This document shows, piece by piece, positions 1-64,000 of a stretch of DNA of 64,000 nt. The number at the start of each line of letters is the position of its first letter. The first letter of the stretch is position 1. Position numbers and translations under genes: made by a program. The stretch is taken from the NCBI RefSeq assembly GCF_009827615.1, contig NZ_WTYU01000002.1, forward strand, positions 124,001 through 188,000, given 5' to 3'. The notes beneath the pieces are model-generated. The model was not told the origin of the DNA. It saw only the letters and a program-made list of their open reading frames with translations, and ran no database searches. This DNA comes from Allopontixanthobacter confluentis. GTDB taxonomy: Bacteria; Pseudomonadota; Alphaproteobacteria; Sphingomonadales; Sphingomonadaceae.

Positions 1-1
1 G

Positions 2-1063
2 GGTGCCGGAACGGTCGAATTCATTGCCGATGCTAGTGAGGGCCTCCATGCCGACCGCATCTGGTTCATGGAAATGAACACCCGCCTTCAGGTTGAACAT
101 CCGGTGACAGAGGAAATCACCGGTGTCGATCTGGTGGAATGGCAATTGCGGGTCGCCAGCGGGGAGGCAATCCCCCTGCAGCAGGACGAAATCGTGATTG
201 ACGGCCATGCCATTGAAGCACGGCTTTATGCAGAGGATCCGACACGGGGTTTCCTGCCCAGCACCGGCACGCTGGACCATCTCGACCTTGGCGATGATGG
301 CCGGATTGAAACCGGCGTGGAAGAAGGCGATGCCATATCGCCATTCTATGATCCGATGGTGGCCAAGCTGGTGGCATGGGGTGAAGACCGGGACGATGCG
401 ATAGAACGTCTGACGCAAATGGCTGAAGATGCCGAAGTCTGGCCCGTGCGCACCAATGCCGCCTTCATCGCCAATGCCCTGGCGGATGATGATTTCATTG
501 CCGGCAGGCTGGATACGTCATTTATCGAAGCCAAGGGCGATGCGCTGATACCGCCTGCCGAGCCTGATGCAGCCGTATTGCGCGGCGCGGCGCAGATCGC
601 GCTGGCCGCCAATGAAGACCATCCTGCGGAACTCGCCGGTTTCCGCCTCAATGCCGCGCCGCGCCTCGGCGTGGCACTGGGGCAGGCAGGCAACTTCACC
701 AATGTCGCCCTGACCGAGACGCAATTGGAACCCACCATGACCGGCTTTGCCGACGGTCCGCAGATTGTCGTGTTCGACAAGGGACAGGCGCATGGGTTCA
801 CAATGGATGCGCGCGGTTCTGGTGCCGGTGCTGTGTCCGACGGAGCGATCATCGCCCCGATGCCGGGCAAGGTCATTGCGGTGGATGTGGCCGAAGGCGA
901 TCACGTTACTGCAGGCCAGCGGCTGATGGTGCTCGAAGCGATGAAGATGGAACACGCCCTGACCGCTCCGTTCAATGGCGTGGTGGCCGACATGACCGCC
1001 AGCCAAGGCGCGCAAGTGCAAGTCGAGGCGGTGCTGGCGCGGATTGAAAAGGCCGAAGAATGA
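2..1063 (+). CDS. Acyl-CoA carboxylase alpha subunit (biotin carboxylase + biotin carrier), 5' truncated
   Basis: The gene is cut by the window edge; the reading frame is open from base 2 and gives 353 residues. It starts inside the biotin carboxylase ATP-grasp core, where the family motif MNTRLQVEHPVTE is intact. It ends in a biotin carrier domain with EAMKMEH, whose biotinyl lysine is encoded at 944-946. The protein carboxylates its own biotin using ATP and bicarbonate and passes the carboxyl group to the beta subunit. The stop overlaps the next start by four bases (ATGA, 1060-1063), so the two subunits are almost certainly co-translated. Single-chain fusion of carboxylase and carrier fits propionyl-, methylcrotonyl- or geranyl-type acyl-CoA carboxylases rather than the AccB/AccC system. 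The acyl-CoA substrate cannot be read from the sequence. Confidence 0.93.
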   Translation, partial: GAGTVEFIADASEGLHADRIWFMEMNTRLQVEHPVTEEITGVDLVEWQLRVASGEAIPLQQDEIVIDGHAIEARLYAEDPTRGFLPSTGTLDHLDLGDDGRIETGVEEGDAISPFYDPMVAKLVAWGEDRDDAIERLTQMAEDAEVWPVRTNAAFIANALADDDFIAGRLDTSFIEAKGDALIPPAEPDAAVLRGAAQIALAANEDHPAELAGFRLNAAPRLGVALGQAGNFTNVALTETQLEPTMTGFADGPQIVVFDKGQAHGFTMDARGSGAGAVSDGAIIAPMPGKVIAVDVAEGDHVTAGQRLMVLEAMKMEHALTAPFNGVVADMTASQGAQVQVEAVLARIEKAEE

Positions 1064-2586
1064 GCTGGAAGCCCGAACTGGACGAGCTGGCACATCGCCG
1101 CGCCCTTGCCGAGCAAATGGGCGGCGCTGACAAGGTCGAACGCCAGCACGCCCGGGGCAAACTGGATGCGCGCGCACGGCTGGCAGGGCTGGTTGATGCA
1201 GGCTCCTTCCGCGAAATTGGCAAGATTGCCGGCAAAGGCACCTATTCGCCAGAGGGCCAACTGGAAGCGGTCATGCCGGCCCCGTTCCTGTTTGGCCGCG
1301 CCAATATTGAAGGGCGGCCGGTGGTTGCCAGTGCGGATGATTTCACCGTGCGCGGCGGCGCGGGCGATGCCGCCATTTACCGCAAGATGACCCAGTGCGA
1401 GGCCATGGCCAACCAGATGCGTCTGCCGCTTATCCGCATGATTGACGGAACGGGCGGGGGCGGCTCGGTGAAAACGCTGGAAACCATCGGCGCGACCTAT
1501 GTGCCCGCCGTGCCGGGGTGGAGCGATGTCGTCACCAATCTCGATACCGTGCCGGTGGTGGCATTGGCGCTTGGCCCCACGGCAGGCCTTGGCGCGGCGC
1601 GGGTGGTGGCCAGCCATTATTCGGTCATGGTCAAGGGGCTGAGCCAATTGTTCGCCGCTGGTCCCGCCGTGGTCGAAGCGCTGGGCGAAGCATCCGACAA
1701 GGAAAGCCTGGGCGGCAGCGAGATACACACGCGTAACGGCGTGGTGGATGATGAAGTGGCGAGCGAGGCGGAAGCCTTTGCCGCAGCCCGGCGTTTCCTG
1801 TCCTATCTGCCCGGCCACGTCGGCGCGCTGGCGGCCCGCACGCCGCCGCACGATCCGGTCGATCGGCGCGAAGAAGCCTTGCTGGAACTGGTCCCGCGAG
1901 AAGCAAAGCAGGTCTATTCCATGCGCCGCGCGCTGGAGATGATTTTTGACCGTGGCAGCACGTTTGAAATGGGCCGCCTGTGGGGCCGCGCGGCCATCAC
2001 TGCCTTTGCGCGGCTGGATGGCTATCCGGTGGCAGTGCTGGCCAGCAACCCCAGTTTTCTGGGCGGTTCGTGGGAAGCGAAGACGTCGGAAAAAGTCACG
2101 CGTTTCGTAAGGCTGGCTGACAAATTCCGCCTGCCAATCGTGCATCTGGTGGACAATCCCGGCTTCATGATCGGCAAGCTGGCAGAAGAAACCGCCACCA
2201 TCCGTTACGGGGTGGAAACGATGAATGCGATCTATCAGGCGAACGTGCCGCTGGCATCGGTCATCATCCGCCGCGCCTATGGCATTGCCGGCAGCGCGAT
2301 GAGCAATGCCGACCAGTTCCAGTACCGGTTTGCCTGGCCATCGGGCGATTGGGGCAGCCTGCCGATCGAAGGCGGCATCGAAGTGGCCTATAAGTCAGAG
2401 ATTGAAGCCGCCGACGACCCTGCCGCGCATCTGGCCGCCATTCGTGACCGTCTCAACAAGGTCCGCAGCCCGTTCCGCAGCGCAGAACGCTTCAGCGTGG
2501 AAGACATCATCGACCCGCGCGACACGCGGCCCTTGCTGTGCGAATTTGCCGACCTGGCCTGGCGCAAGCTGGAACAGCGCGGCTAG
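1060..2586 (+). CDS. Acyl-CoA carboxylase beta subunit (carboxyltransferase)
   Basis: This 508-residue protein has the two crotonase-like halves of the carboxyltransferase family. The N-terminal half contains the ARGKL motif and a GTGGGG oxyanion-type loop. The C-terminal half contains GIAGSAM and the LVDNPGFMIG stretch typical of acyl-CoA-binding carboxyltransferases. It transfers the carboxyl group from biotin on the alpha subunit to an acyl-CoA in the cytoplasm. Its start overlaps the alpha-subunit stop. The alpha-then-beta order, without a flanking isovaleryl-CoA dehydrogenase on this side, gives no support for a methylcrotonyl-CoA role, so the substrate is left open. Genes upstream of the window could settle it. 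Confidence 0.9.
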   Translation: MSWKPELDELAHRRALAEQMGGADKVERQHARGKLDARARLAGLVDAGSFREIGKIAGKGTYSPEGQLEAVMPAPFLFGRANIEGRPVVASADDFTVRGGAGDAAIYRKMTQCEAMANQMRLPLIRMIDGTGGGGSVKTLETIGATYVPAVPGWSDVVTNLDTVPVVALALGPTAGLGAARVVASHYSVMVKGLSQLFAAGPAVVEALGEASDKESLGGSEIHTRNGVVDDEVASEAEAFAAARRFLSYLPGHVGALAARTPPHDPVDRREEALLELVPREAKQVYSMRRALEMIFDRGSTFEMGRLWGRAAITAFARLDGYPVAVLASNPSFLGGSWEAKTSEKVTRFVRLADKFRLPIVHLVDNPGFMIGKLAEETATIRYGVETMNAIYQANVPLASVIIRRAYGIAGSAMSNADQFQYRFAWPSGDWGSLPIEGGIEVAYKSEIEAADDPAAHLAAIRDRLNKVRSPFRSAERFSVEDIIDPRDTRPLLCEFADLAWRKLEQRG

Positions 2587-2600
2587 GCCGCAGCAGGCCC

Positions 2601-2616
2601 AGCCCGCCTTCGGGCT
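2601..2616. terminator. Short hairpin between convergent genes
   Basis: A perfect AGCCCG-CCTT-CGGGCT stem-loop lies in the 28-base space between the carboxyltransferase stop and the convergent transporter stop, running into the transporter stop codon. There is no T-tract on either strand, so a terminator role is only possible. Confidence 0.3.
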
Positions 2617-3883
2617 AGATCACATCATGCATGGCGAGATATTTGCGCGCCTGCCGCGGGCGGCGGAACAAGGTGCCCCGTTCGCTGAACAGCACCAGTA
2701 GCAGGGCTGCAAAGCTGGATAGAAGCAGCGCCAGTGCCAGCGGCAACGCGCTGTCATTATACGCCTGCCCGATCAACATTCCGATACCGGCACCCATAAC
2801 CATCCGAATGAAGGACTGCGCTGACGAAGCAGAGCCAGCGGTCGTTTCAAACGGCTGCATCGCGATGGAGCCGAAATTGGCCCCCATGAAGCCCAGCAGA
2901 CACAGGTTTGCCGACATCAGCGGCACAAACCAGTAAAGCGAGCCCCCGTGGAACAGTGCCGCATAGACCTGCAACGCCGACACCACCAGAAAGACACAAA
3001 GTGCCGCATGCGACACCCGCCGGGCGCCAAACCGTTCCACGATGCGGCTGTTGGCAAAACTGCTGACCGCCAGCGTGGAAGCGGTGGCACCGAAGATAAG
3101 TGGGAAATTCTCGTCCTGACCGAAATGTTCGCCAATCAATTGCTGCGCGCTGTTGATATAGCCGAACATGGCCCCGAAAGTGAGGCCGCTGCCCAGCACA
3201 TAGCCAATGGCTTCGCGGGTCCGGAATGTCAGCGGTAGATTGTGCAGGATGGTCCTGATGTCGATTTTCTGCCGGTCCTTGTCAGCCAGCGTTTCGGGCA
3301 GACGCACCCAGGCCCAGGCCCATACCGCCCCTGCCAGCACCGCCATGGCCACGAACACCCACCGCCAGTCCGCCACCAGCAACACTGCCTGCCCCAGGCT
3401 GGGCGCCAGCACCGGCACCACCATGAACACGATGAAGATGAGCGACATCAGCTTCGCCATCTGGTCGCCTTCGAACCGGTCACGAATGATGGCAGCGGGC
3501 AGGACCGACAGGCCCGCTGTGCCAAAACCCTGCACCACGCGCAGCGCCAGCAAACTGTCGAAACTGGGCGCAAGCGCGCATAATAGCGATGTAACGACGT
3601 AAAATCCCAAGGCGACAAACAGCACCCTGCGGCGCCCGAACCGGTCCGCGAAGGAGCCGGGCACCAGGCAGCCGACGCCGCTGGCGAGCAGATAAAGCCC
3701 GACGACAAGCTGCCGCTGATTAGGGTCTGCCACGCCAAGATCTGCGGCGATTTCATCCAGCGCGGGCAACATTCCGTCAATCGCCAGCGCGCCCAATGAC
3801 ATCAGGGCGGCCATCAGAACGACAAATTCGCGCCGCCCGACGGCGCGCGCGGTGCCATCTGCTGAAGATATCGATAAATCCAT
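2615..3883 (-). CDS. MFS drug efflux transporter, Bcr/CflA type
   Basis: A 422-residue integral membrane protein with about twelve hydrophobic segments. It carries the major-facilitator motif A (GSFADRFGRRRV) after the second helix and a LPAL-containing first helix region, the pattern of the Bcr/CflA drug:proton antiporters. The ATG at 3883 gives the short cytoplasmic N-terminus normal for the family; the frame stays open 27 codons further upstream, but that extension is hydrophilic and unlike the family. It is divergent from dinB, with 119 bases between. Substrates cannot be predicted. Confidence 0.82.
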   Translation of the reverse strand: MDLSISSADGTARAVGRREFVVLMAALMSLGALAIDGMLPALDEIAADLGVADPNQRQLVVGLYLLASGVGCLVPGSFADRFGRRRVLFVALGFYVVTSLLCALAPSFDSLLALRVVQGFGTAGLSVLPAAIIRDRFEGDQMAKLMSLIFIVFMVVPVLAPSLGQAVLLVADWRWVFVAMAVLAGAVWAWAWVRLPETLADKDRQKIDIRTILHNLPLTFRTREAIGYVLGSGLTFGAMFGYINSAQQLIGEHFGQDENFPLIFGATASTLAVSSFANSRIVERFGARRVSHAALCVFLVVSALQVYAALFHGGSLYWFVPLMSANLCLLGFMGANFGSIAMQPFETTAGSASSAQSFIRMVMGAGIGMLIGQAYNDSALPLALALLLSSFAALLLVLFSERGTLFRRPRQARKYLAMHDVI

Positions 3884-4002
3884 CGCGCGGCCATGCCCGC
3901 TGCGGCGCAGCATGAAAAGCGATTTGTCAGCAGCTACGGGCATAAGCATGGCCCAGGGCCACAAGCGTGCTTCACCCGCGCGGATGATGGGCGTAACATG
4001 GC

Positions 4003-5238
4003 ATGATGGAAGACGCAGACCAGGGCGATAATGATGATCTGGCCCATGAGGAGGGCCATGAGGAGGGCCATGAGGAGGGCCACGAGGAAGCCCATCAAGC
4101 AGGCATCGATCCGGACCGGGTTCAGGACGAGGATGGCGAAGCGCCGGGCCTGCGAAAAATCATCCACGTCGATATGGATGCATTTTTTGCCAGTGTGGAA
4201 CAGCGTGACAACCCGGAATTGCGCGGCAAACCGGTGGCAGTTGGCGGTGCCGGCGGGCGCGGTGTGGTGGCGGCGGCCAGTTATGAAGCGCGTAAATTCG
4301 GCGTGCGGTCAGCCATGCCCTCTGTCACCGCCAAACGCCTGTGTCCCGATCTCGTCTTCTGCAAATCCAATTTTGACACATATCGCGAGGTGTCGGGGCA
4401 AATCCGCGAAATTTTCCGCGAATTTACGCCTCATGTCGAACCATTGAGCCTCGATGAAGCCTATCTCGACGTGTCGGACGACATTCTCGGCATCGGGTCA
4501 GCCACGCGCATTGCCGAATTGATCCGGAAAAAAATAGCCGCTAGAACAGGGCTGACCGCCAGTGCCGGCGTCAGTTACAATAAATTCCTGGCAAAGCTGG
4601 CCAGCGACCAGAACAAGCCCGATGGCATTTGCGTCATTCGTCCGGGCGAAGGCGCCGCCTTTGTCCAGTCCCTGCCGGTTCGGCGGTTTCACGGCATTGG
4701 GCCGAAAGGCGCTGAAAAGATGGCCCGGCTGGGCATCGAGACAGGTGCTGATCTGGCGGCGCGGGACATTGCATTCCTGCGGGCCAATTTCGGAAGTTTT
4801 GCAGATTATCTGTTCCGCGCCGCCCGCGGGATTGACCTGCGCCCGGTGCGGGCCAATCGGATCCGCAAATCTGTCGGCGGTGAACGCACATTCAGCGAGG
4901 ATATTTCATCAGGCGCGGCGCTGCGTGATACGCTGGACCGCATTGTCGATATCGTATGGGAACGCATTGAAAGGTCGAAGTCGCAGGGGCGCACGGTGAC
5001 CCTGAAACTCAAATATACCGACTTCACCCTGGTCAGCCGCGCAAAATCGCTGCCTCGCAATGTGGCAGGGAAGGCGGAATTTGCCGCATTGGGCAGTATG
5101 CTGCTGGAAGAATTGCTGCCCCTGCCCCTGCCCATCCGCCTGATGGGTCTGACCCTGTCCAATCTGGAAAGGCCCGGCTTGCCATCAGGGCCAACGCCGG
5201 AGAAAAAACGGGATACAGCGCAATTATCGCTTCTTTGA
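4003..5238 (+). CDS. dinB: DNA polymerase IV (Y-family) with a His/Glu-rich N-terminal extension
   Basis: The 411-residue protein contains the Y-family core. HVDMDAFFASVEQ supplies the first catalytic Asp and the steric gate region. SLDEAYLDV supplies the Asp-Glu pair of the palm, and a helix-hairpin-helix region (FHGIGPKGAEKMARLGI) precedes the little-finger domain. It performs error-prone translesion synthesis. About 50 residues precede the core, including four EEGH-type units encoded at 4048-4095, whereas most DinB proteins begin within a few residues of the first catalytic motif. No in-frame ATG or GTG lies between 4006 and the core, which supports the 4003/4006 start. No beta-clamp motif is obvious beyond the C-terminal AQLSLL, which is itself a plausible clamp-binding peptide. 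The 3' end overlaps the convergent Nudix gene by 15 bases. No SOS box was recognised upstream. Confidence 0.92.
   Translation: MMEDADQGDNDDLAHEEGHEEGHEEGHEEAHQAGIDPDRVQDEDGEAPGLRKIIHVDMDAFFASVEQRDNPELRGKPVAVGGAGGRGVVAAASYEARKFGVRSAMPSVTAKRLCPDLVFCKSNFDTYREVSGQIREIFREFTPHVEPLSLDEAYLDVSDDILGIGSATRIAELIRKKIAARTGLTASAGVSYNKFLAKLASDQNKPDGICVIRPGEGAAFVQSLPVRRFHGIGPKGAEKMARLGIETGADLAARDIAFLRANFGSFADYLFRAARGIDLRPVRANRIRKSVGGERTFSEDISSGAALRDTLDRIVDIVWERIERSKSQGRTVTLKLKYTDFTLVSRAKSLPRNVAGKAEFAALGSMLLEELLPLPLPIRLMGLTLSNLERPGLPSGPTPEKKRDTAQLSLL
4048..4095 (+). repeat. Four 12-base tandem repeats in the 5' end of dinB
   Basis: Four units of the pattern GAG-GAG-GGC-CAT, with the last diverged, encode Glu-Glu-Gly-His repeats. 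The unit is a multiple of three, so copy-number slippage would change the tail length without breaking the frame. Confidence 0.9.
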
Positions 5239-5700
5239 CTGGTCCCGCCACATCGCCAGCCGGCGGCGGGTTTTTTCGGTAATCGGTTCTGGCAGGGAAT
5301 GAAGCGGGAAAAACCGCGCTTCCATCACTTCGCGCCGGTCCGCTGTGGGCTGGGCCGAGATTCTGGTGGCAAAAACATGCACCGTGTTCCGGGCCCCGTA
5401 AAGCTGTTCATCTTCAACCCCCAGCAGGATCATGGCGTTGGCATCGCAGCCCGTTTCTTCCCGAAATTCGCGCCGCGCTGCTGCCTCTGGCGTTTCGTTG
5501 CGGTGGATGCCGCCAGAAGGCAGGCTCCATGCCTGCGAGCCATAACTCAACCGGACCAGCAGCAGTCGGTCCTGCAGATCAATCGCAACGACCGAACAGC
5601 CGACCAGATGGGGCTTGACCAGTTTCCACCATCTTTTCCTGATGCCATGCGCGGCGCGGTAGGCCGCCCGGTGCAAGGGCGCAGGGATCAGACGAAGCAT
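5224..5700 (-). CDS. Nudix hydrolase
   Basis: A 158-residue protein carrying a complete Nudix box (GGIHRNETPEAAARREFREE followed by TGC), which supplies the metal-binding glutamates for cleaving nucleoside-diphosphate-linked substrates. The N-terminal 30 residues are basic and aromatic (RKRWWKLVKP), a segment seen in Nudix proteins of this group. It starts inside the end of the 6-phosphogluconolactonase gene (13-base overlap) and so is probably translated from the same message. Its own stop overlaps dinB on the other strand. The substrate cannot be predicted; a housekeeping role next to a sugar-phosphate enzyme is possible but unproven. Confidence 0.85.
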   Translation of the reverse strand: MLRLIPAPLHRAAYRAAHGIRKRWWKLVKPHLVGCSVVAIDLQDRLLLVRLSYGSQAWSLPSGGIHRNETPEAAARREFREETGCDANAMILLGVEDEQLYGARNTVHVFATRISAQPTADRREVMEARFFPLHSLPEPITEKTRRRLAMWRDQSKKR

Positions 5701-6320
5701 GTTACGCTTTGTTCAGCAGCGCCCAGCAGACGGGCCACGGGCAAGGTGTTCTGACCCGCGGCGGCGGCGTCAAACACAGCGCGCTTGTCATCGCCGCGGA
5801 TGACAAACATCAGCGCGTCGCTGTCGAGCAAGGCAGGGATGGTCAGCGTAATCCGGTCAAATGGCGCTTCTGGCGGCAGCGGATCGGGCGTGAGGCTGCG
5901 GATTTTCTGCGTATCATCCACTTGCGGGTCGGTATTGGGAAATAGCGAGGCGATGTGTCCGTCTGCGCCCATGCCAAGCCATGCCAGCGCAAAATGCGGC
6001 ACCTGTTCCATCGTGCCGAGAGCGACCACCTTGGCGCCAACAGGTTCAAGAGCCGCGCGGATGCGGCCGGTGTTGCTGGCCGCATGGTCTTCCGGCACAA
6101 CCCGGTCATCACCGGGCCACACGATGATCCGCTGCCAATCAAGATCTGACCGAGCAAGTTCTTCCAAGATCGGGAAAGGCGTGGAGCCGCCAGGAATGGT
6201 GATGGAAATCGGCCCGTCCCCCGCGCCAAGCGCTGCAACGAGGCGCGCCTTGATCCAGTTGGCAATGGCGCTGGTGTCAGCGTTTTCGATGATGGTTGGC
6301 TGCTGCATATCATACCACAT
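5688..6320 (-). CDS. pgl: 6-phosphogluconolactonase
   Basis: The 210-residue protein has the family signatures IPGGSTPFPILEEL near residue 45 and GMGADGHIASLFPNT in the middle, which bind the phosphosugar and place the catalytic His. It hydrolyses 6-phosphogluconolactone to 6-phosphogluconate in the oxidative pentose-phosphate and Entner-Doudoroff routes. It is slightly shorter than the usual 230 or so residues but complete at both ends. Two starts are possible, four codons apart; the upstream one is listed. Usual partners such as zwf are not in the window; the only downstream neighbour is the overlapping Nudix gene. Confidence 0.9.
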   Translation of the reverse strand: MWYDMQQPTIIENADTSAIANWIKARLVAALGAGDGPISITIPGGSTPFPILEELARSDLDWQRIIVWPGDDRVVPEDHAASNTGRIRAALEPVGAKVVALGTMEQVPHFALAWLGMGADGHIASLFPNTDPQVDDTQKIRSLTPDPLPPEAPFDRITLTIPALLDSDALMFVIRGDDKRAVFDAAAAGQNTLPVARLLGAAEQSVTCFV

Positions 6321-6321
6321 A

Positions 6322-6373
6322 GCAAAAAGGCCGCCCGCGCATAGACAAGTCCATGCGGCAAAGCGGCCTTTCC
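6322..6373 (-). terminator. Rho-independent terminator of dps
   Basis: Read on the minus strand, AAAGGCCGC pairs with GCGGCC-TTT around a roughly 29-base apical region and is followed by a T-rich run. It sits about 45 bases after the dps stop and just before the pgl start. Confidence 0.7.
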
Positions 6374-6418
6374 GGGGGAAATCCTGTCGCGCTGGGGCTG
6401 CGGATTACCTTGTGAGCA

Positions 6419-6892
6419 TTATTTGCTGGTCTGGTTGAGGAACCACACGCGTTCTTCGGCAAAGTCGATCCATTCATCCACAATGCCATTGGTGGCGTTG
6501 TCGCCCGCCGCTTCTGACGCGCTTTTGACGTCTTCTAGGCGTTCCAGCAGCTTTTTATTATCATCGCGCAGTTCAGCCACCATCGCATCCGGGCTGATGG
6601 TTACATCATCCTGGTCCTTGATATTGGTTACGGCGCCGATATTGGCGATGGAGGTGACGGTATATTCGTCATTCTTGCGAACCCGTTCGCCAATCGCGTC
6701 GGTCACGCCGATAATTTGCGCTGCCTGTTCGTCAAACATCAGATGCAGATCGCGGAAGCGCGGGCCAGCCACGTGCCAGTGGAAATTCTTGGTCTTGATA
6801 TACAGCGCCAGATGGTCTGCCAGTGCGCCGTTCAAAGCCTCGACAAGTGCCTTTTTCGAATTGCTGCCCGATTTCGATTTGGTGTCAGCCAT
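6419..6892 (-). CDS. dps: Dps family DNA-binding/ferritin-like stress protein
   Basis: A 157-residue four-helix ferritin-like protein. NFHWHVAG and the HLMFDEQA stretch supply the His, Asp and Glu ligands of the inter-subunit ferroxidase site. The first 15 residues (DTKSKSGSNSKK) form a Lys/Ser-rich mobile tail of the kind that binds DNA in Dps. The dodecamer oxidises and stores iron with hydrogen peroxide and protects the chromosome in stress. It is monocistronic, with a clear terminator downstream and an EcfG-like promoter upstream (6930-6955), consistent with general-stress control. Confidence 0.93.
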   Translation of the reverse strand: MADTKSKSGSNSKKALVEALNGALADHLALYIKTKNFHWHVAGPRFRDLHLMFDEQAAQIIGVTDAIGERVRKNDEYTVTSIANIGAVTNIKDQDDVTISPDAMVAELRDDNKKLLERLEDVKSASEAAGDNATNGIVDEWIDFAEERVWFLNQTSK

Positions 6893-6929
6893 GATGTTTT
6901 CCCGTTTGAATGATCAGTTTCATGCCACC

Positions 6930-6955
6930 AACGGGCCAAAGGGGGGCCGGTTTCC
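6930..6955 (-). promoter_or_regulatory. EcfG-like general stress promoter of dps
   Basis: On the minus strand the sequence reads GGAAA, 17 bases, then CGTT, close to the alphaproteobacterial EcfG consensus GGAAC-N16/17-CGTT (one mismatch in the -35). The -10 element lies about 38 bases upstream of the dps ATG. dps is a classical EcfG target in this class, so position and context agree. Confidence 0.45.
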
Positions 6956-6990
6956 GCGAAACTGGCCATGATACAAATCGGAAAAATCGA

Positions 6991-7566
6991 TCAGCCGAGC
7001 AAGCCTCTGATAGATAGAGCGATTAGCGCGGCGGCCAGCAACAAGGCGAACGCGAGTATTTTTCTGGCCCAGCCAAGCGGCGCGGCGGCAAGGCGCTGGT
7101 CCCCGGCAATCCAGCCCAAAGTCAGCGCAGCGCCGCCCCCGATTGCGCCGCCCATGGCAACCAGCGCTGCTGCAAGTGGTGTTGCAGGCGCAGCGGCAGC
7201 AATGGCAAACACCAGAAAGCGCCCCGCATCACTCATCTGGCGCGCCAGCAGCACCGCGCTGATTGCGAACAGGGAGCGGGTGGGTTCCCGGGCTGTAAAC
7301 GGGCGAATTTTCCAGCCCAGCTCCGCTGCAGCCAGCAGCAGCGCCATGGCCACCAGCATCGATTTGGCCGACGGTGCCAGCATTACGCCGATAGTATGGC
7401 CCGCCCACGCCATCACGCCTGCCGACACGGTGGAAACGGCCCAGCCAGTGACCAGCAAGCCAGTGCTGCGCCCCAGCCTGCCTGCCAGAGACGCCACCAG
7501 CAACTGGTCACGGCTGCCCAGCGATGTGGCCAGAACAGCCAGAAAGGCGAGAAAGAAGGATGGCAT
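6991..7566 (-). CDS. GDT1/TMEM165 (UPF0016)-like membrane protein with degenerate motifs
   Basis: A 191-residue protein with about six hydrophobic helices arranged as two similar halves, the layout of the GDT1/TMEM165 cation transporters. Those carry an acidic E-x-G-D-K/R-S/T motif in each half. Here the matching places read SLGSRDQLL (residues 15-23) and RQMSDAGRF (109-117). Most acidic residues are lost: E becomes S and D becomes S in the first half, E becomes Q in the second. Fold membership is therefore an inference from spacing and flanking hydrophobicity. If right, the protein is unlikely to transport Mn or Ca as the canonical family does. It stands alone between dps and a convergently oriented repeat. 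Confidence 0.5.
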   Translation of the reverse strand: MPSFFLAFLAVLATSLGSRDQLLVASLAGRLGRSTGLLVTGWAVSTVSAGVMAWAGHTIGVMLAPSAKSMLVAMALLLAAAELGWKIRPFTAREPTRSLFAISAVLLARQMSDAGRFLVFAIAAAAPATPLAAALVAMGGAIGGGAALTLGWIAGDQRLAAAPLGWARKILAFALLLAAALIALSIRGLLG

Positions 7567-7604
7567 TGCCGGATTGCAGCCCTAGTTTTGGGGCCAAGGT
7601 TTCA

Positions 7605-7637
7605 AGCCCCGTTCAGGCCAGCCCCGTTTAGGCCAGC
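7605..7637. repeat. 15-base direct repeat spanning a stop codon
   Basis: AGCCCCGTTCAGGCC is followed directly by AGCCCCGTTTAGGCC and then AGCC. The repeat lies between two same-strand genes, and the second unit contains the stop codon of the downstream-listed PhoX-family gene (7628-7630). Confidence 0.75.
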
Positions 7638-8950
7638 CACGGCCCGGTAATCGCCACCGTGGTCGCCGGGCGATAGGAATTGAGGAATAAAACCTTGCCA
7701 TCGGGCGAGAAACACGCGCCCGCAGGCTCTGTCTGCACGCGCAGGCGGGCCAGCGGATAGGCAATGCCATCGGGCGTTATGCCGCGCAGATGGTTGTCCA
7801 CCACATCGGTATACTGGTCTTCGCACACCACCAGATGGCCATTGCCTGCCACGGTGAGATTATCGCCATAATTGAACTGGTCGGGCGAGGTGGATTCGTA
7901 AAACAGCGAAATCCCGTCCGGTCCGCCAGCCTTGCCCGGACGCAGGCGGAAAATCTGCCCCAGCTTGGCAGCGCCGCCATTGGTGCAGCAGAAATACAGC
8001 TCCCCATCGCCCATGTGGATCCCCTCGCCGCGGGCAAAGATTGCCGCGCCTGCCGCTGCGCCGCGGGTGCGCAGATCATCCTGGGGGGCTTCCACATCAT
8101 CAAGGTCGATCCAGCGGGCTGCGTGCATTGTGCCTGCCTTCATGGCTGCGCTGTCCCAGTTGCGGGTGTCAGCAGGGCCGCCATCCACCGCCAGTGCCTG
8201 CAACTTTCCGCCCAGCGCCAGCTTGCCGGCCACCGTGGGAAGGAAGCGATAGAGCAGGCTGTCGCCGCGGTCTTCTGTCAGATAGACAATGCCGGTGCGC
8301 GGATCGACTGCGGCGGCTTCGTGGTTGAACCGTCCCATGGCCTTGAGCGGCACGGCATCCACCAGCCCGCCTGCATTGGCGGGCACTTCAAACACCCAGC
8401 CATGCGCTTCGGCATTGCGCGCGCTGGGCGAGACCACGGCTTCCTCGCAGGTCAGCCAGCTGCCCCAGGGGGTTGTTCCGCCGGCACAATTGCGAATGGT
8501 GCCCGCCAGCGAGCGATATTGCTTTTCCACCGTCAGCGTTGCAGCATCCAGCACAATCGTCGTGGTGCCGCCCGGCATCACCATTTTGCCGTCTATCCGG
8601 TCGAACCCTGATGGAATGGTTCCGCCCGCGCCATCGGTTGGCACCAGTTCATGGTTGCGCACCAGCGCAATCTTGCCGCCTCCAAGGTCAAGACAGCCCA
8701 TGCCGTCAGCCTTGTCCGGCACGGTCAGCCCGTCATCCATCATGTCTCCAAGCCTGGAAATGATGCGGTAGGAAAAGCCCTGCGGCAAATCGAGCAGACC
8801 GGCCGGGTCTGCCACCAGCGGGCCGTATCCGGCAGGCCCGGCAGGTGCCCCGCCCATGCGCGCACCGGTGGTGCATCCGCTGGCGGCCAGTGCGGCAAAG
8901 GCGCTGGCAGTGGCGTTGAGAAACTGGCGGCGGTGGAGTGCGGCGGTCAT
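7628..8950 (-). CDS. PhoX/DUF839-family Tat-exported lipoprotein
   Basis: The 440-residue protein begins with a twin-arginine signal (HRRQFLNATASAFAALAAS) ending in a lipobox-like ASGC, so it is probably exported folded and lipid-anchored. The body is a beta-propeller-type DUF839/PhoX sequence with motifs such as LVRNHE, GGTTPWGSWLTCEE and GRFNHEAAAVD, the region that in PhoX phosphatases binds metals. Tat export agrees with cofactor loading in the cytoplasm. The ATG at 8950 was chosen because it gives the Tat signal; a longer open frame upstream adds unrelated sequence. Phosphatase activity is plausible but not shown, since many relatives are annotated only as DUF839. It is divergent from the SDR gene. 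Confidence 0.78.
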   Translation of the reverse strand: MTAALHRRQFLNATASAFAALAASGCTTGARMGGAPAGPAGYGPLVADPAGLLDLPQGFSYRIISRLGDMMDDGLTVPDKADGMGCLDLGGGKIALVRNHELVPTDGAGGTIPSGFDRIDGKMVMPGGTTTIVLDAATLTVEKQYRSLAGTIRNCAGGTTPWGSWLTCEEAVVSPSARNAEAHGWVFEVPANAGGLVDAVPLKAMGRFNHEAAAVDPRTGIVYLTEDRGDSLLYRFLPTVAGKLALGGKLQALAVDGGPADTRNWDSAAMKAGTMHAARWIDLDDVEAPQDDLRTRGAAAGAAIFARGEGIHMGDGELYFCCTNGGAAKLGQIFRLRPGKAGGPDGISLFYESTSPDQFNYGDNLTVAGNGHLVVCEDQYTDVVDNHLRGITPDGIAYPLARLRVQTEPAGACFSPDGKVLFLNSYRPATTVAITGPWLA

Positions 8951-9044
8951 GGTCAGGCTCCGTCTGGATTGGCGTATCACGGGCTTGCGATAGCAGCGTG
9001 AAGGGAACATGACACCTGCGAATATACAGCGGGAGAATGATGCG

Positions 9045-9839
9045 ATGAAACTGGCAAGCAGAATGGCAGCAGTGGTTACCGGCGGGGCATCCGGCCTTGG
9101 CCATGCCAGCGTCAGGGCATTGGCGGGGGCCGGTTTGAAAGTGGCGATATTCGATATCAATACAGATGACGGGCCAGCCATTGCAGCAAGCGTGGGCGGC
9201 ACGTTTCACCATGTCGACATAACCGACGAACAATCCGTGGTGGACGGATTTGCCGCTGCCCGTGCCGCGCACGGGCAGGAACGCGTGACGGTCCATTGTG
9301 CCATGGCCAGCCGCCGCGGCAAGACGGTGGGGTTCGACAAGGAAACCGGCGGTTACAAGCGGCTGTCGACGCAGGATTTCGCATTTGGCACGGAAGGCAT
9401 TCTGGTGGCCAGCTACCGCGTGGCGTCCCATTCTGCCCTGGGCATGGCCAATGCCGAGCCGCTGAATGAAGATGGCGAACGCGGCAGCATCATCCTGACT
9501 GCATCGGTCGCGGCGCAGGATGGGCAGATTGGCCAGGTGATATACGGGTCGGCCAAGGCAGGGGTGAATGGTATGGTGCTGCCGATGGCGCGGGATCTGA
9601 TGGACCTGGGCATCAGGGTCAATTCCATCATGCCAGGCATTTTCGCCACGCCGCTGATGCTGGGCATGAAGGACCGCAATCCGGCCATGTGGAACCAGCT
9701 AAACGCTTCTGTCCCCTTTCCCAAGCGTCTTGGCGATCCGGATGAATTTGGCAGTCTGGTGCTGGAACTGGCGCGCAACACCTATTTCAACGGCCAATGC
9801 CTGCGGCTGGATGGCGCAATCAGGATGCCGCCGCGCTGA
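9045..9839 (+). CDS. Short-chain dehydrogenase/reductase with an altered active site
   Basis: The 264-residue Rossmann protein has the TGGASGLG cofactor motif, a DINT acidic turn that favours NAD, and the catalytic TASVAA Ser with YGSAKAG (YxxxK). Its closest-looking relatives are the HSD10/3-hydroxyacyl-CoA dehydrogenase group. Two normally conserved elements are changed. The structural NAG/CAG motif reads HCAMA, and the helix that should carry the tetrad Asn reads AFGTEG. The start at 9045 is preferred because GGGAG lies nine bases before it; a weaker in-frame ATG exists at 9009. The substrate is unknown. The gene stands alone between two divergent or co-directional singletons. Confidence 0.8.
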   Translation: MKLASRMAAVVTGGASGLGHASVRALAGAGLKVAIFDINTDDGPAIAASVGGTFHHVDITDEQSVVDGFAAARAAHGQERVTVHCAMASRRGKTVGFDKETGGYKRLSTQDFAFGTEGILVASYRVASHSALGMANAEPLNEDGERGSIILTASVAAQDGQIGQVIYGSAKAGVNGMVLPMARDLMDLGIRVNSIMPGIFATPLMLGMKDRNPAMWNQLNASVPFPKRLGDPDEFGSLVLELARNTYFNGQCLRLDGAIRMPPR

Positions 9840-9931
9840 CCGGTCAACTCCACCGCACTCATAATTGCCTTTGACGGCGCCCCCAACATGATAGACCTTC
9901 GCCTACAAACGTGAAGGTGATGGAGAAAACA

Positions 9932-10999
9932 ATGGCAAATGCGACGAATGAATATCCGGCCAAAGGCTATGCCGCCACGGCACCTGAAAGCGGCATGGCG
10001 CCATTTGCCTTTAACCGGCGGGGCCTGCGCGATGATGATGTGCTGATCGACATCAGCCATTGCGGCATTTGCCATTCAGACCTGCACGCATCACGCAATG
10101 ACTGGGGCCGCACCGTTTACCCGATTGTGCCGGGCCACGAGATTACCGGCCATGTCGCTGCCGTGGGCGACAAGGTGACAAAACACGCCGTGGGGGACCG
10201 CGTGGCAATCGGCTGCATGGTCGATAGCTGCATGGAATGCGACCTGTGCAAACAGGGGCTGGAGCAATATTGCAAAAAGGGCATGACCGGCACCTATAAT
10301 GGCAAGGACCGTCGCGATGGCAGCACCACTTTTGGCGGATATTCCGATAAAATCGTGGCGCGTGAGGAATTCGTCATCAAGGTGCCTGATGCGCTGAGCA
10401 TGGCCGATGCAGCGCCGCTATTATGCGCCGGGATCACGTCCTATTCCCCCTTGCGCAACTGGAAGGTCGGCCCCGGCAGCAAGGTCGCGGTGGCGGGCCT
10501 TGGCGGGCTGGGCCATATGGGCGTAAAATTTGCTGTCGCGATGGGCGCAGATGTCACTGTCCTCAGCCGCAGCGAAGACAAGCGCGAGGATGCACTGGCG
10601 CTGGGCGCGGTCGACTTGCTGCTGACCACGGACAGGGATGCGATGAAGGCGCGCTCCGGCTATTTCGATCTTGTGCTCAACACCATTCCCGTCAAGCATG
10701 ATGTCGCGCCTTATGTGATGCTGCTGAAAGTGGACGGCGTGCAAGTGCTGGTCGGCATGATCGACATGGTGCCCGAATTCCATTCCGGCCTGCTGCTGAT
10801 GGGCCGCAAGGTGCTGACCGGGTCGGGCATTGGCGGCGTGGCCGAAACGCAGGAAATGCTCGATTTCTGTGCCGAAAAAGGCATCACCCCCGATATCGAG
10901 ATGATTGCCATGGGTGATGTGAACAAAGCCTATGACCGGATGGAAGCCAGCGATGTAAAATATCGCTTCGTGATCGACATGGCGACGCTGGGAGACTGA
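9932..10999 (+). CDS. Zinc-dependent alcohol dehydrogenase, cinnamyl/YahK type
   Basis: A 355-residue medium-chain dehydrogenase. CGICHSDLH and the PGHEITG segment give the catalytic zinc ligands. The SCMECDLCKQGLEQYC cluster gives the four structural-zinc cysteines. GLGGLGHMGVKFA is the nucleotide-binding turn, and the SRSEDKR that follows suggests NADP(H) preference. The overall pattern matches the NADP-dependent cinnamyl-alcohol/aldehyde reductase group, which reduces many aldehydes. The start at 9932 has GGAG six bases upstream; a GTG seven codons earlier is also in frame. Confidence 0.9.
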   Translation: MANATNEYPAKGYAATAPESGMAPFAFNRRGLRDDDVLIDISHCGICHSDLHASRNDWGRTVYPIVPGHEITGHVAAVGDKVTKHAVGDRVAIGCMVDSCMECDLCKQGLEQYCKKGMTGTYNGKDRRDGSTTFGGYSDKIVAREEFVIKVPDALSMADAAPLLCAGITSYSPLRNWKVGPGSKVAVAGLGGLGHMGVKFAVAMGADVTVLSRSEDKREDALALGAVDLLLTTDRDAMKARSGYFDLVLNTIPVKHDVAPYVMLLKVDGVQVLVGMIDMVPEFHSGLLLMGRKVLTGSGIGGVAETQEMLDFCAEKGITPDIEMIAMGDVNKAYDRMEASDVKYRFVIDMATLGD

Positions 11000-11053
11000 G
11001 TACTACCGCACCGTGGGCCGGTTTTGCAGGTCCAGCAAAAAAGGGAAAGTCAG

Positions 11054-11410
11054 ATGGCAATGTTCCGAATTTTCCTGGGTGCGGTTTTCGCTGCCATTGC
11101 GATTTATACCATCATCACCGGCACCAGCCACGGATGGAACCTGGTGCCGGTCTTTTTCGGTGACATGGCGGCGATGAACTGGCCGGGCCAGTTCAATTTC
11201 GACTTCTTCACTTTCCTGCTGCTGTCAGGATTGTGGCTGGCGTGGCGTCACCATTTTACCCCCGCAGGCCTGCTGCTGGGCATCATAGGGGTGTTTGGCG
11301 GAATGCTGTTTCTGTCCGCCTATCTTCTGGTTGCGAGCATCCGCGCCAAGGGCGACATTGCCGAAATCATGCTGGGCCGCGCCAGAGCCTCCGCCATCGG
11401 CAAGCAGTAA
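11054..11410 (+). CDS. Uncharacterised small membrane protein
   Basis: The 118-residue protein is not recognised. It has three clear hydrophobic segments: residues 4-24; about 52-64, around LLLSGLWLAW; and about 69-92, GLLLGIIGVFGGMLFLSAYLLVA split by short polar turns. An RHH lies between the second and third, and the tail is basic. It starts 54 bases after the alcohol dehydrogenase on the same strand and may share its transcript. The ATG at 11054 follows a purine-rich stretch. Confidence 0.6.
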   Translation: MAMFRIFLGAVFAAIAIYTIITGTSHGWNLVPVFFGDMAAMNWPGQFNFDFFTFLLLSGLWLAWRHHFTPAGLLLGIIGVFGGMLFLSAYLLVASIRAKGDIAEIMLGRARASAIGKQ

Positions 11411-11452
11411 GCCTGCGCTAAGTGCTTTGATGCGCGGGATGACGCCTGCGGC

Positions 11453-12124
11453 CTATTCGATCCGGTAATCCAGCACGGTGAACCGCGCAGGCCCCGTCGC
11501 AAAGACACCGTGCCCGCGGCCCGACGTGCCGCCGAAGGTGAAACCGACAGTCGCGGTCTGGCTGATGGCGGCGTCAAAGGCCTGCGGAAGGGCCCTGGCA
11601 TCACCGCCCATCATGGCAATCCACGGTTCGTCCAGATTGATCGAAACGGTATGCGTGCCAGGACGCAGCGGCATCACCCGGTTGACGGGCGAATACCAGC
11701 GATGATGCGGCGTGCGCGCCGACCACCTGTCACCCCCGCGCTGGAAATAAAGCGATAATGTGCCATCGCCGCCCGGGCTTTCCTGCGCCAAAAACCGCGT
11801 GCCCGGTTTGGCATCAATCCGGTACCGCAGCGTAATCCGCCGCGCCCCTTCGAGCGAGCGCACCGGCACGGTCACATAATGGACATGGCCATTGGCCGCA
11901 GTGGGATAGGGGAAATCAAACGCTGGCCCATCGCGGGTGTCAGACAGCGTTGCCGGCATATTTACAGAATAATTGCGGCCTCTGATAATCGGCCCGATTT
12001 CCCATTGCGAAGCAGCAGGCCCATCGGAAGAACCAACAGCGGAACCAGCAGCATGCGCGGCCACATTGGGCAGAACGGCAGCAGCGGCCAGTGCAGCAGC
12101 ACCAAGAAAGATGTTTCTGATCAT
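11453..12124 (-). CDS. Exported protein of unknown function
   Basis: The 223-residue protein starts with a typical Sec signal (MIRNIFLGAAALAAAAVLP, cleavage near AAHA). The mature part looks beta-rich and resembles carbohydrate-binding or jelly-roll folds (alternating strands such as VHYVTVPVR, ITLRYRID and HTVSINLD), but no family was recognised. A Gly-rich run near the C-terminus (FTFGGTSGRGHG) may be a loop. The ATG at 12124 was chosen because it starts the signal peptide; the frame is open upstream but adds implausible sequence. It is divergent from the LOV gene, 226 bases away. Confidence 0.65.
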   Translation of the reverse strand: MIRNIFLGAAALAAAAVLPNVAAHAAGSAVGSSDGPAASQWEIGPIIRGRNYSVNMPATLSDTRDGPAFDFPYPTAANGHVHYVTVPVRSLEGARRITLRYRIDAKPGTRFLAQESPGGDGTLSLYFQRGGDRWSARTPHHRWYSPVNRVMPLRPGTHTVSINLDEPWIAMMGGDARALPQAFDAAISQTATVGFTFGGTSGRGHGVFATGPARFTVLDYRIE

Positions 12125-12175
12125 TCCCGATTGATAGCGGGCGGCCGATTGCACATGGCTGAACGCCGCTGCAAT

Positions 12176-12212
12176 GTTGGCGAAAGGCTGGGTTGGCGAA
12201 AGGCTGGGTTGG
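12176..12212. repeat. 16-base perfect tandem repeat upstream of the LOV operon
   Basis: GTTGGCGAAAGGCTGG occurs twice in direct succession, followed by a five-base partial third copy. It lies in the 226-base divergent region between the exported protein gene and the LOV gene. A second imperfect repeat (GGGTGCAGA-type) follows near 12249-12275. No promoter element could be assigned with confidence. Confidence 0.85.
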
Positions 12213-12350
12213 GCTATCATATCAGCTCGTGACCGCGGCAGAGCGAAGAAGGGTGCAGAGGGGTGCAGAAGCGTGCGCCCGGCCACCTCGCTTGCCGTGC
12301 CAATCTCCCTTGTCTAAAACCGGGCGGTCTAAATTTTTCGAGTCGCCGAT

Positions 12351-12887
12351 TTGCCTTCACTCGCCTACCCTCCCGGTGTCGAAGAAATCTTTCAGCGCAG
12401 CTCTGTCGCGCTCAGCCTGGCTGACCCCGGGCGGCCGGATATGCCGCTGATCCTGGTGAACGACAGGTTCTGCGCGGTCACCGAATATGCGCGCCAAGAT
12501 GTGCTGGGCCACAATTGCAGGTTTTTGCAGCCACCCGGCGGGGCCGGACCGGTGCGCCAGCGGCTTCGCCAGTTTCTGGGCGATCAGAACGCAGGCAATG
12601 CACGGTTCGTGATTCCTAACCAGACGCGGGAAGGCGAGCCGTTTCTCAATCTTCTGTTCATGGCCAAAATCCGCAGCCCAAATAGTAGCACCTTGATTTT
12701 AGGTTCACAATTTGCTGTTGGAACAGGTAGAGAACGCGCGGCATCATACCAGCAAGCGCTCGGCGAAGATCTGCAATGCCTGTCCGCTGTATTGAAGGAT
12801 GCAGACTGGATGTTGCTTGGCAGCATGGAAACCATCGCCAACACAGTCGCGCTGCTGGTCCGCCATCAAGCTGAAGATTGGTCGTAA
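12351..12887 (+). CDS. Short LOV blue-light photosensor protein
   Basis: The 178-residue protein is a PAS/LOV domain with the photoactive motif GHNCRFLQ at residues 53-60, so Cys56 would form the flavin adduct. The FMN-contacting Asn90 and Asn100 (PNQTREGEPFLNLL) and the switching Gln120 (LGSQF) are also present, so the photochemistry should be intact. There is no effector domain, only a helical tail of about 55 residues. It is thus a short LOV. The start is taken as TTG at 12351: an in-frame stop lies at 12330 and the first ATG would delete half the domain. The ribosome site is weak. The next gene, a sensor kinase, begins four bases after the stop, implying translational coupling and a shared pathway. 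Confidence 0.85.
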   Translation: MPSLAYPPGVEEIFQRSSVALSLADPGRPDMPLILVNDRFCAVTEYARQDVLGHNCRFLQPPGGAGPVRQRLRQFLGDQNAGNARFVIPNQTREGEPFLNLLFMAKIRSPNSSTLILGSQFAVGTGRERAASYQQALGEDLQCLSAVLKDADWMLLGSMETIANTVALLVRHQAEDWS

Positions 12888-12891
12888 ATTC

Positions 12892-15800
12892 ATGACAGAA
12901 AGCAAAGGGCAGGTCCTGCCAATCGTCGGCATCGGAGCGTCAGCTGGCGGGCTGGAAGCGTTGCGCGAATTGTTCAAGGGATGCGGTGACAAGCCGGGCA
13001 TCGCTTTTGTGGTGGTCCAGCACCTTGATCCCAATCACGATTCACTGATGGCGCAATTGCTGGAACGCTTCACCGAAATGACGGTGACGCAGGCCGCAGG
13101 CGGCGAAATGATCGAGGGTGACCATGTGTATGTCATCCCGCCCGGGCATGGCCTCGCGATTGAAGATGGCACGCTGCGTCTGACAGAATTTACCGATCCG
13201 CGCGGATTGCGCCGCCCGATTGATGATTTCTTCGAAAGCCTGGCCAATGAACGCGGCAACAAGGCCGGGTGCGTGATCCTGTCCGGCACTGGCGGCGATG
13301 GCAGCCGCGGTTTGCGCGCAATCAAGGAATTTGGCGGCCTTGCCGTGGTGCAGGAACCGTCAACCGCCCGCTATGACGGCATGCCGGTATCGGCCATCGC
13401 AACCGGGCTGGTGGATATCGTCCTGCCGCCCGCCCAGGTCATCGAAGCGCTGCGTAACTTCTTTGACCGGGCTGACAGTATTGCCCTGGACGAAGCGCAT
13501 GAAGCTGCCGACCATGTGGACGAGATGTGCACCGCGCTGCGCGAAGCAGTGGGGCACGACTTCAGCGGTTACAAACGCTCGACCCTGTCGCGCCGCATTG
13601 CCCGCAGGATGCAGGTGATCGACGTTTCCACAAGCGATGAATATCTCGCCCGCCTCAAGGCTGATGCCGGCGAATGTCAGGCATTGTTTCGCGATCTGCT
13701 GATCAATGTGACCAGATTTTTCCGTGACCGCGAAGAATTCGAGAAGCTGGAAAGCCTGGTCATCGACCCGATGGTGGCCGCCAGCCGCGATGCTCATGAA
13801 TTGCGCATCTGGGTGGCTGGCTGTTCTTCTGGCGAAGAAGCCTACACAATTGCAATGCTGGTGTCTGACGCAATGCGCCGCCACGAACGCCACCCCTACG
13901 TCCAGATTTTCGCCACCGATATTGACGAAAAGATGCTCGAAATCGCACGCGGGGCGACATATCCGCTGGCCGCGCTGCCCGACATTCCGACCGAATATCA
14001 GAGCCATTATATCGATATCGGGATGGAACATTTCACCATCGCGCCGCGCGTGCGCGACATGGTGCGGTTCAGTTCGCACAATCTGGTGCGCGATCCGCCC
14101 TATTCCAAAATCGATCTGCTGTGCTGCCGCAACCTGTTGATTTATTTTGACGAGGATTTGCAGCGCGAAGTGATGCCAGCCTTCCATTTTGCATTGGCAG
14201 AACAGGGCAAGATGTTTCTCGGCTCGTCAGAAAGCATCGGCCGTTTCGAAGATCTGTTCACCACGCTGGACCAGCGCGCACGGCTGTTCGAAAGGCGCGA
14301 CACACCCACACGCTACCCTCTCAAATTCAGCGCGCAGCCCGCCAAGAGCCGCCGCCTTCGCCAGCCTGCGGCCAAGATCGAGGATCGGCCCCGCTCGCTT
14401 GATCTGGCAGCGCTTACCAAGCTGGCGGAACGCCATGCCCCTGTCAGCATGCTGGTCGATGCAGAAGGCATCCTGCTCAACCAATGGGGCGCGGTCAGCC
14501 GTTATCTCAGCTTCCCTGACCGTAATGACGGGCAGATCAATGTCCTGCGGCAGGTGAAACCGGGCCTTGGCGAATTGCTCGGCCCTCTGCTGCGCGAAAC
14601 GGTGCGCGACAATGTTCCCAAGATCGCGCGCAACATTCAGGCGGAAACAGATTTCGGGCTGTTGCCAATGAACGTGATGATCGATCCGATCGGTTCAGGC
14701 GCATTCCTCATCGTGTTTCGGGAAACCGGTGCTTTAGCTGTGCGCGGACCGGATGATTATCAGGAATACGAACGCGGCGACGGGGAAATGCAGTTCCTGC
14801 AGGAAGAACTGCAATCCGCCCGGCTGCGGCTGCGTACCACGGTGGAGGAGCTGGAAACCGCGAACGAGGAGTTGAAAAGCTCCAACGAAGAAATGATGTC
14901 GATGAACGAGGAGCTGCAATCGACCAATGAAGAACTGACGACCGTCAATGACGAGCTGAAAGCCAAGGTCGATCAGGTGACAACCGCGCATTCGGATCTG
15001 AAAAACTTCTTCGATTCCACCGAACTGGTGGTGTTGGTGGTTGATGCCAATCTGAACCTGCGCAGCTCAACCGATGCTGCCGACACGCTGTTCAGCGTTG
15101 GCCCCGGCCATGTCGGCCTGCCGCTGGCCACTTTGCCAACCACGCTGACGGACAGGAAATATGTCAGCCTCGCCGCTGATGCGGCAAGGGCCGGCCATGT
15201 CGGTGAATACCGCACCTCATCCGATGATGGCTCGCAGCAATATGTGGCCCGTGTGCTGCCATACCGTCTGCTGGACGGGTCGCTGGCCGGTGCAACGCTG
15301 GTCTTCACCGATGTGACCCAGGCGCTCAAACTGGAAACTGCGCTGACCGAGGAGCGCGCACGGCTGAGAATGGCGCTGGATGTCGCGCGCATTGGCATCT
15401 GGGAATATGAACCTTCCACCGGGCGCACGACACTGGACGAGATGGAGCGCGGGCTGATGGGTATCGCATCGGAACCGGAAGGCGAATTCATGGACCCGAT
15501 CCTGGCGCGCCTGCCCTCTGAAGATCGTGACCGGGTGAACAGCGCCCTGCGGCGCGCAATGGATGGCACGCATGCCTATGATGAAACCTTCCGCGTCATG
15601 CTGGACGATGGCAGCGTGCGCTGGCTGCACGGGCTGGGCCGCAAGGTTACCGTGGGCGATACCGACAAATTCATCGGCGTATCGTACGATGTGACGGCAG
15701 AACGCGAACAGTTGGTCCAGCGGGAACTGATGCTGCGCGAAATGAACCACCGGGTCAAAAATCTGTTCGCCGTCATCACCGCGCTGACAAAGATGAGCGC

Positions 15801-16287
15801 ACGCCATGCCGATGATGTGGACCGTTTTGCATTGGAACTGTGCGACCGCATCCACGCACTGGGCCGGTCGCATGCCATGACGGTGGATGTCACCAATGGC
15901 AGCGCGGAACTGCGTTTGCTGCTTGAAGCGGCATTGAAACCTGCCTCTGGCCGACAGAAAATCACTCTCGACGGCCCTGACGTGCATATTGCGAACAGCG
16001 CCATCACACCGGTGGGCATGATTCTGCATGAATGGGCGACAAATTCGACAAAATATGGCGCGCTGTCAGTAGATGAAGGCAGGCTTGTGGTCGAATGGTC
16101 AACCAACGACGCAGGCCGGATCGCGATTGACTGGCGGGAAACCGGCGGCGGCACAAGCAGCGTCGAAGGAACCGGTTTCGGTGTCCAGCTGATCGAAGCA
16201 AGTGCCAGGCAGATTTCCGGCAAGGCCACGGGGCAATCTGTGGAAGGCGGGTATCAGCGCACGCTGGAACTGAGCGCCGCAGACTAG
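12892..16287 (+). CDS. CheB-CheR-PAS-HWE hybrid sensor histidine kinase
   Basis: This 1131-residue cytoplasmic protein has, in order: a CheB methylesterase domain (about 8-190, triad Ser17, His44, Asp136 visible); a CheR methyltransferase (about 215-470, SAM site VAGCSSGEEAYTIAM near 308-322); a PAS-like region; a long Glu/Asn-rich coiled coil (about 624-703); two more PAS domains; and an HWE kinase. Phospho-acceptor His953 sits in REMNHRVKNL, and the defining HEW and WRE elements sit in LHEWATNSTKYGAL and IDWRETGGG. No transmembrane segment is seen. CheB/CheR-PAS-HWE kinases are known from alphaproteobacterial stress signalling. The gene follows the LOV gene by four bases and converges on a response regulator with a four-base overlap, so the three likely form one light-responsive module. 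Confidence 0.9.
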   Translation: MTESKGQVLPIVGIGASAGGLEALRELFKGCGDKPGIAFVVVQHLDPNHDSLMAQLLERFTEMTVTQAAGGEMIEGDHVYVIPPGHGLAIEDGTLRLTEFTDPRGLRRPIDDFFESLANERGNKAGCVILSGTGGDGSRGLRAIKEFGGLAVVQEPSTARYDGMPVSAIATGLVDIVLPPAQVIEALRNFFDRADSIALDEAHEAADHVDEMCTALREAVGHDFSGYKRSTLSRRIARRMQVIDVSTSDEYLARLKADAGECQALFRDLLINVTRFFRDREEFEKLESLVIDPMVAASRDAHELRIWVAGCSSGEEAYTIAMLVSDAMRRHERHPYVQIFATDIDEKMLEIARGATYPLAALPDIPTEYQSHYIDIGMEHFTIAPRVRDMVRFSSHNLVRDPPYSKIDLLCCRNLLIYFDEDLQREVMPAFHFALAEQGKMFLGSSESIGRFEDLFTTLDQRARLFERRDTPTRYPLKFSAQPAKSRRLRQPAAKIEDRPRSLDLAALTKLAERHAPVSMLVDAEGILLNQWGAVSRYLSFPDRNDGQINVLRQVKPGLGELLGPLLRETVRDNVPKIARNIQAETDFGLLPMNVMIDPIGSGAFLIVFRETGALAVRGPDDYQEYERGDGEMQFLQEELQSARLRLRTTVEELETANEELKSSNEEMMSMNEELQSTNEELTTVNDELKAKVDQVTTAHSDLKNFFDSTELVVLVVDANLNLRSSTDAADTLFSVGPGHVGLPLATLPTTLTDRKYVSLAADAARAGHVGEYRTSSDDGSQQYVARVLPYRLLDGSLAGATLVFTDVTQALKLETALTEERARLRMALDVARIGIWEYEPSTGRTTLDEMERGLMGIASEPEGEFMDPILARLPSEDRDRVNSALRRAMDGTHAYDETFRVMLDDGSVRWLHGLGRKVTVGDTDKFIGVSYDVTAEREQLVQRELMLREMNHRVKNLFAVITALTKMSARHADDVDRFALELCDRIHALGRSHAMTVDVTNGSAELRLLLEAALKPASGRQKITLDGPDVHIANSAITPVGMILHEWATNSTKYGALSVDEGRLVVEWSTNDAGRIAIDWRETGGGTSSVEGTGFGVQLIEASARQISGKATGQSVEGGYQRTLELSAAD

Positions 16288-16694
16288 CTTGAAGCGGCGA
16301 TTATCGTCTCGACGACTTGCAGCAATTCCGTATCGGAAATTGGTTTCGTCAGCCGCGGTATATCGGCAAAACGCGTTCCCAGTTCCGGATGGTGCAAGTC
16401 GGCAGTGACAAAGGCAACCGGAACGCCCCGCGCCCGCAGCGTGTCAGCAACGCTCCACACCGTATCGCGCCCCAGGTTCACGTCGAGCACTGCGGCCGAA
16501 AGTTCTTCGCTCGTCGCCAGCGCCTGGGCACTTTCAAGACAATGGGCCGGGCCTATAACTTTGTAGCCAGCATCTTCCAGTGTCTGGGTTTCATCCCAGG
16601 CCACCAGTACCTCGTCCTCGACGACCAGCACGCAGATTTCGGAGGTTTCGGAGGTTTCATTTTGCACTCTGGCTAAAGCCACGATCGCATGCAA
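16284..16694 (-). CDS. Single-domain response regulator
   Basis: The 136-residue protein is a receiver domain alone: the acidic pair in VVEDE, the phospho-acceptor Asp71 in VLDVNLG, a Thr near residue 98 (FVTAD) and Lys117 in LTKPIS. About 18 extra residues precede the fold; a later start is possible. With no output domain it probably works as a phosphate sink, phosphorelay intermediate or protein-interaction switch. HWE kinases in this class often pair with such receivers. Its stop overlaps the stop of the kinase gene on the opposite strand by four bases. Confidence 0.9.
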   Translation of the reverse strand: MHAIVALARVQNETSETSEICVLVVEDEVLVAWDETQTLEDAGYKVIGPAHCLESAQALATSEELSAAVLDVNLGRDTVWSVADTLRARGVPVAFVTADLHHPELGTRFADIPRLTKPISDTELLQVVETIIAASS

Positions 16695-16773
16695 AGGTTC
16701 CGATTATTGTCAAAGCGAGCCAGTACAGATGCCCCTGCCGATTGACGCCGCTGTCGCGCGTATTCCGCAGTTG

Positions 16774-16847
16774 TGGAGCGGGTGAAGGGAATCGAACCCT
16801 CGTCGTCAGCTTGGGAAGCTGCTGCTCTACCATTGAGCTACACCCGC
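16774..16847 (-). tRNA. tRNA-Gly (anticodon CCC)
   Basis: The 74-base minus-strand sequence folds as a cloverleaf: acceptor GCGGGTG/CACCCGC, D-arm GCTC...GAGC, anticodon loop TTCCCAA, and T-arm with GTTCGATTC. It ends in an encoded CCA after the discriminator T. The anticodon CCC reads GGG glycine codons. The 27-43 pair appears mismatched (G-A). Confidence 0.93.
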
Positions 16848-17109
16848 ATGGTGTTGAAATACATCAACTTTATCTGTGATATGCCATGCATGCTGCGCGC
16901 AGGGTTGTCGCCCTTTGCCAAATGCGCCCGGCGCTTGCCACGATAATGCCGTATTGGTCAACGTATGATGTGCAAATCGTGGCCGGATTGCGGTGGCTGC
17001 GGCAGTGGCGATAGTGCGGAGCGAGAAGCCGTTATTCATCCAAGTCGGGCCTTGCGCGATGTCTGCGCTAAGCTAGAGGGGTGACCATAAAAGTTACAGG
17101 AGAAACCGG
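16848..17109. other. Intergenic region upstream of the valine operon
   Basis: No coding sequence was recognised. It must hold the promoter of the downstream mmsA operon. An AGGAGA ribosome site immediately precedes the mmsA ATG. No operator could be assigned by eye. Confidence 0.5.
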
Positions 17110-18609
17110 ATGCGCCAGATCGATCATTTCATTGTCGGCGGTGCGGGCAAGACAGCGGCCCGTCACCACGATATTTTTGACCCCAACCAGGGCGAAGTGC
17201 AGGCGCAGGTTGCGCTGGGCGATGCAGCCTTGCTGGACCGGGCCGTGGCCGCAGCCATGGCGGCGCAGCCCGAATGGGCCGCCACCAACCCCCAGAAACG
17301 CGCCCGCGTCATGTTCGAATTCAAACGGCTGGTCGAAGCCAATATGGACGAACTGGCCCATCTGCTCAGTTCCGAACATGGCAAGGTGATTGCCGATGCC
17401 CGCGGCGATGTGCAGCGCGGGCTGGATGTGATCGAATTTGCCTGCGGCATCCCGCACGCGCTGAAGGGTGAATTTACCCAAGGTGCCGGCCCCGGCATTG
17501 ATGTCTATTCCATGCGCCAGCCGCTGGGCATTGGCGCGGGCATCACCCCGTTCAATTTCCCCGCCATGATCCCGATGTGGATGTTCGGCGTCTCCATCGC
17601 GGTGGGCAATGCCTTCATCCTGAAACCGTCAGAACGTGACCCGTCCGTGCCGGTGCGGCTGGCGGAACTGATGCTGGAAGCAGGCGCGCCAGAGGGTATT
17701 CTGCAAGTCGTGCATGGCGACAAGGAAATGGTCGATGCCATTCTTGACCATCCCGATATTGCCGCTGTCAGTTTCGTCGGATCATCCGACATTGCCCATT
17801 ATGTCTACAAGCGCGGCGTTGCCGCCGGCAAGCGTGTGCAGGCCATGGGCGGCGCGAAGAACCATGGCATCGTGATGCCGGACGCTGACTTGGACCAGGT
17901 GGTGAACGACCTGAGCGGCGCAGCCTTCGGCTCGGCTGGCGAACGCTGCATGGCGCTGCCTGTGGTGGTGCCGGTGGGTGAAGATACCGCTCAGCGCCTG
18001 CGCGAAAAACTGATCCCTGCAATCGAGAAAATGCGCGTGGGTATCTCCACCGACAGCGATGCGGATTATGGCCCGGTGGTTACCGCAGAACACAAAGCCC
18101 GCGTGGAAGGCTGGATTGCCACGGCTGAAAAGGAAGGCGGCGAAATCGTCATCGACGGGCGCGGCTTCAGCCTGCAGGGCCATGAGAAGGGCTTCTTTAT
18201 CGGCCCCACCCTGATCGACCATGTCACGCCCGACATGGAAAGTTACAAGGAAGAGATTTTCGGCCCCGTACTGCAAATGGTGCGCGCCGCCAATTTCGAG
18301 GAAGCCCTCGCCCTGCCCAGCAAGCATCAATATGGCAATGGCGTCGCCATCTTCACCCGCAATGGCCATGCTGCGCGTGAATTTGCCGCACGGGTCAATG
18401 TCGGCATGGTCGGCATCAATGTGCCGATTCCCGTTCCGGTTGCCTATCACAGCTTCGGCGGGTGGAAACGCAGCGCGTTTGGGGACACCAACCAGCACGG
18501 CATGGAAGGCATCAAGTTCTGGACCAAGGTGAAAACCATCACCCAGCGCTGGCCCGATGGCAGCGGCAGCGATGAAGGCAATGCCTTTGTCATTCCGACG
18601 ATGGGGTAA
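17110..18609 (+). CDS. mmsA: Methylmalonate-semialdehyde dehydrogenase (CoA-acylating)
   Basis: A 499-residue aldehyde dehydrogenase. GITPFNFPAMIPMWMF and ILKPSERDP mark the NAD site, and GSAGERCMALPV carries the catalytic Cys280; that sequence is diagnostic of the CoA-acylating MmsA branch. It oxidises methylmalonate semialdehyde to propionyl-CoA with release of CO2. It is the first gene of a tightly packed operon for valine/isobutyrate breakdown; the next start is five bases after its stop. Its own start has a strong AGGAGA site. Confidence 0.95.
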   Translation: MRQIDHFIVGGAGKTAARHHDIFDPNQGEVQAQVALGDAALLDRAVAAAMAAQPEWAATNPQKRARVMFEFKRLVEANMDELAHLLSSEHGKVIADARGDVQRGLDVIEFACGIPHALKGEFTQGAGPGIDVYSMRQPLGIGAGITPFNFPAMIPMWMFGVSIAVGNAFILKPSERDPSVPVRLAELMLEAGAPEGILQVVHGDKEMVDAILDHPDIAAVSFVGSSDIAHYVYKRGVAAGKRVQAMGGAKNHGIVMPDADLDQVVNDLSGAAFGSAGERCMALPVVVPVGEDTAQRLREKLIPAIEKMRVGISTDSDADYGPVVTAEHKARVEGWIATAEKEGGEIVIDGRGFSLQGHEKGFFIGPTLIDHVTPDMESYKEEIFGPVLQMVRAANFEEALALPSKHQYGNGVAIFTRNGHAAREFAARVNVGMVGINVPIPVPVAYHSFGGWKRSAFGDTNQHGMEGIKFWTKVKTITQRWPDGSGSDEGNAFVIPTMG

Positions 18610-18614
18610 CATTC

Positions 18615-19004
18615 ATGAGGCAGCACGTTTCGTCTGGCTCCCCGTATGAAGATCAATTCGGTTTCTCACGCGCAGTGCGCGTGGGAGGCCGAATTATCGT
18701 CGCAGGCACCGGACCGATCGAGGATGATGGCACCACGACCAGCGGCGATGCCGCAGCGCAGGCGGCCCGCTGCTGCACATTGATTGTCGCCGCAATCGAG
18801 CAACTGGGCGGCAGCGCGGCGGATGTTGTGCGCACCCGGATGTTCCTGACCGACATCAGCCAGCAGGATGCCATCGGCGAAGTGCATGCGCGCTTTTTCG
18901 GCATGGCCCGCCCGGCTGCCACCATGGTCGGCGTGGCGGCATTGTGCCGCACTGAATGGATGGTGGAAATAGAAGCAGAAGCCGTAGTAGAGGCAAGCGT
19001 ATGA
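18615..19004 (+). CDS. RidA/YjgF-family protein
   Basis: The 129-residue protein belongs to the RidA family by its IIVAGTGPI, DVVRTRMFLTDI and RPAATMVGV segments. The conserved Arg of the enamine/imine deaminase site is present in VRTRMF, and the acidic end VEIEAEAVV closes the fold. RidA trimers hydrolyse reactive enamines from PLP enzymes, but some subgroups act on other small molecules. It sits inside the valine operon, five bases after mmsA, and overlaps the following acyl-CoA dehydrogenase start by ATGA. A pathway-specific role is therefore likely, though unknown. Confidence 0.88.
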   Translation: MRQHVSSGSPYEDQFGFSRAVRVGGRIIVAGTGPIEDDGTTTSGDAAAQAARCCTLIVAAIEQLGGSAADVVRTRMFLTDISQQDAIGEVHARFFGMARPAATMVGVAALCRTEWMVEIEAEAVVEASV

Positions 19005-20146
19005 CAGACCAGTTCCAATTGAATGAAGACCAGCTTGCGATCCAGGAAATGGCGCAGCGGTTCACTGCCGACAACATCACGCCCTTTGCGGCGGAATGGG
19101 ACGAAAAGAAGATTTTCCCCCGCGATGTGATCAAATCCACCGCAGAGCTGGGCTTTGGCGCGATTTACGTGTCCGAAGAAAGCGGCGGCATCGGGCTTGG
19201 CCGGCTGGAAGCCGCGCTTATCATGGAAGCCATGGCCTATGGCTGCCCCGCCACCAGCGCGTTCATTTCCATCCACAACATGGCCGCATGGATGATCGAC
19301 CAGTTCGGCGGACAGGAGTTGAAGGACCGATACCTTCCAGACCTCGTCACCATGGAAAAAATCGCATCCTACTGCCTGACAGAGCCTGGCTCCGGTTCCG
19401 ATGCGGCCGCGCTCAAGACCACGGCAAGGCTGGACGGCGACCATTATGTGCTGAACGGCACCAAGCAATTCATTTCCGGCGCCGGGGTGAACGATGTTTA
19501 TGTCACCATGGTCCGCACCGGCGAGCACAAGTCGAAAGGCATCACCTGCCTGGTGGTGGACAAGGACACGCCCGGCGTATCCTTCGGCGCGCCGGAACGG
19601 AAATTGGGCTGGAATGCTTCCCCCACAGCGCAGGTCATCTTTGAAGATGCGCGTGTGCCAGTGGCCAACCGCGTGGGCGATGAAGGCGAAGGTTTCCGCT
19701 TTGCGATGATGGGGCTGGATGGTGGCCGCCTCAACATCGGCGCCTGTTCACTGGGCGGCGCGCAACGGTGTCTGGATGAAGCGATTGCCTATACCAAGGA
19801 CCGCAAGCAGTTCGATACGCCAGTGGCCGATTTCCAGAACACCCAGTTCATGCTGGCCGATATGGCGACCGATCTGGAAGCAAGCCGTGCGCTGCTGTAT
19901 CTGGCTGCGGCCAAGGTCACGGCCAATGCGCCGGACAAGTCGCGCTTTTCCGCCATGGCCAAGCGTCTGGCGACGGACAATGGCAGCAAAATCGTCAATG
20001 ACGCGCTGCAATTGTTTGGCGGTTACGGCTATCTGCAGGACTATCCGATCGAACGCTTCTGGCGCGATCTGCGCGTCCATTCGATTCTCGAAGGCACCAA
20101 TCAGGTCATGCGAATGATCGTGGGAAGGGACTTGCTGCGCCAATGA
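19001..20146 (+). CDS. Acyl-CoA dehydrogenase, probably isobutyryl-CoA dehydrogenase
   Basis: The 381-residue protein has the standard three-part acyl-CoA dehydrogenase fold: CLTEPGSGSDAAALKT for FAD and substrate binding in the middle and LFGGYGYLQDYPIERFWRD with EGTNQVMRMIVGR in the last helices, where the catalytic base EGT-type Glu lies. It converts an acyl-CoA to the 2-enoyl-CoA using FAD and passes electrons to ETF. The operon position between mmsA and 3-hydroxyisobutyryl-CoA hydrolase makes isobutyryl-CoA the natural substrate. Start and stop both overlap the neighbours by ATGA. Confidence 0.88.
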   Translation: MTDQFQLNEDQLAIQEMAQRFTADNITPFAAEWDEKKIFPRDVIKSTAELGFGAIYVSEESGGIGLGRLEAALIMEAMAYGCPATSAFISIHNMAAWMIDQFGGQELKDRYLPDLVTMEKIASYCLTEPGSGSDAAALKTTARLDGDHYVLNGTKQFISGAGVNDVYVTMVRTGEHKSKGITCLVVDKDTPGVSFGAPERKLGWNASPTAQVIFEDARVPVANRVGDEGEGFRFAMMGLDGGRLNIGACSLGGAQRCLDEAIAYTKDRKQFDTPVADFQNTQFMLADMATDLEASRALLYLAAAKVTANAPDKSRFSAMAKRLATDNGSKIVNDALQLFGGYGYLQDYPIERFWRDLRVHSILEGTNQVMRMIVGRDLLRQ

Positions 20147-21186
20147 CCGATCAGATCAATATCCACACCCACGGTTCGGCCGGGCATCTCTCGCTCAACC
20201 GGCCCAAGGCGCTACACGCGCTGACGCTGGAAATGTGCCATGCGATGAGCGGCGCGCTTGCCACATGGGCAACCGATGATGCGGTCAAAACCGTCATCAT
20301 CGACCATGCCGAAGGGCGCGGTTTCTGTGCCGGCGGCGACATTGCCTTCCTGCGCAATTCCGCGCTGAACGATGGCGGCACCAGCGGGCGCCAGTTCTTC
20401 CATGACGAATATCAGCTGAACCACCAGCTGTTCACCTATCCCAAGCCGGTGGTCGCCTTCATGGATGGTATCACCATGGGCGGCGGTGTCGGCATCAGCC
20501 AGCCAGCCAAATACCGTGTCGCCACCGAACATACCAAATTCGCCATGCCGGAAACGGGCATCGGCCTGTTTCCCGATGTTGGCGGCGGCTGGTTTCTTTC
20601 GCGCCTTGGCGGGCGGATGGGCCAGTTTCTGGCGCTGACCGGCGCACGGCTGGATGGTGCGGAATGTCTGTGGTCCGGCCTTGCCACGCATTATCTGGCG
20701 AGCGAAAACCTGGCCGAAGCCAAGGCCCGCATCGCCGCAGGCCACGAGGCAGGCGGCGTGCTTGCCGCTTTGTCCGAAACCCCGCCGCCCGCACGGATCG
20801 AAGGCAATGCGGTCAGGATTGCCAGGCATTTCGCGTCCGACCGGTTCGAGGATATTCTGGCATCGCTGGAAGCCGAAGACAGCGAATGGTCGATCAAGGA
20901 ACTGGCGACCTTGCGCACCAAAAGCCCGCAGACCTGCAAGGTGGCCCTGCGCCAGCTGGCGCAAAGCGCGCAGCTGAGTGATTTTGCCGAAAATATGCGC
21001 ATGGAATATCGCATCGCCAGCCGGGTGCTGACCCGGCCCGATTTTGCCGAGGGCGTGCGCGCTGTCATCGTGGACAAGACGGGCAATCCGCAGTGGAACC
21101 CCGCCACACCCGAAGGCGTGACCGACGATCTGATCGACGCGATCTTTGCGCCCCTGCCCGAAAATGAAGAATGGAAGCCCCTATGA
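20143..21186 (+). CDS. 3-hydroxyisobutyryl-CoA hydrolase
   Basis: The 347-residue crotonase-fold protein is longer than typical enoyl-CoA hydratases because of the C-terminal hydrolase lid. GRGFCAGGD and TMGGGVGIS form the oxyanion pocket. [20 protein letters not shown] carries the Glu and Asp that define the hydrolase branch. It releases free 3-hydroxyisobutyrate from its CoA ester in valine breakdown. The gene overlaps both neighbours by ATGA. Confidence 0.9.
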
Positions 21187-21965
21187 GCTATGAAACGATC
21201 CTGACCGAAAAACGGGGTGCAGTCACGCTGATCACCCTCAACCGGCCACAGGCGCTCAATGCACTTAGCAGTGTGGTGCTGGACGAGTTGATCGAAGCCT
21301 TCGCCGCTTTTGAAGCGGATGACAGCCAGCGATGCGCCGTGCTGACCGGATCGGGCGAAAAGGCCTTTGCCGCAGGGGCCGATATCAAGGAAATGTCGGA
21401 CAAGCAGGCGGCAGATTTCTACCTCGAGGATTTCTTTTCCAAATGGACCAGCCATCTGGTCAAGGCCGTGCGCAAACCATGGATTGCGGCAGTCAACGGC
21501 TTTGCACTGGGCGGCGGCTGCGAGCTCGCCATGATGGCGGATTTCATCATCGCGTCCGACCAGGCGAAATTCGGCCAGCCGGAAATCAAGCTGGGCGTGG
21601 CGCCGGGCATGGGTGGCAGCCAGCGCCTGACCCGCGCCGTGGGCAAATCCAAGGCCATGGAAATGTGCCTGACCGGGCGCATGATGGGCGCAGAAGAAGC
21701 CGAACGGTCCAATCTGGTCGCCCGCGTTGTGCCGCATGATGAACTGATGACCGAAGCGATGAAAACCGCCACCACCATCGCTTCGATGCCGCCCATGGCA
21801 GCCATGGTGAACAAGGAAATGGTCAATTCCGCCTTCGAAACCGGCCTTGATCAGGGCGTGGCACTGGAACGTCGCCTGTTCCAGATCCTGACCGCCAGCG
21901 AAGACAAGGCCGAAGGCATGGCCGCCTTCATCGAAAAGCGCGAAGGCAAGTGGCAGGGGCGGTAA
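21183..21965 (+). CDS. Enoyl-CoA hydratase
   Basis: The 260-residue crotonase has the two catalytic regions: [16 protein letters not shown] (with AAGADIKEM for the oxyanion hole) and [20 protein letters not shown], where both Glu residues of a true hydratase are present. It hydrates the methacrylyl-CoA or other enoyl-CoA made by the dehydrogenase two genes earlier. The start at 21183 overlaps the preceding stop; a slightly longer in-frame start at 21171 is less likely. Confidence 0.92.
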
Positions 21966-22016
21966 TGCTCGACACCACCGGCATGGCCCTGCCTTGTTCA
22001 TAATCGGAGAGACACA

Positions 22017-22883
22017 ATGAGAATTGCATTCATCGGCCTTGGAAATATGGGCGCCGGCATGGCTGCCAATCTGGTGAAGGCAGGCCACAATGTGCGCGCA
22101 TTCGACCTTAGTGAAGTGGCGCTGGGGCAGGCCAAGGCCAATGGCTGCGAAACATTCCCGACCGCACGGGAAGCTGTTCAGGGCGCAGAAGCCGTGGTTT
22201 CCATGCTGCCCAATGGCGGCATTGTGAAACGTGTCTTCACGTCCGATGTCATCGGCCATGCCCCTGTTGATGCCATCCTGATGGACTGTTCGACCATCGA
22301 CGTGGCGACAGCTCGCGAAGTGGCGGAAGCTGCCGCAAATGCCGGTTATGACATGGTCGATGCGCCCGTATCGGGCGGCATCGCAGCTGCCAGCGGCGGC
22401 ACGCTCACTTTCATGGTCGGCGGCAGCGATGATGCATTCAAGCGCGCCGAACCGGTCCTGTCCGCAATGGGCAAGGCCGTCATCCATGCAGGCCATGCAG
22501 GCGCCGGGCAGGCGGCCAAAATCTGCAATAACATGCTGCTGGGCATCCAGATGATCGGCACATGCGAGGCCTTCACCATGGCGCAGAAGCTGGGCCTCGA
22601 TCCGCAGACTTTCTACGATATCAGCTCCGTCAGTTCAGGCCAGTGCTGGTCCATGACCAGCTATTGCCCTGTCCCCGGCGTTGGCCCGCAAAGCCCGGCT
22701 GACAATGATTACCAAGGCGGCTTTGCGACAGCGCTGATGCTCAAAGACCTCAAGCTGGCGATGGAAGCCGCCGAAACGGCAGGCGCGGACACGCCCCTGG
22801 GCAACCATGCAAAGCAATTATACGAGGCTTTCTCGCAAAATCACGGCGGCCTCGATTTTTCCGCCATCATCAAATCGCTCTAG
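22017..22883 (+). CDS. mmsB: 3-hydroxyisobutyrate dehydrogenase
   Basis: The 288-residue protein has the beta-hydroxyacid dehydrogenase signature IAFIGLGNMGAGMAANL at the N-terminus, DAPVSGG as the substrate loop and AKICNNMLLG with the catalytic Lys. It oxidises 3-hydroxyisobutyrate to methylmalonate semialdehyde, the substrate of MmsA at the head of the operon, so the set is chemically closed. It starts 51 bases after the hydratase, with GGAGAGACACA before the ATG. Its end overlaps the convergent Nmad3 gene by four bases. Confidence 0.95.
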   Translation: MRIAFIGLGNMGAGMAANLVKAGHNVRAFDLSEVALGQAKANGCETFPTAREAVQGAEAVVSMLPNGGIVKRVFTSDVIGHAPVDAILMDCSTIDVATAREVAEAAANAGYDMVDAPVSGGIAAASGGTLTFMVGGSDDAFKRAEPVLSAMGKAVIHAGHAGAGQAAKICNNMLLGIQMIGTCEAFTMAQKLGLDPQTFYDISSVSSGQCWSMTSYCPVPGVGPQSPADNDYQGGFATALMLKDLKLAMEAAETAGADTPLGNHAKQLYEAFSQNHGGLDFSAIIKSL

Positions 22884-23611
22884 CCTTCGATGGCGGCAAT
22901 AATGCCGCCCAGCCAGTCGCTCGGGGCCTGCCTGCGGCCGATATCGGCCACGAATTCCTGCCCCCGAGCCACGCTTTGCAGACGGCTGCCGCGCAGCCAG
23001 CGGTCCGGTCGGTCGTGATAGGTCAAACCGCCCTGCTTCAGCCATGGGGGCCGGTGCCACAGGCTGGGCGGGCCGCCTTCCACGGTCAGGCGCAGAGCGG
23101 GCTGAGCTGAACGGGCCGTGCTGCCCCGCCCGCAGTAAATCACATCATTCCGGCCATGCATCCCCAGCGCATGGGGGTGGCCGATGTCTGCCAGCGCCTC
23201 ACGCACCGCATCGGGGCAGGTCGCGAGGTCGATAAGCCCCTCAACTTTCAGAAAACCGAAAATCCGGTGATGTGCTTCGCCCGTCGCTTCTTCGCGGAAC
23301 AGGCCGAAAAACACGAATATATCGCCCATGCCGACCTGCTGGTTGGCCAGATGCGTCTGCGCCGCACCGCATTGGCCGAACAGGCACGTGCCATCAGCCC
23401 GAAACATCGGATCATGGTGGCACAAGTCATCAGCACTCAATCTGCCCCTGCTGGCCGCACCCGCAAGAGCGCCAAGGCCCAGATCGCCATAGGTTGTGCG
23501 CGAAAAGCCGCCGCCGGGGATCGGCAAGCTGACCGGTGTGCCGCCCACAATGGGCGATGCACCGCCGCCCGCCGCGCTGTCAAAGCCCTTGCGGCTGAAG
23601 ATAATCCGCAT
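22880..23611 (-). CDS. Nmad3 (nucleotide modification associated domain 3) protein
   Basis: The 243-residue protein starts with MRIIFSRKGFDSAAGGGASP, followed by VSLPIPG, and continues with LFGQCGAAQTHLANQ, GDIFVFFGLFR and HRIFGFLKV. I recognise this set as the Nmad3 family, named for association with modified-nucleotide systems, mainly in phages. The biochemical activity is unknown. No DNA-modification or phage gene is visible nearby, so here it is an orphan. The start at 23611 has AAGG about eight bases upstream; an in-frame ATG at 23656 would add 15 residues unlike the family. It is divergent from the nucleotidyltransferase gene, and its stop overlaps mmsB. Confidence 0.75.
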   Translation of the reverse strand: MRIIFSRKGFDSAAGGGASPIVGGTPVSLPIPGGGFSRTTYGDLGLGALAGAASRGRLSADDLCHHDPMFRADGTCLFGQCGAAQTHLANQQVGMGDIFVFFGLFREEATGEAHHRIFGFLKVEGLIDLATCPDAVREALADIGHPHALGMHGRNDVIYCGRGSTARSAQPALRLTVEGGPPSLWHRPPWLKQGGLTYHDRPDRWLRGSRLQSVARGQEFVADIGRRQAPSDWLGGIIAAIEG

Positions 23612-23700
23612 GATGCCGCCCTTTTCCGCCAGAACACGCCAATCTGGCCAAGCCATGACAAGTCTTGCGTAAAATGAACACGGCTTTAGGGAGCGTTGCT

Positions 23701-24519
23701 GTGAAAGTTACAGCCCTGATCCTTGCCGGAAAACGATCCGGCGTCCTCGACCCGCTGGCCGCAAATGCCGGTGTGGCGCAGAAATGCGTCGTTCCTGTGG
23801 GCGGAAAGCCGCTTATCGAACATGTCGTGACTGCCCTGGCCGCGTGCGACCGAGTGGCCGAAATCCGCATTGTCTCGCATGAGCCGGACGAAATCGAAGC
23901 CATCGCATTGGTGAAGCAACTGAAGGACGAAGGCCGGCTGGTCTTCCGTCCGGGTGCGTTCAATCTGGTCGACAGCGTGTTTTCCGGTGCCGAGGGCGCC
24001 GAGTTTCCGATTATGATCACCACTGCCGACAATGTGCTGGTGACCCCGGAAGGCTATGCCGAGTTTATCGACAAGGCGCTGGCCGCCAAGGCCGGGGCCG
24101 CCGCGGCCCTTGCCCGCAAGGAAGATGTGCAGGCCGCTGATCCCGATGGCCAGAAACGCTTTTACGAATTTCGCGATGGCGGTTTTTCCAACTGCAACAC
24201 TTATTGGATCGGCTCGCCAGAGGCGCTGTCTGCTGCGGAAATATTCCGCAATGGCGGCCAGTTCGTGAAATTCCCCCGCCGTATTGCCAAGGCATTCGGC
24301 ATAATGAACCTCATCCGGTTCCGCCTCGGCTGGGGCGCGATTGATCCGCTGTTCGCCAAATTGTCCCGCCGCTTCGGTTTCAAACTGAGCGCGATTATCA
24401 TGTCGAAAGGCGAATATGCGATCGATGTCGATAACCAGCGCACTTATGACGTGACCGAAAAGATGCTGGCAGCCCGCGCTGCAACTGCGGCTGCGGCTTC
24501 AGCTGCGGCTGGGGCCTGA
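23701..24519 (+). CDS. MobA-like nucleotidyltransferase
   Basis: The 272-residue protein begins with ALILAGKRSG and a QKCVVPVGGKPLIEHV segment, then ITTADNVLVTPE. This is the GT-A nucleotidyltransferase pattern with an Asp metal site, seen in MobA/IspD/GlmU-type enzymes. The N-terminal loop is not the exact MobA signature, so the NTP and acceptor are unknown. The tail is Ala-rich. The GTG at 23701 has AGGGAG seven bases upstream and is preferred over ATGs at 23665 and 23674. A flippase gene follows 20 bases later, suggesting a role in activating a head group for a cell-envelope glycan or lipid. Confidence 0.72.
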   Translation: MKVTALILAGKRSGVLDPLAANAGVAQKCVVPVGGKPLIEHVVTALAACDRVAEIRIVSHEPDEIEAIALVKQLKDEGRLVFRPGAFNLVDSVFSGAEGAEFPIMITTADNVLVTPEGYAEFIDKALAAKAGAAAALARKEDVQAADPDGQKRFYEFRDGGFSNCNTYWIGSPEALSAAEIFRNGGQFVKFPRRIAKAFGIMNLIRFRLGWGAIDPLFAKLSRRFGFKLSAIIMSKGEYAIDVDNQRTYDVTEKMLAARAATAAAASAAAGA

Positions 24520-24539
24520 ACGGCCCGGGGGCCAACGCC

Positions 24540-25811
24540 ATGCGCCGCCTTATGCGCAATATCGGATGGCTGCTGGGTGGGCGCGGCTTCAATGCTGTCC
24601 TCAGCCTGGTCTATCTGGCGCTGGCAACGCGCACATTGGGGCTTGAAGGGTTCGGCTATTTCGCGCTGATCGTGGCGCTGGGCCAGACTGTCACCGGCAT
24701 TGCCAATTTCCAGACGTGGCAATTTGTCATCCGCTGGGGCGCAGAAACGGAAAACGCCGGTGAAGCAACCGGCTTTGCCATTGCGCTCGACATGATGAGC
24801 CTGCTGCTGGGGGCAATTCTTGCCACCGGCCTTGTGTATTCAACCAGATTCTGGCTGCCGCTGCCCTCTGAATTGCATGGGCTGGCGCTGTGTTACTGCC
24901 TCGTGTCGCTTGCTTCCATCCGCAGCACACCCACGGGCCTTCTGCGCCTGCGCTTCAAATATGGGCTGGCAACAGCCGCTGATGCTGTCCAGCCGATCGT
25001 GCGGGCGGCAGGCGCGGTCCTGGCAGTGCTGTATATGCCCGATGTGACGGGTTTCATCCTGGCCTGGGCAGCATCGGAAGTCGCCGTGGCGGCGGCCTAT
25101 TGGATCATCGCGGCGCGGGACCAGAAAATCGATTTTTCGCAGATCAGCCTGTTTCGCATTCCCCGCCATCATCCCGAAGCATGGCGTTTTGTCTGGTCCA
25201 CCAACATGTCCGGCAGCCTTGCAGTGGGCGGCAAGCAAGTGATGATCCTGCTGGTCGGCGCGATTGGCGGCGAGGCCTTTGCGGGCGGGTTCCGTGTGGC
25301 ATCACAGCTGGGTCAGGCGCTGGTGCAATTAGCCCAAACAGTGTCCAAGGCGATCTATCCTGAACTGGTGCATGCGCAGGACAATGCAGTCGCAATCGCC
25401 CGGCGCATGGCGCAGCTGGCACTGGTTGGCGGCATTGTGGCAGTCGGCATTGCCATCCTGTTTGGCCGCTGGGGGCTGGTTGCCATTGCCGGGCCGGAAT
25501 TCCGCATTGTATATTGGGCCATGGTCATTCTGGCTGTGGCAGGCGCGATTGAACTGGTCGGGGCCAGTCTGGAATCGCTGCTGGTTTCAGCCGGACGGGC
25601 AGGCACAGCCTTCCTCACCCGCGCTGCCCCCACCTTGCTGGCCATGGCGCTGCTGCCTACGGCGATGGAATGGAACGGGCTGAAAGGCGCGGCGTTCACC
25701 ATTTTGGGGTCAAGCGCGCTGGCCGTGATCGGATTTTACGTGGCGGTTCTGTCGCTGGCGAAAATCCGCATCACCATTGAACCTGCAGAAACACCGCAGC
25801 CAAAAGTTTAG
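24540..25811 (+). CDS. Polysaccharide/lipid flippase (Wzx/MATE-like)
   Basis: A 423-residue polytopic protein with about 12 hydrophobic segments. The opening GRGFNAVLSLVYLALATRTL and the LGLEGFGYFALIVALGQ segment are typical of Wzx-type flippases of the MATE/MviN superfamily. These export lipid-linked saccharides across the inner membrane. It follows a nucleotidyltransferase by 20 bases and probably shares its transcript. No glycosyltransferases or polymerases adjoin it, so the glycan is unknown. It converges on the TPR gene with two bases between. Confidence 0.82.
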   Translation: MRRLMRNIGWLLGGRGFNAVLSLVYLALATRTLGLEGFGYFALIVALGQTVTGIANFQTWQFVIRWGAETENAGEATGFAIALDMMSLLLGAILATGLVYSTRFWLPLPSELHGLALCYCLVSLASIRSTPTGLLRLRFKYGLATAADAVQPIVRAAGAVLAVLYMPDVTGFILAWAASEVAVAAAYWIIAARDQKIDFSQISLFRIPRHHPEAWRFVWSTNMSGSLAVGGKQVMILLVGAIGGEAFAGGFRVASQLGQALVQLAQTVSKAIYPELVHAQDNAVAIARRMAQLALVGGIVAVGIAILFGRWGLVAIAGPEFRIVYWAMVILAVAGAIELVGASLESLLVSAGRAGTAFLTRAAPTLLAMALLPTAMEWNGLKGAAFTILGSSALAVIGFYVAVLSLAKIRITIEPAETPQPKV

Positions 25812-25813
25812 GC

Positions 25814-26497
25814 TTACTGCGCTAAATCGCTGCGTGTGCTGTTTGCGCTGCGTTCGCGGTCGATCCGCGCCACCAGTTTTGCAGTTTCAATCGCATTCGC
25901 CGCGCCCACCTGTTCAATAGTACGGCGCAGATTGGTGTCCCATACTGCGCCCGGCGGCGTATCCTTGAGCAGCCCCAGCCAGTCATCCAGCGCGCCCTGA
26001 TGATTGCCATCATGATTCTTACGAACCGCCAGAAAATAGCGCGCTCGCGGATCGGACGGGTCCAGATCGGCCGCTTTTCTGAAAGCAGTCAACGCATCAC
26101 CGGGCAATGGATCGCTCTCGCTTGCCATCACCCGGGCTTCGCCCAGCGCAGACCAAAGCTCTGCATTTTGAGCATCATTTTCGATGGCCTGCTTATAGGC
26201 TGTGGCGGCTTCGCCATAGCCGCCAGCTGCAAAATGCGCGGCCGCCAGTTCCTGCCATACCGCGGCGTTTTTAGGCTCACGTTCAGCGCGGGCCTGCATC
26301 TGCCTGATCGACAGCGTCGGCGCATCCGCGCTGGCCACCGGTTCCACCTTGTGTTGTGCAGTAATCGCGCGGTAGCCTATCGCCGCTGCCACCAGCGCCG
26401 TTCCGGTGATGAATACCAACAGGCCCAGCCGCTTTTTTGCTGGCACTGCTCCCGCGGTATGCGGCGAAAGGCCTGCCGATGATGTGTTTTTGTCCAT
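25814..26497 (-). CDS. TPR protein with N-terminal membrane anchor, CcmI/NrfG-like
   Basis: The 227-residue protein has one transmembrane helix (about residues 23-44, LGLLVFITGTALVAAAIGY) followed by at least three TPR-like helical pairs, such as AAVWQELAAAHFAAGGYGEA and AELWSALGEARVM. The layout matches the periplasmic TPR half of cytochrome c maturation protein CcmI/CycH. No other ccm genes are present, so this is only an architectural likeness. It lies 74 bases after gcvPB on the same strand. Confidence 0.65.
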   Translation of the reverse strand: MDKNTSSAGLSPHTAGAVPAKKRLGLLVFITGTALVAAAIGYRAITAQHKVEPVASADAPTLSIRQMQARAEREPKNAAVWQELAAAHFAAGGYGEAATAYKQAIENDAQNAELWSALGEARVMASESDPLPGDALTAFRKAADLDPSDPRARYFLAVRKNHDGNHQGALDDWLGLLKDTPPGAVWDTNLRRTIEQVGAANAIETAKLVARIDRERSANSTRSDLAQ

Positions 26498-26571
26498 CAC
26501 CGGCAGCTATCACTGATAAAATCGTTCGACAACGCCCCGACAACGCATTGTAATGCGCCAGCAAGCAAGGT

Positions 26572-28137
26572 TTACTCCGCGGCAGGTTCAGCCCAGGCCA
26601 GCACTGGCTTGCGCGCCGCCAGCGTTTCATCCAGCCGCCGGCGCGGGGCATAATGCGGCGCGGTTTTCAGCGTTTCATCGCCGGCAATCGCTCGCTCCGC
26701 CACGCTGCGCATCGCACCGATGAACTGGTCCAGCGCGGCCTTGCTTTCGGTTTCTGTCGGCTCGACCAGCATCGCGCCATGCACCACCAGCGGGAAATAC
26801 ATGGTCATCGGGTGGTAGCCTTCGTCGATCAGACCCTTGGCCAGATCCAGTGTGGACAGGCCCTCGGCAAAACCTTTGTCGCCAAACAGCGCTTCATGCA
26901 TGCACGGGCCGCTATCGGCAAAAGGTGCGTGCAGCACATCTTCCAGTTTGCGCAGGACGTAATTGGCGTTCAGCACGGCATCTTCGGCCACTTGCTTCAG
27001 CCCGTCAGCGCCGTGGCTGAGGATATAGGTCAATGCGCGGGTGAACATGCCCATCTGGCCATGGAAGGCAGTCATCCGTCCAAAGCTGTTGGAATGGCGA
27101 TCACCAGCGGTTTCTTCTTCTACCAGCACGAAGCCATCATCGTTTTTTTCGACGAAAGGCAACGGCGCAAACGGTGCCAGAGCTTCGGAAAAGACGACCG
27201 GGCCGGACCCTGGTCCGCCGCCGCCATGCGGGGTGGAAAATGTCTTGTGCAAATTGATGTGCATCGCATCCACGCCCAGATCACCGGGGCGAACACGGCC
27301 AACGATGGCGTTGAAATTGGCGCCATCGCAATAGACCAGCCCGCCCCCAGCGTGAACCGCATCGGCAATCTTGCGGAAATCGCGTTCGAACAGGCCGCAG
27401 GTGTTGGGATTGGTGATCATCACCGCGGCCACATCCGGCCCCAGCCGTGCTTCCAGCGCAGCCAGATCGACCCGGCCTTCCGGCGTTGCGGGAATATCTT
27501 CCACTTCGTATCCGGCGAAAGCTGCCGTGGCAGGGTTGGTGCCATGCGCGCTTTCAGGGCACAGAACCACCTTGCGCGCATCGCCGCGCGCTTCCAATGC
27601 GGCGCGGATTGCCAGAATGCCGCATAATTCGCCATGCGCGCCGGCCTTGGGGCTCATCGCGACAGCAGGCATTCCGGTCAGCGTTTTCAGCCATTCGCCA
27701 AGTTCATGAATGACCGCCAGCGCGCCTTGCGTGGTGGTGCTGGGTGCCATCGGGTGCAGATCGGCAAAACCGGGCATCCGCGCGACTTTTTCATTGAGGC
27801 GCGGATTATGCTTCATGGTGCAACTGCCCAGCGGAAACAGGCCCAGATCAATGGCGTAATTCTGGCGGCTGAGGCGCGTGTAATGGCGCACGGTTTCCGG
27901 TTCTGACAGGCCGGGCAGGCCAATTCTGGCATCCCGATCCAATCCGCCCATGCGGCGCGGGGCCGATAAATCGGGCGCGGGCAAGTCGACACCGGTGGTG
28001 TCCGTCCCGCCAATTTCGAAAATCAGCTTTTCTTCCAGCATCAGGGCGCGGTTGCCCGTGTGGGTCGCTGGCCCACCGATGCTTTCGCCATCAGCATTCA
28101 TCGCAGGCTTCCAGCCGGACTTATTGGGAGCGTTCAT
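26572..28137 (-). CDS. gcvPB: Glycine dehydrogenase (decarboxylating) subunit 2
   Basis: The 521-residue protein is the C-terminal half of a split P-protein. The PLP lysine lies in [18 protein letters not shown], and [11 protein letters not shown] precedes it. With subunit 1 it decarboxylates glycine and passes the aminomethyl group to the lipoyl arm of GcvH. Its start overlaps the subunit 1 stop by four bases (28134-28137). It is the last gene of the riboswitch-controlled gcvT-H-PA-PB operon. Confidence 0.97.
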
Positions 28138-29492
28138 GCCAGCGCCTCCTTCAGCGATGCGGCAAGGGCGTTGATATCGTCCTCGCTCGTGGTTTCGGTA
28201 ATTGCGACAAGCAGCCCGCCGGCAAGATCTGCTTCATCAGGATAAAGCCTGCCCAGCGAAACACCGGCAAGAATGTTCTTGTCCGCCAGATCCCGCACCA
28301 CTTCGCGGGCATCACCGTCGATCTGAATCGTGAATTCGTTGAAGAACGCATCGTTGAGGACAGTCACGCCCGGCACTGCTGCCAGCGCATCTGCGGCCAC
28401 ACAGGCAAGCCGATGGTTTTCTGCCGCCAAAGCGCGCAGGCCCTTTTCGCCCAGCAGCGTCATGTGGACGGAGAACGCCAGCGCGCACAGGCCCGAATTG
28501 GTGCAGATGTTGGATGTCGCCTTTTCGCGGCGGATATGCTGTTCGCGGGTGGACAAGGTGAGCACGAAGCCGCGCTGCCCTTCGGCATCCACGGTCTCGC
28601 CGCACAAGCGGCCCGGCATTTGCCGCACATATTTCTGACGGGTCGCGAACAGGCCCAGATACGGCCCGCCAAATTGCAGGCCCACGCCGATCGACTGGCC
28701 TTCGCCCACCACGATGTCCGCGCCCATTTCACCCGGCGACTTGATCGCACCGAGGGCAACCGGCTCTGTCACCACGGCAATCAGCAGCGCCTTATGCGCC
28801 TGCGCCTTTTCGGCAATGGCGGACAAATCGCCGATGCGGCCCAGAATGTCAGGATATTGGACCACGACACAATTGGTATCGTCATCGATCGCATCCAGCA
28901 TGGCGGCATAATCAGGCGCAGCATCCATCACAGGGGCAGTGTATTGGATTTCATCACCGGTAAAGCGCGCCATTGTCTTGATGACGGATACATAATGCGG
29001 GTGCAGGCCGGACGACAGGATTGCGCGTTTCTTGCGCGTAATGCGCCGCGCCATGCTGATTGCTTCCCAGCAGCCGGTTGACCCGTCATACATGCTGGCA
29101 TTGGCCACATCGCAGCCATACAGCCGCGCCACCTGGCTCTGGAATTCAAACAGCATCTGCAACGTGCCCTGCGCGATTTCCGGCTGGTAAGGCGTGTAGG
29201 CCGTCAGGAATTCGCCGCGCTGGATGATATGGTCGACACTGGCCGGAACATGGTGGCGATATGCCCCTGCGCCCAGGAAAAACGGTGCGTCACCGGCGGC
29301 AAGGTTCTGTTTTGCCAGCCGCCCCATATGGCGTTCCACTGCCAGTTCGCTGGCATGCATCGGCAGGCCGCGGATCGGCCCGTCCAGCTGGGCTTCAGCC
29401 GGAACATCCACGAACAACGCGTCAATATCGGGCGCGCCAATGGTTTCCAGCATTGCCGAACGGTCGGCATCGGTCAGGGGGAGGTAACGCAT
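28134..29492 (-). CDS. gcvPA: Glycine dehydrogenase (decarboxylating) subunit 1
   Basis: The 452-residue protein is the N-terminal half of the split P-protein ([11 protein letters not shown] start, [31 protein letters not shown]), the form used by many alphaproteobacteria and Gram-positives. It lacks the PLP lysine and completes the active site of subunit 2. The ATG at 29492 is preferred to a TTG six codons upstream because GAGGAA lies just before it. It follows gcvH by 70 bases. Confidence 0.97.
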
Positions 29493-29562
29493 CGTTGTTT
29501 TTCCTCGCAATCCTGCAGGGGCAGGATCAATGCAGCATCATTCGCCGTTTGGGGCGCGACCC

Positions 29563-29934
29563 TTACAGGCCTGCGACAAATGCCTTGTAGCCAGCTTCGT
29601 CCATCAACCCGTCCAGTTCGCTCTTGTCAGCCACTGTCAGTTTGAAGAACCAGCCATCTGTTTCAGGGGCGGTGTTGACCAGCGCAGGGTCTTCTTCCAG
29701 CGCCGGATTACCTTCCAGCACGGTGCCGGCGATGGGGGCGTAAACGTCTGACGCCGCTTTGACCGATTCCACCACAGCAGCATCTGCGCCCTTGGTCACT
29801 TGCGTGCCGGCTGATGGCACTTCGACAAAGACGATATCGCCCAGCTGGCTTTGCGCGTAATCGGTGATGCCGATGGTGGCAGTATCGCCTTCGATTTCGA
29901 TCCATTCATGTTCGTCGGTGAAATAACGGCTCAT
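29563..29934 (-). CDS. gcvH: Glycine cleavage system H protein
   Basis: The 123-residue carrier has the lipoylation site Lys59 in [14 protein letters not shown] and the usual DEHEWI start. It shuttles the aminomethyl group among the P, T and L proteins. The ATG at 29934 overlaps the gcvT stop (ATGA). The frame stays open upstream but would add non-family sequence. No L protein gene is in the window; the shared dihydrolipoamide dehydrogenase is normally elsewhere. Confidence 0.97.
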
Positions 29935-31088
29935 TTGGTGTCTCCTGACAGGGAAGTTGGGCCACGATAGTAATTCTGGGGCACGAAAGGCATCGGCGCG
30001 ACACGCGCATCCAGCCGCTTGTTGCGCACTTCTATCTGCAAATCCGTGCCAAGGGCGCAATGCGCTGCATCGACATAGGCCATGGCCACCGGATGGCCGA
30101 GCGTGGGCGAAAAGCCGCCCGATGTGACCCTGCCCACCTGCGTATCGCCGGAAAATACCAGCGCGCCTTCGCGGGCAGGCAGCCGCCCTTCCAGCACCAG
30201 CCCCACCCGTTTGACAGACGGGCCTTGCGCCAGCAGGCGGACGACATTTTCATGCCCCATCCACCCGCCAGTTTCGCGCCGCTTTTTCGTCAGCGCAAAC
30301 AGCAGATCGGCAGAAACAGGATCGGTATTTGTATCAAGGTCATGGCCATACAGCGGCAGGCCTGCTTCCAGCCGCAAACTGTCGCGCGCGCCCAGCCCGG
30401 CGGGCTTTACACGGGCGTCTGCCACCAGCGCATCGGCCAATGCTTCGGCCTTGTCGGCAGGAACGGAAATTTCAAAGCCGTCTTCCCCGGTATAACCGGC
30501 GCGGCTGACCCATAGAGGCGTGCCATTCCAGTCGAACGCGCCAGCGGTCATGAACACCAGTTCGCCCACGCCGGGAAGGATCGTTTCCAGAACCGCGGCA
30601 GCTTCGGGGCCCTGCAATGCCAGCAGAGCCTGGTCGGCATGGTGCTTCAGGGTGATTTCATCGGGCAGATGTTCGCGCAGATGGGCGATATCGTCCCATT
30701 TCATCGCGCCGTTCACCACCAGACCCAGATGCGGGCCGACATTGGTGACGATCAGATCGTCCAGCACGCCGCCATTATCATCCAGCAGCAGAGAATAGCG
30801 CATCCGGCCCGGTTTCAGCCCGGCAATGTCGCCCGGTAGCAGAGTTTCCAGTGCTTCTGCCGCGCCGTCACCTTCCAGCGATAGCTGGCCCATGTGGCTG
30901 ACATCAAACAGCGAAGCATGGCCGCGCGTCCAGTCATGTTCGGCAACAATGCCTTCATATTGAATGGGCATCTGGTAACCGGCGAAATCGACCATCCGCC
31001 CGCCTTTTGCGCGATGCCACGCATCCAGCGGCAGCACCTGCACTTCGGGCATGTCGTCAGGATGGGTTTCGGTCTGGTCTTCGGTCAT
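29931..31088 (-). CDS. gcvT: Aminomethyltransferase (glycine cleavage T protein)
   Basis: The 385-residue protein has the folate-binding aminomethyltransferase signatures: [12 protein letters not shown], the [12 protein letters not shown] motif, and a C-terminal [13 protein letters not shown] barrel. It releases ammonia and forms 5,10-methylene-tetrahydrofolate. About 20 acidic residues precede the conserved [14 protein letters not shown]. The ATG at 31088 lies 77 bases downstream of the glycine riboswitch; a longer frame upstream overlaps the riboswitch side and is rejected. First gene of the operon. Confidence 0.96.
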
Positions 31089-31164
31089 TGGGCAGTTCCC
31101 GGCAGATATGGCGCAACTATGGCGCAGATACGGCAATACTCCTGCGAAGAAGCACCTTCACCAT

Positions 31165-31385
31165 ACCCCCTCTGTCGGGAAACCTGAGAGCTTCGCCCTG
31201 CACGCCTGTAACAGGCAGCGCCGGATTACCCCTTCGGTGGAACGGCAGCCGTCATTCGATGGCCGAAATTCGCTTTCCAGAGTGTCTGCCACATCGCGGT
31301 CCGTTTGCCTGAGAGTTTCCGGGGCGGTTGCTCCTTCGGCGCCATGTGCCGGCAAAAGCACACGATCTCTCCCGCGATATGGCCG
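31165..31385 (-). promoter_or_regulatory. Tandem glycine riboswitch of the gcv operon
   Basis: On the minus strand the first aptamer shows GGGAGAG (near 31366-31374), GCCGAAGGAGCAA (31328-31340) and CTCTCAGGCAAACGGACCG (31297-31315), the universally conserved glycine-aptamer segments. A second aptamer follows, with CACCGAAGGGGTAA (about 31226-31239) and GCTCTCAGGTTTCCCGACAGAGG (31170-31192). Glycine binding in such pairs normally switches gcv expression on. The distance to the gcvT start is 77 bases. Confidence 0.95.
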
Positions 31386-31437
31386 GGGAATCACTCCCCC
31401 GGCGACAAATTTGCTTTGGTCGATTGTCCAGTCCCGG

Positions 31438-31483
31438 TCAATCGAGATTGGCCGTCAATCACGATTAGTCATCAATCCAGATT
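31438..31483. repeat. Three iterated AATC-NN-GATT palindromes, 17-base period
   Basis: TCAATC-NN-GATT starts at 31438, 31455 and 31472 with different central dinucleotides (GA, AC, CA) and diverged spacers. Only the dyad core is kept, which argues for protein binding rather than a recent duplication. The set lies 53-98 bases upstream of the riboswitch start; the last copy overlaps the end of metH. Confidence 0.6.
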
Positions 31484-34096
31484 AGGGCGCAGCCAGCGTT
31501 CGGCGGTGGCAATATCCACCCCGCGCCGCGCTGCATAATCTTCCAGTTGATCGCGGCCAATCCGGGCCACGCCGAAATAGGATGCTTCGGGATGGGCGAA
31601 GTAAAAGCCGCTTACCGCTGATGTGGGCCACATGGCGTAGCTTTCCGTCAGCGTCAGCCCGGCATTGGCAGGTGCATCCAGCAGGTCGAACAAGGCAGGC
31701 TTCAGGCTGTGATCAGGGCAGGCCGGATAGCCCGGCGCGGGGCGGATGCCGCGATATTGTTCCTTGATCAGCGCTTCATTGGTCAGCTGTTCGTGCGGGG
31801 CATATCCCCACAGATCGGTGCGGACATGCTGGTGCAGCCGTTCTGCCATGGCTTCGGCAAAACGGTCAGCCAGCGCTTTCAGGAGAATGTCGGAATAATC
31901 GTCATTGTCCGACTGGAACCGGGCTGAATGTTCGTCAATTCCGTGAATGCCCACGGCAAACCCGCCAATCCAGTCCCCCGCCGGATCGATGAAATCGGCT
32001 AGGCAATAATTGGCGCGCCCGCGTGATTTGCGTACCTGCTGGCGCAGGAATGGCAGCACCACATGGTCTTCTGTCTGCAGATGGATGGTTACATCATCAC
32101 CATCACGCGCACAGGGCCAGAACCCGCACACAGCCTTGGCAGTCAGCCATTTCTCGTCAATCATCCGGTCCAGCATGGCATGTGCGTCAGCAAACAGGGA
32201 CCGCGCGCTTTCGCCCACCACGTCATCCTGCAAAATGGCCGGATAGGTGCCATGCAGTTCCCAGGCGCGGAAAAACGGCGTCCAGTCGATAACTTCGCGC
32301 AGATCTGCCAGCGGCCAGTCGTCAAACACATGCACACCCGGCTTTACCGGCGGAGCCGATTTGTCGCTCATGTCGGCGGCAAAGCCATTGGCCCGCGCAT
32401 CGTCAATGCTCAGCAATTCGCTTTGCGTCTTGCCGGCCCGCACATCACGGACATGGGCATAATCCGCTGCGGTTTCGGTGACAAAATCATCCCGCAGCGT
32501 ATCGGACAGCAATTTGGACGCCACGCCGACAGCGCGGCTGGCATCCAGCACATGGATAACAGGGCCGGTATAGGCAGGTTCGATCCGCAGGGCTGTATGC
32601 ACCTTGCTGGTAGTGGCCCCGCCGATCAGCAGCGGCATGGTCATGCCTGCCCGCTGCATTTCTTCGGCCACGGTCACCATTTCATCCAGCGAGGGTGTGA
32701 TGAGGCCGGACAGGCCAATCATGTCGACATCCTCGGCACGCGCGATTTCGAGGATTTTGGGCCATGGCACCATCACCCCAAGGTCGATCACTTCATAGCC
32801 ATTGCACTGCAACACCACGCCGACGATATTCTTGCCAATGTCATGCACGTCGCCTTTCACGGTCGCCATGATGATCTTGCCCTTGGCTTTGGCGCCGGCT
32901 TCCTTTTCCGCCTCGATGAAGGGGATGAGGTGGGCCACGGCCTTTTTCATCACGCGAGCGGATTTGACGACTTGCGGCAGGAACATCTGGCCGCTGCCGA
33001 ACAGGTCGCCCACCACATTCATGCCGTCCATCAACGGGCCTTCGATTACTTCGATGGGGCGCCCGCCGCGCTGCTGGATGAGGCCGCGCATTTCTTCTGT
33101 ATCAGACACGATATCGGCATCGATGCCCTTGACCAGCGCGTGTTCCAGCCGTTTTTCGACGGGCCACCCGCGCCATTCCGCGGCTTGTTTCTCCGCCACC
33201 GGGTCCTTGCCCTTGTAACTTTCGGCCAGTTCGATCAGCCGTTCGGTGGCGGTCATTGCGCCTGCCACCGGCCGCATCAGGATTACATCTTCGCACGCAT
33301 CCCGCAACACAGGGTCGATCTGGTCATAAATATCCAGCTGCCCCGCATTGACGATGGCCATGTCCAGCCCGGCGGGGATCGCATGATAAAGAAACACCGA
33401 ATGCATGGCGCGGCGCACGGTTTCATTGCCGCGGAAGCTGAAGCTGAGGTTGGACAGCCCGCCCGATGTCTTGGCATGGGGGCACCGCAATTTGATTTGG
33501 CGCACGGCCTCGATGAAATCCAGACCATAGCGGTCATGGTCCTCGATGCCGGTGGCCACGGCAAAGATATTGGGGTCGAAGATGATATCTTCGGGCGGAA
33601 AGCCGATCCCGGTCAGCAATGCATAGGCACGGCTGCAAATTTCAATCTTGCGTTCTTTGGTGTCGGCCTGCCCGGTTTCATCAAACGCCATCACCACCAC
33701 GGCAGCGCCATAATCGATGCATTTGCGCGCCTGTTCCAGGAAAGCGTCTTCGCCTTCCTTCATGGAAATGGAATTCACGATCGGCTTTCCCGAAACGCAT
33801 TTCAGGCCCGCTTCGATCACATCCCATTTGGAACTGTCGATCATGAAGGGGACCCGCGCAATATCGGGTTCTGCGGCGATCAGCTTCAGAAAAGTGGTCA
33901 TGGCATGGACAGCATCGAGCAGCCCTTCATCCATGTTCACATCAATGATCTGGGCACCATTATCGACCTGCTGCCGCGCGACTTCCACGGCCGCGGCATA
34001 ATCATCGGCCATGACCAGTTTCTTGAACCGGGCGGAACCGGTGACATTGGTGCGCTCGCCAATATTGACGAATTGCGATCCTGTAAGGGCAGTCAT
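31472..34096 (-). CDS. metH: Methionine synthase, cobalamin-dependent, C-terminal component
   Basis: The 874-residue protein holds the pterin-binding domain ([13 protein letters not shown] start, DVNMDEG), the cobalamin cap and B12 domain ([17 protein letters not shown] gives the axial His in DxHxxG) and the activation domain ([16 protein letters not shown]). It takes the methyl group from 5-methyl-tetrahydrofolate through methylcobalamin. It lacks the homocysteine-binding domain, which the preceding gene encodes 18 bases upstream. Two-gene MetH is common in this order, so the split is not a frameshift: each part has its own start, and both ends are clean. Confidence 0.96.
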
Positions 34097-34114
34097 GGGT
34101 CTATCCTGTCGCCT

Positions 34115-35161
34115 TCAGGCGGCCAAAGTAAAAGGTTCAAGCCCGGCGAGCCGGGTAAAGGTATCAGCCTGCGGAATGGGGCGCGGTGCCAGCCCTGCAA
34201 CCGCCGTGGCCATGGCCGCAATATGCGCAGGCGTGGAACCGCAGCATCCGCCCAGCACATTCACCTGGCCATGTTCGGCCCATTCGCGCACCAGGCCCGC
34301 AGTGGTCTGCGGCTGTTCGTCATATTCGCCCAGTTCATTGGGCAGACCGGCATTGGGATAGGCCAGCAGAAGCGTATCCGCGATCCGGCTGAGAAGCTGG
34401 ATATGCGGGCGCAATTGTTCCGCGCCGAACGAACAGTTCAGCCCGATGGTCAGCGGATTGGCATGGCGCACGGCATACCAGAATGCTTCCACCGTATGGC
34501 CCGACAGATTGCGGCCAGACAGGTCCGTCAGCGTCATGGACAGCATGATCGGCACATCGCGACCCAATTCGCGGGCCAGCCTGCGAATGGCGAAAATGGC
34601 TGCCTTGGCATTCAGCGTATCGAAGATGGTTTCCACCAGAATGAAATCCACCCCGCCTTCGATAAGGGAGGCTGCCTGTGCGTGATAGACATCGACCAGA
34701 TAGTCGAAAGTGATTTCACGAAAACCGGGGTCTTCCACGTCTGGCGATAGCGACAATGTCTTGTTGGTCGGCCCGATCGCCCCTGCGACAAACCGGGGGC
34801 GGCCATCTTTTGCGGCATATTCATCTGCCAGTGTGCGCGCGATGCGGGCCGAAGCGATGTTGATTTCCGCCACCAGATGTTCCGCTGCATAATCGGCCTG
34901 CGAAATGGTGTTGGCAGAAAACGTATTGGTGGAAACCACGTCGGAACCGGCATCAAAATACGCGCGGGTGATATCGGAAATGACATCAGGCCGGGTCAGG
35001 GCGAGAATGTCATTATTGCCCTTCTGGTCCGCCTTCAGGCCAAGATCGCCCGCATAATCGGCTTCCTGCAGTTTCCGGTCCTGGATCTGGGTGCCAAAGG
35101 CGCCGTCGAAAATCAGCACCCTTTTGGCCGCTTCGGCCCTGAATTTTTCACGTGCGGTCAT
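34115..35161 (-). CDS. metH: Methionine synthase, homocysteine-binding component
   Basis: The 348-residue protein is the homocysteine S-methyltransferase barrel of MetH. The zinc ligands are visible as GLNCSFGAEQLRP and the LGGCCGSTPAH pair, and FDGAFGTQIQ opens the fold. It works with the B12 component encoded next. Its start overlaps the metF stop by four bases (35158-35161), and it leads into the second component after 18 bases. Confidence 0.95.
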   Translation of the reverse strand: MTAREKFRAEAAKRVLIFDGAFGTQIQDRKLQEADYAGDLGLKADQKGNNDILALTRPDVISDITRAYFDAGSDVVSTNTFSANTISQADYAAEHLVAEINIASARIARTLADEYAAKDGRPRFVAGAIGPTNKTLSLSPDVEDPGFREITFDYLVDVYHAQAASLIEGGVDFILVETIFDTLNAKAAIFAIRRLARELGRDVPIMLSMTLTDLSGRNLSGHTVEAFWYAVRHANPLTIGLNCSFGAEQLRPHIQLLSRIADTLLLAYPNAGLPNELGEYDEQPQTTAGLVREWAEHGQVNVLGGCCGSTPAHIAAMATAVAGLAPRPIPQADTFTRLAGLEPFTLAA

Positions 35162-36087
35162 TGGTTTTCCCCAGCCGGGCGCATGCCGAGCAGATGGCAG
35201 ATGGCATATGCAAGATCAGCCCTGTTCAACGTGTAGAAGTGAAACTGGCGCACCCCGCCTGCATAAAGCCGGCGGCATAATTCGGCAGCGACTGTGGCCG
35301 CCACCAGTTGGCGCGCAGCAGGCCGCGCATCCAGCCCGTCAAACAGGCCATCCATCCACGGCGGGATGGCAGCACCGCAGGCACTGGCAAATTTGCGCGC
35401 CTGGGCCACATTGGTAACCGGCAGGATGCCGGGCAGCACCGGCGCATCAATACCCTTGGCAGCCAGCTTGTCCTGAAACCTGAAAAACACTTCCGGTGAA
35501 AAGAAGAATTGCGAAATTGCCCGGCTGGCGCCTGCATCCAGTTTGCGCTTGAGGTTATCAATATCGCTGTCGGGGCACTGCGCATCGGGATGCGTTTCGG
35601 GATAGGCAGCCACCGAAATGTCAAAATCGGCGATGGTCTTGAGACCGGCGACCAGTTCCGCGGCGCTGGCGTAGCCATCGGGATGGGGCACAAATGGCGC
35701 ACCAGGTTCACCGGCATCGCCGCGCAGTGCAACAATATGCCGCACGCCTGCTTCCCAATATTGCTCGGCCACTTCGCGAATTTCTGCCTTGGACGCATCG
35801 ACACAGGTCAGATGGGCGGCTGCAGGGATATGCGCTTCGGCAATGATCCGCGCGACAGTATTATGCGTCCGCTCACGGGTGGAACCGCCGGCGCCATAGG
35901 TGACGGACACAAAATCCGGGCCGAGCGGTTTCAGCTGTTGCACGGCATCCCACAGCATCGCTTCCATTTTCTCGCTCTTCGGCGGGAAAAATTCGAACGA
36001 TGCTGAAATGTCGCCCGGCAGGGACGCAAACAGCGGATTATCATGCGCGGTTCTAGCTTCCTGCGCCAGATCGAGGGAATGGGTCAT
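35158..36087 (-). CDS. metF: Methylenetetrahydrofolate reductase
   Basis: A 309-residue TIM-barrel flavoprotein. SFEFFPPKSEKME is the catalytic N-terminal motif with the essential Glu, VTYGAGGSTRERT follows, and ALRGDAGEPG and SQFFFSPEVFFRF mark the FAD and folate sites. It reduces methylene-THF to methyl-THF, the methyl donor for the downstream MetH pair. It overlaps the regulator gene upstream and metH downstream by ATGA. Confidence 0.96.
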   Translation of the reverse strand: MTHSLDLAQEARTAHDNPLFASLPGDISASFEFFPPKSEKMEAMLWDAVQQLKPLGPDFVSVTYGAGGSTRERTHNTVARIIAEAHIPAAAHLTCVDASKAEIREVAEQYWEAGVRHIVALRGDAGEPGAPFVPHPDGYASAAELVAGLKTIADFDISVAAYPETHPDAQCPDSDIDNLKRKLDAGASRAISQFFFSPEVFFRFQDKLAAKGIDAPVLPGILPVTNVAQARKFASACGAAIPPWMDGLFDGLDARPAARQLVAATVAAELCRRLYAGGVRQFHFYTLNRADLAYAICHLLGMRPAGENQ

Positions 36088-37082
36088 TTTACACTCTTCG
36101 TTTGGTCGGCAGATATTTGATTGGCGCGGCGTGAACCCATCCAGATCTTGACCATCAGTTCGCCGCCATCCAGCGCGATGGGCGGGGCCGGCTCGAAGCC
36201 TGCCTGCGCCATCATGGCAGCAAGCGCAGCGTCGGTAAAACCAAGGCGCACATGGGCATAACGGTCGCGCAGTTCTTCATGCCCGTGACTGGCAAAATCG
36301 ATGATGACGATGCGGCCACCATCGCGGGTAACCCGGGCAGCTTCCATCAATGCGGCAGCAGGATTGAGCGCAAAATGCAGCACCTGATGCAATAAGACAG
36401 TGTCGAAGCGCTGCGGGGCAAATGGCAGCGCCGCAAAATCGCCCTGCACCAGTTCAACCGCATCTGCGGGCAGATGCTGCAATTTAGCGCGCGCCACTCT
36501 CAACATGTCGAGGCTTTTGTCCAACGCCACAATCGAACCTGCGCGCGGGGCAAATAATTCCGCCATGCGCCCTGTGCCAGTGCCAATATCCAGTACAGCG
36601 CCAAGGGCATGATCGCCCAATGCCGCAATCAACCGTTCTTCCACCAGTTGATCGGGGCTGTGCAGGCTGCGCAACTGGTCCCATTCTTCGGCATGAGCGG
36701 CAAAAAAACTGGCGGCGTGTTCTTCACGAGATGCCCGGATCGCGGCCAGGTGGCGGCGGTCATCAGCGCAAGCAGCGGCGAATTCAGGATCCTCGCGTTC
36801 CGCTGTAGCCAGAAGATGAGCCACTGCCTCGCCCATCGGGCTGCCCCGGTCGCGGCCAGCACGGGCGCGAAGAAAAACCCAGCTCCCTTCGCGATTTCGC
36901 TCGGCCAGACCGGCATCACACAGAATGCCGACATGGCGGGAAACGCGTGGCTGGCTTTGACATAGGACCTGAGCCAACTCGCCAATGGCAAGTTCGATCA
37001 CGCCGATGAGTCGCATGATTCTAAGGCGGGTGGGGTCGGCCAAAGCCTTTACGATTGGTTCGATATGCATACGAAGCAGCAT
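36084..37082 (-). CDS. ArsR-family regulator fused to a SAM-dependent methyltransferase domain (SahR-like)
   Basis: The 332-residue protein has an ArsR winged helix (about 1-95, ALADPTRLRIMRLIG and QPRVSRHVGILCDAGL as recognition helix) and a class I methyltransferase fold (about 150-310, VLDIGTGTGRMAELF as the SAM site). The fused type is linked in alphaproteobacteria to control of methionine-cycle genes by S-adenosylhomocysteine (SahR), which fits its position as first gene of an operon with metF and both metH parts. The methyltransferase domain probably senses SAM or SAH. An in-frame ATG at 37070 is an alternative start. A perfect AT-rich inverted repeat sits five bases upstream of the listed start. 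Confidence 0.88.
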   Translation of the reverse strand: MLLRMHIEPIVKALADPTRLRIMRLIGVIELAIGELAQVLCQSQPRVSRHVGILCDAGLAERNREGSWVFLRARAGRDRGSPMGEAVAHLLATAEREDPEFAAACADDRRHLAAIRASREEHAASFFAAHAEEWDQLRSLHSPDQLVEERLIAALGDHALGAVLDIGTGTGRMAELFAPRAGSIVALDKSLDMLRVARAKLQHLPADAVELVQGDFAALPFAPQRFDTVLLHQVLHFALNPAAALMEAARVTRDGGRIVIIDFASHGHEELRDRYAHVRLGFTDAALAAMMAQAGFEPAPPIALDGGELMVKIWMGSRRANQISADQTKSVK

Positions 37083-37086
37083 ATAA

Positions 37087-37102
37087 AGATATTTTTATAT
37101 CT
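37087..37102. promoter_or_regulatory. Inverted repeat, likely operator of the met operon
   Basis: AGATAT-TTTT-ATATCT is a perfect dyad, flanked by a further ATATAAA on one side, in otherwise GC-rich DNA. It sits directly in front of the ArsR-type regulator gene, the usual place for an autoregulatory operator overlapping the promoter. Confidence 0.6.
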
Positions 37103-37206
37103 GCAAGCGAGGTTTTTTGGACCGCCTTGTATATTTGCCGGGCATTGTTGGAGCGCCGCCCGACATACACCAAGCAGTTATTCGCTCTCGAACTCGTCGG
37201 ACCTAG

Positions 37207-38247
37207 CTATTTCACGCTTCCGCGCTCCAACAAACGCACCGGAACCCGCCGTTCGGCTACGGGACGCGCTGCCGTCCCCATAGCACTGGCCCCCAGCACA
37301 TTGGCCACCAGCATGGCCCCTGCGACATCGAAATCAGGTTCGATGGATGTCAGCGGCGGGGAAGTATGGATGCCGGCACGAACGCCGTCAAAACCAACCA
37401 GTCCGCATTGTTCGGGGACAGAAATGCCGCTGGCCCGCAATTCCTCCATCGCGCCGAGGGCAATCGAATCGCACGCCACAAACAATGCATCGAACGGATC
37501 TCCGGCATCCATCAGGGCGCGGATGGCCTTGTGACCCTGTGTCGCGCGGTCATCGGTGTAATCCACTTGTTGCAGGCGCGGCTCAAGGCCCGCTTCGGTC
37601 ATGCCTTGGGCATATCCTTCATACCGCTCCCGGAACTGGCGCTGCGGCGAATCGACCGCGCCAAGATGGACGATATTGCGGTAACCCGCCGCGATCAGAT
37701 GGCGCGCGGCAATCAGGCCCCCTTCGTAATTATCCGACCGGATCCATTCCAGATCGTCAAATGGCGAGCCCCAGAAAACCACCGATCTGTTATCCGCGCT
37801 GATGCTGCGAAAATATCGCCATGCCGCATCATTGGAAGTGGTCCCTATGACAATGACCCCGTCGGCCTGCCCGCTTTCCTCATATTTGCCGAATAATTGA
37901 TCCGCCGAAGCCTGGAACGACACCAGCGTCTGGTAGCCCTGGCCCGATGCTGCGGCGCAAACACTGCCCAGCAGGGAGAAATAGAACGGATTGATTTCGC
38001 TTGGCGGCTCGTCCGGGCGGCAGATGACCACCACGGCCAGCGTGCCGGTGCGCCCTTGCCGCAGCTGCGCTGCCCGTGCATCGACCATATAGCCAAGTTC
38101 TTCGGCAGATTTGATCACCCGTGCGCGCGTGGCTTCGGTAATGGCGCTGGAATTGGCCAGAGCGCGCGACACGGTTGACTGGCTGACACCTGCATGTTCG
38201 GCAACGTCGAATGATGTCACGCGTGCCCGCGGTCTGCGATCCGGCAA
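37207..38247 (-). CDS. LacI-family transcriptional regulator
   Basis: The 346-residue protein has the LacI helix-turn-helix and hinge (TSFDVAEHAGVSQSTVSRAL, then RVIKSAEELGY) and a periplasmic-binding-protein-like effector domain ending in GLVGFDGVRAG and PPLTSIEPDFDVAG. The start is assigned to TTG at 38247: GAGGGGG lies nine bases before it, and there is no ATG or GTG between it and the conserved DNA-binding helix other than a GTG too close to the fold. The same frame remains open far upstream, antisense to the helicase gene, and is not coding. No sugar genes adjoin it, so the effector is unknown. Confidence 0.87.
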   Translation of the reverse strand: MPDRRPRARVTSFDVAEHAGVSQSTVSRALANSSAITEATRARVIKSAEELGYMVDARAAQLRQGRTGTLAVVVICRPDEPPSEINPFYFSLLGSVCAAASGQGYQTLVSFQASADQLFGKYEESGQADGVIVIGTTSNDAAWRYFRSISADNRSVVFWGSPFDDLEWIRSDNYEGGLIAARHLIAAGYRNIVHLGAVDSPQRQFRERYEGYAQGMTEAGLEPRLQQVDYTDDRATQGHKAIRALMDAGDPFDALFVACDSIALGAMEELRASGISVPEQCGLVGFDGVRAGIHTSPPLTSIEPDFDVAGAMLVANVLGASAMGTAARPVAERRVPVRLLERGSVK

Positions 38248-38520
38248 TTTGAATGACCCCCTCAAGACGGTGTGGCTGTATATGCCTTGGCATGTCTGCG
38301 GTGGCAATGCGCCACAAAAAGCGGCCCTTTGCCCATGTCTTTTCGCAGTTGCACAAAACAGTTGAAGCCAAACGGGTGATAAGTGTGTATGGGCGCATGA
38401 ATTGACCGGTCGGCACTGGCGGTAGCGCGCCTTTAAACCTTGGTCTTCGCAGGCAACCTGCGACAAGCCCGGCCCGTTCCCTACCCAGTCGCTGATGCGA
38501 CCCCTGATGATGCGAGTCCC
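38248..38520. other. Divergent intergenic region between the LacI regulator and helicase genes
   Basis: No coding sequence was recognised. It must carry both promoters. A perfect 8-base palindrome GACCGGTC at 38404-38411 is the only dyad noted and is too short to assign to the LacI protein. Confidence 0.4.
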
Positions 38521-40332
38521 ATGAATTTTGACAATCTCCCGCCATTTCTTGGCGAAGCGCTGGCCGAACGCGGCTACGAAAAACCCACTGCCGTACAGGC
38601 CGCTGTAATCGAAGCAGAAGCCGCTGGCCGCGACCTGGTCGTATCGGCCCAGACCGGCTCTGGCAAAACCGTGGCTTTCGGCCTTGCCATGGCCGAACAA
38701 TTGCTGGCTGAAGACGGCACCGTGCCGCAGGCCAATACGCCGCTGGCTCTGGTTATCGCGCCGACTCGCGAACTCGCCTTGCAGGTCAGCCGCGAATTGA
38801 TGTGGCTGTATGGCAAGGCAGGCGCCCGGATCGCCACTTGCGTCGGCGGGATGGATGCATCCAAGGAACGCCGCGCACTGCGTGGCGGCGCGCAGATCGT
38901 GGTCGGCACACCGGGCCGCCTGCGTGACCATCTGGAACGCGGCGCGCTGGAACTTTCCGCATTGCGCGCAGTGGTGCTGGATGAAGCGGACGAAATGCTC
39001 GACATGGGCTTCCGCGAAGATCTGGAAGAAATTCTCGACGCCACGCCGGAAGGCCGCCGCACCCTGCTGTTCAGCGCCACCATGCCGCGCCAGATCGTGG
39101 CACTGGCCAAGCGTTACCAGCGCGATGCCTTGCGCATTTCCACCGTGGGCGATGATCGCGGCCATGGCGACATTGCCTATCAGGCAGTGACCGTATCACC
39201 GTCCGAAATCGAAAACGCCGTGGTCAATCTGCTGCGTTTCCACGAAGCGGAAACCGCCATGCTGTTCTGCGCCACGCGTGACAATGTGCGCCGTCTTCAT
39301 GCCACCTTGCAGGAACGCGGTTTCGCCGTGGTGGCCCTGTCGGGTGAACATTCCCAGTCGGAGCGTAACCAGGCCATGCAGGCCATGCGTGACCGCCGCG
39401 CCCGCGTTTGCGTGGCCACAGACGTTGCCGCCCGCGGCATCGATCTGCCCACGCTCAGCCTGGTCATCCATGTGGAAATCCCGCGCGATGCAGAAGCCTT
39501 GCAGCACCGTTCGGGCCGCACCGGCCGTGCCGGCAAGAAAGGCACCGCCGTCATTCTGGTGCCTTACCCCCGCCGCAAGCGTGTGGAATCCATGCTGCGC
39601 GGTGCCAAGATCAACGCTGACTGGATCAACGCCCCCACCCCGCAGGAAATTCAGAAGCAAGACCGTGAGCGTTTGCTGACCGCCCTTCTGGCCCCTGTCG
39701 AAGTGGACGAGGAAGACCGCAATCTGGCGGCCAAGCTGATGGCGGAACGTTCGCCCGAAGATATTGCCGCAGCACTGGTCCGCGCCCACCGGGCCGCCAT
39801 GCCGCAGCCTGAAGAACTGATCGAAAACACGCCCGAAGCACGCAAGGCAGCCCAGCAGGACCGCCACCGCCCCGGTTTCGAAGATACGGTCTGGTTCCGG
39901 ATGGACCTAGGCCGCCGTCAGAATGCCGATCCGCGCTGGATCCTGCCGCTATTGTGCCGCCGCGGGCATATTACCCGCAATGAAATCGGTGCCATCCGGA
40001 TTGGCCCTGCAGAAACGTTTTTCCAGGTTCCGCGGCCGATTTCCGACAAGTTCGAAGATGCCATCAAGCGCACTGCCAATGCCGAAGGCGATGACGAGCC
40101 GGTTCACATCGAACGTTCCGAAGGTGGCCCCCGCGAACAGGCGCGCAATAACAGCAAGCCCCACCGCAAAGGCCCGCCACGCGGAGCGCCGAATAGAGAT
40201 GGTCCAAACCGTGATGGCCCCAATCGTGATGGTCCGCGCCATAGTGGCCCACGCGCTGAAGGGCCCACCGGCAGGGGCGGACCACGCGTCCACGCCAAAC
40301 CATTCAAGGGCGGCAAGAAACCGCGCGGTTAA
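38521..40332 (+). CDS. DEAD-box RNA helicase with DbpA-type RNA-binding domain
   Basis: The 603-residue protein carries the DEAD-box motifs in order: AQTGSGKT, PTRELA, TPGRL, LDEADEMLD, FSATMP, ATDVAARGID and HRSGRTGRAG. A C-terminal domain (FRMDLGRRQNADPRWILPLLCRRGHI onward) resembles the DbpA RNA-binding module that recognises 23S rRNA, suggesting a ribosome assembly or cold-stress role. The last 90 residues are basic and low-complexity, with five PxxGP-type 15-base repeats (NRDGP). The ATG at 38521 begins FDNLPPF, the normal Q-motif lead-in. Confidence 0.93.
   Translation: MNFDNLPPFLGEALAERGYEKPTAVQAAVIEAEAAGRDLVVSAQTGSGKTVAFGLAMAEQLLAEDGTVPQANTPLALVIAPTRELALQVSRELMWLYGKAGARIATCVGGMDASKERRALRGGAQIVVGTPGRLRDHLERGALELSALRAVVLDEADEMLDMGFREDLEEILDATPEGRRTLLFSATMPRQIVALAKRYQRDALRISTVGDDRGHGDIAYQAVTVSPSEIENAVVNLLRFHEAETAMLFCATRDNVRRLHATLQERGFAVVALSGEHSQSERNQAMQAMRDRRARVCVATDVAARGIDLPTLSLVIHVEIPRDAEALQHRSGRTGRAGKKGTAVILVPYPRRKRVESMLRGAKINADWINAPTPQEIQKQDRERLLTALLAPVEVDEEDRNLAAKLMAERSPEDIAAALVRAHRAAMPQPEELIENTPEARKAAQQDRHRPGFEDTVWFRMDLGRRQNADPRWILPLLCRRGHITRNEIGAIRIGPAETFFQVPRPISDKFEDAIKRTANAEGDDEPVHIERSEGGPREQARNNSKPHRKGPPRGAPNRDGPNRDGPNRDGPRHSGPRAEGPTGRGGPRVHAKPFKGGKKPRG
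40192..40266 (+). repeat. Five 15-base tandem repeats in the helicase tail
   Basis: Successive units encode NRDGP, NRDGP, NRDGP, RHSGP and RAEGP. They form the flexible basic tail that many DEAD-box proteins use for RNA contact; the first three are nearly identical in DNA. Confidence 0.88.
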
Positions 40333-40367
40333 ACCACTGCACGCAGCTTGATCGCTGCCCTATCCGA

Positions 40368-40412
40368 CAAAACGCCGCCAGTCCCCACCAGGGCCGGCGG
40401 CGTTTTGTTTTT
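40368..40412 (+). terminator. Strong Rho-independent terminator after the helicase gene
   Basis: CAAAACGCCGCC pairs perfectly with GGCGGCGTTTTG across a 16-base loop, followed by TTTTT. It lies 36 bases after the helicase stop and insulates the TIR gene from read-through. Confidence 0.9.
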
Positions 40413-40536
40413 CACGGTAGGCACGCCCCCAAACAAGTGGGCACACACGCGGGCGGATAATCCTCGCCATCAACTCTCTTGGCGGCCTGCTGCGGATATT
40501 GTAACATCATCCCGGTCGCGCAATTGAGGATGGTGT

Positions 40537-43500
40537 TTGGAAGATATTTTCCTTTCCTACAATCGCGGCGATCAGGCATCAGCCGACCTGTTCGTGCGCG
40601 CTTTTGAAGCGGCAGGCCTGTCGGTGTGGTGGGACGTGTCGCTTCGCGCTGGCCAGGTTTATGATGAAGTGACGGAAAAAGCCCTGCGCGATGCACGCGC
40701 AGTGGTGGTCCTGTGGTCCGGTAATTCTGTCCAGTCACGGTGGGTCCGCGCCGAGGCAACGCTGGCGCAGCGGGCGGGCACATTTGTGCCTTGCATGATA
40801 GGGCCGTGCGAACGGCCGATCATGTTCGAACTGACCCAAACGGCAGATCTGACCAATTGGAACGGCGATGCAGAAGATCCGGCATGGCAGCATTTTGTCA
40901 GCCATGTGCGCGAATTCATCGGCCCGATGCACCGCGCGCGGCAGCCCCGATCACCCGCTGCCCCACCATCTGCTGTGCCATCATCTGGGCCATCTTCTGG
41001 GCCATCTGCAGCCCCATCTGCTGGGCAAATGCCCGGCGCTGCACCCCACGTAATTGCAAAACAGCATTTGCGGCATTCTGCCCCTTCCAGCGAAAGGCGG
41101 CAGATAACATTTCTGGCTGCCAGATTGTCCAACGGGCGCGAACTTGCATCGTCGATGGACCCGGAAGACTGGCACGAAATCCTGTCGTCCATCCAGCCGC
41201 CGCTCAACGCCATTGTCCAAAGTTTCGGCGCCACTGCGAAATGGGACGGCCACACCATCACCGCCCTGTTCGGCTATCCCGCAGCGCAGGAAGACGCTGC
41301 CCAGCGCGCCATCCGCGCGGCTCTCAGCCTGGTGGACCGCACCGCCACGCTGATGTCTGACCTTGTGGCGCAGACCGGCACCGCCATGCAGTTGCAGGCC
41401 GGTATTCACACCAGCGATGTGCTGGTAACAGCGGACCCCAGCGGCGAAACCGAAATGTTCGGCGATGGATCGGCCATTGCCAAAACCGCGCGCGATCTGG
41501 CCGGTGCTGGGACGGTCGTGGTGACCGAGCCTGTCCATCAACTGGCAGCGCGGGCATTCGCGCTGGAAAAAACAGGCGACCAAACCGGCCCCACGCAGTT
41601 TTACACCGTGGCCGGTGCGCGCAGTGGCGGCAGCACCATGCGCGGCTGGGCATCCAGCCTTGCCACCGGCTTTTTCGGCCGCGAGGACGAACTGGCCCAG
41701 ATCCAGCGCCGCTGGGCAAAATCACGCAGCGGACAAGGGCAATTCGTGCTGGTCAGCGGCGAGCCGGGAATTGGCAAGACGCGGCTGATTGACGAATTCA
41801 GCGCATCGCTGGCGCCAGATGATCATTACTGGGTCACGCTGCAGGGCGCATCGCTGTTCCCCAACACGCCCTACCATGCCATCGGGCAAATGCTGCTGCA
41901 CCTGGCGCAAGAACGCAGCAGCCATGACGACACGAGTGATCCGGCAGCGACGCTGGCCGATATTTTCGTAGAACTGGGCCTGCCTGCCCGTCTGCTGGGG
42001 CTGATTGCGCCGGTAATCGGCCTGACCCTGCCAGATGATGTTCCCGCGCCCAATATCACGCAGGAACAGCAGCGCAGCCAGCTGCTGTCCTCGCTGGTGG
42101 AAGCCACCTTCGCGCTGGCCAGAACAAAGCCACTGGTGCTGCTGGTGGATGATTGCCAGTGGATCGACCCGTCCAGCATGGAAATCATCCAGATGCTGGT
42201 GGAACAGTCCGACGATGACCGCCTGCTCATCATCGGCACGGCAAGACCGGAATTTGCTGCGCCCTGGTCGGAACGGGAAAACCACAGCCGGATCAATCTG
42301 GGCCGGATGGCCCAAGCTGAAATTCGCGCCATCATAACCGAAGCGGCGGGCGACGGCGGCATTGACACAGCAACCATCGAGACGGTGCTGGACCGCGCTG
42401 ATGGCGTGCCGCTATTTGCCGAAGAACTGGCGCGGCTGATTGCCACCAGCCACGGCGAAGGTGGTCAGGCTGCAATTCCCCCCACCTTGCGCAGCCTGCT
42501 CGCCGCGCGGCTGGACAGGCTGGGGCCAGCCCGCGAATTGCTGCAGATCGCGGCCATTTTGGGCCGTGATTTTCCCCATGCCCTGCTGGCCGCCATCAGC
42601 GACCATCCAGAAGCTGAAATGGGCGTTCTTCTGGCGCAATTGGCTGATGAACAATTGCTGTTCATGCGCGGCGCGCCGCCCAATTCCACCTACCGGTTCA
42701 AACATGCGCTGGTGCAGGATGCCGCCTACGATACGTTGCCCAAACGCCGTCAGCGCGAATTGCATGGCCTTGCTGCCCGCACCATCGTGGACCACTTTCC
42801 CGCCATTGCCGAAACCCAGCAGGAATTGCTCGCCACCCACTGGACCCGTGCGGGCAATGTGGCGCAAGCGGTGGCCGCATGGCAGAAAGCGGGCCTTGAT
42901 GCGTATGATCGCGGTGCCTGCAAGGAAGCGGCCGCCCATTTCCGCCATGGCCTTGCGGTGCTGGAAAAACAGCCGGCCGGCCCTGCGCGCGACGAGCAGG
43001 AAACTGGCCTGTGGAGCGCGCTTAACCGCGCCTTGCAGCAAACCCATGGCTATGCCGATCCGGTTACGGTGGAAGCCGCCAGCCGCGCGCTGGCGCTGGC
43101 GAAACAGGCCGGAATGCTGGGCAAGGTGCTGGTGGAGGAATCCCAATTGTGGCGCGCTGTCATCACCGCAGGCGATTACCAGCAGGCAGACGCCATAACC
43201 CAGCGGGTGATGAGCCTGAGCAAGGAAACTGCCGCAGGCGAAGAGATACCGTGGCTGTATTATTTCCATGCCAATGCGCGCATCCAGACCAGCTTTTATA
43301 CCGGCCGGCTGCGGGATTTTGAAACAGATTATGCCGGTTTGCAGCAGGTCATCGGCAAACAGGGGGTCAGCCATTCCCCGAGTGACGATGTGGTGGCCAT
43401 TGGCGTTGCCGCGCTTGCCGCGTGGGTATCGGGGCGGTCCGATCTTGGCGCCCAGCGTATCGCAGCGGCAATCCAGATCTCTGATAATGGCGGCCAGCCT

Positions 43501-44154
43501 TACGCAGCAGCGGTGGCCAATCATTTTGCTGGCACATTTTCCGCCTTTGAAGGCGATTATGAAGCGGCCATCGCGCATACCAGAACCGCGCTGGATGTGT
43601 GCGAGGAAAACGGCTTTGCCTATATCGCCCACCTGGCGCGGGCAAAATTTGGCTGGATTTCGGCGGCGGGCGGGTCGGGCGAAGATGATATTGCCACCAT
43701 GCGCAACACCATCGACCAGATGGCCAAAGCCAATGCGCTGGTCGGGCTGACAATCAACATGAACCGCATGGCCATGGCGATGGAAGCCCATGGCCGGTTG
43801 GATGAAGCCCTGGAAACGGTGGAAGAAGCGCTCATCGCCAATCCGCAGGAACGCGTGATGCGGCCCCAGAGCCTAGAAATTCGCGCCAGACTGAAACTGG
43901 CCGCAGGTGATGAGGGCGCTGCTGAGGCGGATTACCGCAGCGCCATCAGCATGGCGGCCGAAATGGGCGTGCTGGCGCTGGAATTGCCGCCAGCCATCCA
44001 GCTATCCCTCCATCTGGCCGATGGTGGCCGCCGCAGCGAAGCGGCGGATATTCTGCAAACCACGCTGGGCCGTGCGGGCCCGGACACGAACACTCCGGCG
44101 CTGGCGCCCGCGCGCGATGCGCTGGCGCAATTATCGGGCGCGCTCACCAGTTAG
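40537..44154 (+). CDS. TIR - inactive class III cyclase - STAND ATPase - TPR protein
   Basis: The 1205-residue protein has four parts. Residues 1-128 are a TIR domain (IFLSYNRGDQASADLF; WVRAE gives the conserved Glu73 of NAD-cleaving TIRs). A Pro/Ser/Gly/Ala linker follows (about 135-170). Residues 185-355 match class III nucleotidyl cyclases, but the first metal Asp is Arg196, the second is His239, and the Asn/Arg pair is absent (GSAIAKTARD), so cyclase activity is not expected. An ATPase follows with Walker A GEPGIGKT (408-415) and Walker B VLLVDD (534-539). About 550 residues of TPR-like helices close the protein. This is a STAND-like layout: effector, ATP switch, ligand-sensing repeats. 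The start is TTG at 40537, with GAGGA six bases upstream. Cyclase-ATPase-TPR proteins are common in alphaproteobacteria; the TIR addition suggests NAD-based signalling or defence, which is inference. Confidence 0.82.
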   Translation: MEDIFLSYNRGDQASADLFVRAFEAAGLSVWWDVSLRAGQVYDEVTEKALRDARAVVVLWSGNSVQSRWVRAEATLAQRAGTFVPCMIGPCERPIMFELTQTADLTNWNGDAEDPAWQHFVSHVREFIGPMHRARQPRSPAAPPSAVPSSGPSSGPSAAPSAGQMPGAAPHVIAKQHLRHSAPSSERRQITFLAARLSNGRELASSMDPEDWHEILSSIQPPLNAIVQSFGATAKWDGHTITALFGYPAAQEDAAQRAIRAALSLVDRTATLMSDLVAQTGTAMQLQAGIHTSDVLVTADPSGETEMFGDGSAIAKTARDLAGAGTVVVTEPVHQLAARAFALEKTGDQTGPTQFYTVAGARSGGSTMRGWASSLATGFFGREDELAQIQRRWAKSRSGQGQFVLVSGEPGIGKTRLIDEFSASLAPDDHYWVTLQGASLFPNTPYHAIGQMLLHLAQERSSHDDTSDPAATLADIFVELGLPARLLGLIAPVIGLTLPDDVPAPNITQEQQRSQLLSSLVEATFALARTKPLVLLVDDCQWIDPSSMEIIQMLVEQSDDDRLLIIGTARPEFAAPWSERENHSRINLGRMAQAEIRAIITEAAGDGGIDTATIETVLDRADGVPLFAEELARLIATSHGEGGQAAIPPTLRSLLAARLDRLGPARELLQIAAILGRDFPHALLAAISDHPEAEMGVLLAQLADEQLLFMRGAPPNSTYRFKHALVQDAAYDTLPKRRQRELHGLAARTIVDHFPAIAETQQELLATHWTRAGNVAQAVAAWQKAGLDAYDRGACKEAAAHFRHGLAVLEKQPAGPARDEQETGLWSALNRALQQTHGYADPVTVEAASRALALAKQAGMLGKVLVEESQLWRAVITAGDYQQADAITQRVMSLSKETAAGEEIPWLYYFHANARIQTSFYTGRLRDFETDYAGLQQVIGKQGVSHSPSDDVVAIGVAALAAWVSGRSDLGAQRIAAAIQISDNGGQPYAAAVANHFAGTFSAFEGDYEAAIAHTRTALDVCEENGFAYIAHLARAKFGWISAAGGSGEDDIATMRNTIDQMAKANALVGLTINMNRMAMAMEAHGRLDEALETVEEALIANPQERVMRPQSLEIRARLKLAAGDEGAAEADYRSAISMAAEMGVLALELPPAIQLSLHLADGGRRSEAADILQTTLGRAGPDTNTPALAPARDALAQLSGALTS

Positions 44155-44161
44155 GCGCGGT

Positions 44162-45091
44162 TTACCGGCGGGATAATTCGCGGGTATAATCCACCAGTGC
44201 AATCAGCACGGACGCGTCCCTGGTGTGGATTTGCGCTTCCCATTTGGCCTCCACTGCCAATTGGTCGAGATGGGCGTCAGCGGCGGGAAGCTGGGCAATC
44301 ATGGCCTGCGAAATGGCCTGCAATTCGTCGTCAGTCGGCTCTGCCTTGCAAAACATGTCCCTGATCGTTTCATCCTGAATGGCGAGCGCTGCAGGCAGCG
44401 TCAGGATGCCGTCGCGCAAATCTTCCTCGCCCCCGCCGCCAAGCGATGTCAGCCCCTTCACATCGCCCACATCATCGCAGCCATGATACAGCATCCCCAG
44501 CAGCCGGCCGAATTTTCGCAAGGTTTCATCGCGGGTGGCAAGGCAGGCGCAGGTTTCGAACATCGATCCTGTATCCTCGCCCGCAATGCCTTCCCAGTCG
44601 GCCACGCCCAGTGGCTGGCGCCGCAGCCGCCACTGCGCGCATTCCGCCACCCCCAGACGTTTGATCAGATCGGCAAACAGACGGATATCGTGCGGATCAT
44701 CCGCTGACATGGCAAAACCGTCTGCCACGATGAAGCCGGATGCCATCAGCGCCGGAAGCATCCCGAATTTGGAATGCATGGTCGGTTTGCCGCGCCGTTC
44801 GTCCGACTGGTCCAGAATATCATCAACCACCAGCGACATATTATGCATCATTTCCAGCACGGCGGCAGACCGGATGATGGTGTCGGGAATGGGCTGCTGG
44901 TAACTGGCCCGATAACAGCCAAAAACGGTCAGCGGCCGGAAATATTTCGACCCTGCATCAAACTGCCATTGCAGGAGCGGCTGCAGGTCACCTGCTGCCT
45001 CGGCAATCCAGCCATCCAGCAGGCTGCGCAACTTTGCCATTTCATCATCGAAGCCCAGTTGTGCCACGATCCCGGCTGTAATTGTGTCCAC
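44162..45091 (-). CDS. Polyprenyl (trans-isoprenyl) diphosphate synthase-like protein
   Basis: The 309-residue all-helical protein keeps both aspartate-rich motifs: SLVVDDILDQSDERRGKPTM (first DDxxD with the RRGKP that follows it) and YHGCDDVGDVKGL (second). These bind the magnesium-diphosphate of the allylic and IPP substrates, so activity is likely, though overall similarity to housekeeping IspA/IspB is modest. GTG at 45091 has AGGGGG six bases upstream; an in-frame ATG at 45127 is the alternative. Third gene of an operon with two flavoproteins. It converges on the TIR gene with seven bases between. Confidence 0.83.
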   Translation of the reverse strand: MDTITAGIVAQLGFDDEMAKLRSLLDGWIAEAAGDLQPLLQWQFDAGSKYFRPLTVFGCYRASYQQPIPDTIIRSAAVLEMMHNMSLVVDDILDQSDERRGKPTMHSKFGMLPALMASGFIVADGFAMSADDPHDIRLFADLIKRLGVAECAQWRLRRQPLGVADWEGIAGEDTGSMFETCACLATRDETLRKFGRLLGMLYHGCDDVGDVKGLTSLGGGGEEDLRDGILTLPAALAIQDETIRDMFCKAEPTDDELQAISQAMIAQLPAADAHLDQLAVEAKWEAQIHTRDASVLIALVDYTRELSRR

Positions 45092-45150
45092 AAAAAACCC
45101 CCTGATTACCCTTTTGTCACCCCGCATCCGGCACCTGGCGCGTGGCGCTT

Positions 45151-47367
45151 TTAACGCTTGGCGCGCCAGCGCCTGATATAGGGATCGGTGGCGGACCCGC
45201 CCTGCTTCTGCAGGGCCGAAATGATCGTGCCACCAATATTGGCCGCTGCGCCCAGCACCGACCCTGCCGCTGCAACGGCCGGGCTGACCGGCGTGCCATC
45301 TGCCTTCTTCATATCGCCCGACAAATGCTTGGAAGCGTAACTGGCGCATTCCCCCAACGCCATCAGCGTGGCAGCCCCCAGATCGATGACATGATCTTCA
45401 TGCCCGTCATCACCAGCATGCAGGCCTGCCGCATCTCCATCCGCAGCACCAGTCTGTCCGCGATGCTCTCCGTCGCCATCACCAACTGGCGGCAATGCTT
45501 TGTATAATATCCCCGTTTTGAGAGGGTCATCCTCACCCCCGTCGGACAGGGCGCGGACCAGCCAATAGGCACCTTTCAACCAGTCCATCGTAAATTGCAT
45601 CGGCACCAGCAGCAGATATTCCGATAGCGAAAATTCCGCCTTGCCCAAGGGTGTTGCGCCTTCGGCGAGATGCGCTTTCCACTGGTCATATGCGGTCATT
45701 GCCAGCGCGCCATAGGCCAGCGGCATCAGCATCAGCTTGGCCGCGCGGAAACTGGCGGTGCTGTAGGTGGTGTGCGCAATCACGCGGATTTCTGGCCCCC
45801 GAATGCCCTTGCCAGTCAGCGCCGCATCGCGTTTCTGCAACGCCTTTGCTGCCTGGAAGCCTGACTGCACCGCCCCTTCGACAGTGGCCATGTCGACATC
45901 GGTCCGGCACAGGTCGCCGGCGAAGAAAACCCGCGGCATGGTGTTAGGATAGGCCGCTTCCGGCCGCCAGCCCCAGCTGCCGACACTGTTGAGAAACAGC
46001 GGATAATCGACATTGCTGCGCGCATTGGTGCGGTGCCAGTCAATATCGCAATCAGGGTCGCGCCAATGTTTGCCAATGTTGATGCCGGGGTAGAATTCCT
46101 TCAACTCCTGCAGCATCAGCCACCCCTGCCCGTTGCAACTGGCCGACGGGATGGACGCTGCATCCGATGCCGCGATGATGATGGCGGTTTTGCCGTCAAA
46201 ATCATGGTCGGACCAGAGCTGGGAGATATCCAGAACAGTGAGGCCATATTTCGATCCGCCAAGGCCAACGTGATCCTTGGGAAACAGATCCAGCTTGTGC
46301 TTGAAATACACATCCACCACCGGGATCGGCACGGCTGACATACGCTGCAATTGCGATAGCGATTGTTCGCAGGAAATCAGCCGCTTGCCCTCGGACGTGT
46401 GCTCATCCCCGCCCATCACCAGACTTGTGAGCGCGGCTGGCCCCACGGCCATGACCAGATAATCATAGCTGTTCACATGCGCCCGCTTGTCAGCAGGATT
46501 GCGTTTCCAGCGGATTTTCGGCCTGTCATCGCACAGCCGGACAGTGGACACAGTGGCGCCGGTTTCAATCCTGCATCCGCGCTTTTCCAGCTCTTCGCGC
46601 AGCGGCGCAATCAGCTGTTTGTCCAGACTGCCTTTCAGCAACCACGAAAAGGGCGAATTATCCGGGAATTTGAAACAGTGGCGCAGGAAATTCTGATAGG
46701 TCGCCGCTGCTGTTTCCTCGCTCTGGATCGACCAGATCAGCGTCAGGATGTAATTTTCCATCTCTGCCACATTCTCGGTCGAATAGCCGCGCGAATAGAT
46801 GAAGCCGTTGACGTCCAGCTTGTTCAGCTGGTCAAAACTGCTGCGGTCAAACGGATGGGCCGCCAGATCCAGCATCGAATAGCCAAGCAGGAAGGTTTCT
46901 GCCGGTGACAGAAGGCCCGATTGCATATTCTCGACCAGCGCTTCCATCGATGTGTTGTTCAGCAGCCGGGAATATTGAGCATCGCCTTTCCTGAGCATGC
47001 TGACGCCCTGGCGCGGCGAAAAATAATCGTCCCGTTTGCGGCCCAGATCATGTTCATAAAGATCCCAGAAATTATCATACCAGTCACAGAACATATGCGG
47101 GTAGACGTCCTGTTCAATCGCGGTTTTGTCGGCATTTTGCTGATCGGTTTTGGGCGCATTTTCGCCCGGCACCACGCGTTTGATTGACGATGCATTGCCG
47201 CCCAGCCGGTCATGCGCTTCATACAAGGTCACATCGAAGCCTGCGCTGCACAGCCGCATGGCTGCGCTCATCCCTGCCAGCCCGCCGCCAATGATGGCGA
47301 CCGTGTTGCCACCATCAGCAGGTTGGGCAGTGCCACGCTTTGCGGAATGTACACGTGCACCTGTCAT
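45151..47367 (-). CDS. FAD-dependent amine-oxidase/desaturase-like protein with a novel C-terminal extension
   Basis: The 738-residue protein starts with a dinucleotide motif (VAIIGGGLAGMSAAMRLCSAG, then YEAHDRLGGNASS), as in phytoene desaturases, hydroxysqualene dehydroxylases and amine oxidases. The matching C-terminal FAD motif (PRVFFAGDLCRTDVDMATVEGAVQSG in two parts) lies near residues 475-500. About 230 further residues are unusual: hydrophobic stretches around LMLMPLAYGALAMTAY and EYLLLVPMQFTMDWLKGAYW, a Gly/Asp/His-rich linker (GDGDGEHRG to GDDGHEDH), and a final Ala/Gly helix. This suggests a membrane-associated enzyme on lipid substrates. It overlaps the reductase gene upstream by ATGA (47364-47367) and is 59 bases from the synthase gene. 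Confidence 0.8.
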   Translation of the reverse strand: MTGARVHSAKRGTAQPADGGNTVAIIGGGLAGMSAAMRLCSAGFDVTLYEAHDRLGGNASSIKRVVPGENAPKTDQQNADKTAIEQDVYPHMFCDWYDNFWDLYEHDLGRKRDDYFSPRQGVSMLRKGDAQYSRLLNNTSMEALVENMQSGLLSPAETFLLGYSMLDLAAHPFDRSSFDQLNKLDVNGFIYSRGYSTENVAEMENYILTLIWSIQSEETAAATYQNFLRHCFKFPDNSPFSWLLKGSLDKQLIAPLREELEKRGCRIETGATVSTVRLCDDRPKIRWKRNPADKRAHVNSYDYLVMAVGPAALTSLVMGGDEHTSEGKRLISCEQSLSQLQRMSAVPIPVVDVYFKHKLDLFPKDHVGLGGSKYGLTVLDISQLWSDHDFDGKTAIIIAASDAASIPSASCNGQGWLMLQELKEFYPGINIGKHWRDPDCDIDWHRTNARSNVDYPLFLNSVGSWGWRPEAAYPNTMPRVFFAGDLCRTDVDMATVEGAVQSGFQAAKALQKRDAALTGKGIRGPEIRVIAHTTYSTASFRAAKLMLMPLAYGALAMTAYDQWKAHLAEGATPLGKAEFSLSEYLLLVPMQFTMDWLKGAYWLVRALSDGGEDDPLKTGILYKALPPVGDGDGEHRGQTGAADGDAAGLHAGDDGHEDHVIDLGAATLMALGECASYASKHLSGDMKKADGTPVSPAVAAAGSVLGAAANIGGTIISALQKQGGSATDPYIRRWRAKR

Positions 47368-48863
47368 ACAGCTTCCCCTTCATGTGCAAACGGCCCGCGC
47401 AGTCGCGGATTTTCAGCCATCCGCAACGAGGGACCAAGGCGCGACGCCGATCGAACGATATCCTTCAGCCAGGCCAGATGCCATGCCGGATCATCTGCCA
47501 TGGAGGCCCGCCAGCCGCGCTGCCAGGCGGCAAAATCACCCGCCACCGGATTGGCGCTGACTGGCCTTCCGGTAACCGCGCTGGCAATCATGGCGGCGCC
47601 ATTTTGCGCCAGATGGCGCGCAATGCTCCACCAGATTTGACCGGCCATGGCCAATGGCTGGACATTCAGCCCGCCAAAGGCGGTGCCGGAAATTTCCCCG
47701 AATGCACGGTCATGCTGCGCCTTTTCAAACCCCTGCCGCGTCGAACTGAAGCCGAATTCGGAAAAATGCCGGTTACGCAAAATGGTCGCGCAAAAGACCA
47801 GATATTGCATCACCGGGTCAAAATGGGCGCGAAAATCGCGATCATATCGGGCCATGTCCGCCTGTTCGAATTGGCCGCTTGCCAGTGCGGCGGCCACCGT
47901 GCGCGCGCCAATGATGGCTGATTCCATGCCCTGCGTGATGCCTTCGCCTGTCATCGGATCGACAAAGCCGCCGGCATCGCCCACCAGAATGCCGCCCGCA
48001 AAATGGTTGCGGGTGATGCCGCCATACATATGCACCGCCCCGCCCAAAGGCTTGCTGGCAATGCGCGCATTGGCACAGCCGGGATGGCGGATACGCAGGC
48101 GCTCCACCGCATCGCGGAAACTTTCCTGCACGGACAGGCCGAACCGGTCGCATGTTTCACTGAGCAGGCCCACACCCATGTTGGCGCGGCCCCCATGCAT
48201 CGGAAACATCCAGCCATAACCGGGGTAATGGTCTTCATCGAACCAAATGGTGGCTTCGCCCTCGTCCACTTCCACCCCTTCGATATAGACCCGCTGCGAT
48301 ACGCCGATATGGCGCCGGTCGGTACGGCGCAGGCCTGCACTATGGGCAACCATGGACTGGACGCCGTCTGCACCCACCACGATGGGCGCGGTCAATTCGC
48401 TGGTGCCGCCATGTTCCTTGATCGTGACGTGCATCAGCCCGCCCCTGCGTTCGACCGAAGACGCCGCGGTTGACCGGAACACGGTAGCGCCGGTTTTTTC
48501 CGCATTGGCTAGCAGCACAGTATCCAGCTCATGACGGGGGATGATGAACCCGTGGCCAGGCATTCCGTGGGCGCCATCATAATAGGGAATATCGCCGCGA
48601 TAGGGCATATGCGGGCCGAAATAGACCCGGTTATGGGTAATCGGCAGCCTGCTGCCGAACGCCAGATCACCGGTGCAGCCCATGGCTTGCAGAATGCGCA
48701 GACCGGCAGGTTCGACAAAATCGCCGCAGACTTTTTCACGCGGAAAACTGGCCCGTTCAATGACGGCAACCGAAATGCCCCGCCGCGCCAGCGACCACCC
48801 CATGGCAGAGCCAGCAGGGCCACCGCCGACGACTATTGCGTCAAACCGGCTCAATCGTGCCAT
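47364..48863 (-). CDS. Geranylgeranyl reductase-family flavoprotein
   Basis: The 499-residue protein has the group 1 flavoprotein signatures VVGGGPAGSAMGWSLARRG, REKVCGDFVEPAGL (the PxxKxCG motif of geranylgeranyl reductases), VVGADGVQS and VGDAGGFVDPMTGEGI. Family members reduce isoprenoid double bonds or halogenate/hydroxylate aromatic substrates. About 100 C-terminal residues beyond the usual 400 are of unknown role. It is the first gene of the operon; the start lies 237 bases from a divergent channel gene. The chemistry together with the synthase and the second flavoprotein suggests a modified isoprenoid product. Confidence 0.82.
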   Translation of the reverse strand: MARLSRFDAIVVGGGPAGSAMGWSLARRGISVAVIERASFPREKVCGDFVEPAGLRILQAMGCTGDLAFGSRLPITHNRVYFGPHMPYRGDIPYYDGAHGMPGHGFIIPRHELDTVLLANAEKTGATVFRSTAASSVERRGGLMHVTIKEHGGTSELTAPIVVGADGVQSMVAHSAGLRRTDRRHIGVSQRVYIEGVEVDEGEATIWFDEDHYPGYGWMFPMHGGRANMGVGLLSETCDRFGLSVQESFRDAVERLRIRHPGCANARIASKPLGGAVHMYGGITRNHFAGGILVGDAGGFVDPMTGEGITQGMESAIIGARTVAAALASGQFEQADMARYDRDFRAHFDPVMQYLVFCATILRNRHFSEFGFSSTRQGFEKAQHDRAFGEISGTAFGGLNVQPLAMAGQIWWSIARHLAQNGAAMIASAVTGRPVSANPVAGDFAAWQRGWRASMADDPAWHLAWLKDIVRSASRLGPSLRMAENPRLRGPFAHEGEAV

Positions 48864-49100
48864 TCATTCCCCCAACATACATCAAAATGCGCGCTGGACC
48901 CGCCCGCAGACTGTTCGCCGCGGGGCGGGATTGCAAGTGTTACTTCTTGCGCAAAGGAAACTGGGCCATAGTATGGTGATCCGGGGAGGCGGACCGATGG
49001 CGGCAACATTGTCTCGAAACAGCGATCAGCGCAGATTCCTGCTGCGGTGTCCGTGCCTGCCCAATGGCGGCCGCATCAGGCCCACAGGTGCCACCCGGCC

Positions 49101-49529
49101 ATGATCGCGGTATTCATCTCCATCGTTCTGGTCGCGGCGACCATCCTCATCCATTATGAAGCATTGCGGATGACGTCGCGCAGTTTTGTCCATTGGAAAA
49201 TACCGGTCAGGGCGCGCATTATCGTGGTGCTGGCGGTGGCGCAGATGTCCCATGCGTTGCAGGTGTTGCTTTATGCGTTGGTCTATCTGTGGCTGCACCA
49301 TCTTGATGGGAACGAATTCATTTCCGGCGCGGAAAATTTCAATCTGGAAAATGCGTTCTATTTTTCCATTTCATCCTACACCACGTTGGGCATTGGCGAT
49401 CTGGTGCCGCAGGGGCAGCTGCGGATAATCTCCGGGGTCGAGGCGCTGAACGGGCTGGTCATGGTCGGCTGGACGGCATCCTTCACCTATCTGACCATGG
49501 AAAAATTCTGGCACCTTCACCGGCACTAG
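49101..49529 (+). CDS. Small two-TM potassium channel-like protein
   Basis: The 142-residue protein has a hydrophobic N-terminal helix, a second around residues 40-66, then a pore loop SISSYTTLGIGDLVPQG, and a last helix near residues 104-128. The filter reads TLGIGD (95-100) where canonical potassium channels have TVGYGD; the Gly-x-Gly-Asp frame is kept. It lacks a cytoplasmic gating domain. It may tetramerise as a cation channel; the selectivity change is uncertain. The ATG at 49101 is preferred because upstream residues are not hydrophobic. Confidence 0.78.
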   Translation: MIAVFISIVLVAATILIHYEALRMTSRSFVHWKIPVRARIIVVLAVAQMSHALQVLLYALVYLWLHHLDGNEFISGAENFNLENAFYFSISSYTTLGIGDLVPQGQLRIISGVEALNGLVMVGWTASFTYLTMEKFWHLHRH

Positions 49530-49638
49530 ACGCAGGCGATATTTGCCTGCACCCTGATGCCCCTCCCCATGATAAAGCTGGCCCATGACGAAGCCGGCTG
49601 ACAAACCTGCCGAAAATCTGCCCTAGTTGGAAAATTGC

Positions 49639-51159
49639 ATGAGCCCTGATCCTGAAAATGTGCCGGTCATTGTCGGTGTCGGACAAATCAACGACCGTCC
49701 GGACACACCGCAAGGCGGCCTGCATTCCGGCGAGTTGATGGTGGCGGCGCTTGAGCGGGCTGATGCTGATGCAGGCGGCAACTGGCTGGGCGATTGCCAA
49801 TCGCTCGCACTGGTGGACCAGATTTCGTTCCGCAGCCTAAACCCGCTGACAGATTATGTGGCCGATGCCTGCGGGATGACACCCGTCATTGCCTATCAGA
49901 GCAAGGGCCCCAATGGCGACAGCCCGATCCTGCTGCTGAATGAAGCTGCGAATCGCATCGGGTCGGGCGAAATCAGCATTGCCGCCGTCACCGGCGGCGA
50001 AGCCTTGCGAACGGCGATGCAACTGGCGCGGGCTGCTGCGGCAGACAAGCATGCCGAAACCAATGCCGTGCGCGCTGTGTCCAGCCGCAAGACGCCCGGC
50101 TACCGCCAGACCTATGGCCTGTCCGCGCCGGTGGATTTCTACCCGCTTTATGAAAACGCCGGACGCGCAGCCTATGGCCAGACATTGGCAGAAGCGCAGG
50201 CCGAAAGCGGGGCCATCTGGTCGCAATTTTCAGAGGTGGCCAATGCCAATCCCCATGCCTGGATTCACCAACCGCGCAGCGCGGCTGAAATTATTGAACC
50301 CACGGCTGACAACCGCCCGATTGCGCACCCCTATACCAAGTTGATGGTCGCCAATTCCTCGGTCAATCAGGGCGCTGCATTCATCATTGCCAGCCTGGCC
50401 GAAACGCGCCGGCGCGGCGTGCCGCAAGAACGGCTGATCCATATCGGCTATGGCGCAGCTGCGCATGAAAGCGACGATTTTCTGGCGCGTGACCGGTATG
50501 ACCAGTCGCCCAGCATGGAGGTTTCCCTGCTGAAAACGCTGGAACTGAACCGGCTGTCGGTGAGTGATTTTGACCATGTGGAACTTTACAGCTGTTTTCC
50601 CTGCGTGCCGAAAATGGCACGGCGCATCATAAACTGGCCATTGGACAGGCCCGCCAGCGTGTTCGGCGGGCTGACATTCGGCGGCGGGCCAATCGGCAAT
50701 TATATGAGCCATGCGGTGGCCAGCATGGTCGATTGCCTGCGGGAAACCGGCGGCAAGGGGCTGCTATTCGCCAATGGCGGCTATGCCACGCATAATCACA
50801 CAATCGTGCTTTCAGCACAGCAGATGGACGGGGTCAGTTTTCCGCAGGACTTTGACTTTCAGGCCGAGGCCGATGCAGCGCGCGGCCCGGTGCCGGAACT
50901 GGAAAAGCATTATTGCGGGCCTGCCACCATTGAAAGCTACACCGTCATCTACGCGCGCGACGGTACGCCGGGGCATGGCGTGATTGTGGCGCGCACCCCT
51001 GGCGGGCAGCGCACCCTTGCCAATGTTCCTGCAAGTGACACGCAGGCAATTGCGATACTGACATCCGGAATGCACGAACCTGTCGGCATGGCGGGCCAGA
51101 TCAGCGCCCAAAATACCGATGCCGAAAACAGCATCCGGAACTGGTCCTTCACTGCATGA
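49639..51159 (+). CDS. Thiolase-fold protein lacking the nucleophilic cysteine
   Basis: The 506-residue protein matches SCP2/acetyl-CoA acetyltransferase-like proteins: VIVGVGQINDRP at the start, the helix containing VTGGEALRTA, and VELYSCFPCVPKM where thiolases have the NEAF/HxxF region. The position that normally carries the acylated Cys (CGSG-type) reads SKGPNGDSP, so classical thiolysis is not expected. The last 80 residues resemble a small OB-like domain (IYARDGTPGHGVIVARTPGG). The following CoA-transferase gene overlaps its stop by ATGA, so the two act together. Start at 49639; a TTG four codons upstream is possible. Confidence 0.75.
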   Translation: MSPDPENVPVIVGVGQINDRPDTPQGGLHSGELMVAALERADADAGGNWLGDCQSLALVDQISFRSLNPLTDYVADACGMTPVIAYQSKGPNGDSPILLLNEAANRIGSGEISIAAVTGGEALRTAMQLARAAAADKHAETNAVRAVSSRKTPGYRQTYGLSAPVDFYPLYENAGRAAYGQTLAEAQAESGAIWSQFSEVANANPHAWIHQPRSAAEIIEPTADNRPIAHPYTKLMVANSSVNQGAAFIIASLAETRRRGVPQERLIHIGYGAAAHESDDFLARDRYDQSPSMEVSLLKTLELNRLSVSDFDHVELYSCFPCVPKMARRIINWPLDRPASVFGGLTFGGGPIGNYMSHAVASMVDCLRETGGKGLLFANGGYATHNHTIVLSAQQMDGVSFPQDFDFQAEADAARGPVPELEKHYCGPATIESYTVIYARDGTPGHGVIVARTPGGQRTLANVPASDTQAIAILTSGMHEPVGMAGQISAQNTDAENSIRNWSFTA

Positions 51160-53465
51160 GCGCAAATGCGCCCGCTGTGGATGGTGAAGGCGGCGCAGTG
51201 ACAGGGCGGCCGCTGGCAGGCATCCGGCTGCTTGAACTCACGCAAGGGGCGATGGCTGCCATTGCGCGGTATTTTGCGGAATTGGGCGCTGACGTGATCC
51301 GGCTGGAACCTGCAAAGGGCGCAGCCGACCGGCGTGAAGGAATGATGGCGGCAAGCCCTTTCTCAGACGCCGCCAGCATCCCCTTTCACGCCGCCAATCT
51401 GGGCAAGCGGTCCGCGCCGGACACCTGTTTCGATACGCTGGTCGCGGATGCTGACATTCTGGTCATGCCGCACGGCGCGCGAGATGCCGAGGCGTTGCGC
51501 AAGGCGTATCCCCGGCTGGTCATCCTGTCCGTATCCGATTTTGGCGATACGCCGGGTTTTGCCCATTGGAAGGGGTCGGGCCCGGTCTTTCACGCCTTGT
51601 CGGGTGAATTGTCACGGTCTGGCCTGCCGGGCCGTGCGCCGCTGTTGCCGCCCGGCGATCTGGCAGTGGAATGCGCGATTGTTCAGGCTGTCTATGTGAC
51701 CATGGTTGCCTGCTGGCAGGCATTGCAGACCGGGCGCGGCGACCATGTGGATTTTTCCATTCTGGACGGCGCGGTGCAAGCGCTGGACCCGGGATATGGC
51801 GTGGGCGGCAGCGCCGCGGCAGGGGTGCGGCCCAGCGCTTTGCCGCGCGGGCGCCCGAATGCGGCGCATCTGTATCCGATCCTGCCGTGCAAGGATGGTT
51901 TTGTCCGCTTTTGTGTGATGGCCCCGCGCCAATGGCAGGGCCTGCTGCGCTGGATGGGGGAGCCTGCCGAATTTGCCGACCCTTCTTTCAATGCAATCAC
52001 CACGCGCTATGGATCGCCTGATCTGGTTCCTGCCATGGCCCGCTTTCTGGCCGGCATGACACGGCTGGAGGTAGAAGCAGGCGCACAGCAGCATGGCGTT
52101 CCGGCAGCGGCCCTGCTTGATCTGGACGAAGCGCTGCAAAGCCCGCAAATGACAGCGCGCAGCCCGTTCAAACCGGTGGAAATTGCACCGGGCCTTGCCG
52201 CCCCCTTCCCCGATGGGGTGATGGAAATTGACGGGTGCCGGATGGGTATTCGCAGCCCCGCCCCCTCGCTGCCAGACCGTAGCACAGTCTGGCATGAAAG
52301 CCCGCCGATGCCGCGCGGCAATGCGGCACCGCAGCGGCCCCTGAACGGCATCAAGGTGCTGGATTTTGGTGTCATCGTGGTGGGATCGGAAGCCGGACGG
52401 ATGCTGGCGGATCAGGGCGCGGATGTGATCAAGGTGGAATCCTCCACCTATCCCGATGGCCTGCGCCAGACAGCCGGGCCTGAACCTGTCTCTGCCTCCT
52501 ATGCCTCGGGCAATCGTAACAAGAAAAGTATCGCGATCAACATCAGGGACCCGCGCGGCAAGGCGCTGCTGCTGGATCTGGTGCGGCAATCCGATGTCAT
52601 CCTGTCCAATTTCAAAGGTGGCACGCTGGAATCGCTCGGGCTTGACCATGCCGCGCTCAAACATATCAATCCGCGCATTATCGTGACTGACAGTTCCGCC
52701 TATGGCCCGACCGGCCCCTGGGCGCGCCGGATGGGCTATGGGCCGCTGGTGCGCGCGTCTGCCGGGCTGACCATGCAGTGGCGCTATCCCCATGAAGAGA
52801 CGAGCTTTTCAGACGCAATCACCATTTATCCCGACCATGTCGCTGGCCGGATTGTCGCAATTGGGGTGCTGGCCTTATTGATCCGGCGGCGGCGCACCGG
52901 GCGCGGCGGACGGGTCAGTGTGAGCCAGGCCGAGGTTATGTTATGCCATCTGGGCAAGCAGATTGCTGCCAGGGCGCTGGGACTGGCGGGCGCGACGATT
53001 ACCAATGCGGACGAACATTCGCAGGTCTATCCCTGCGCAGGTGACGATGATTGGTGCGTTGTCACCATCCGCGGTGATGCCGACCGGCAGGCAATTTCCC
53101 GTGTGACAGGTGATGTTCCCCTGAACCAGTGGCTGGCGCACAGGCCCGCCAGCGAAGCGATGCAGAAGTTGCAGGAGGCGGGCGTTGCCGCAGGGGCAAT
53201 GCTGCGAATATCCGAGCTTCCCGATTTTGCCTATTTCAAGGCGCGCGGTTTTTTCCGCAGCACGCGACATCCCCATATCGCCGAAGCCGTTATCATGGAA
53301 AACGCGCCCGCACGCTTTGCGATGATGCCCGACCCGGCAGATGGCCCGGCCCCGCTTCTGGGCGAACATACGGAGGAATTGCTGCGCGAACGCCTTGGCA
53401 TCAGCGATGATGAATTGGCAGACTTGCTGGCACAAGAGGTGGTGGAACAGCACGCGGGAGGGTGA
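51156..53465 (+). CDS. Tandem-fused family III CoA-transferase (CaiB/BaiF)
   Basis: The 769-residue protein contains two CaiB/BaiF domains (about 18-365 and 390-755), joined by a Pro-rich linker. Each has a candidate catalytic Asp: Asp168 in LLPPGDLAVE and Asp560 in IYPDHVAG. The N-terminal domain is more diverged, lacking the GNRNKKSIAIN loop that the second has. Family III enzymes move CoA between carboxylates through an aspartyl-CoA ester and are usually dimers of 400-residue chains that interlock; this fusion would be an internal dimer. It is translationally coupled to the Cys-less thiolase and converges on an acyl-CoA dehydrogenase gene. Confidence 0.85.
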   Translation: MSANAPAVDGEGGAVTGRPLAGIRLLELTQGAMAAIARYFAELGADVIRLEPAKGAADRREGMMAASPFSDAASIPFHAANLGKRSAPDTCFDTLVADADILVMPHGARDAEALRKAYPRLVILSVSDFGDTPGFAHWKGSGPVFHALSGELSRSGLPGRAPLLPPGDLAVECAIVQAVYVTMVACWQALQTGRGDHVDFSILDGAVQALDPGYGVGGSAAAGVRPSALPRGRPNAAHLYPILPCKDGFVRFCVMAPRQWQGLLRWMGEPAEFADPSFNAITTRYGSPDLVPAMARFLAGMTRLEVEAGAQQHGVPAAALLDLDEALQSPQMTARSPFKPVEIAPGLAAPFPDGVMEIDGCRMGIRSPAPSLPDRSTVWHESPPMPRGNAAPQRPLNGIKVLDFGVIVVGSEAGRMLADQGADVIKVESSTYPDGLRQTAGPEPVSASYASGNRNKKSIAINIRDPRGKALLLDLVRQSDVILSNFKGGTLESLGLDHAALKHINPRIIVTDSSAYGPTGPWARRMGYGPLVRASAGLTMQWRYPHEETSFSDAITIYPDHVAGRIVAIGVLALLIRRRRTGRGGRVSVSQAEVMLCHLGKQIAARALGLAGATITNADEHSQVYPCAGDDDWCVVTIRGDADRQAISRVTGDVPLNQWLAHRPASEAMQKLQEAGVAAGAMLRISELPDFAYFKARGFFRSTRHPHIAEAVIMENAPARFAMMPDPADGPAPLLGEHTEELLRERLGISDDELADLLAQEVVEQHAGG

Positions 53466-53496
53466 GATTGAGCCATCCCGCGCACTTTCCGGCTGC

Positions 53497-54639
53497 TCAG
53501 ATGGAGCGGCTGATGACTTCCTTCATGATTTCGCTGGTGCCGCCGAAAATGCGGGTCACGCGGGCATCGCGCCACAGGCGGGCAATCATATATTCGTTCA
53601 TATAGCCCGCGCCGCCATGCAGTTGCAGCGCCGCATCGCACACGCGGCCCTGCAATTCGGTGTGCCACAGCTTGGCCGATGATGCTTCTGCGGTGGTCAG
53701 TTCGCCAGCGATATGCCGCTTCAGCGCCCAGTCGATATGCGCCCAGCCAACCTGCAATTCCGCCGCAATACCGGCAAGGGTGAATTTGGTGTTCTGAAAT
53801 TCGAACACGGTCTGGCCAAAGGCCTTGCGTTCCTTGGTAAACGATACCGCTTCATCAAAAGCGCGCTGCGCCCCTGCCTGGCAGCCGATGGCGATGGAAA
53901 TGCGTTCCTGCGGCAATTCTTCCATCAAGTGAATAAAACCGCGCCCTTCCTGGCCAAGCAGATTTTCCTTGGGTACGCGGACATCGGTGAAGAACAGTTC
54001 GGACGTATCGGCCGAATGCTGGCCGATCTTGTCCAGATTGCGTCCGCGCTCGAAACCGGGGGTGCCCGCATCCACCAGAATGAGCGATGTGCCCTTGGCG
54101 CCCTCTGCCGGATTGGTCTTGGCGACCACGATCACCACGTCGCAATTCTGGCCATTGGTGATGTAGGTTTTGGACCCGTTGATGATGTAATCATCCCCGT
54201 CCCGCTTCGCCGTGGTCCGCACGCCTTGCAAATCGGACCCTGCGCCCGGTTCGGTCATGGCGATGGCGGTGATGATATCGCCGGAAATCATGCCCGGCAG
54301 ATATTTCGCCTTCTGCTCTGGTGTGCCCAGCCGTTCGAAATAATTGGCCGTAATGTCGTTCTGCAGGGTGAAACCAGCTGATGATCCGAGGTAGGACAGT
54401 TCTTCGGCAATGACGGCATTATAGCCGAAATCGAGGCCCAGCCCGCCGTTTTCTTCCGCCACCGTAGGGCACAGCATCCCTGCTTCGCCCAATGCTTTCC
54501 ACGCCTCCCGCCCGACGATGCCTTCGGCTTCGTGCTGTTCCAGATAGGGCGTCATATGTTCGGCAAACACCTTGCGCACGGTATCGCGGAACATGTCGTG
54601 GTCTTCATTATAGGCAAAGCGTTTGGACATATCGAGCAT
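53497..54639 (-). CDS. Acyl-CoA dehydrogenase
   Basis: The 380-residue protein has the family signatures AMTEPGAGSDLQGVRT (FAD/substrate) and QLHGGAGYMNEYMIARLWRD followed by FGGTSEIMKE, where the last loop carries the usual catalytic Glu region. It oxidises an acyl-CoA to an enoyl-CoA with FAD. The ATG at 54639 is preceded by AGGAA at seven bases. It follows the racemase gene on the same strand 25 bases later and is part of a racemase-crotonase-dehydrogenase block for a branched or long-chain acyl-CoA of unknown identity. Confidence 0.9.
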   Translation of the reverse strand: MLDMSKRFAYNEDHDMFRDTVRKVFAEHMTPYLEQHEAEGIVGREAWKALGEAGMLCPTVAEENGGLGLDFGYNAVIAEELSYLGSSAGFTLQNDITANYFERLGTPEQKAKYLPGMISGDIITAIAMTEPGAGSDLQGVRTTAKRDGDDYIINGSKTYITNGQNCDVVIVVAKTNPAEGAKGTSLILVDAGTPGFERGRNLDKIGQHSADTSELFFTDVRVPKENLLGQEGRGFIHLMEELPQERISIAIGCQAGAQRAFDEAVSFTKERKAFGQTVFEFQNTKFTLAGIAAELQVGWAHIDWALKRHIAGELTTAEASSAKLWHTELQGRVCDAALQLHGGAGYMNEYMIARLWRDARVTRIFGGTSEIMKEVISRSI

Positions 54640-54664
54640 GGGGAAATTCCTGTCTTGAACCTGT

Positions 54665-55813
54665 TCAGGCAACGGCACCTGCATCACGCAGGCGGGCAAT
54701 TTCTTGGGTGTCCAATCCGATGGACGCAAGCACGGCATCCGTGTCGGTGCCTGCTGCTTTTTCAGCCACCGGTGCCGGCGCCGCCGTGCCGCTGAAACGC
54801 GGTGCCGGGGCGGGCTGCGTATCGCCTGCCACCTTCACAAATGTCCCGCGGGCGGCATTATGCGGATGGGCGGGCGCCTCGGCCATGGACAGGACGGGCG
54901 CGAAGCACACATCGGTATGTTCCATGGCCGCGCACCATTCCTCGCGCGTTTTCGTCCTGAACAGCTGCGTCAGCCGGTCTTTCAGCGCGGGCCACGCCGC
55001 AGGGTTCATTTGCGCGTCAAATTCAGCATCGTCCGACAGCCCCGCAATCCGCCGCAATTCGGCGTAAAACTGCGGTTCGATCGACCCGATGGAGATATAT
55101 TCGCCATCAACACATTCATAAGTGTCATAGAAATGCGCGCCTGTATCGAGCAGATTGCCGCCGCGCGTATTGGACCATGTGCCGGCATTGCGCATCCCCC
55201 AGATCATGCCCATCAGCAGGGCCGATCCATCGGTCATGGCTGCATCCACAATCTGGCCAGTGCCGCCGCGCGCCACATTCAGCAGCGCGCTGACCATGCC
55301 GAATGCCAGCACCATGCCGCCGCCGCCAAAATCACCCACCATATTGATCGGCGGGGTCGGTTTCTCCCCCTTGCGGCCATAATGGTACAGCGCGCCGGAC
55401 AGGGAGATATAGTTGATGTCATGCCCGGCCGCCTTGGCATAGGGACCATCCTGCCCCCAGCCTGTCATTCGGCCATAGACCAGCCTGGGATTATCAGCGT
55501 GGAGCACTTCCGGCCCCAGCCCGAGCCGTTCCATCACGCCAGGGCGATAGCCTTCGATGATGCCATCGGCACTGGCGCACAGCTTGCGCGCAACGGCCAC
55601 CCCTTCGGCTGATTTGAGATCGAGCGCGATGGACTGGCGTGACCGTGCCAGCACGTCCTTGCCGCCCATTGAACCCACGCCGCCGCGCTTGCCTGCGGGC
55701 CGGTCAATGCGGATGACTTGTGCACCGTGGTCCGCCAGCATCATGCCGCAAAACGGCCCCGGGCCAATCCCTGCAAATTCGACGATCCGCAGCCCTGCCA
55801 ATGCACCTGCCAT
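54665..55813 (-). CDS. Alpha-methylacyl-CoA racemase-like CoA-transferase family III protein
   Basis: The 382-residue protein has the AMACR active-site residues at the expected spacing: His131 (AGHDINYI), Asp161 (VGDFGGGG) and Glu246 (IGSIEPQFY). That catalytic set distinguishes racemases from plain CoA-transferases. It would invert the 2-methyl centre of branched acyl-CoAs, as in pristanic or sterol side-chain degradation. It lies between a crotonase gene (14 bases upstream) and an acyl-CoA dehydrogenase gene (25 bases downstream). Confidence 0.88.
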   Translation of the reverse strand: MAGALAGLRIVEFAGIGPGPFCGMMLADHGAQVIRIDRPAGKRGGVGSMGGKDVLARSRQSIALDLKSAEGVAVARKLCASADGIIEGYRPGVMERLGLGPEVLHADNPRLVYGRMTGWGQDGPYAKAAGHDINYISLSGALYHYGRKGEKPTPPINMVGDFGGGGMVLAFGMVSALLNVARGGTGQIVDAAMTDGSALLMGMIWGMRNAGTWSNTRGGNLLDTGAHFYDTYECVDGEYISIGSIEPQFYAELRRIAGLSDDAEFDAQMNPAAWPALKDRLTQLFRTKTREEWCAAMEHTDVCFAPVLSMAEAPAHPHNAARGTFVKVAGDTQPAPAPRFSGTAAPAPVAEKAAGTDTDAVLASIGLDTQEIARLRDAGAVA

Positions 55814-55827
55814 GCTCGCGCCCCGCC

Positions 55828-56589
55828 CTACTTGCCAGTCCAGTTGGGGGCGCGCTTTTCGGCAAAGGCGGCTGCCCCCTCGCGCGCGTCGGGTGACATG
55901 AAGACCTGCGGCAGCAGCTTGGCCTGTTCCTCATATCGCTTGTCGAGCGGCCAGCCGCGCGATTCGTCCATGATCTGCTTGGAAACCCGCACGGCAATGG
56001 GGCCATTGGAGGTGATAGACCGGGCCAGTTCAATCGCGGCATCCAGCGCCGGGCCGTCTGTGACGCGGTTGATCATGCCCAGGTCATAAGCGCGCGCGGC
56101 ATCAATGAATTCGCCTGTCAGCGCCAGTTCCATCGCCACCTTGTGGGGGATGATATCGGGCAGGACCATCAGGCCGCCTGCCGCTGCGGCAAGCCCGCGT
56201 TTCGCTTCCGGAATGCCGAATTTGGACTTGCTGTTTGCCACCACCAGATCGCACGCAATCATCAGTTCCAGACCGCCTGCTAGCGCATAGCCTTCGACCG
56301 CGGCAATGAGCGGTTTCACCGGTTTCTTTTCGGTCAGACCGCCAAAACCGCGGCCGGGAACCGACGGGCTTTCACCGCGCAGGAAACCCTTGAGGTCCAT
56401 GCCGGAACAGAATGTGCCGCCAGCCCCTGTCAGAATGCCGACCCGCAGATTTTCATCGGAATCGAGCCGGTCCAGCGCCGCCGCGATGCCTTCCGCAGCC
56501 GCCTTGTTCATGGCGTTCTTCGCTTCAGGCCGGTTGATGGTGATGATGAGGATGCCGTCTTCCTCGCGCGTCAGCAGTTCGTCGCTCAT
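55828..56589 (-). CDS. Enoyl-CoA hydratase/isomerase family protein
   Basis: The 253-residue crotonase has ITINRPEAKNAMN, GTFCSGMDLKGF (oxyanion loop) and GIPEAKRGLAAAAGG, in which only the first of the two hydratase glutamates is clearly placed (PEAK) and the second is replaced by Ala/Gly. It may therefore be an isomerase or other crotonase. The ATG at 56589 is preferred over an upstream in-frame one that adds 33 hydrophobic residues. First gene of the three-gene block, divergent from the thiolase gene 119 bases away. Confidence 0.85.
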   Translation of the reverse strand: MSDELLTREEDGILIITINRPEAKNAMNKAAAEGIAAALDRLDSDENLRVGILTGAGGTFCSGMDLKGFLRGESPSVPGRGFGGLTEKKPVKPLIAAVEGYALAGGLELMIACDLVVANSKSKFGIPEAKRGLAAAAGGLMVLPDIIPHKVAMELALTGEFIDAARAYDLGMINRVTDGPALDAAIELARSITSNGPIAVRVSKQIMDESRGWPLDKRYEEQAKLLPQVFMSPDAREGAAAFAEKRAPNWTGK

Positions 56590-56708
56590 GCAAATCCACT
56601 CCGTATCAGGGGAAATCCCGCCATTCCTTGCGGCTCTTGCCGCAGGCATTTTCCCAACATATATAACTAGGACGACGACCTTGTCCATTCACTAAGGAAA
56701 CCAGAATC

Positions 56709-57974
56709 ATGGCCGAAGCCTATATTATCGACGCGGTCCGCACCCCACGGGGCATCGGCAAAGTGGGCAAGGGATCGCTTGCTGCGTCGCATCCGCAGCA
56801 TCTGGCGGCGACGGTTTTGAAAGCCATTGCAGAGCGTAACCACCTCGACACTTCGACCGTGGATGATGTGATCTGGTCCACTTCCACCCAGCGCGGCAAA
56901 CAAGGCGGCGACATGGGCCGCATGGCCGCGCTGGATGCCGGCTATGACATTGCATCATCGGGCCTTACGCTGGACCGGTTCTGCGGCGGCGGCATTACCA
57001 CCGTCAACCTGGCAGCAGCGCAGGTGATGAGCGGGATGGAAGATTGCATCGTGGCGGGCGGCACCGAAATGATGAGCCTGACTTCGCAAATGGCGCAGGA
57101 CGACATGGCCGAAGGCAAGGCGCCGCAAATGATGGGTTCCGGCAACAAGCGGCTGCAAACCGTTCACCCGCAATCGCATCAGGGCATGTGCGGCGATGCC
57201 ATCGCTTCCATGGAAGGATACAGCCGCGAAGATCTGGATGAAGTGGGTTTCCGCAGCCAGCAGCGCGCCGATGCCGCGATCAAGGCGGGCAAGTTTGCCA
57301 AAAGCCTGATCCCCGTGCTGGATGATGAAGGCAATGTCATTCTGGACCATGACGAATATCCCCGCCCCGAAACCACCCGCGAAGGGCTGGCAGAACTGAA
57401 GCCTGCTTTCACCAAGATTGCCGATGTGCCGCTGGACCAGGATGGCACCACCTTCCGCAAGCTGATCAACCAGAAATATCCTGATCTGGAAATTCAGAAC
57501 TTCCACCATGCGGGCAACAGTTCCGGCGTGGTGGATGGGGCAGCGGCAGTGCTGGTGGCATCGGAAAATTACGCCAGAAAGCACGATCTGAAGCCGCGTG
57601 CGCGCATTGTTGCCACCGCCAATATGGGTGATGATCCGACATTGATGCTGAATGCCCCGGTGCCGGCAGCAAAGAAGGTTCTGGAAAAGGCTGGCCTGAC
57701 CAAGGATGATATCGACTTGTGGGAAATCAACGAGGCATTTGCCGTTGTTGCCCATAAATTCGTCACTGACCTGGGGCTGGATTGGGACAAGGTCAATGTC
57801 AACGGCGGCTCCATCGCGCTGGGCCACCCCATTGGCGCAACCGGCTCCATTCTGATCGGCACCATTCTCGACGAGCTGGAACGCACAGGCGGCCGCTACG
57901 GTCTGGTCACCATGTGCGCGGCAGGCGGCATGGCCCCTGCCATCATTATCGAGCGGGTGGAAGATTTCGCCTGA
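56709..57974 (+). CDS. Acetyl-CoA acetyltransferase (thiolase)
   Basis: The 421-residue protein is a complete thiolase: nucleophilic Cys92 in DRFCGGGITTVN, the NEAFAVV and GGSIALGHPIGATGS motifs with the catalytic His, and a second Cys in MCAAGGMAPA. Thus, unlike the thiolase-like protein at 49.6 kb, it should be active. It cleaves 3-ketoacyl-CoA or condenses acetyl-CoA. It is divergent from the crotonase gene and probably completes that degradation block. AAGGAAA precedes the ATG. Confidence 0.93.
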   Translation: MAEAYIIDAVRTPRGIGKVGKGSLAASHPQHLAATVLKAIAERNHLDTSTVDDVIWSTSTQRGKQGGDMGRMAALDAGYDIASSGLTLDRFCGGGITTVNLAAAQVMSGMEDCIVAGGTEMMSLTSQMAQDDMAEGKAPQMMGSGNKRLQTVHPQSHQGMCGDAIASMEGYSREDLDEVGFRSQQRADAAIKAGKFAKSLIPVLDDEGNVILDHDEYPRPETTREGLAELKPAFTKIADVPLDQDGTTFRKLINQKYPDLEIQNFHHAGNSSGVVDGAAAVLVASENYARKHDLKPRARIVATANMGDDPTLMLNAPVPAAKKVLEKAGLTKDDIDLWEINEAFAVVAHKFVTDLGLDWDKVNVNGGSIALGHPIGATGSILIGTILDELERTGGRYGLVTMCAAGGMAPAIIIERVEDFA

Positions 57975-58166
57975 TCTGAAAGCTGGCCCGCAAGGGCTGG
58001 CATTTGCCACGCTGCTGCGGCCATTTTCCGGATGCGGGAAATGGCCGCACTGCTATCAAGCCATGCTTCAGACCATGCAAAATTCATCAGGAACGGTTGC
58101 GAGCCTGCGGGCATTGCTGCATGGCGACAGCGACCTTTCGCATTGATGAAAACAGACTGGATTACG

Positions 58167-59129
58167 ATGGCAAGCACAAGTGCAGGCAAAAGCGCATTGC
58201 AGGGCAAGCTGGTGGTGATGACCGGTGGCAGCGGCTTTTTTGGTACGCATATCGCGCAGGCATTGCTGGAATGTGGCGCCCGGTTGCGGATTGCCAGCCG
58301 CCATCCTGAAAAAGCGCTGAAGCTGAAGCCGCTGGCCAATCTGGGCCAGTTGCAATTCGCCCGCTGCGACGTGACCAAGCCTGCCAGCGTTGCAGCCGTC
58401 ATGCATGGCGCGGATGCGGTCATCAATCTGGTTGGCGCGTTTGATGGCGATTTGATGAAGCTGATCGCAGGCGGCGCGGAAAATGTCGCCGCAGCGGCCA
58501 CGGCTGCCGGCGCGCAGGCAATGGTCCATGTCAGCGCCATTGGTGCGGATCTTGAATCCGAAGCCGAATATGCCCGGGCCAAGGCACAATCGGAAATTGA
58601 TGTGCTGGCCGCGTTCCCGCAGGCCACCATTGTGCGTCCATCGCTGCTGTTTGGCGAAGAAGAAGGCCTGCTGCCGATGTTTGCCGGGATGATCTCGGCA
58701 TTGCCCGTGCTGCCGGTGTTTGCGCCGCACGCCAGAATGCAGATGCTGTTTGTGGATGATGCCGCCAATGCGGTGGTCAACGCTTTGGCCAATCCTGCGC
58801 AATCTGCCGGCAAGACTTATGAAATTGCCGGACCGGAAGCCATCGGCATGCTGGACCTGCACAAAAGGATTGCCGCAGCACAGAACCGCAAGCGTCACTT
58901 CATCGAAGTGCCCGATGCCGCCTCAGCCATTTTTGCAGCGCTGCCGCTGACCCCGATGGGCCGCGACCAGTGGATTTTGCTGAAACAGGGCAACACCCCG
59001 TCCGGCAAATTCCCCGGCATTGACCAGCTGGGTGTGGAACCGCGCCCGCTGGACCTGTTTCTGGAACGGTGGATGCAGCGCTATCGCAGGCATGGCCGGT
59101 TCACGCAGAAGGTCACTCTGGCGAACTGA
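58167..59129 (+). CDS. NDUFA9-like NAD(P)H-binding protein (atypical SDR)
   Basis: The 320-residue protein has an N-terminal Rossmann motif TGGSGFFGTHIAQAL, then DVTKPASV and INLVGAFDGD. The family includes the complex I accessory subunit NDUFA9 and related quinone-biosynthesis oxidoreductases. It lacks the classical YxxxK pair of SDRs (EYARAKAQSE is the nearest), consistent with a structural or atypical role. In Alphaproteobacteria it is common beside isoprenoid or undecaprenyl genes, but none adjoin here. In-frame ATGs at 58146 and 58167 are both possible. Confidence 0.78.
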   Translation: MASTSAGKSALQGKLVVMTGGSGFFGTHIAQALLECGARLRIASRHPEKALKLKPLANLGQLQFARCDVTKPASVAAVMHGADAVINLVGAFDGDLMKLIAGGAENVAAAATAAGAQAMVHVSAIGADLESEAEYARAKAQSEIDVLAAFPQATIVRPSLLFGEEEGLLPMFAGMISALPVLPVFAPHARMQMLFVDDAANAVVNALANPAQSAGKTYEIAGPEAIGMLDLHKRIAAAQNRKRHFIEVPDAASAIFAALPLTPMGRDQWILLKQGNTPSGKFPGIDQLGVEPRPLDLFLERWMQRYRRHGRFTQKVTLAN

Positions 59130-59185
59130 CCGTTTGCCCGGCCCTGTCTACGGCCCGGTCGACGGCCCCGTACGGGCCTCTGCAG

Positions 59186-59668
59186 TCAGGAAGCGGGTGA
59201 TCCTGTTTCGTCGCGCGCAATCAAGTCAACCGGTTCCACCAGCAATTTCGTGCCGTCGCTGCCGATGATGCGGACCCGCGCGCCCACGGCCAGATCAGGC
59301 CCGCGCGCGATCCATTCCCCATCGCCGAAACGCACACGGCCACTGCCGCCATCCAGCGCCTGTGTCACCACCGCTGTCTGGCCGATCATCCGGCCGCTGC
59401 GGTTGTTCATCAGCGGATCGATGCTTTCAATCGGCCGGTCCTGCAGGAACCGCTTGGCAGAATAGACCGCGATCAGGGACAGGAAGATGAAATTGATCAC
59501 CTGCACCACCAGCCCCAGATCCAGCACAAATGTCAGCAGGCCGGTGATCAGTGCAGCAACCGCCAGCCAGATCAGATAGACGCCCGGCACCACCAGTTCC
59601 AGCGCACCCAGCACCAGACCGATGGTCACCCAAATCCACGGAGCGTCCACAGAACCCAGATCGCCCAT
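59186..59668 (-). CDS. NfeD-family membrane protein
   Basis: The 160-residue protein has three hydrophobic helices (about 11-30, 33-50 and 54-70) and a C-terminal OB-fold (MIGQTAVVTQAL, GRVRFGDGEW, VRIIGSDGTKLLVEP). NfeD proteins partner with SPFH scaffolds in membrane microdomains; its neighbour two bases away is exactly such a protein, so the two form a conserved pair. Confidence 0.9.
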   Translation of the reverse strand: MGDLGSVDAPWIWVTIGLVLGALELVVPGVYLIWLAVAALITGLLTFVLDLGLVVQVINFIFLSLIAVYSAKRFLQDRPIESIDPLMNNRSGRMIGQTAVVTQALDGGSGRVRFGDGEWIARGPDLAVGARVRIIGSDGTKLLVEPVDLIARDETGSPAS

Positions 59669-59670
59669 GA

Positions 59671-60696
59671 TCAGCTATCCTTGCTGCGCGGAACAGAAGG
59701 CCGGGAAACAGCAGGCCGGGGAACGCGCACTTTTTCCCGCGGATCAACGGGGGGCAGCTGCGCGGATGCGGCCGTGGAACCCGTTCCCGGCTTCAGCGCA
59801 CCGCCCAGCAATTCGCCAATTCCGCCCAACGATCCGACCAGCTGGGTCGCTTCGATCGGGAACAGGATGGTCTTGGCATTGGGGCTGTCGGCGAATTTGC
59901 CAATGGCTTTGGTATATTCCTGCGCGATGAAATAGTTGATCGCCGCATTGCCGCTTTCGGCAATGGCATCGGACACCATCTGCGTGGCGCGGGCTTCGGC
60001 TTCTGCGGCACGTTCGCGCGCTTCTGCATCGCGGAAGGCTGCTTCGCGCTTGCCTTCGGCGGACAGGATGGCGGATTGCTTTTCACCTTCTGCGCGCAGG
60101 ATGCGGCTGGCGCGGTCGCCTTCTGCCTCAAGAATTTCGGCACGTTTCAGGCGTTCCGCCTTCATCTGGCGGGCCATTGCTTCGGAAATATCCAGCGGCG
60201 GGCGGATATCCTTGATTTCCACGCGGGTAATCTTGATGCCCCAGGGCGAGGTCGCTTCATCCACCACCACCAGCAGGCGGGCGTTGATTTCATCGCGTTT
60301 GGACAGGGTTTCATCCAGATCCATCGAGCCCATGACAGTACGCAGATTGGTCGTTGTCAGCGCCATGATCGCGCCATAGAGGTTGGACACTTCATAGGCT
60401 GCCTTGCCCGCATCCAGCACCTGGAAGAACACCACCGCGTCCACGCCGACCATGGCATTATCCGCCGTGATGATTTCCTGGCCCGGAATGTCCAGCACCT
60501 GTTCCATCATATTGACCTTGTGACCAACCCGGTCGACAAATGGCAGCAGGATATGCAGGCCCGGCTGCGCTGCCAGAGTATATCTGCCCAACCTTTCAAC
60601 GGTGTAGACATAGCCCTGCTTGACCACCCGCACAAGGCTGAACAGCAGCATGATCAGTAAGGCCAGCGCGCCCAGTAATACAATGTAACCCATCAT
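59671..60696 (-). CDS. SPFH/Band-7 (stomatin-like, QmcA type) membrane protein
   Basis: The 341-residue protein has one N-terminal membrane helix, the band-7 domain ([20 protein letters not shown], then [12 protein letters not shown]), and a long Ala/Glu-rich coiled coil ([20 protein letters not shown] region) typical of oligomeric SPFH rings. It sits with NfeD and probably organises quality control of membrane proteins. Its C-terminal tail is Pro/Arg-rich. Confidence 0.92.
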
Positions 60697-60770
60697 TCCA
60701 AACCCCTAGTTGCCGGTTGCACAATAGCGTGCCGGGCAGGCGGGGGGAAGGAAATCCGGCGTCTTGCCCC

Positions 60771-60810
60771 CACAAACAAAAAGGGCCGCGCTTGCGCACG
60801 GCCCCTTTCA
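60771..60810 (-). terminator. Terminator of the small membrane protein gene
   Basis: On the minus strand GGGGCCGTGCGCAAGCGCGGCCC forms a GC-rich stem and loop, followed by TTTTTGTTTG. It starts about 20 bases after the 60829 stop and separates that gene from the SPFH gene. Confidence 0.85.
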
Positions 60811-60828
60811 AATTCAGCACATTAACAA

Positions 60829-61050
60829 TTATGCGCTTACTGGATCGTCATTATCATCAGCAATCAGAATGATTGCGACGACAACTGCAGCCGCTGCCAG
60901 AAGATACAGCACGATCGAATTTTCGCCTTCGAGATTGCTGGCTTCTTCAGTGACAGGCGCTGCAACGCGTGCAGGCGCAGCCTGGGCAGCAACCGGTGCT
61001 GCAACAAGAGTAAGTGCGGCTGCAGCAGCCGCGATGTTTGCAAATTTCAT
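60829..61050 (-). CDS. Small exported or single-pass membrane protein of unknown function
   Basis: The 73-residue protein has a signal peptide (MKFANIAAAAAALTLVAAP, cleavage near AQA), a short polar middle with acidic residues (TEEASNLEGEN), a second hydrophobic helix (SIVLYLLAAAAVVVAIILIA), and an acidic end (DDNDDPVSA). The product after processing would be about 50 residues with one helix. A purine-rich ribosome site (GGGAG) precedes the ATG, and the gene has its own terminator, so it is a real monocistronic unit. No family was recognised. Confidence 0.75.
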   Translation of the reverse strand: MKFANIAAAAAALTLVAAPVAAQAAPARVAAPVTEEASNLEGENSIVLYLLAAAAVVVAIILIADDNDDPVSA

Positions 61051-61311
61051 TAAAAACTCCCTGGTTTTAAACCTTCATACACTTTGTGTAGCCAGCGCAG
61101 CTACAGCGGCGACCCGAGCTTCAACCAACGCTGAAGTAACTGACTACTGCCAAACTGTGACAATTTCAAGTTCCCTCGACTTGGCACACGGCAGAGAAAC
61201 CCCACAAATCTGCGGTTTTCCTCAGAAGATATGGCCATTTCGGGTGCTTTGCCGGCCAATAGTGACAATCATGCTACAGCAAGCAACTGGCATTGACCCC
61301 CGCGAGTTCTA
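61051..61311. other. Intergenic region with no recognised gene
   Basis: No coding or RNA gene was recognised in these 261 bases. It presumably holds the promoter of the small minus-strand protein and the 3' region of the dienelactone-hydrolase gene. Confidence 0.4.
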
Positions 61312-62211
61312 TTAAAGTCTCGAATAGAGCTTCATCTTGTCAGCATAGGCTTCTTCTGCTGCTTGCTTGGCGTATGCCGGACTGTCGATCACGGTCCAGC
61401 CATGGTCGCCTGCATAGACTTTCGTGACGGCGGTGCGCTCTGCTGACCGGGCGGTATCGCGCAGCACGTTTTTGGCATCCGGTTCCTTGGCATCGTCATT
61501 CTGCGCAATAGCAAACAGGAAGCTCGATTGTGTCTGGCCAAGCAATTTATGCGGGCTCATCCCGCTGTCTGAAACAAGGCCGCCCCCGTGGAACGATGCT
61601 GCGGCGCGCATCCGTTCCGGCATTCCTGCCGCGCTCCACACGGTGAACGGCCCGCCCATGCAATAGCCTTCTGCTGCCACGCCGCGCAATTTATCGACGC
61701 TGGCCTGCATATCCAGCCACGGGATGATGGCCTGTGTGTCACGCATGATGGCAGGGGCGTCCAGCTTGCCGCGCCACGGACCCACTTTTGTAAATCCTTC
61801 GGCAGAACGGAACGCCGCAAAATCCGCAAATTGCGGGGCCGGCAGATCGCGGTAATATGGGTTCACCACCAGCACTGCGTAACCTTCTGCGGCAGTGCGC
61901 CGGGCCATCATTTTGAATGCATCACGCAGGCCGGCAATGTCGGGCCAGCAAATCACCGCAGGATGTTTGCCGCTGGATGGGCGGACGAAGAATGCGTCCA
62001 TCGTGCCATCCATGGTCTTGAATGTGACATTGTCTTCCTTCAGCCCGCCAGTACCGGCTTCCATGCCGGCACAGGCAGCCAGTGTTGCAGCCGCCCCCAT
62101 TGCGCCCATGGCGCCGAACTGCCGGCGGTTTATTCCACCTGACAGCAACGCATCGCGGCGCCAGTTGGCGTTGGCGTTCTGGAATTCAGCAAGGTTCTTC
62201 TCATCACACAT
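61312..62211 (-). CDS. Dienelactone hydrolase-like Tat lipoprotein
   Basis: The 299-residue protein is an alpha/beta hydrolase with a Cys nucleophile in EGYCMGGPF, an Asp (QNDDAKEPD) and His (AGDHGW), the Cys-His-Asp triad of dienelactone hydrolases. An INRRQFGAMG twin-arginine motif at residues 27-36 and a LAACAG lipobox follow an unusually long 26-residue n-region. The substrate may be an extracytoplasmic ester or lactone. Divergent from the PQQ dehydrogenase gene. Confidence 0.82.
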   Translation of the reverse strand: MCDEKNLAEFQNANANWRRDALLSGGINRRQFGAMGAMGAAATLAACAGMEAGTGGLKEDNVTFKTMDGTMDAFFVRPSSGKHPAVICWPDIAGLRDAFKMMARRTAAEGYAVLVVNPYYRDLPAPQFADFAAFRSAEGFTKVGPWRGKLDAPAIMRDTQAIIPWLDMQASVDKLRGVAAEGYCMGGPFTVWSAAGMPERMRAAASFHGGGLVSDSGMSPHKLLGQTQSSFLFAIAQNDDAKEPDAKNVLRDTARSAERTAVTKVYAGDHGWTVIDSPAYAKQAAEEAYADKMKLYSRL

Positions 62212-62416
62212 GGGTTTCTCCTGACAGGATGGGGAGCAATTCAGATCACCGGTTGATGGTGAATTTCCAACAACCTAGCAGCACCGGCCCCGCAGTCCAG
62301 CCAGCACTTTTCATAGGAGTGATGGACAAGTGCGAAAATGCGTAGCAGACTGCAATCTAAGTGACGCCAATGCACCAAGAACATCGGCGCGCCGGGGATG
62401 ATTGGGAGAGAATCGG

Positions 62417-64000
62417 ATGGCTAACCGCAATTGGATTGCGACATTGACCGCGCTGGCGCTGGCGGCATGCAACAGCGCTGGCGATGCGCCGACGCAGTCT
62501 GCCCTTGCCACCACCGGCGTTACCGATGCCATGCTGGCGGCCGGTGTGGGCGATGAATGGCTGTCTTACGGTGGCGGTTATGATGAACAGCGGTTCAGCC
62601 CGCTGACGCAGATTTCCGACCAGAATGTGGGCGAGCTGGGGCTTGCCTGGTTTGCCGATCTGGATACCGCCAGGGGCCAGGAAGCGACCCCGCTGATGCA
62701 TGATGGCACGCTGTATGTCTCCACCGCGTGGAGCATGGTGAAAGCCTATGACGCCAAGACAGGCGCGCTTAAATGGTCTTACGATCCGCAGGTCCCGCGT
62801 GAAACGCTGGTCCGGGTGTGCTGCGATGCCGTAAACCGCGGCGTCGCCCTGTATGGCGACAAGGTTTATGTGGCCACGCTGGACGGCCGGCTGGTGGCGC
62901 TCGACATGAAAACGGGCAAGGAAGCCTGGTCGAAAATGACCGTACCCGATCAGGAAAGCTACGCCATCACCGGCGCGCCGCGGATTGCCAAGGGCAAGGT
63001 GCTGATTGGCAGTGCCGGTTCTGAATACCGGGCGCGCGGCTATATTTCTGCCTATGATGCCCAGACCGGCGAGATGGTCTGGCGGTTCCACACCGTGCCG
63101 GGCAATCCGCGTGACGGGTTTGAAAATGATGCCATGGCCCGCGCTGCCAAGACATGGGAAGGCAAATGGTGGGAATTTGGCGGCGGCGGCACCGTGTGGG
63201 ATTCCATCACCTATGACCCCGGCACCAACCTTGTCTATTTTGGCACCGGCAATGCCGAACCATGGAACCCCAAGACCAATGATCGCGGCCTTGGTGATGC
63301 GCTCTACACATCTTCCATCGTGGCGGTGAATGCCGATACGGGCGAATATGCATGGCATTTCCAGGAAACGCCGGAAGACCGCTGGGATTTCGATTCCAAT
63401 TCGCAGATTACCATTGCCAATCTTGACGTGGACGGCGCCCAGCGCCGCGTGGTCATGCACGCGCCCAAGAACGGCTTTTATTATGTGCTGGATGCCAAGA
63501 CTGGCAAGTTCCTGTCCGGCGAACCTTTTGCCCCTGTAAACTGGGCAGATGGGCTGGACCCTGTGACCGGGCGCCCGAACATCCGGCCCGAAGCACGCTA
63601 TGAACAGACCGGCGAAATGTTCCTCGGGACACCTGGCCTCTATGGCGCGCATACATGGCACCCGATGAGCTTCAGCCCGAATACCGGCCTGATGTATATT
63701 CCGGCCAACAATACCGCCCAGCCCTATCTGGCGGACGAGAATTTCGAAGGGTCCGACATTGGCGGGCAAATGGGTATCGACGGGGCATCGGTTTCCTTGC
63801 CTGCCGACAAGAAGGCACGCGCTGATGCCATGGCGGCCACAACGGGCCATCTGCTGGCATGGGATCCGGTGACGCAAACCGAGAAATGGCGGGTGGAATA
63901 TCCCGGCCCGTCCAATGGCGGCACCATGTCCACTGCGGGCAATCTGGTATTCCAGGGCACGGCGGGCGGTGAATTCCGCGCCTACTCGGCCGATGCCGGC
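62417..64000 (+). CDS. PQQ-dependent alcohol dehydrogenase (methanol/ethanol family), 3' truncated
   Basis: The gene runs off the window with 528 codons read and no stop. A lipoprotein signal (TLTALALAAC) begins it; a GGGAGAG ribosome site lies six bases before the ATG. The eight-bladed propeller shows the adjacent disulfide Cys135-Cys136 (RVCCDAVNRG), a candidate metal ligand Glu203 (GSEYRARG), Asn279 (GTGNAEPWN) and catalytic Asp324 in RWDFDSN. Asp326, two residues after the catalytic Asp, is the position that in XoxF- and PedH-type enzymes marks lanthanide rather than calcium use. It oxidises alcohols or related substrates in the periplasm and passes electrons to a cytochrome. The partner cytochrome is presumably beyond the window. 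Confidence 0.9.
   Translation, partial: MANRNWIATLTALALAACNSAGDAPTQSALATTGVTDAMLAAGVGDEWLSYGGGYDEQRFSPLTQISDQNVGELGLAWFADLDTARGQEATPLMHDGTLYVSTAWSMVKAYDAKTGALKWSYDPQVPRETLVRVCCDAVNRGVALYGDKVYVATLDGRLVALDMKTGKEAWSKMTVPDQESYAITGAPRIAKGKVLIGSAGSEYRARGYISAYDAQTGEMVWRFHTVPGNPRDGFENDAMARAAKTWEGKWWEFGGGGTVWDSITYDPGTNLVYFGTGNAEPWNPKTNDRGLGDALYTSSIVAVNADTGEYAWHFQETPEDRWDFDSNSQITIANLDVDGAQRRVVMHAPKNGFYYVLDAKTGKFLSGEPFAPVNWADGLDPVTGRPNIRPEARYEQTGEMFLGTPGLYGAHTWHPMSFSPNTGLMYIPANNTAQPYLADENFEGSDIGGQMGIDGASVSLPADKKARADAMAATTGHLLAWDPVTQTEKWRVEYPGPSNGGTMSTAGNLVFQGTAGGEFRAYSADAG

What the first reader, a model, noticed from the sequence alone, without database searches (positions are those of the whole stretch)
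49639..53465. Cys-less thiolase-fold protein coupled to a double CoA-transferase
The thiolase-like protein has SKGPNGDSP where the acylated Cys should be, so it cannot do normal thiolysis. Its stop overlaps the start of a 769-residue fusion of two CaiB domains, each with a candidate Asp (168, 560), the first domain being more diverged. The pair could perform a non-canonical acyl-CoA step, for example decarboxylation or aldol-type cleavage, with the transferase feeding it CoA esters.
Basis: partly seen in the sequence, partly recalled or inferred. Interest (0 to 1): 0.5.

Follow-up and report, generated by a model that had tools for sequence, protein, structure and literature searches.

The report
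Orphan thiolase-like enzyme paired with hydratase
A widespread bacterial protein that databases call a thiolase lacks the thiolase's key cysteine, carries instead the tyrosine-cysteine pair of a recently described steroid-cleaving aldolase, and often sits beside or is fused to a hydratase, so it probably breaks carbon chains by an aldol-type reaction that can now be tested.

Summary
The observation largely holds. The protein at 49639-51159 has Gly93 where thiolases have their acylated Cys, and its stop overlaps the start of a double CaiB protein. It belongs to a known family of unknown function, TLP1 (PF18313; M. smegmatis structure 4EGV, no thiolase activity). Three points were not in the finding. 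(1) In 45 TLP1s, Gly93 and Tyr317-Ser318-Cys319 never vary; the Tyr and Cys align with the catalytic Tyr302/Cys304 of the bile-acid aldolase CtSal. (2) A crotonase-type enoyl-CoA hydratase is the more frequent partner: adjacent in 53 of 80 named loci (double CaiB: 21) and fused to TLP1 in two plasmid genes; elsewhere acyl-CoA ligases stand in for the transferase. The window's member of that hydratase clade lies 5 kb away. (3) TLP1's C-terminal barrel resembles the OB fold of DUF35 domains, which tether such aldolases to hydratases. Asp560 of the transferase is conserved; Asp168 is not. Best reading: activation, hydration, retro-aldol cleavage. Activity is not shown, and many TLP1 loci lack the hydratase. 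A 2015 beta-valine paper lists a TLP1-hydratase pair whose hydratase handles a 3-methyl-branched CoA ester, hinting at 3-hydroxy-3-methylacyl-CoA as substrate.

The parts
49639..51159 (+). TLP1-family thiolase-fold protein, 506 aa (thiolase domain about residues 1-395, C-terminal barrel about 425-506)
   Evidence: PF18313 61 bits against cut-off 26.1; 4egv phmmer 8.6e-47; model pLDDT 90, pTM 0.91, Foldseek 4egv 3e-40
49915..49917 (+). Gly93 codon, at the position of the thiolase nucleophilic Cys
   Evidence: Gly in 45 of 45 TLP1s; aligned with the Cys in EAACASG of 6esq
50587..50595 (+). Tyr317-Ser318-Cys319 (YSCF), candidate retro-aldol base (Tyr) and acid (Cys)
   Evidence: 45 of 45; aligned with YDCF of TbSLP (1.3e-5) and YDCY of CtSal (1.1e-4)
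50911..51156 (+). C-terminal OB-like barrel (TLP1_add_C)
   Evidence: isolated model pLDDT 90.5; after 4egv the best VIA row is the DUF35 domain 6ok1_B, Z 7.5, tied with other OB-like chains
51156..53465 (+). double class III CoA-transferase, 769 aa; domain 1 about 51192-52265, domain 2 about 52329-53462; conserved Asp560 in domain 2, no conserved Asp at that column in domain 1
51156..51159 (+). ATGA start-stop overlap between TLP1 and the CoA-transferase
55828..56589 (-). EchA1-type enoyl-CoA hydratase, in the clade of the TLP1-linked hydratases (ORF extends to 56688)
   Evidence: starred clade of 25 rows (97*) that holds the 19 partner-type linked hydratases put in the tree, the two fused ones lying just outside; Glu141/Glu161 present, numbered on the 286-aa ORF; closest PDB 3qxi EchA1 1.9e-92
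54665..55813 (-). second, single-domain CaiB family protein in the hydratase gene block
   Evidence: PF02515 280.9 bits
53497..54738 (-). acyl-CoA dehydrogenase in the same block
   Evidence: PF00441/PF02770/PF02771
56709..57974 (+). ordinary thiolase, divergent from the hydratase gene
   Evidence: PF00108 and PF02803; NF004682 811 bits

Best explanation
TLP1 is a thiolase-fold retro-aldolase that works with a crotonase-type enoyl-CoA hydratase. An acid is activated to its CoA ester (in the window by the double CaiB transferase, elsewhere by an acyl-CoA ligase), dehydrogenated if needed, and hydrated to a 3-hydroxyacyl-CoA by the hydratase. Tyr317 of TLP1 then takes the proton of the 3-hydroxyl, the C2-C3 bond breaks, and Cys319 protonates the enolate, giving an aldehyde or ketone and acetyl-CoA (or propionyl-CoA). 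This would suit substrates whose C3 is fully substituted, such as 3-methyl-branched acids, because a tertiary alcohol cannot be oxidised for thiolysis. Shown by sequence: family membership, loss of the nucleophile, invariance of the Tyr-x-Cys pair and its alignment to CtSal, the hydratase linkage and fusions. Inferred: the reaction, the substrate and any physical complex.
For: Gly93 45 of 45 and Y-S-C 45 of 45. Alignment to CtSal YDCY and TbSLP YDCF; in CtSal Y302F, C304A and C304S abolish retro-aldol activity and a Gly stands at the nucleophile position (PMC12329534). Hydratase within 400 bp on the same strand in 53 of 80 named loci (55 counted, less L108 and L111, which are another ECH clade). 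Of 11 plasmid records matched ten were fetched: a separate linked hydratase in five (L157, L158, L159, L161, L165; in L158 only a 39-residue match) and a fusion in two more (L162, L164). On a TLP1 tree of 63 rows the linkage needs at least 9 changes and occurs in both deep clades. Linked hydratases keep both catalytic Glu: 61 and 62 of 66 rows, window included, the misses being three rows of the other clade and the short rows L082 and L158. The C-terminal domain resembles DUF35 OB folds. In Phenylobacterium (L130) the cluster reads dehydrogenase, dehydrogenase, AMP-ligase, hydratase, TLP1.
Against: No activity is known to me for any TLP1. The middle residue is Ser, not the Asp of YDCY/YDHF. 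MsTLP1 is a monomer (PMC3406046) whereas Sal and Ltp2 are dimers. 27 of 80 named loci lack the partner hydratase next door (three of them have under 0.7 kb of sequence upstream of TLP1), as do 20 of 20 loci taken from relatives and 18 of 20 drawn across the phylum (17 with no hydratase hit and L142 with one of the other clade). In 12 relatives that hold both genes only G003 and G020 have them within 6 kb; four have them over 0.6 Mb apart and six on different contigs. Z of the C-terminal match is under 8 and tied with unrelated OB-like chains. The motif alignment E-values are modest, and the model is about as close to ordinary thiolases as to the aldolases.
Confidence: 0.5

Rival explanations
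1. TLP1 is a non-catalytic partner: it binds acyl-CoA and stabilises or steers the hydratase (or the related beta-aminoacyl-CoA ammonia lyase), with no chemistry of its own.
For: MsTLP1 showed no thiolase activity. BvaB2, the hydratase-family protein whose gene overlaps a TLP1 gene in Pseudomonas SBV1, deaminates its substrate in vitro (0.9 U/mg) without TLP1 (PMC4619459).
Against: Y-S-C, GGL and G380 are invariant in 45 of 45, at positions that match the active-site motifs of thiolases; TLP1 also occurs without a linked hydratase.
Confidence: 0.2
2. TLP1 catalyses another carbon-carbon step on acyl-CoA without a covalent Cys: decarboxylation of a malonyl-type ester, or hydrolytic rather than thiolytic cleavage of a 3-ketoacyl-CoA.
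For: TbSLP decarboxylates malonyl-CoA, very slowly (reported in PMC12329534). Some TLP1 neighbourhoods hold enzymes that make 3-ketoacyl-CoA: an SDR next to the hydratase in L157 and a 3-hydroxyacyl-CoA dehydrogenase about 6 kb from TLP1 in L159.
Against: CtSal, with the same Tyr/Cys pair, gave no acetyl-CoA from malonyl-CoA. In the L130 run (two dehydrogenases, ligase, hydratase, TLP1) no 3-hydroxyacyl-CoA dehydrogenase stands among the genes.
Confidence: 0.12
3. It is a steroid side-chain aldolase of the Ltp2/Sal kind in the strict sense.
For: Fold and motif likeness.
Against: No DUF35 OB domain (PF01796) found in this genome (0 of 1; the control rang in 6 of 14 genomes), and the linked hydratase is a crotonase, not MaoC. 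A different family, PF18313.
Confidence: 0.08
4. It is an ordinary acetyl-CoA acetyltransferase, as the NCBIfam names say.
For: NF006103-NF006106 carry that name, though the window protein is below all their cut-offs (657 against 684 for the best).
Against: No nucleophilic Cys, no CxG Cys, and the published relative is inactive.
Confidence: 0.02

Closest known systems
MsTLP1 (4EGV), thiolase-like protein type 1, PF18313
   Same: Whole-length fold (VIA Z 44.5 over 444 residues, 30% identity), Gly for Cys, YSCF, GGL, NGG, C-terminal barrel
   Different: The function of MsTLP1 was left unknown; genomic partners and the aldolase comparison are added here
CtSal with CtShy-DUF35 (9MYR), bile-acid side-chain aldolase
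   Same: Thiolase fold (Z 36.4), Gly at the nucleophile position, Tyr-x-Cys pair, hydratase partner, OB domain
   Different: OB domain is built in, without the DUF35 zinc finger; linked hydratase is crotonase-type; Ser for Asp in the motif; 18% identity in the VIA alignment
TcLtp2 with ChsH2-DUF35 (6OK1)
   Same: Fold (Z 35.4); Tyr of its YDHF motif corresponds to Tyr302 of CtSal and so to Tyr317; hydratase coupling
   Different: His in YDHF where TLP1 has Cys; its DUF35 domain is carried by the hydratase subunit ChsH2; the residue matching its Tyr344 was not tested
TbSLP (5AB4-5AB7), SCP2-thiolase-like protein
   Same: YDCF against YSCF, no nucleophile; proposed as an aldolase in PMC12329534
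   Different: No associated DUF35/OB domain
Benzylsuccinate CoA-transferase (9fn0), two-subunit class III transferase
   Same: Domain 2 aligns best with chain B, which reads YTDH where domain 2 reads YPDH; domain 1 matches chain A (5.6e-17) better than chain B (1.4e-8)
   Different: The window protein is one chain; domain 1 is about as close to other CaiB proteins (4ed9, 10uh)
Beta-valine cluster of Pseudomonas SBV1 (PMC4619459, ORF11-ORF12/BvaB2)
   Same: TLP1 gene overlapping an enoyl-CoA hydratase family gene
   Different: ORF11 is in the table only; BvaB2 was assayed as an ammonia lyase, and the cluster also holds 3-methylcrotonyl-CoA carboxylase and HMG-CoA lyase genes

Membership tests
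TLP1 (PF18313) | TLP1_add_C domain after a thiolase-fold domain | tested here: met
   61 bits, cut-off 26.1; fold
TLP1 (PF18313) | Gly for the nucleophilic Cys; YSCF, GGL and NGG motifs | tested here: met
   window has all four; in the family Gly93, YSC, GGL and G380 are 45 of 45, Asn379 is 33 of 45
TLP1 (PF18313) | monomer without thiolase activity | not testable with these tools
   published for MsTLP1
canonical / SCP2 thiolase | nucleophilic Cys of the CxS motif | tested here: not met
   Gly93
canonical / SCP2 thiolase | Cys of the CxG motif and His of the GHP motif | tested here: not met
   Asn379 and GGL (motif mapping from PMC3406046)
Sal/Ltp2 steroid aldolase | catalytic Tyr in YDxF/Y, with Gly at the nucleophile position | tested here: met
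   Tyr317 aligned to CtSal and TbSLP; Gly93. Direct alignment to Ltp2's motif was not printed
Sal/Ltp2 steroid aldolase | Cys304 of Sal | tested here: met
   Cys319 aligned
Sal/Ltp2 steroid aldolase | DUF35 domain carried by a MaoC-type hydratase | tested here: not met
   PF01796 0 of 1 in the genome; window hydratase is PF00378, fused one a crotonase
Sal/Ltp2 steroid aldolase | retro-aldol activity on steroid CoA esters | not testable with these tools
   needs enzyme assay
class III CoA-transferase | CoA_transf_3 family | tested here: met
   398.5 bits, three stretches
class III CoA-transferase | catalytic Asp | tested here: met
   domain 2 Asp560 23 of 23; not met in domain 1 (Asp168 4 of 23, and not at that column)
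crotonase hydratase (EchA1-type) | two catalytic Glu | tested here: met
   Glu141 and Glu161 of the window ORF

The most novel reading that the evidence does not exclude
TLP1 with its EchA1-type hydratase is a third, unrecognised kind of hydratase-aldolase system, with a built-in OB domain in place of DUF35 and a crotonase in place of MaoC. It would let bacteria get past a 3-methyl (tertiary C3) block in branched or isoprenoid acids by cleaving 3-hydroxy-3-methylacyl-CoA to a methyl ketone and acetyl-CoA, without the carboxylation used in leucine-type pathways. (Against the last clause: the SBV1 cluster that gives the substrate hint also carries the carboxylase route.)
Probability: 0.25. Interest if true: 0.8.

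Novelty: new variant of a known kind. Interest (0 to 1): 0.58.

Why it matters
TLP1 has had a crystal structure since 2012, and I found no function for it in the searches named below; current family models name it 'acetyl-CoA acetyltransferase', which the sequence contradicts. A concrete reaction, catalytic pair and partner make the question testable in one round of assays. If right, many genes that carry this name need a new one, and a route for breaking C3-branched acyl chains by retro-aldol cleavage comes into view.

Tried and rejected
Rejected: Asp168 as a catalytic residue. Rejected: L108, L111 and L142 as partner hydratases; they are another clade and lack both Glu. Rejected as evidence: antisense ORF calls c24/c35, which hid the hydratase gene; tblastn replaced them. 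My first Glu pattern (41 of 66) was too strict; the column count replaced it.

Led nowhere: papers naming Rv1866 with Rv1867, 0 found (that these are a double CaiB-TLP1 pair in M. tuberculosis is recalled, untested); papers on a Sphingomonas operon, 0. The neighbours scanned beside TLP1 genes without a linked hydratase are mixed (acyl-CoA dehydrogenases, thioesterases, a CaiB protein, a copper chaperone, a peptidase and others; 20 proteins, three of them from loci with a hydratase), so no single partner explains them. Whether the OB domain sits on the thiolase fold as DUF35 does could not be tested, since no coordinates were at hand. No background rate for 'gene next to a crotonase' was measured, and kinship among the 80 loci was not corrected for. 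The co-occurrence test on 59 genomes, own included (TLP1 at E 1e-25 or better, hydratase at 1e-60: 13 both, 10 TLP1 only, 4 hydratase only, 32 neither; Fisher p 3e-4), ignores kinship, and within the family it weakens (35 genomes, p 0.018). In searches of this open-access library (listings, of which the papers named in the report were opened) I saw no paper that names TLP1 an aldolase or describes a TLP1-hydratase system.
Full report
What is there. The window lies in a 2.93 Mb genome. Its nearest named match is an Erythrobacteraceae bacterium, and other matches include Sphingomonas and Sphingopyxis. The gene at 49639-51159 encodes 506 aa with one Pfam domain, TLP1_add_C (PF18313); the closest solved structure is MsTLP1, 4EGV. 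It is the only match at E 0.001 or better in the genome. NCBIfam's best model is NF006106 'acetyl-CoA acetyltransferase', 657 bits against a cut-off of 684. The next gene starts inside its stop codon (ATGA) and encodes two fused class III CoA-transferase domains.

The missing cysteine. In a profile alignment the invariant Gly93 stands opposite the nucleophilic Cys of a thiolase (6esq). Among 45 TLP1s that I chose from the 130 found, Gly93, Tyr317, Ser318, Cys319, GGL343-345 and Gly380 are invariant, and His358 is kept in 44. By pattern, YSCFP occurs in 126 of 130 TLP1s; the other four read YSCFA (three) or YSCYA. The MsTLP1 paper (abstract, passages and sections 8, 12, 13 and 14 read) reports the same Cys to Gly change, the motifs YSCF, GGL and NGG, no thiolase activity, a monomer, and an unknown function.

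The aldolase comparison. With a 57-column local profile of 14 sequences, YSCF aligns to YDCF of TbSLP (E 1.3e-5) and YDCY of CtSal (E 1.1e-4). The CtSal paper (passages and section 9 read) shows that Tyr302 and Cys304 of YDCY are needed for retro-aldol cleavage, that a Gly stands at the thiolase nucleophile position, and proposes that TbSLP is an aldolase. It does not mention TLP1 or 4EGV. The AlphaFold2 model (pLDDT 90, pTM 0.91) matches 4EGV first. The next structures include archaeal thiolases (7yvy, 6esq/6et9), TbSLP, CtSal (VIA Z 36.4), benzoylsuccinyl-CoA thiolase (36.4) and TcLtp2 (35.4), close to ordinary thiolases at 33-34, so fold alone does not single out the aldolases.

The C-terminal barrel. 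Folded alone (pLDDT 90.5), its best VIA row after 4EGV is the DUF35 domain of the Ltp2 complex (Z 7.5). CtSal's DUF35 domain (6.9) and that of an archaeal thiolase complex (6.9) are near the top, tied with ribosomal-protein chains and the DUF35 protein Trf (7.0 each) and with ModG (6.8). Foldseek gives nothing under 1e-3 but 4EGV; Trf follows at 1.1e-2, then a plasmid protein (PrgE) and DUF2500, then 6ok1 and 7pxp at 5e-2 to 1e-1. That Trf is a DUF35 protein is from PMC6996347 (passages). So it is an OB-like fold similar to DUF35, without proof of descent. The genome has no PF01796 match.

The partner. Eighty named TLP1 loci were fetched, the best 80 of 466. A crotonase-type hydratase lies within 400 bp on the same strand in 55 of 80. 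Two of these (L108, L111) belong to another clade, which leaves 53. The double CaiB protein lies within 1.5 kb in 21 of 80, and both partners in 17; in these 17 the order is double CaiB, hydratase, TLP1, in three Novosphingobium loci (L081, L093, L127) double CaiB stands directly before TLP1, and in L051 it follows TLP1 as in the window. On plasmids of Methylobacterium, Massilia and Sinorhizobium (L157, L159, L165), and in one phylum-level genome (L152), the order is ligase, TLP1, hydratase; in Nocardia it is TLP1, hydratase. In Novosphingobium EMRT-2 and Sphingobium TomTYG65 the two are one protein (784 and 781 aa), followed by a CoA transferase. A tree of 55 hydratases puts the window's own (55828-56589, minus strand) in a starred clade of 25 rows with the 19 partner-type linked hydratases that I put in the tree; the two fused ones branch next to that clade (support 82). 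Its nearest linked relative is the Nocardia one (99*), and six of the seven other hydratase-like places of this genome, those that I put in, fall outside. The TLP1 tree of 63 chosen rows has two deep clades with linkage in both, and at least 9 changes.

Results against. None of the 20 loci taken from relatives, and 3 of 20 drawn across the phylum, have a hydratase hit within 400 bp, one of the three being of the other clade. In 12 relatives holding both genes only G003 and G020 have them within 6 kb. The TLP1s of the large genomes L147-L151 have no hydratase hit beside them, and the neighbours scanned at other such loci are mixed. The order TLP1 then double CaiB, that of the finding, was seen only in the window and G003 (= L051).

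The CoA-transferase. Domain 2 carries the conserved Asp560 (IYPDH or VYPDH, 23 of 23). Domain 1 has Asp168 in 4 of 23 and no conserved acid in columns 164-173; its pairwise alignments put the column of the Asp of 4hl6 and 10uh three residues on, at Val171. The layout resembles two-subunit benzylsuccinate CoA-transferase, where chain A has Tyr at that column in the alignment. I saw only sequence alignments and a search listing for that enzyme.

Mechanism. Activation, hydration and retro-aldol cleavage explain the lost nucleophile, the kept Tyr-Cys pair and the hydratase. In Phenylobacterium (L130) the run is two dehydrogenases resembling IpdE2/PimD and PimC (below those models' cut-offs), an AMP-ligase, hydratase and TLP1, with no 3-hydroxyacyl-CoA dehydrogenase among them; the Methylobacterium cluster does include an SDR, and the Massilia record has a 3-hydroxyacyl-CoA dehydrogenase and a thiolase a few kb away. 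The substrate hint comes from PMC4619459 (abstract, passages, sections 17 and 18 read). [quoted passage not shown] A text search for ORF11 found no discussion of it. BvaB2 is reported as 48% identical to 3R0O, which ranks third for the Methylobacterium partner hydratase. From this I infer 3-hydroxy-3-methylacyl-CoA as a possible TLP1 substrate; no experiment tests it, and the same cluster holds the usual carboxylase and HMG-CoA lyase genes.

Noticed in passing
window 40537-44154 (+): 1205-aa protein with an N-terminal TIR domain and an AAA_16 ATPase domain, possibly a signalling or defence protein.
   Followed up: no
window 44162-48863 (-): Overlapping run of a polyprenyl synthetase, an amine-oxidase/HpnE-like flavoprotein and a geranylgeranyl-reductase-family flavoprotein: an isoprenoid cluster just upstream of the finding.
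   Followed up: partly
L053:2383-4916: An APH-type kinase and a 376-aa protein with no Pfam match at 1e-5 stand upstream of double CaiB-hydratase-TLP1 in a Sphingomonas; related genes recur in other Sphingomonas loci (clusters c14 and c18).
   Followed up: no
L157 and L158: Methylobacterium aquaticum carries TLP1 on two plasmids; on one it stands near a separate thiolase-domain plus OB-fold pair.
   Followed up: no
NCBIfam NF006103-NF006106: Equivalog models name TLP1 proteins acetyl-CoA acetyltransferase although the catalytic Cys is absent: likely a widespread misannotation.
   Followed up: partly
G000:C2:145195-145962 (window 21195-21962): The genome's second-best match to the Methylobacterium partner hydratase lies in another part of the window, beside a further hydratase-like place at window 20185-20832.
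   Followed up: no
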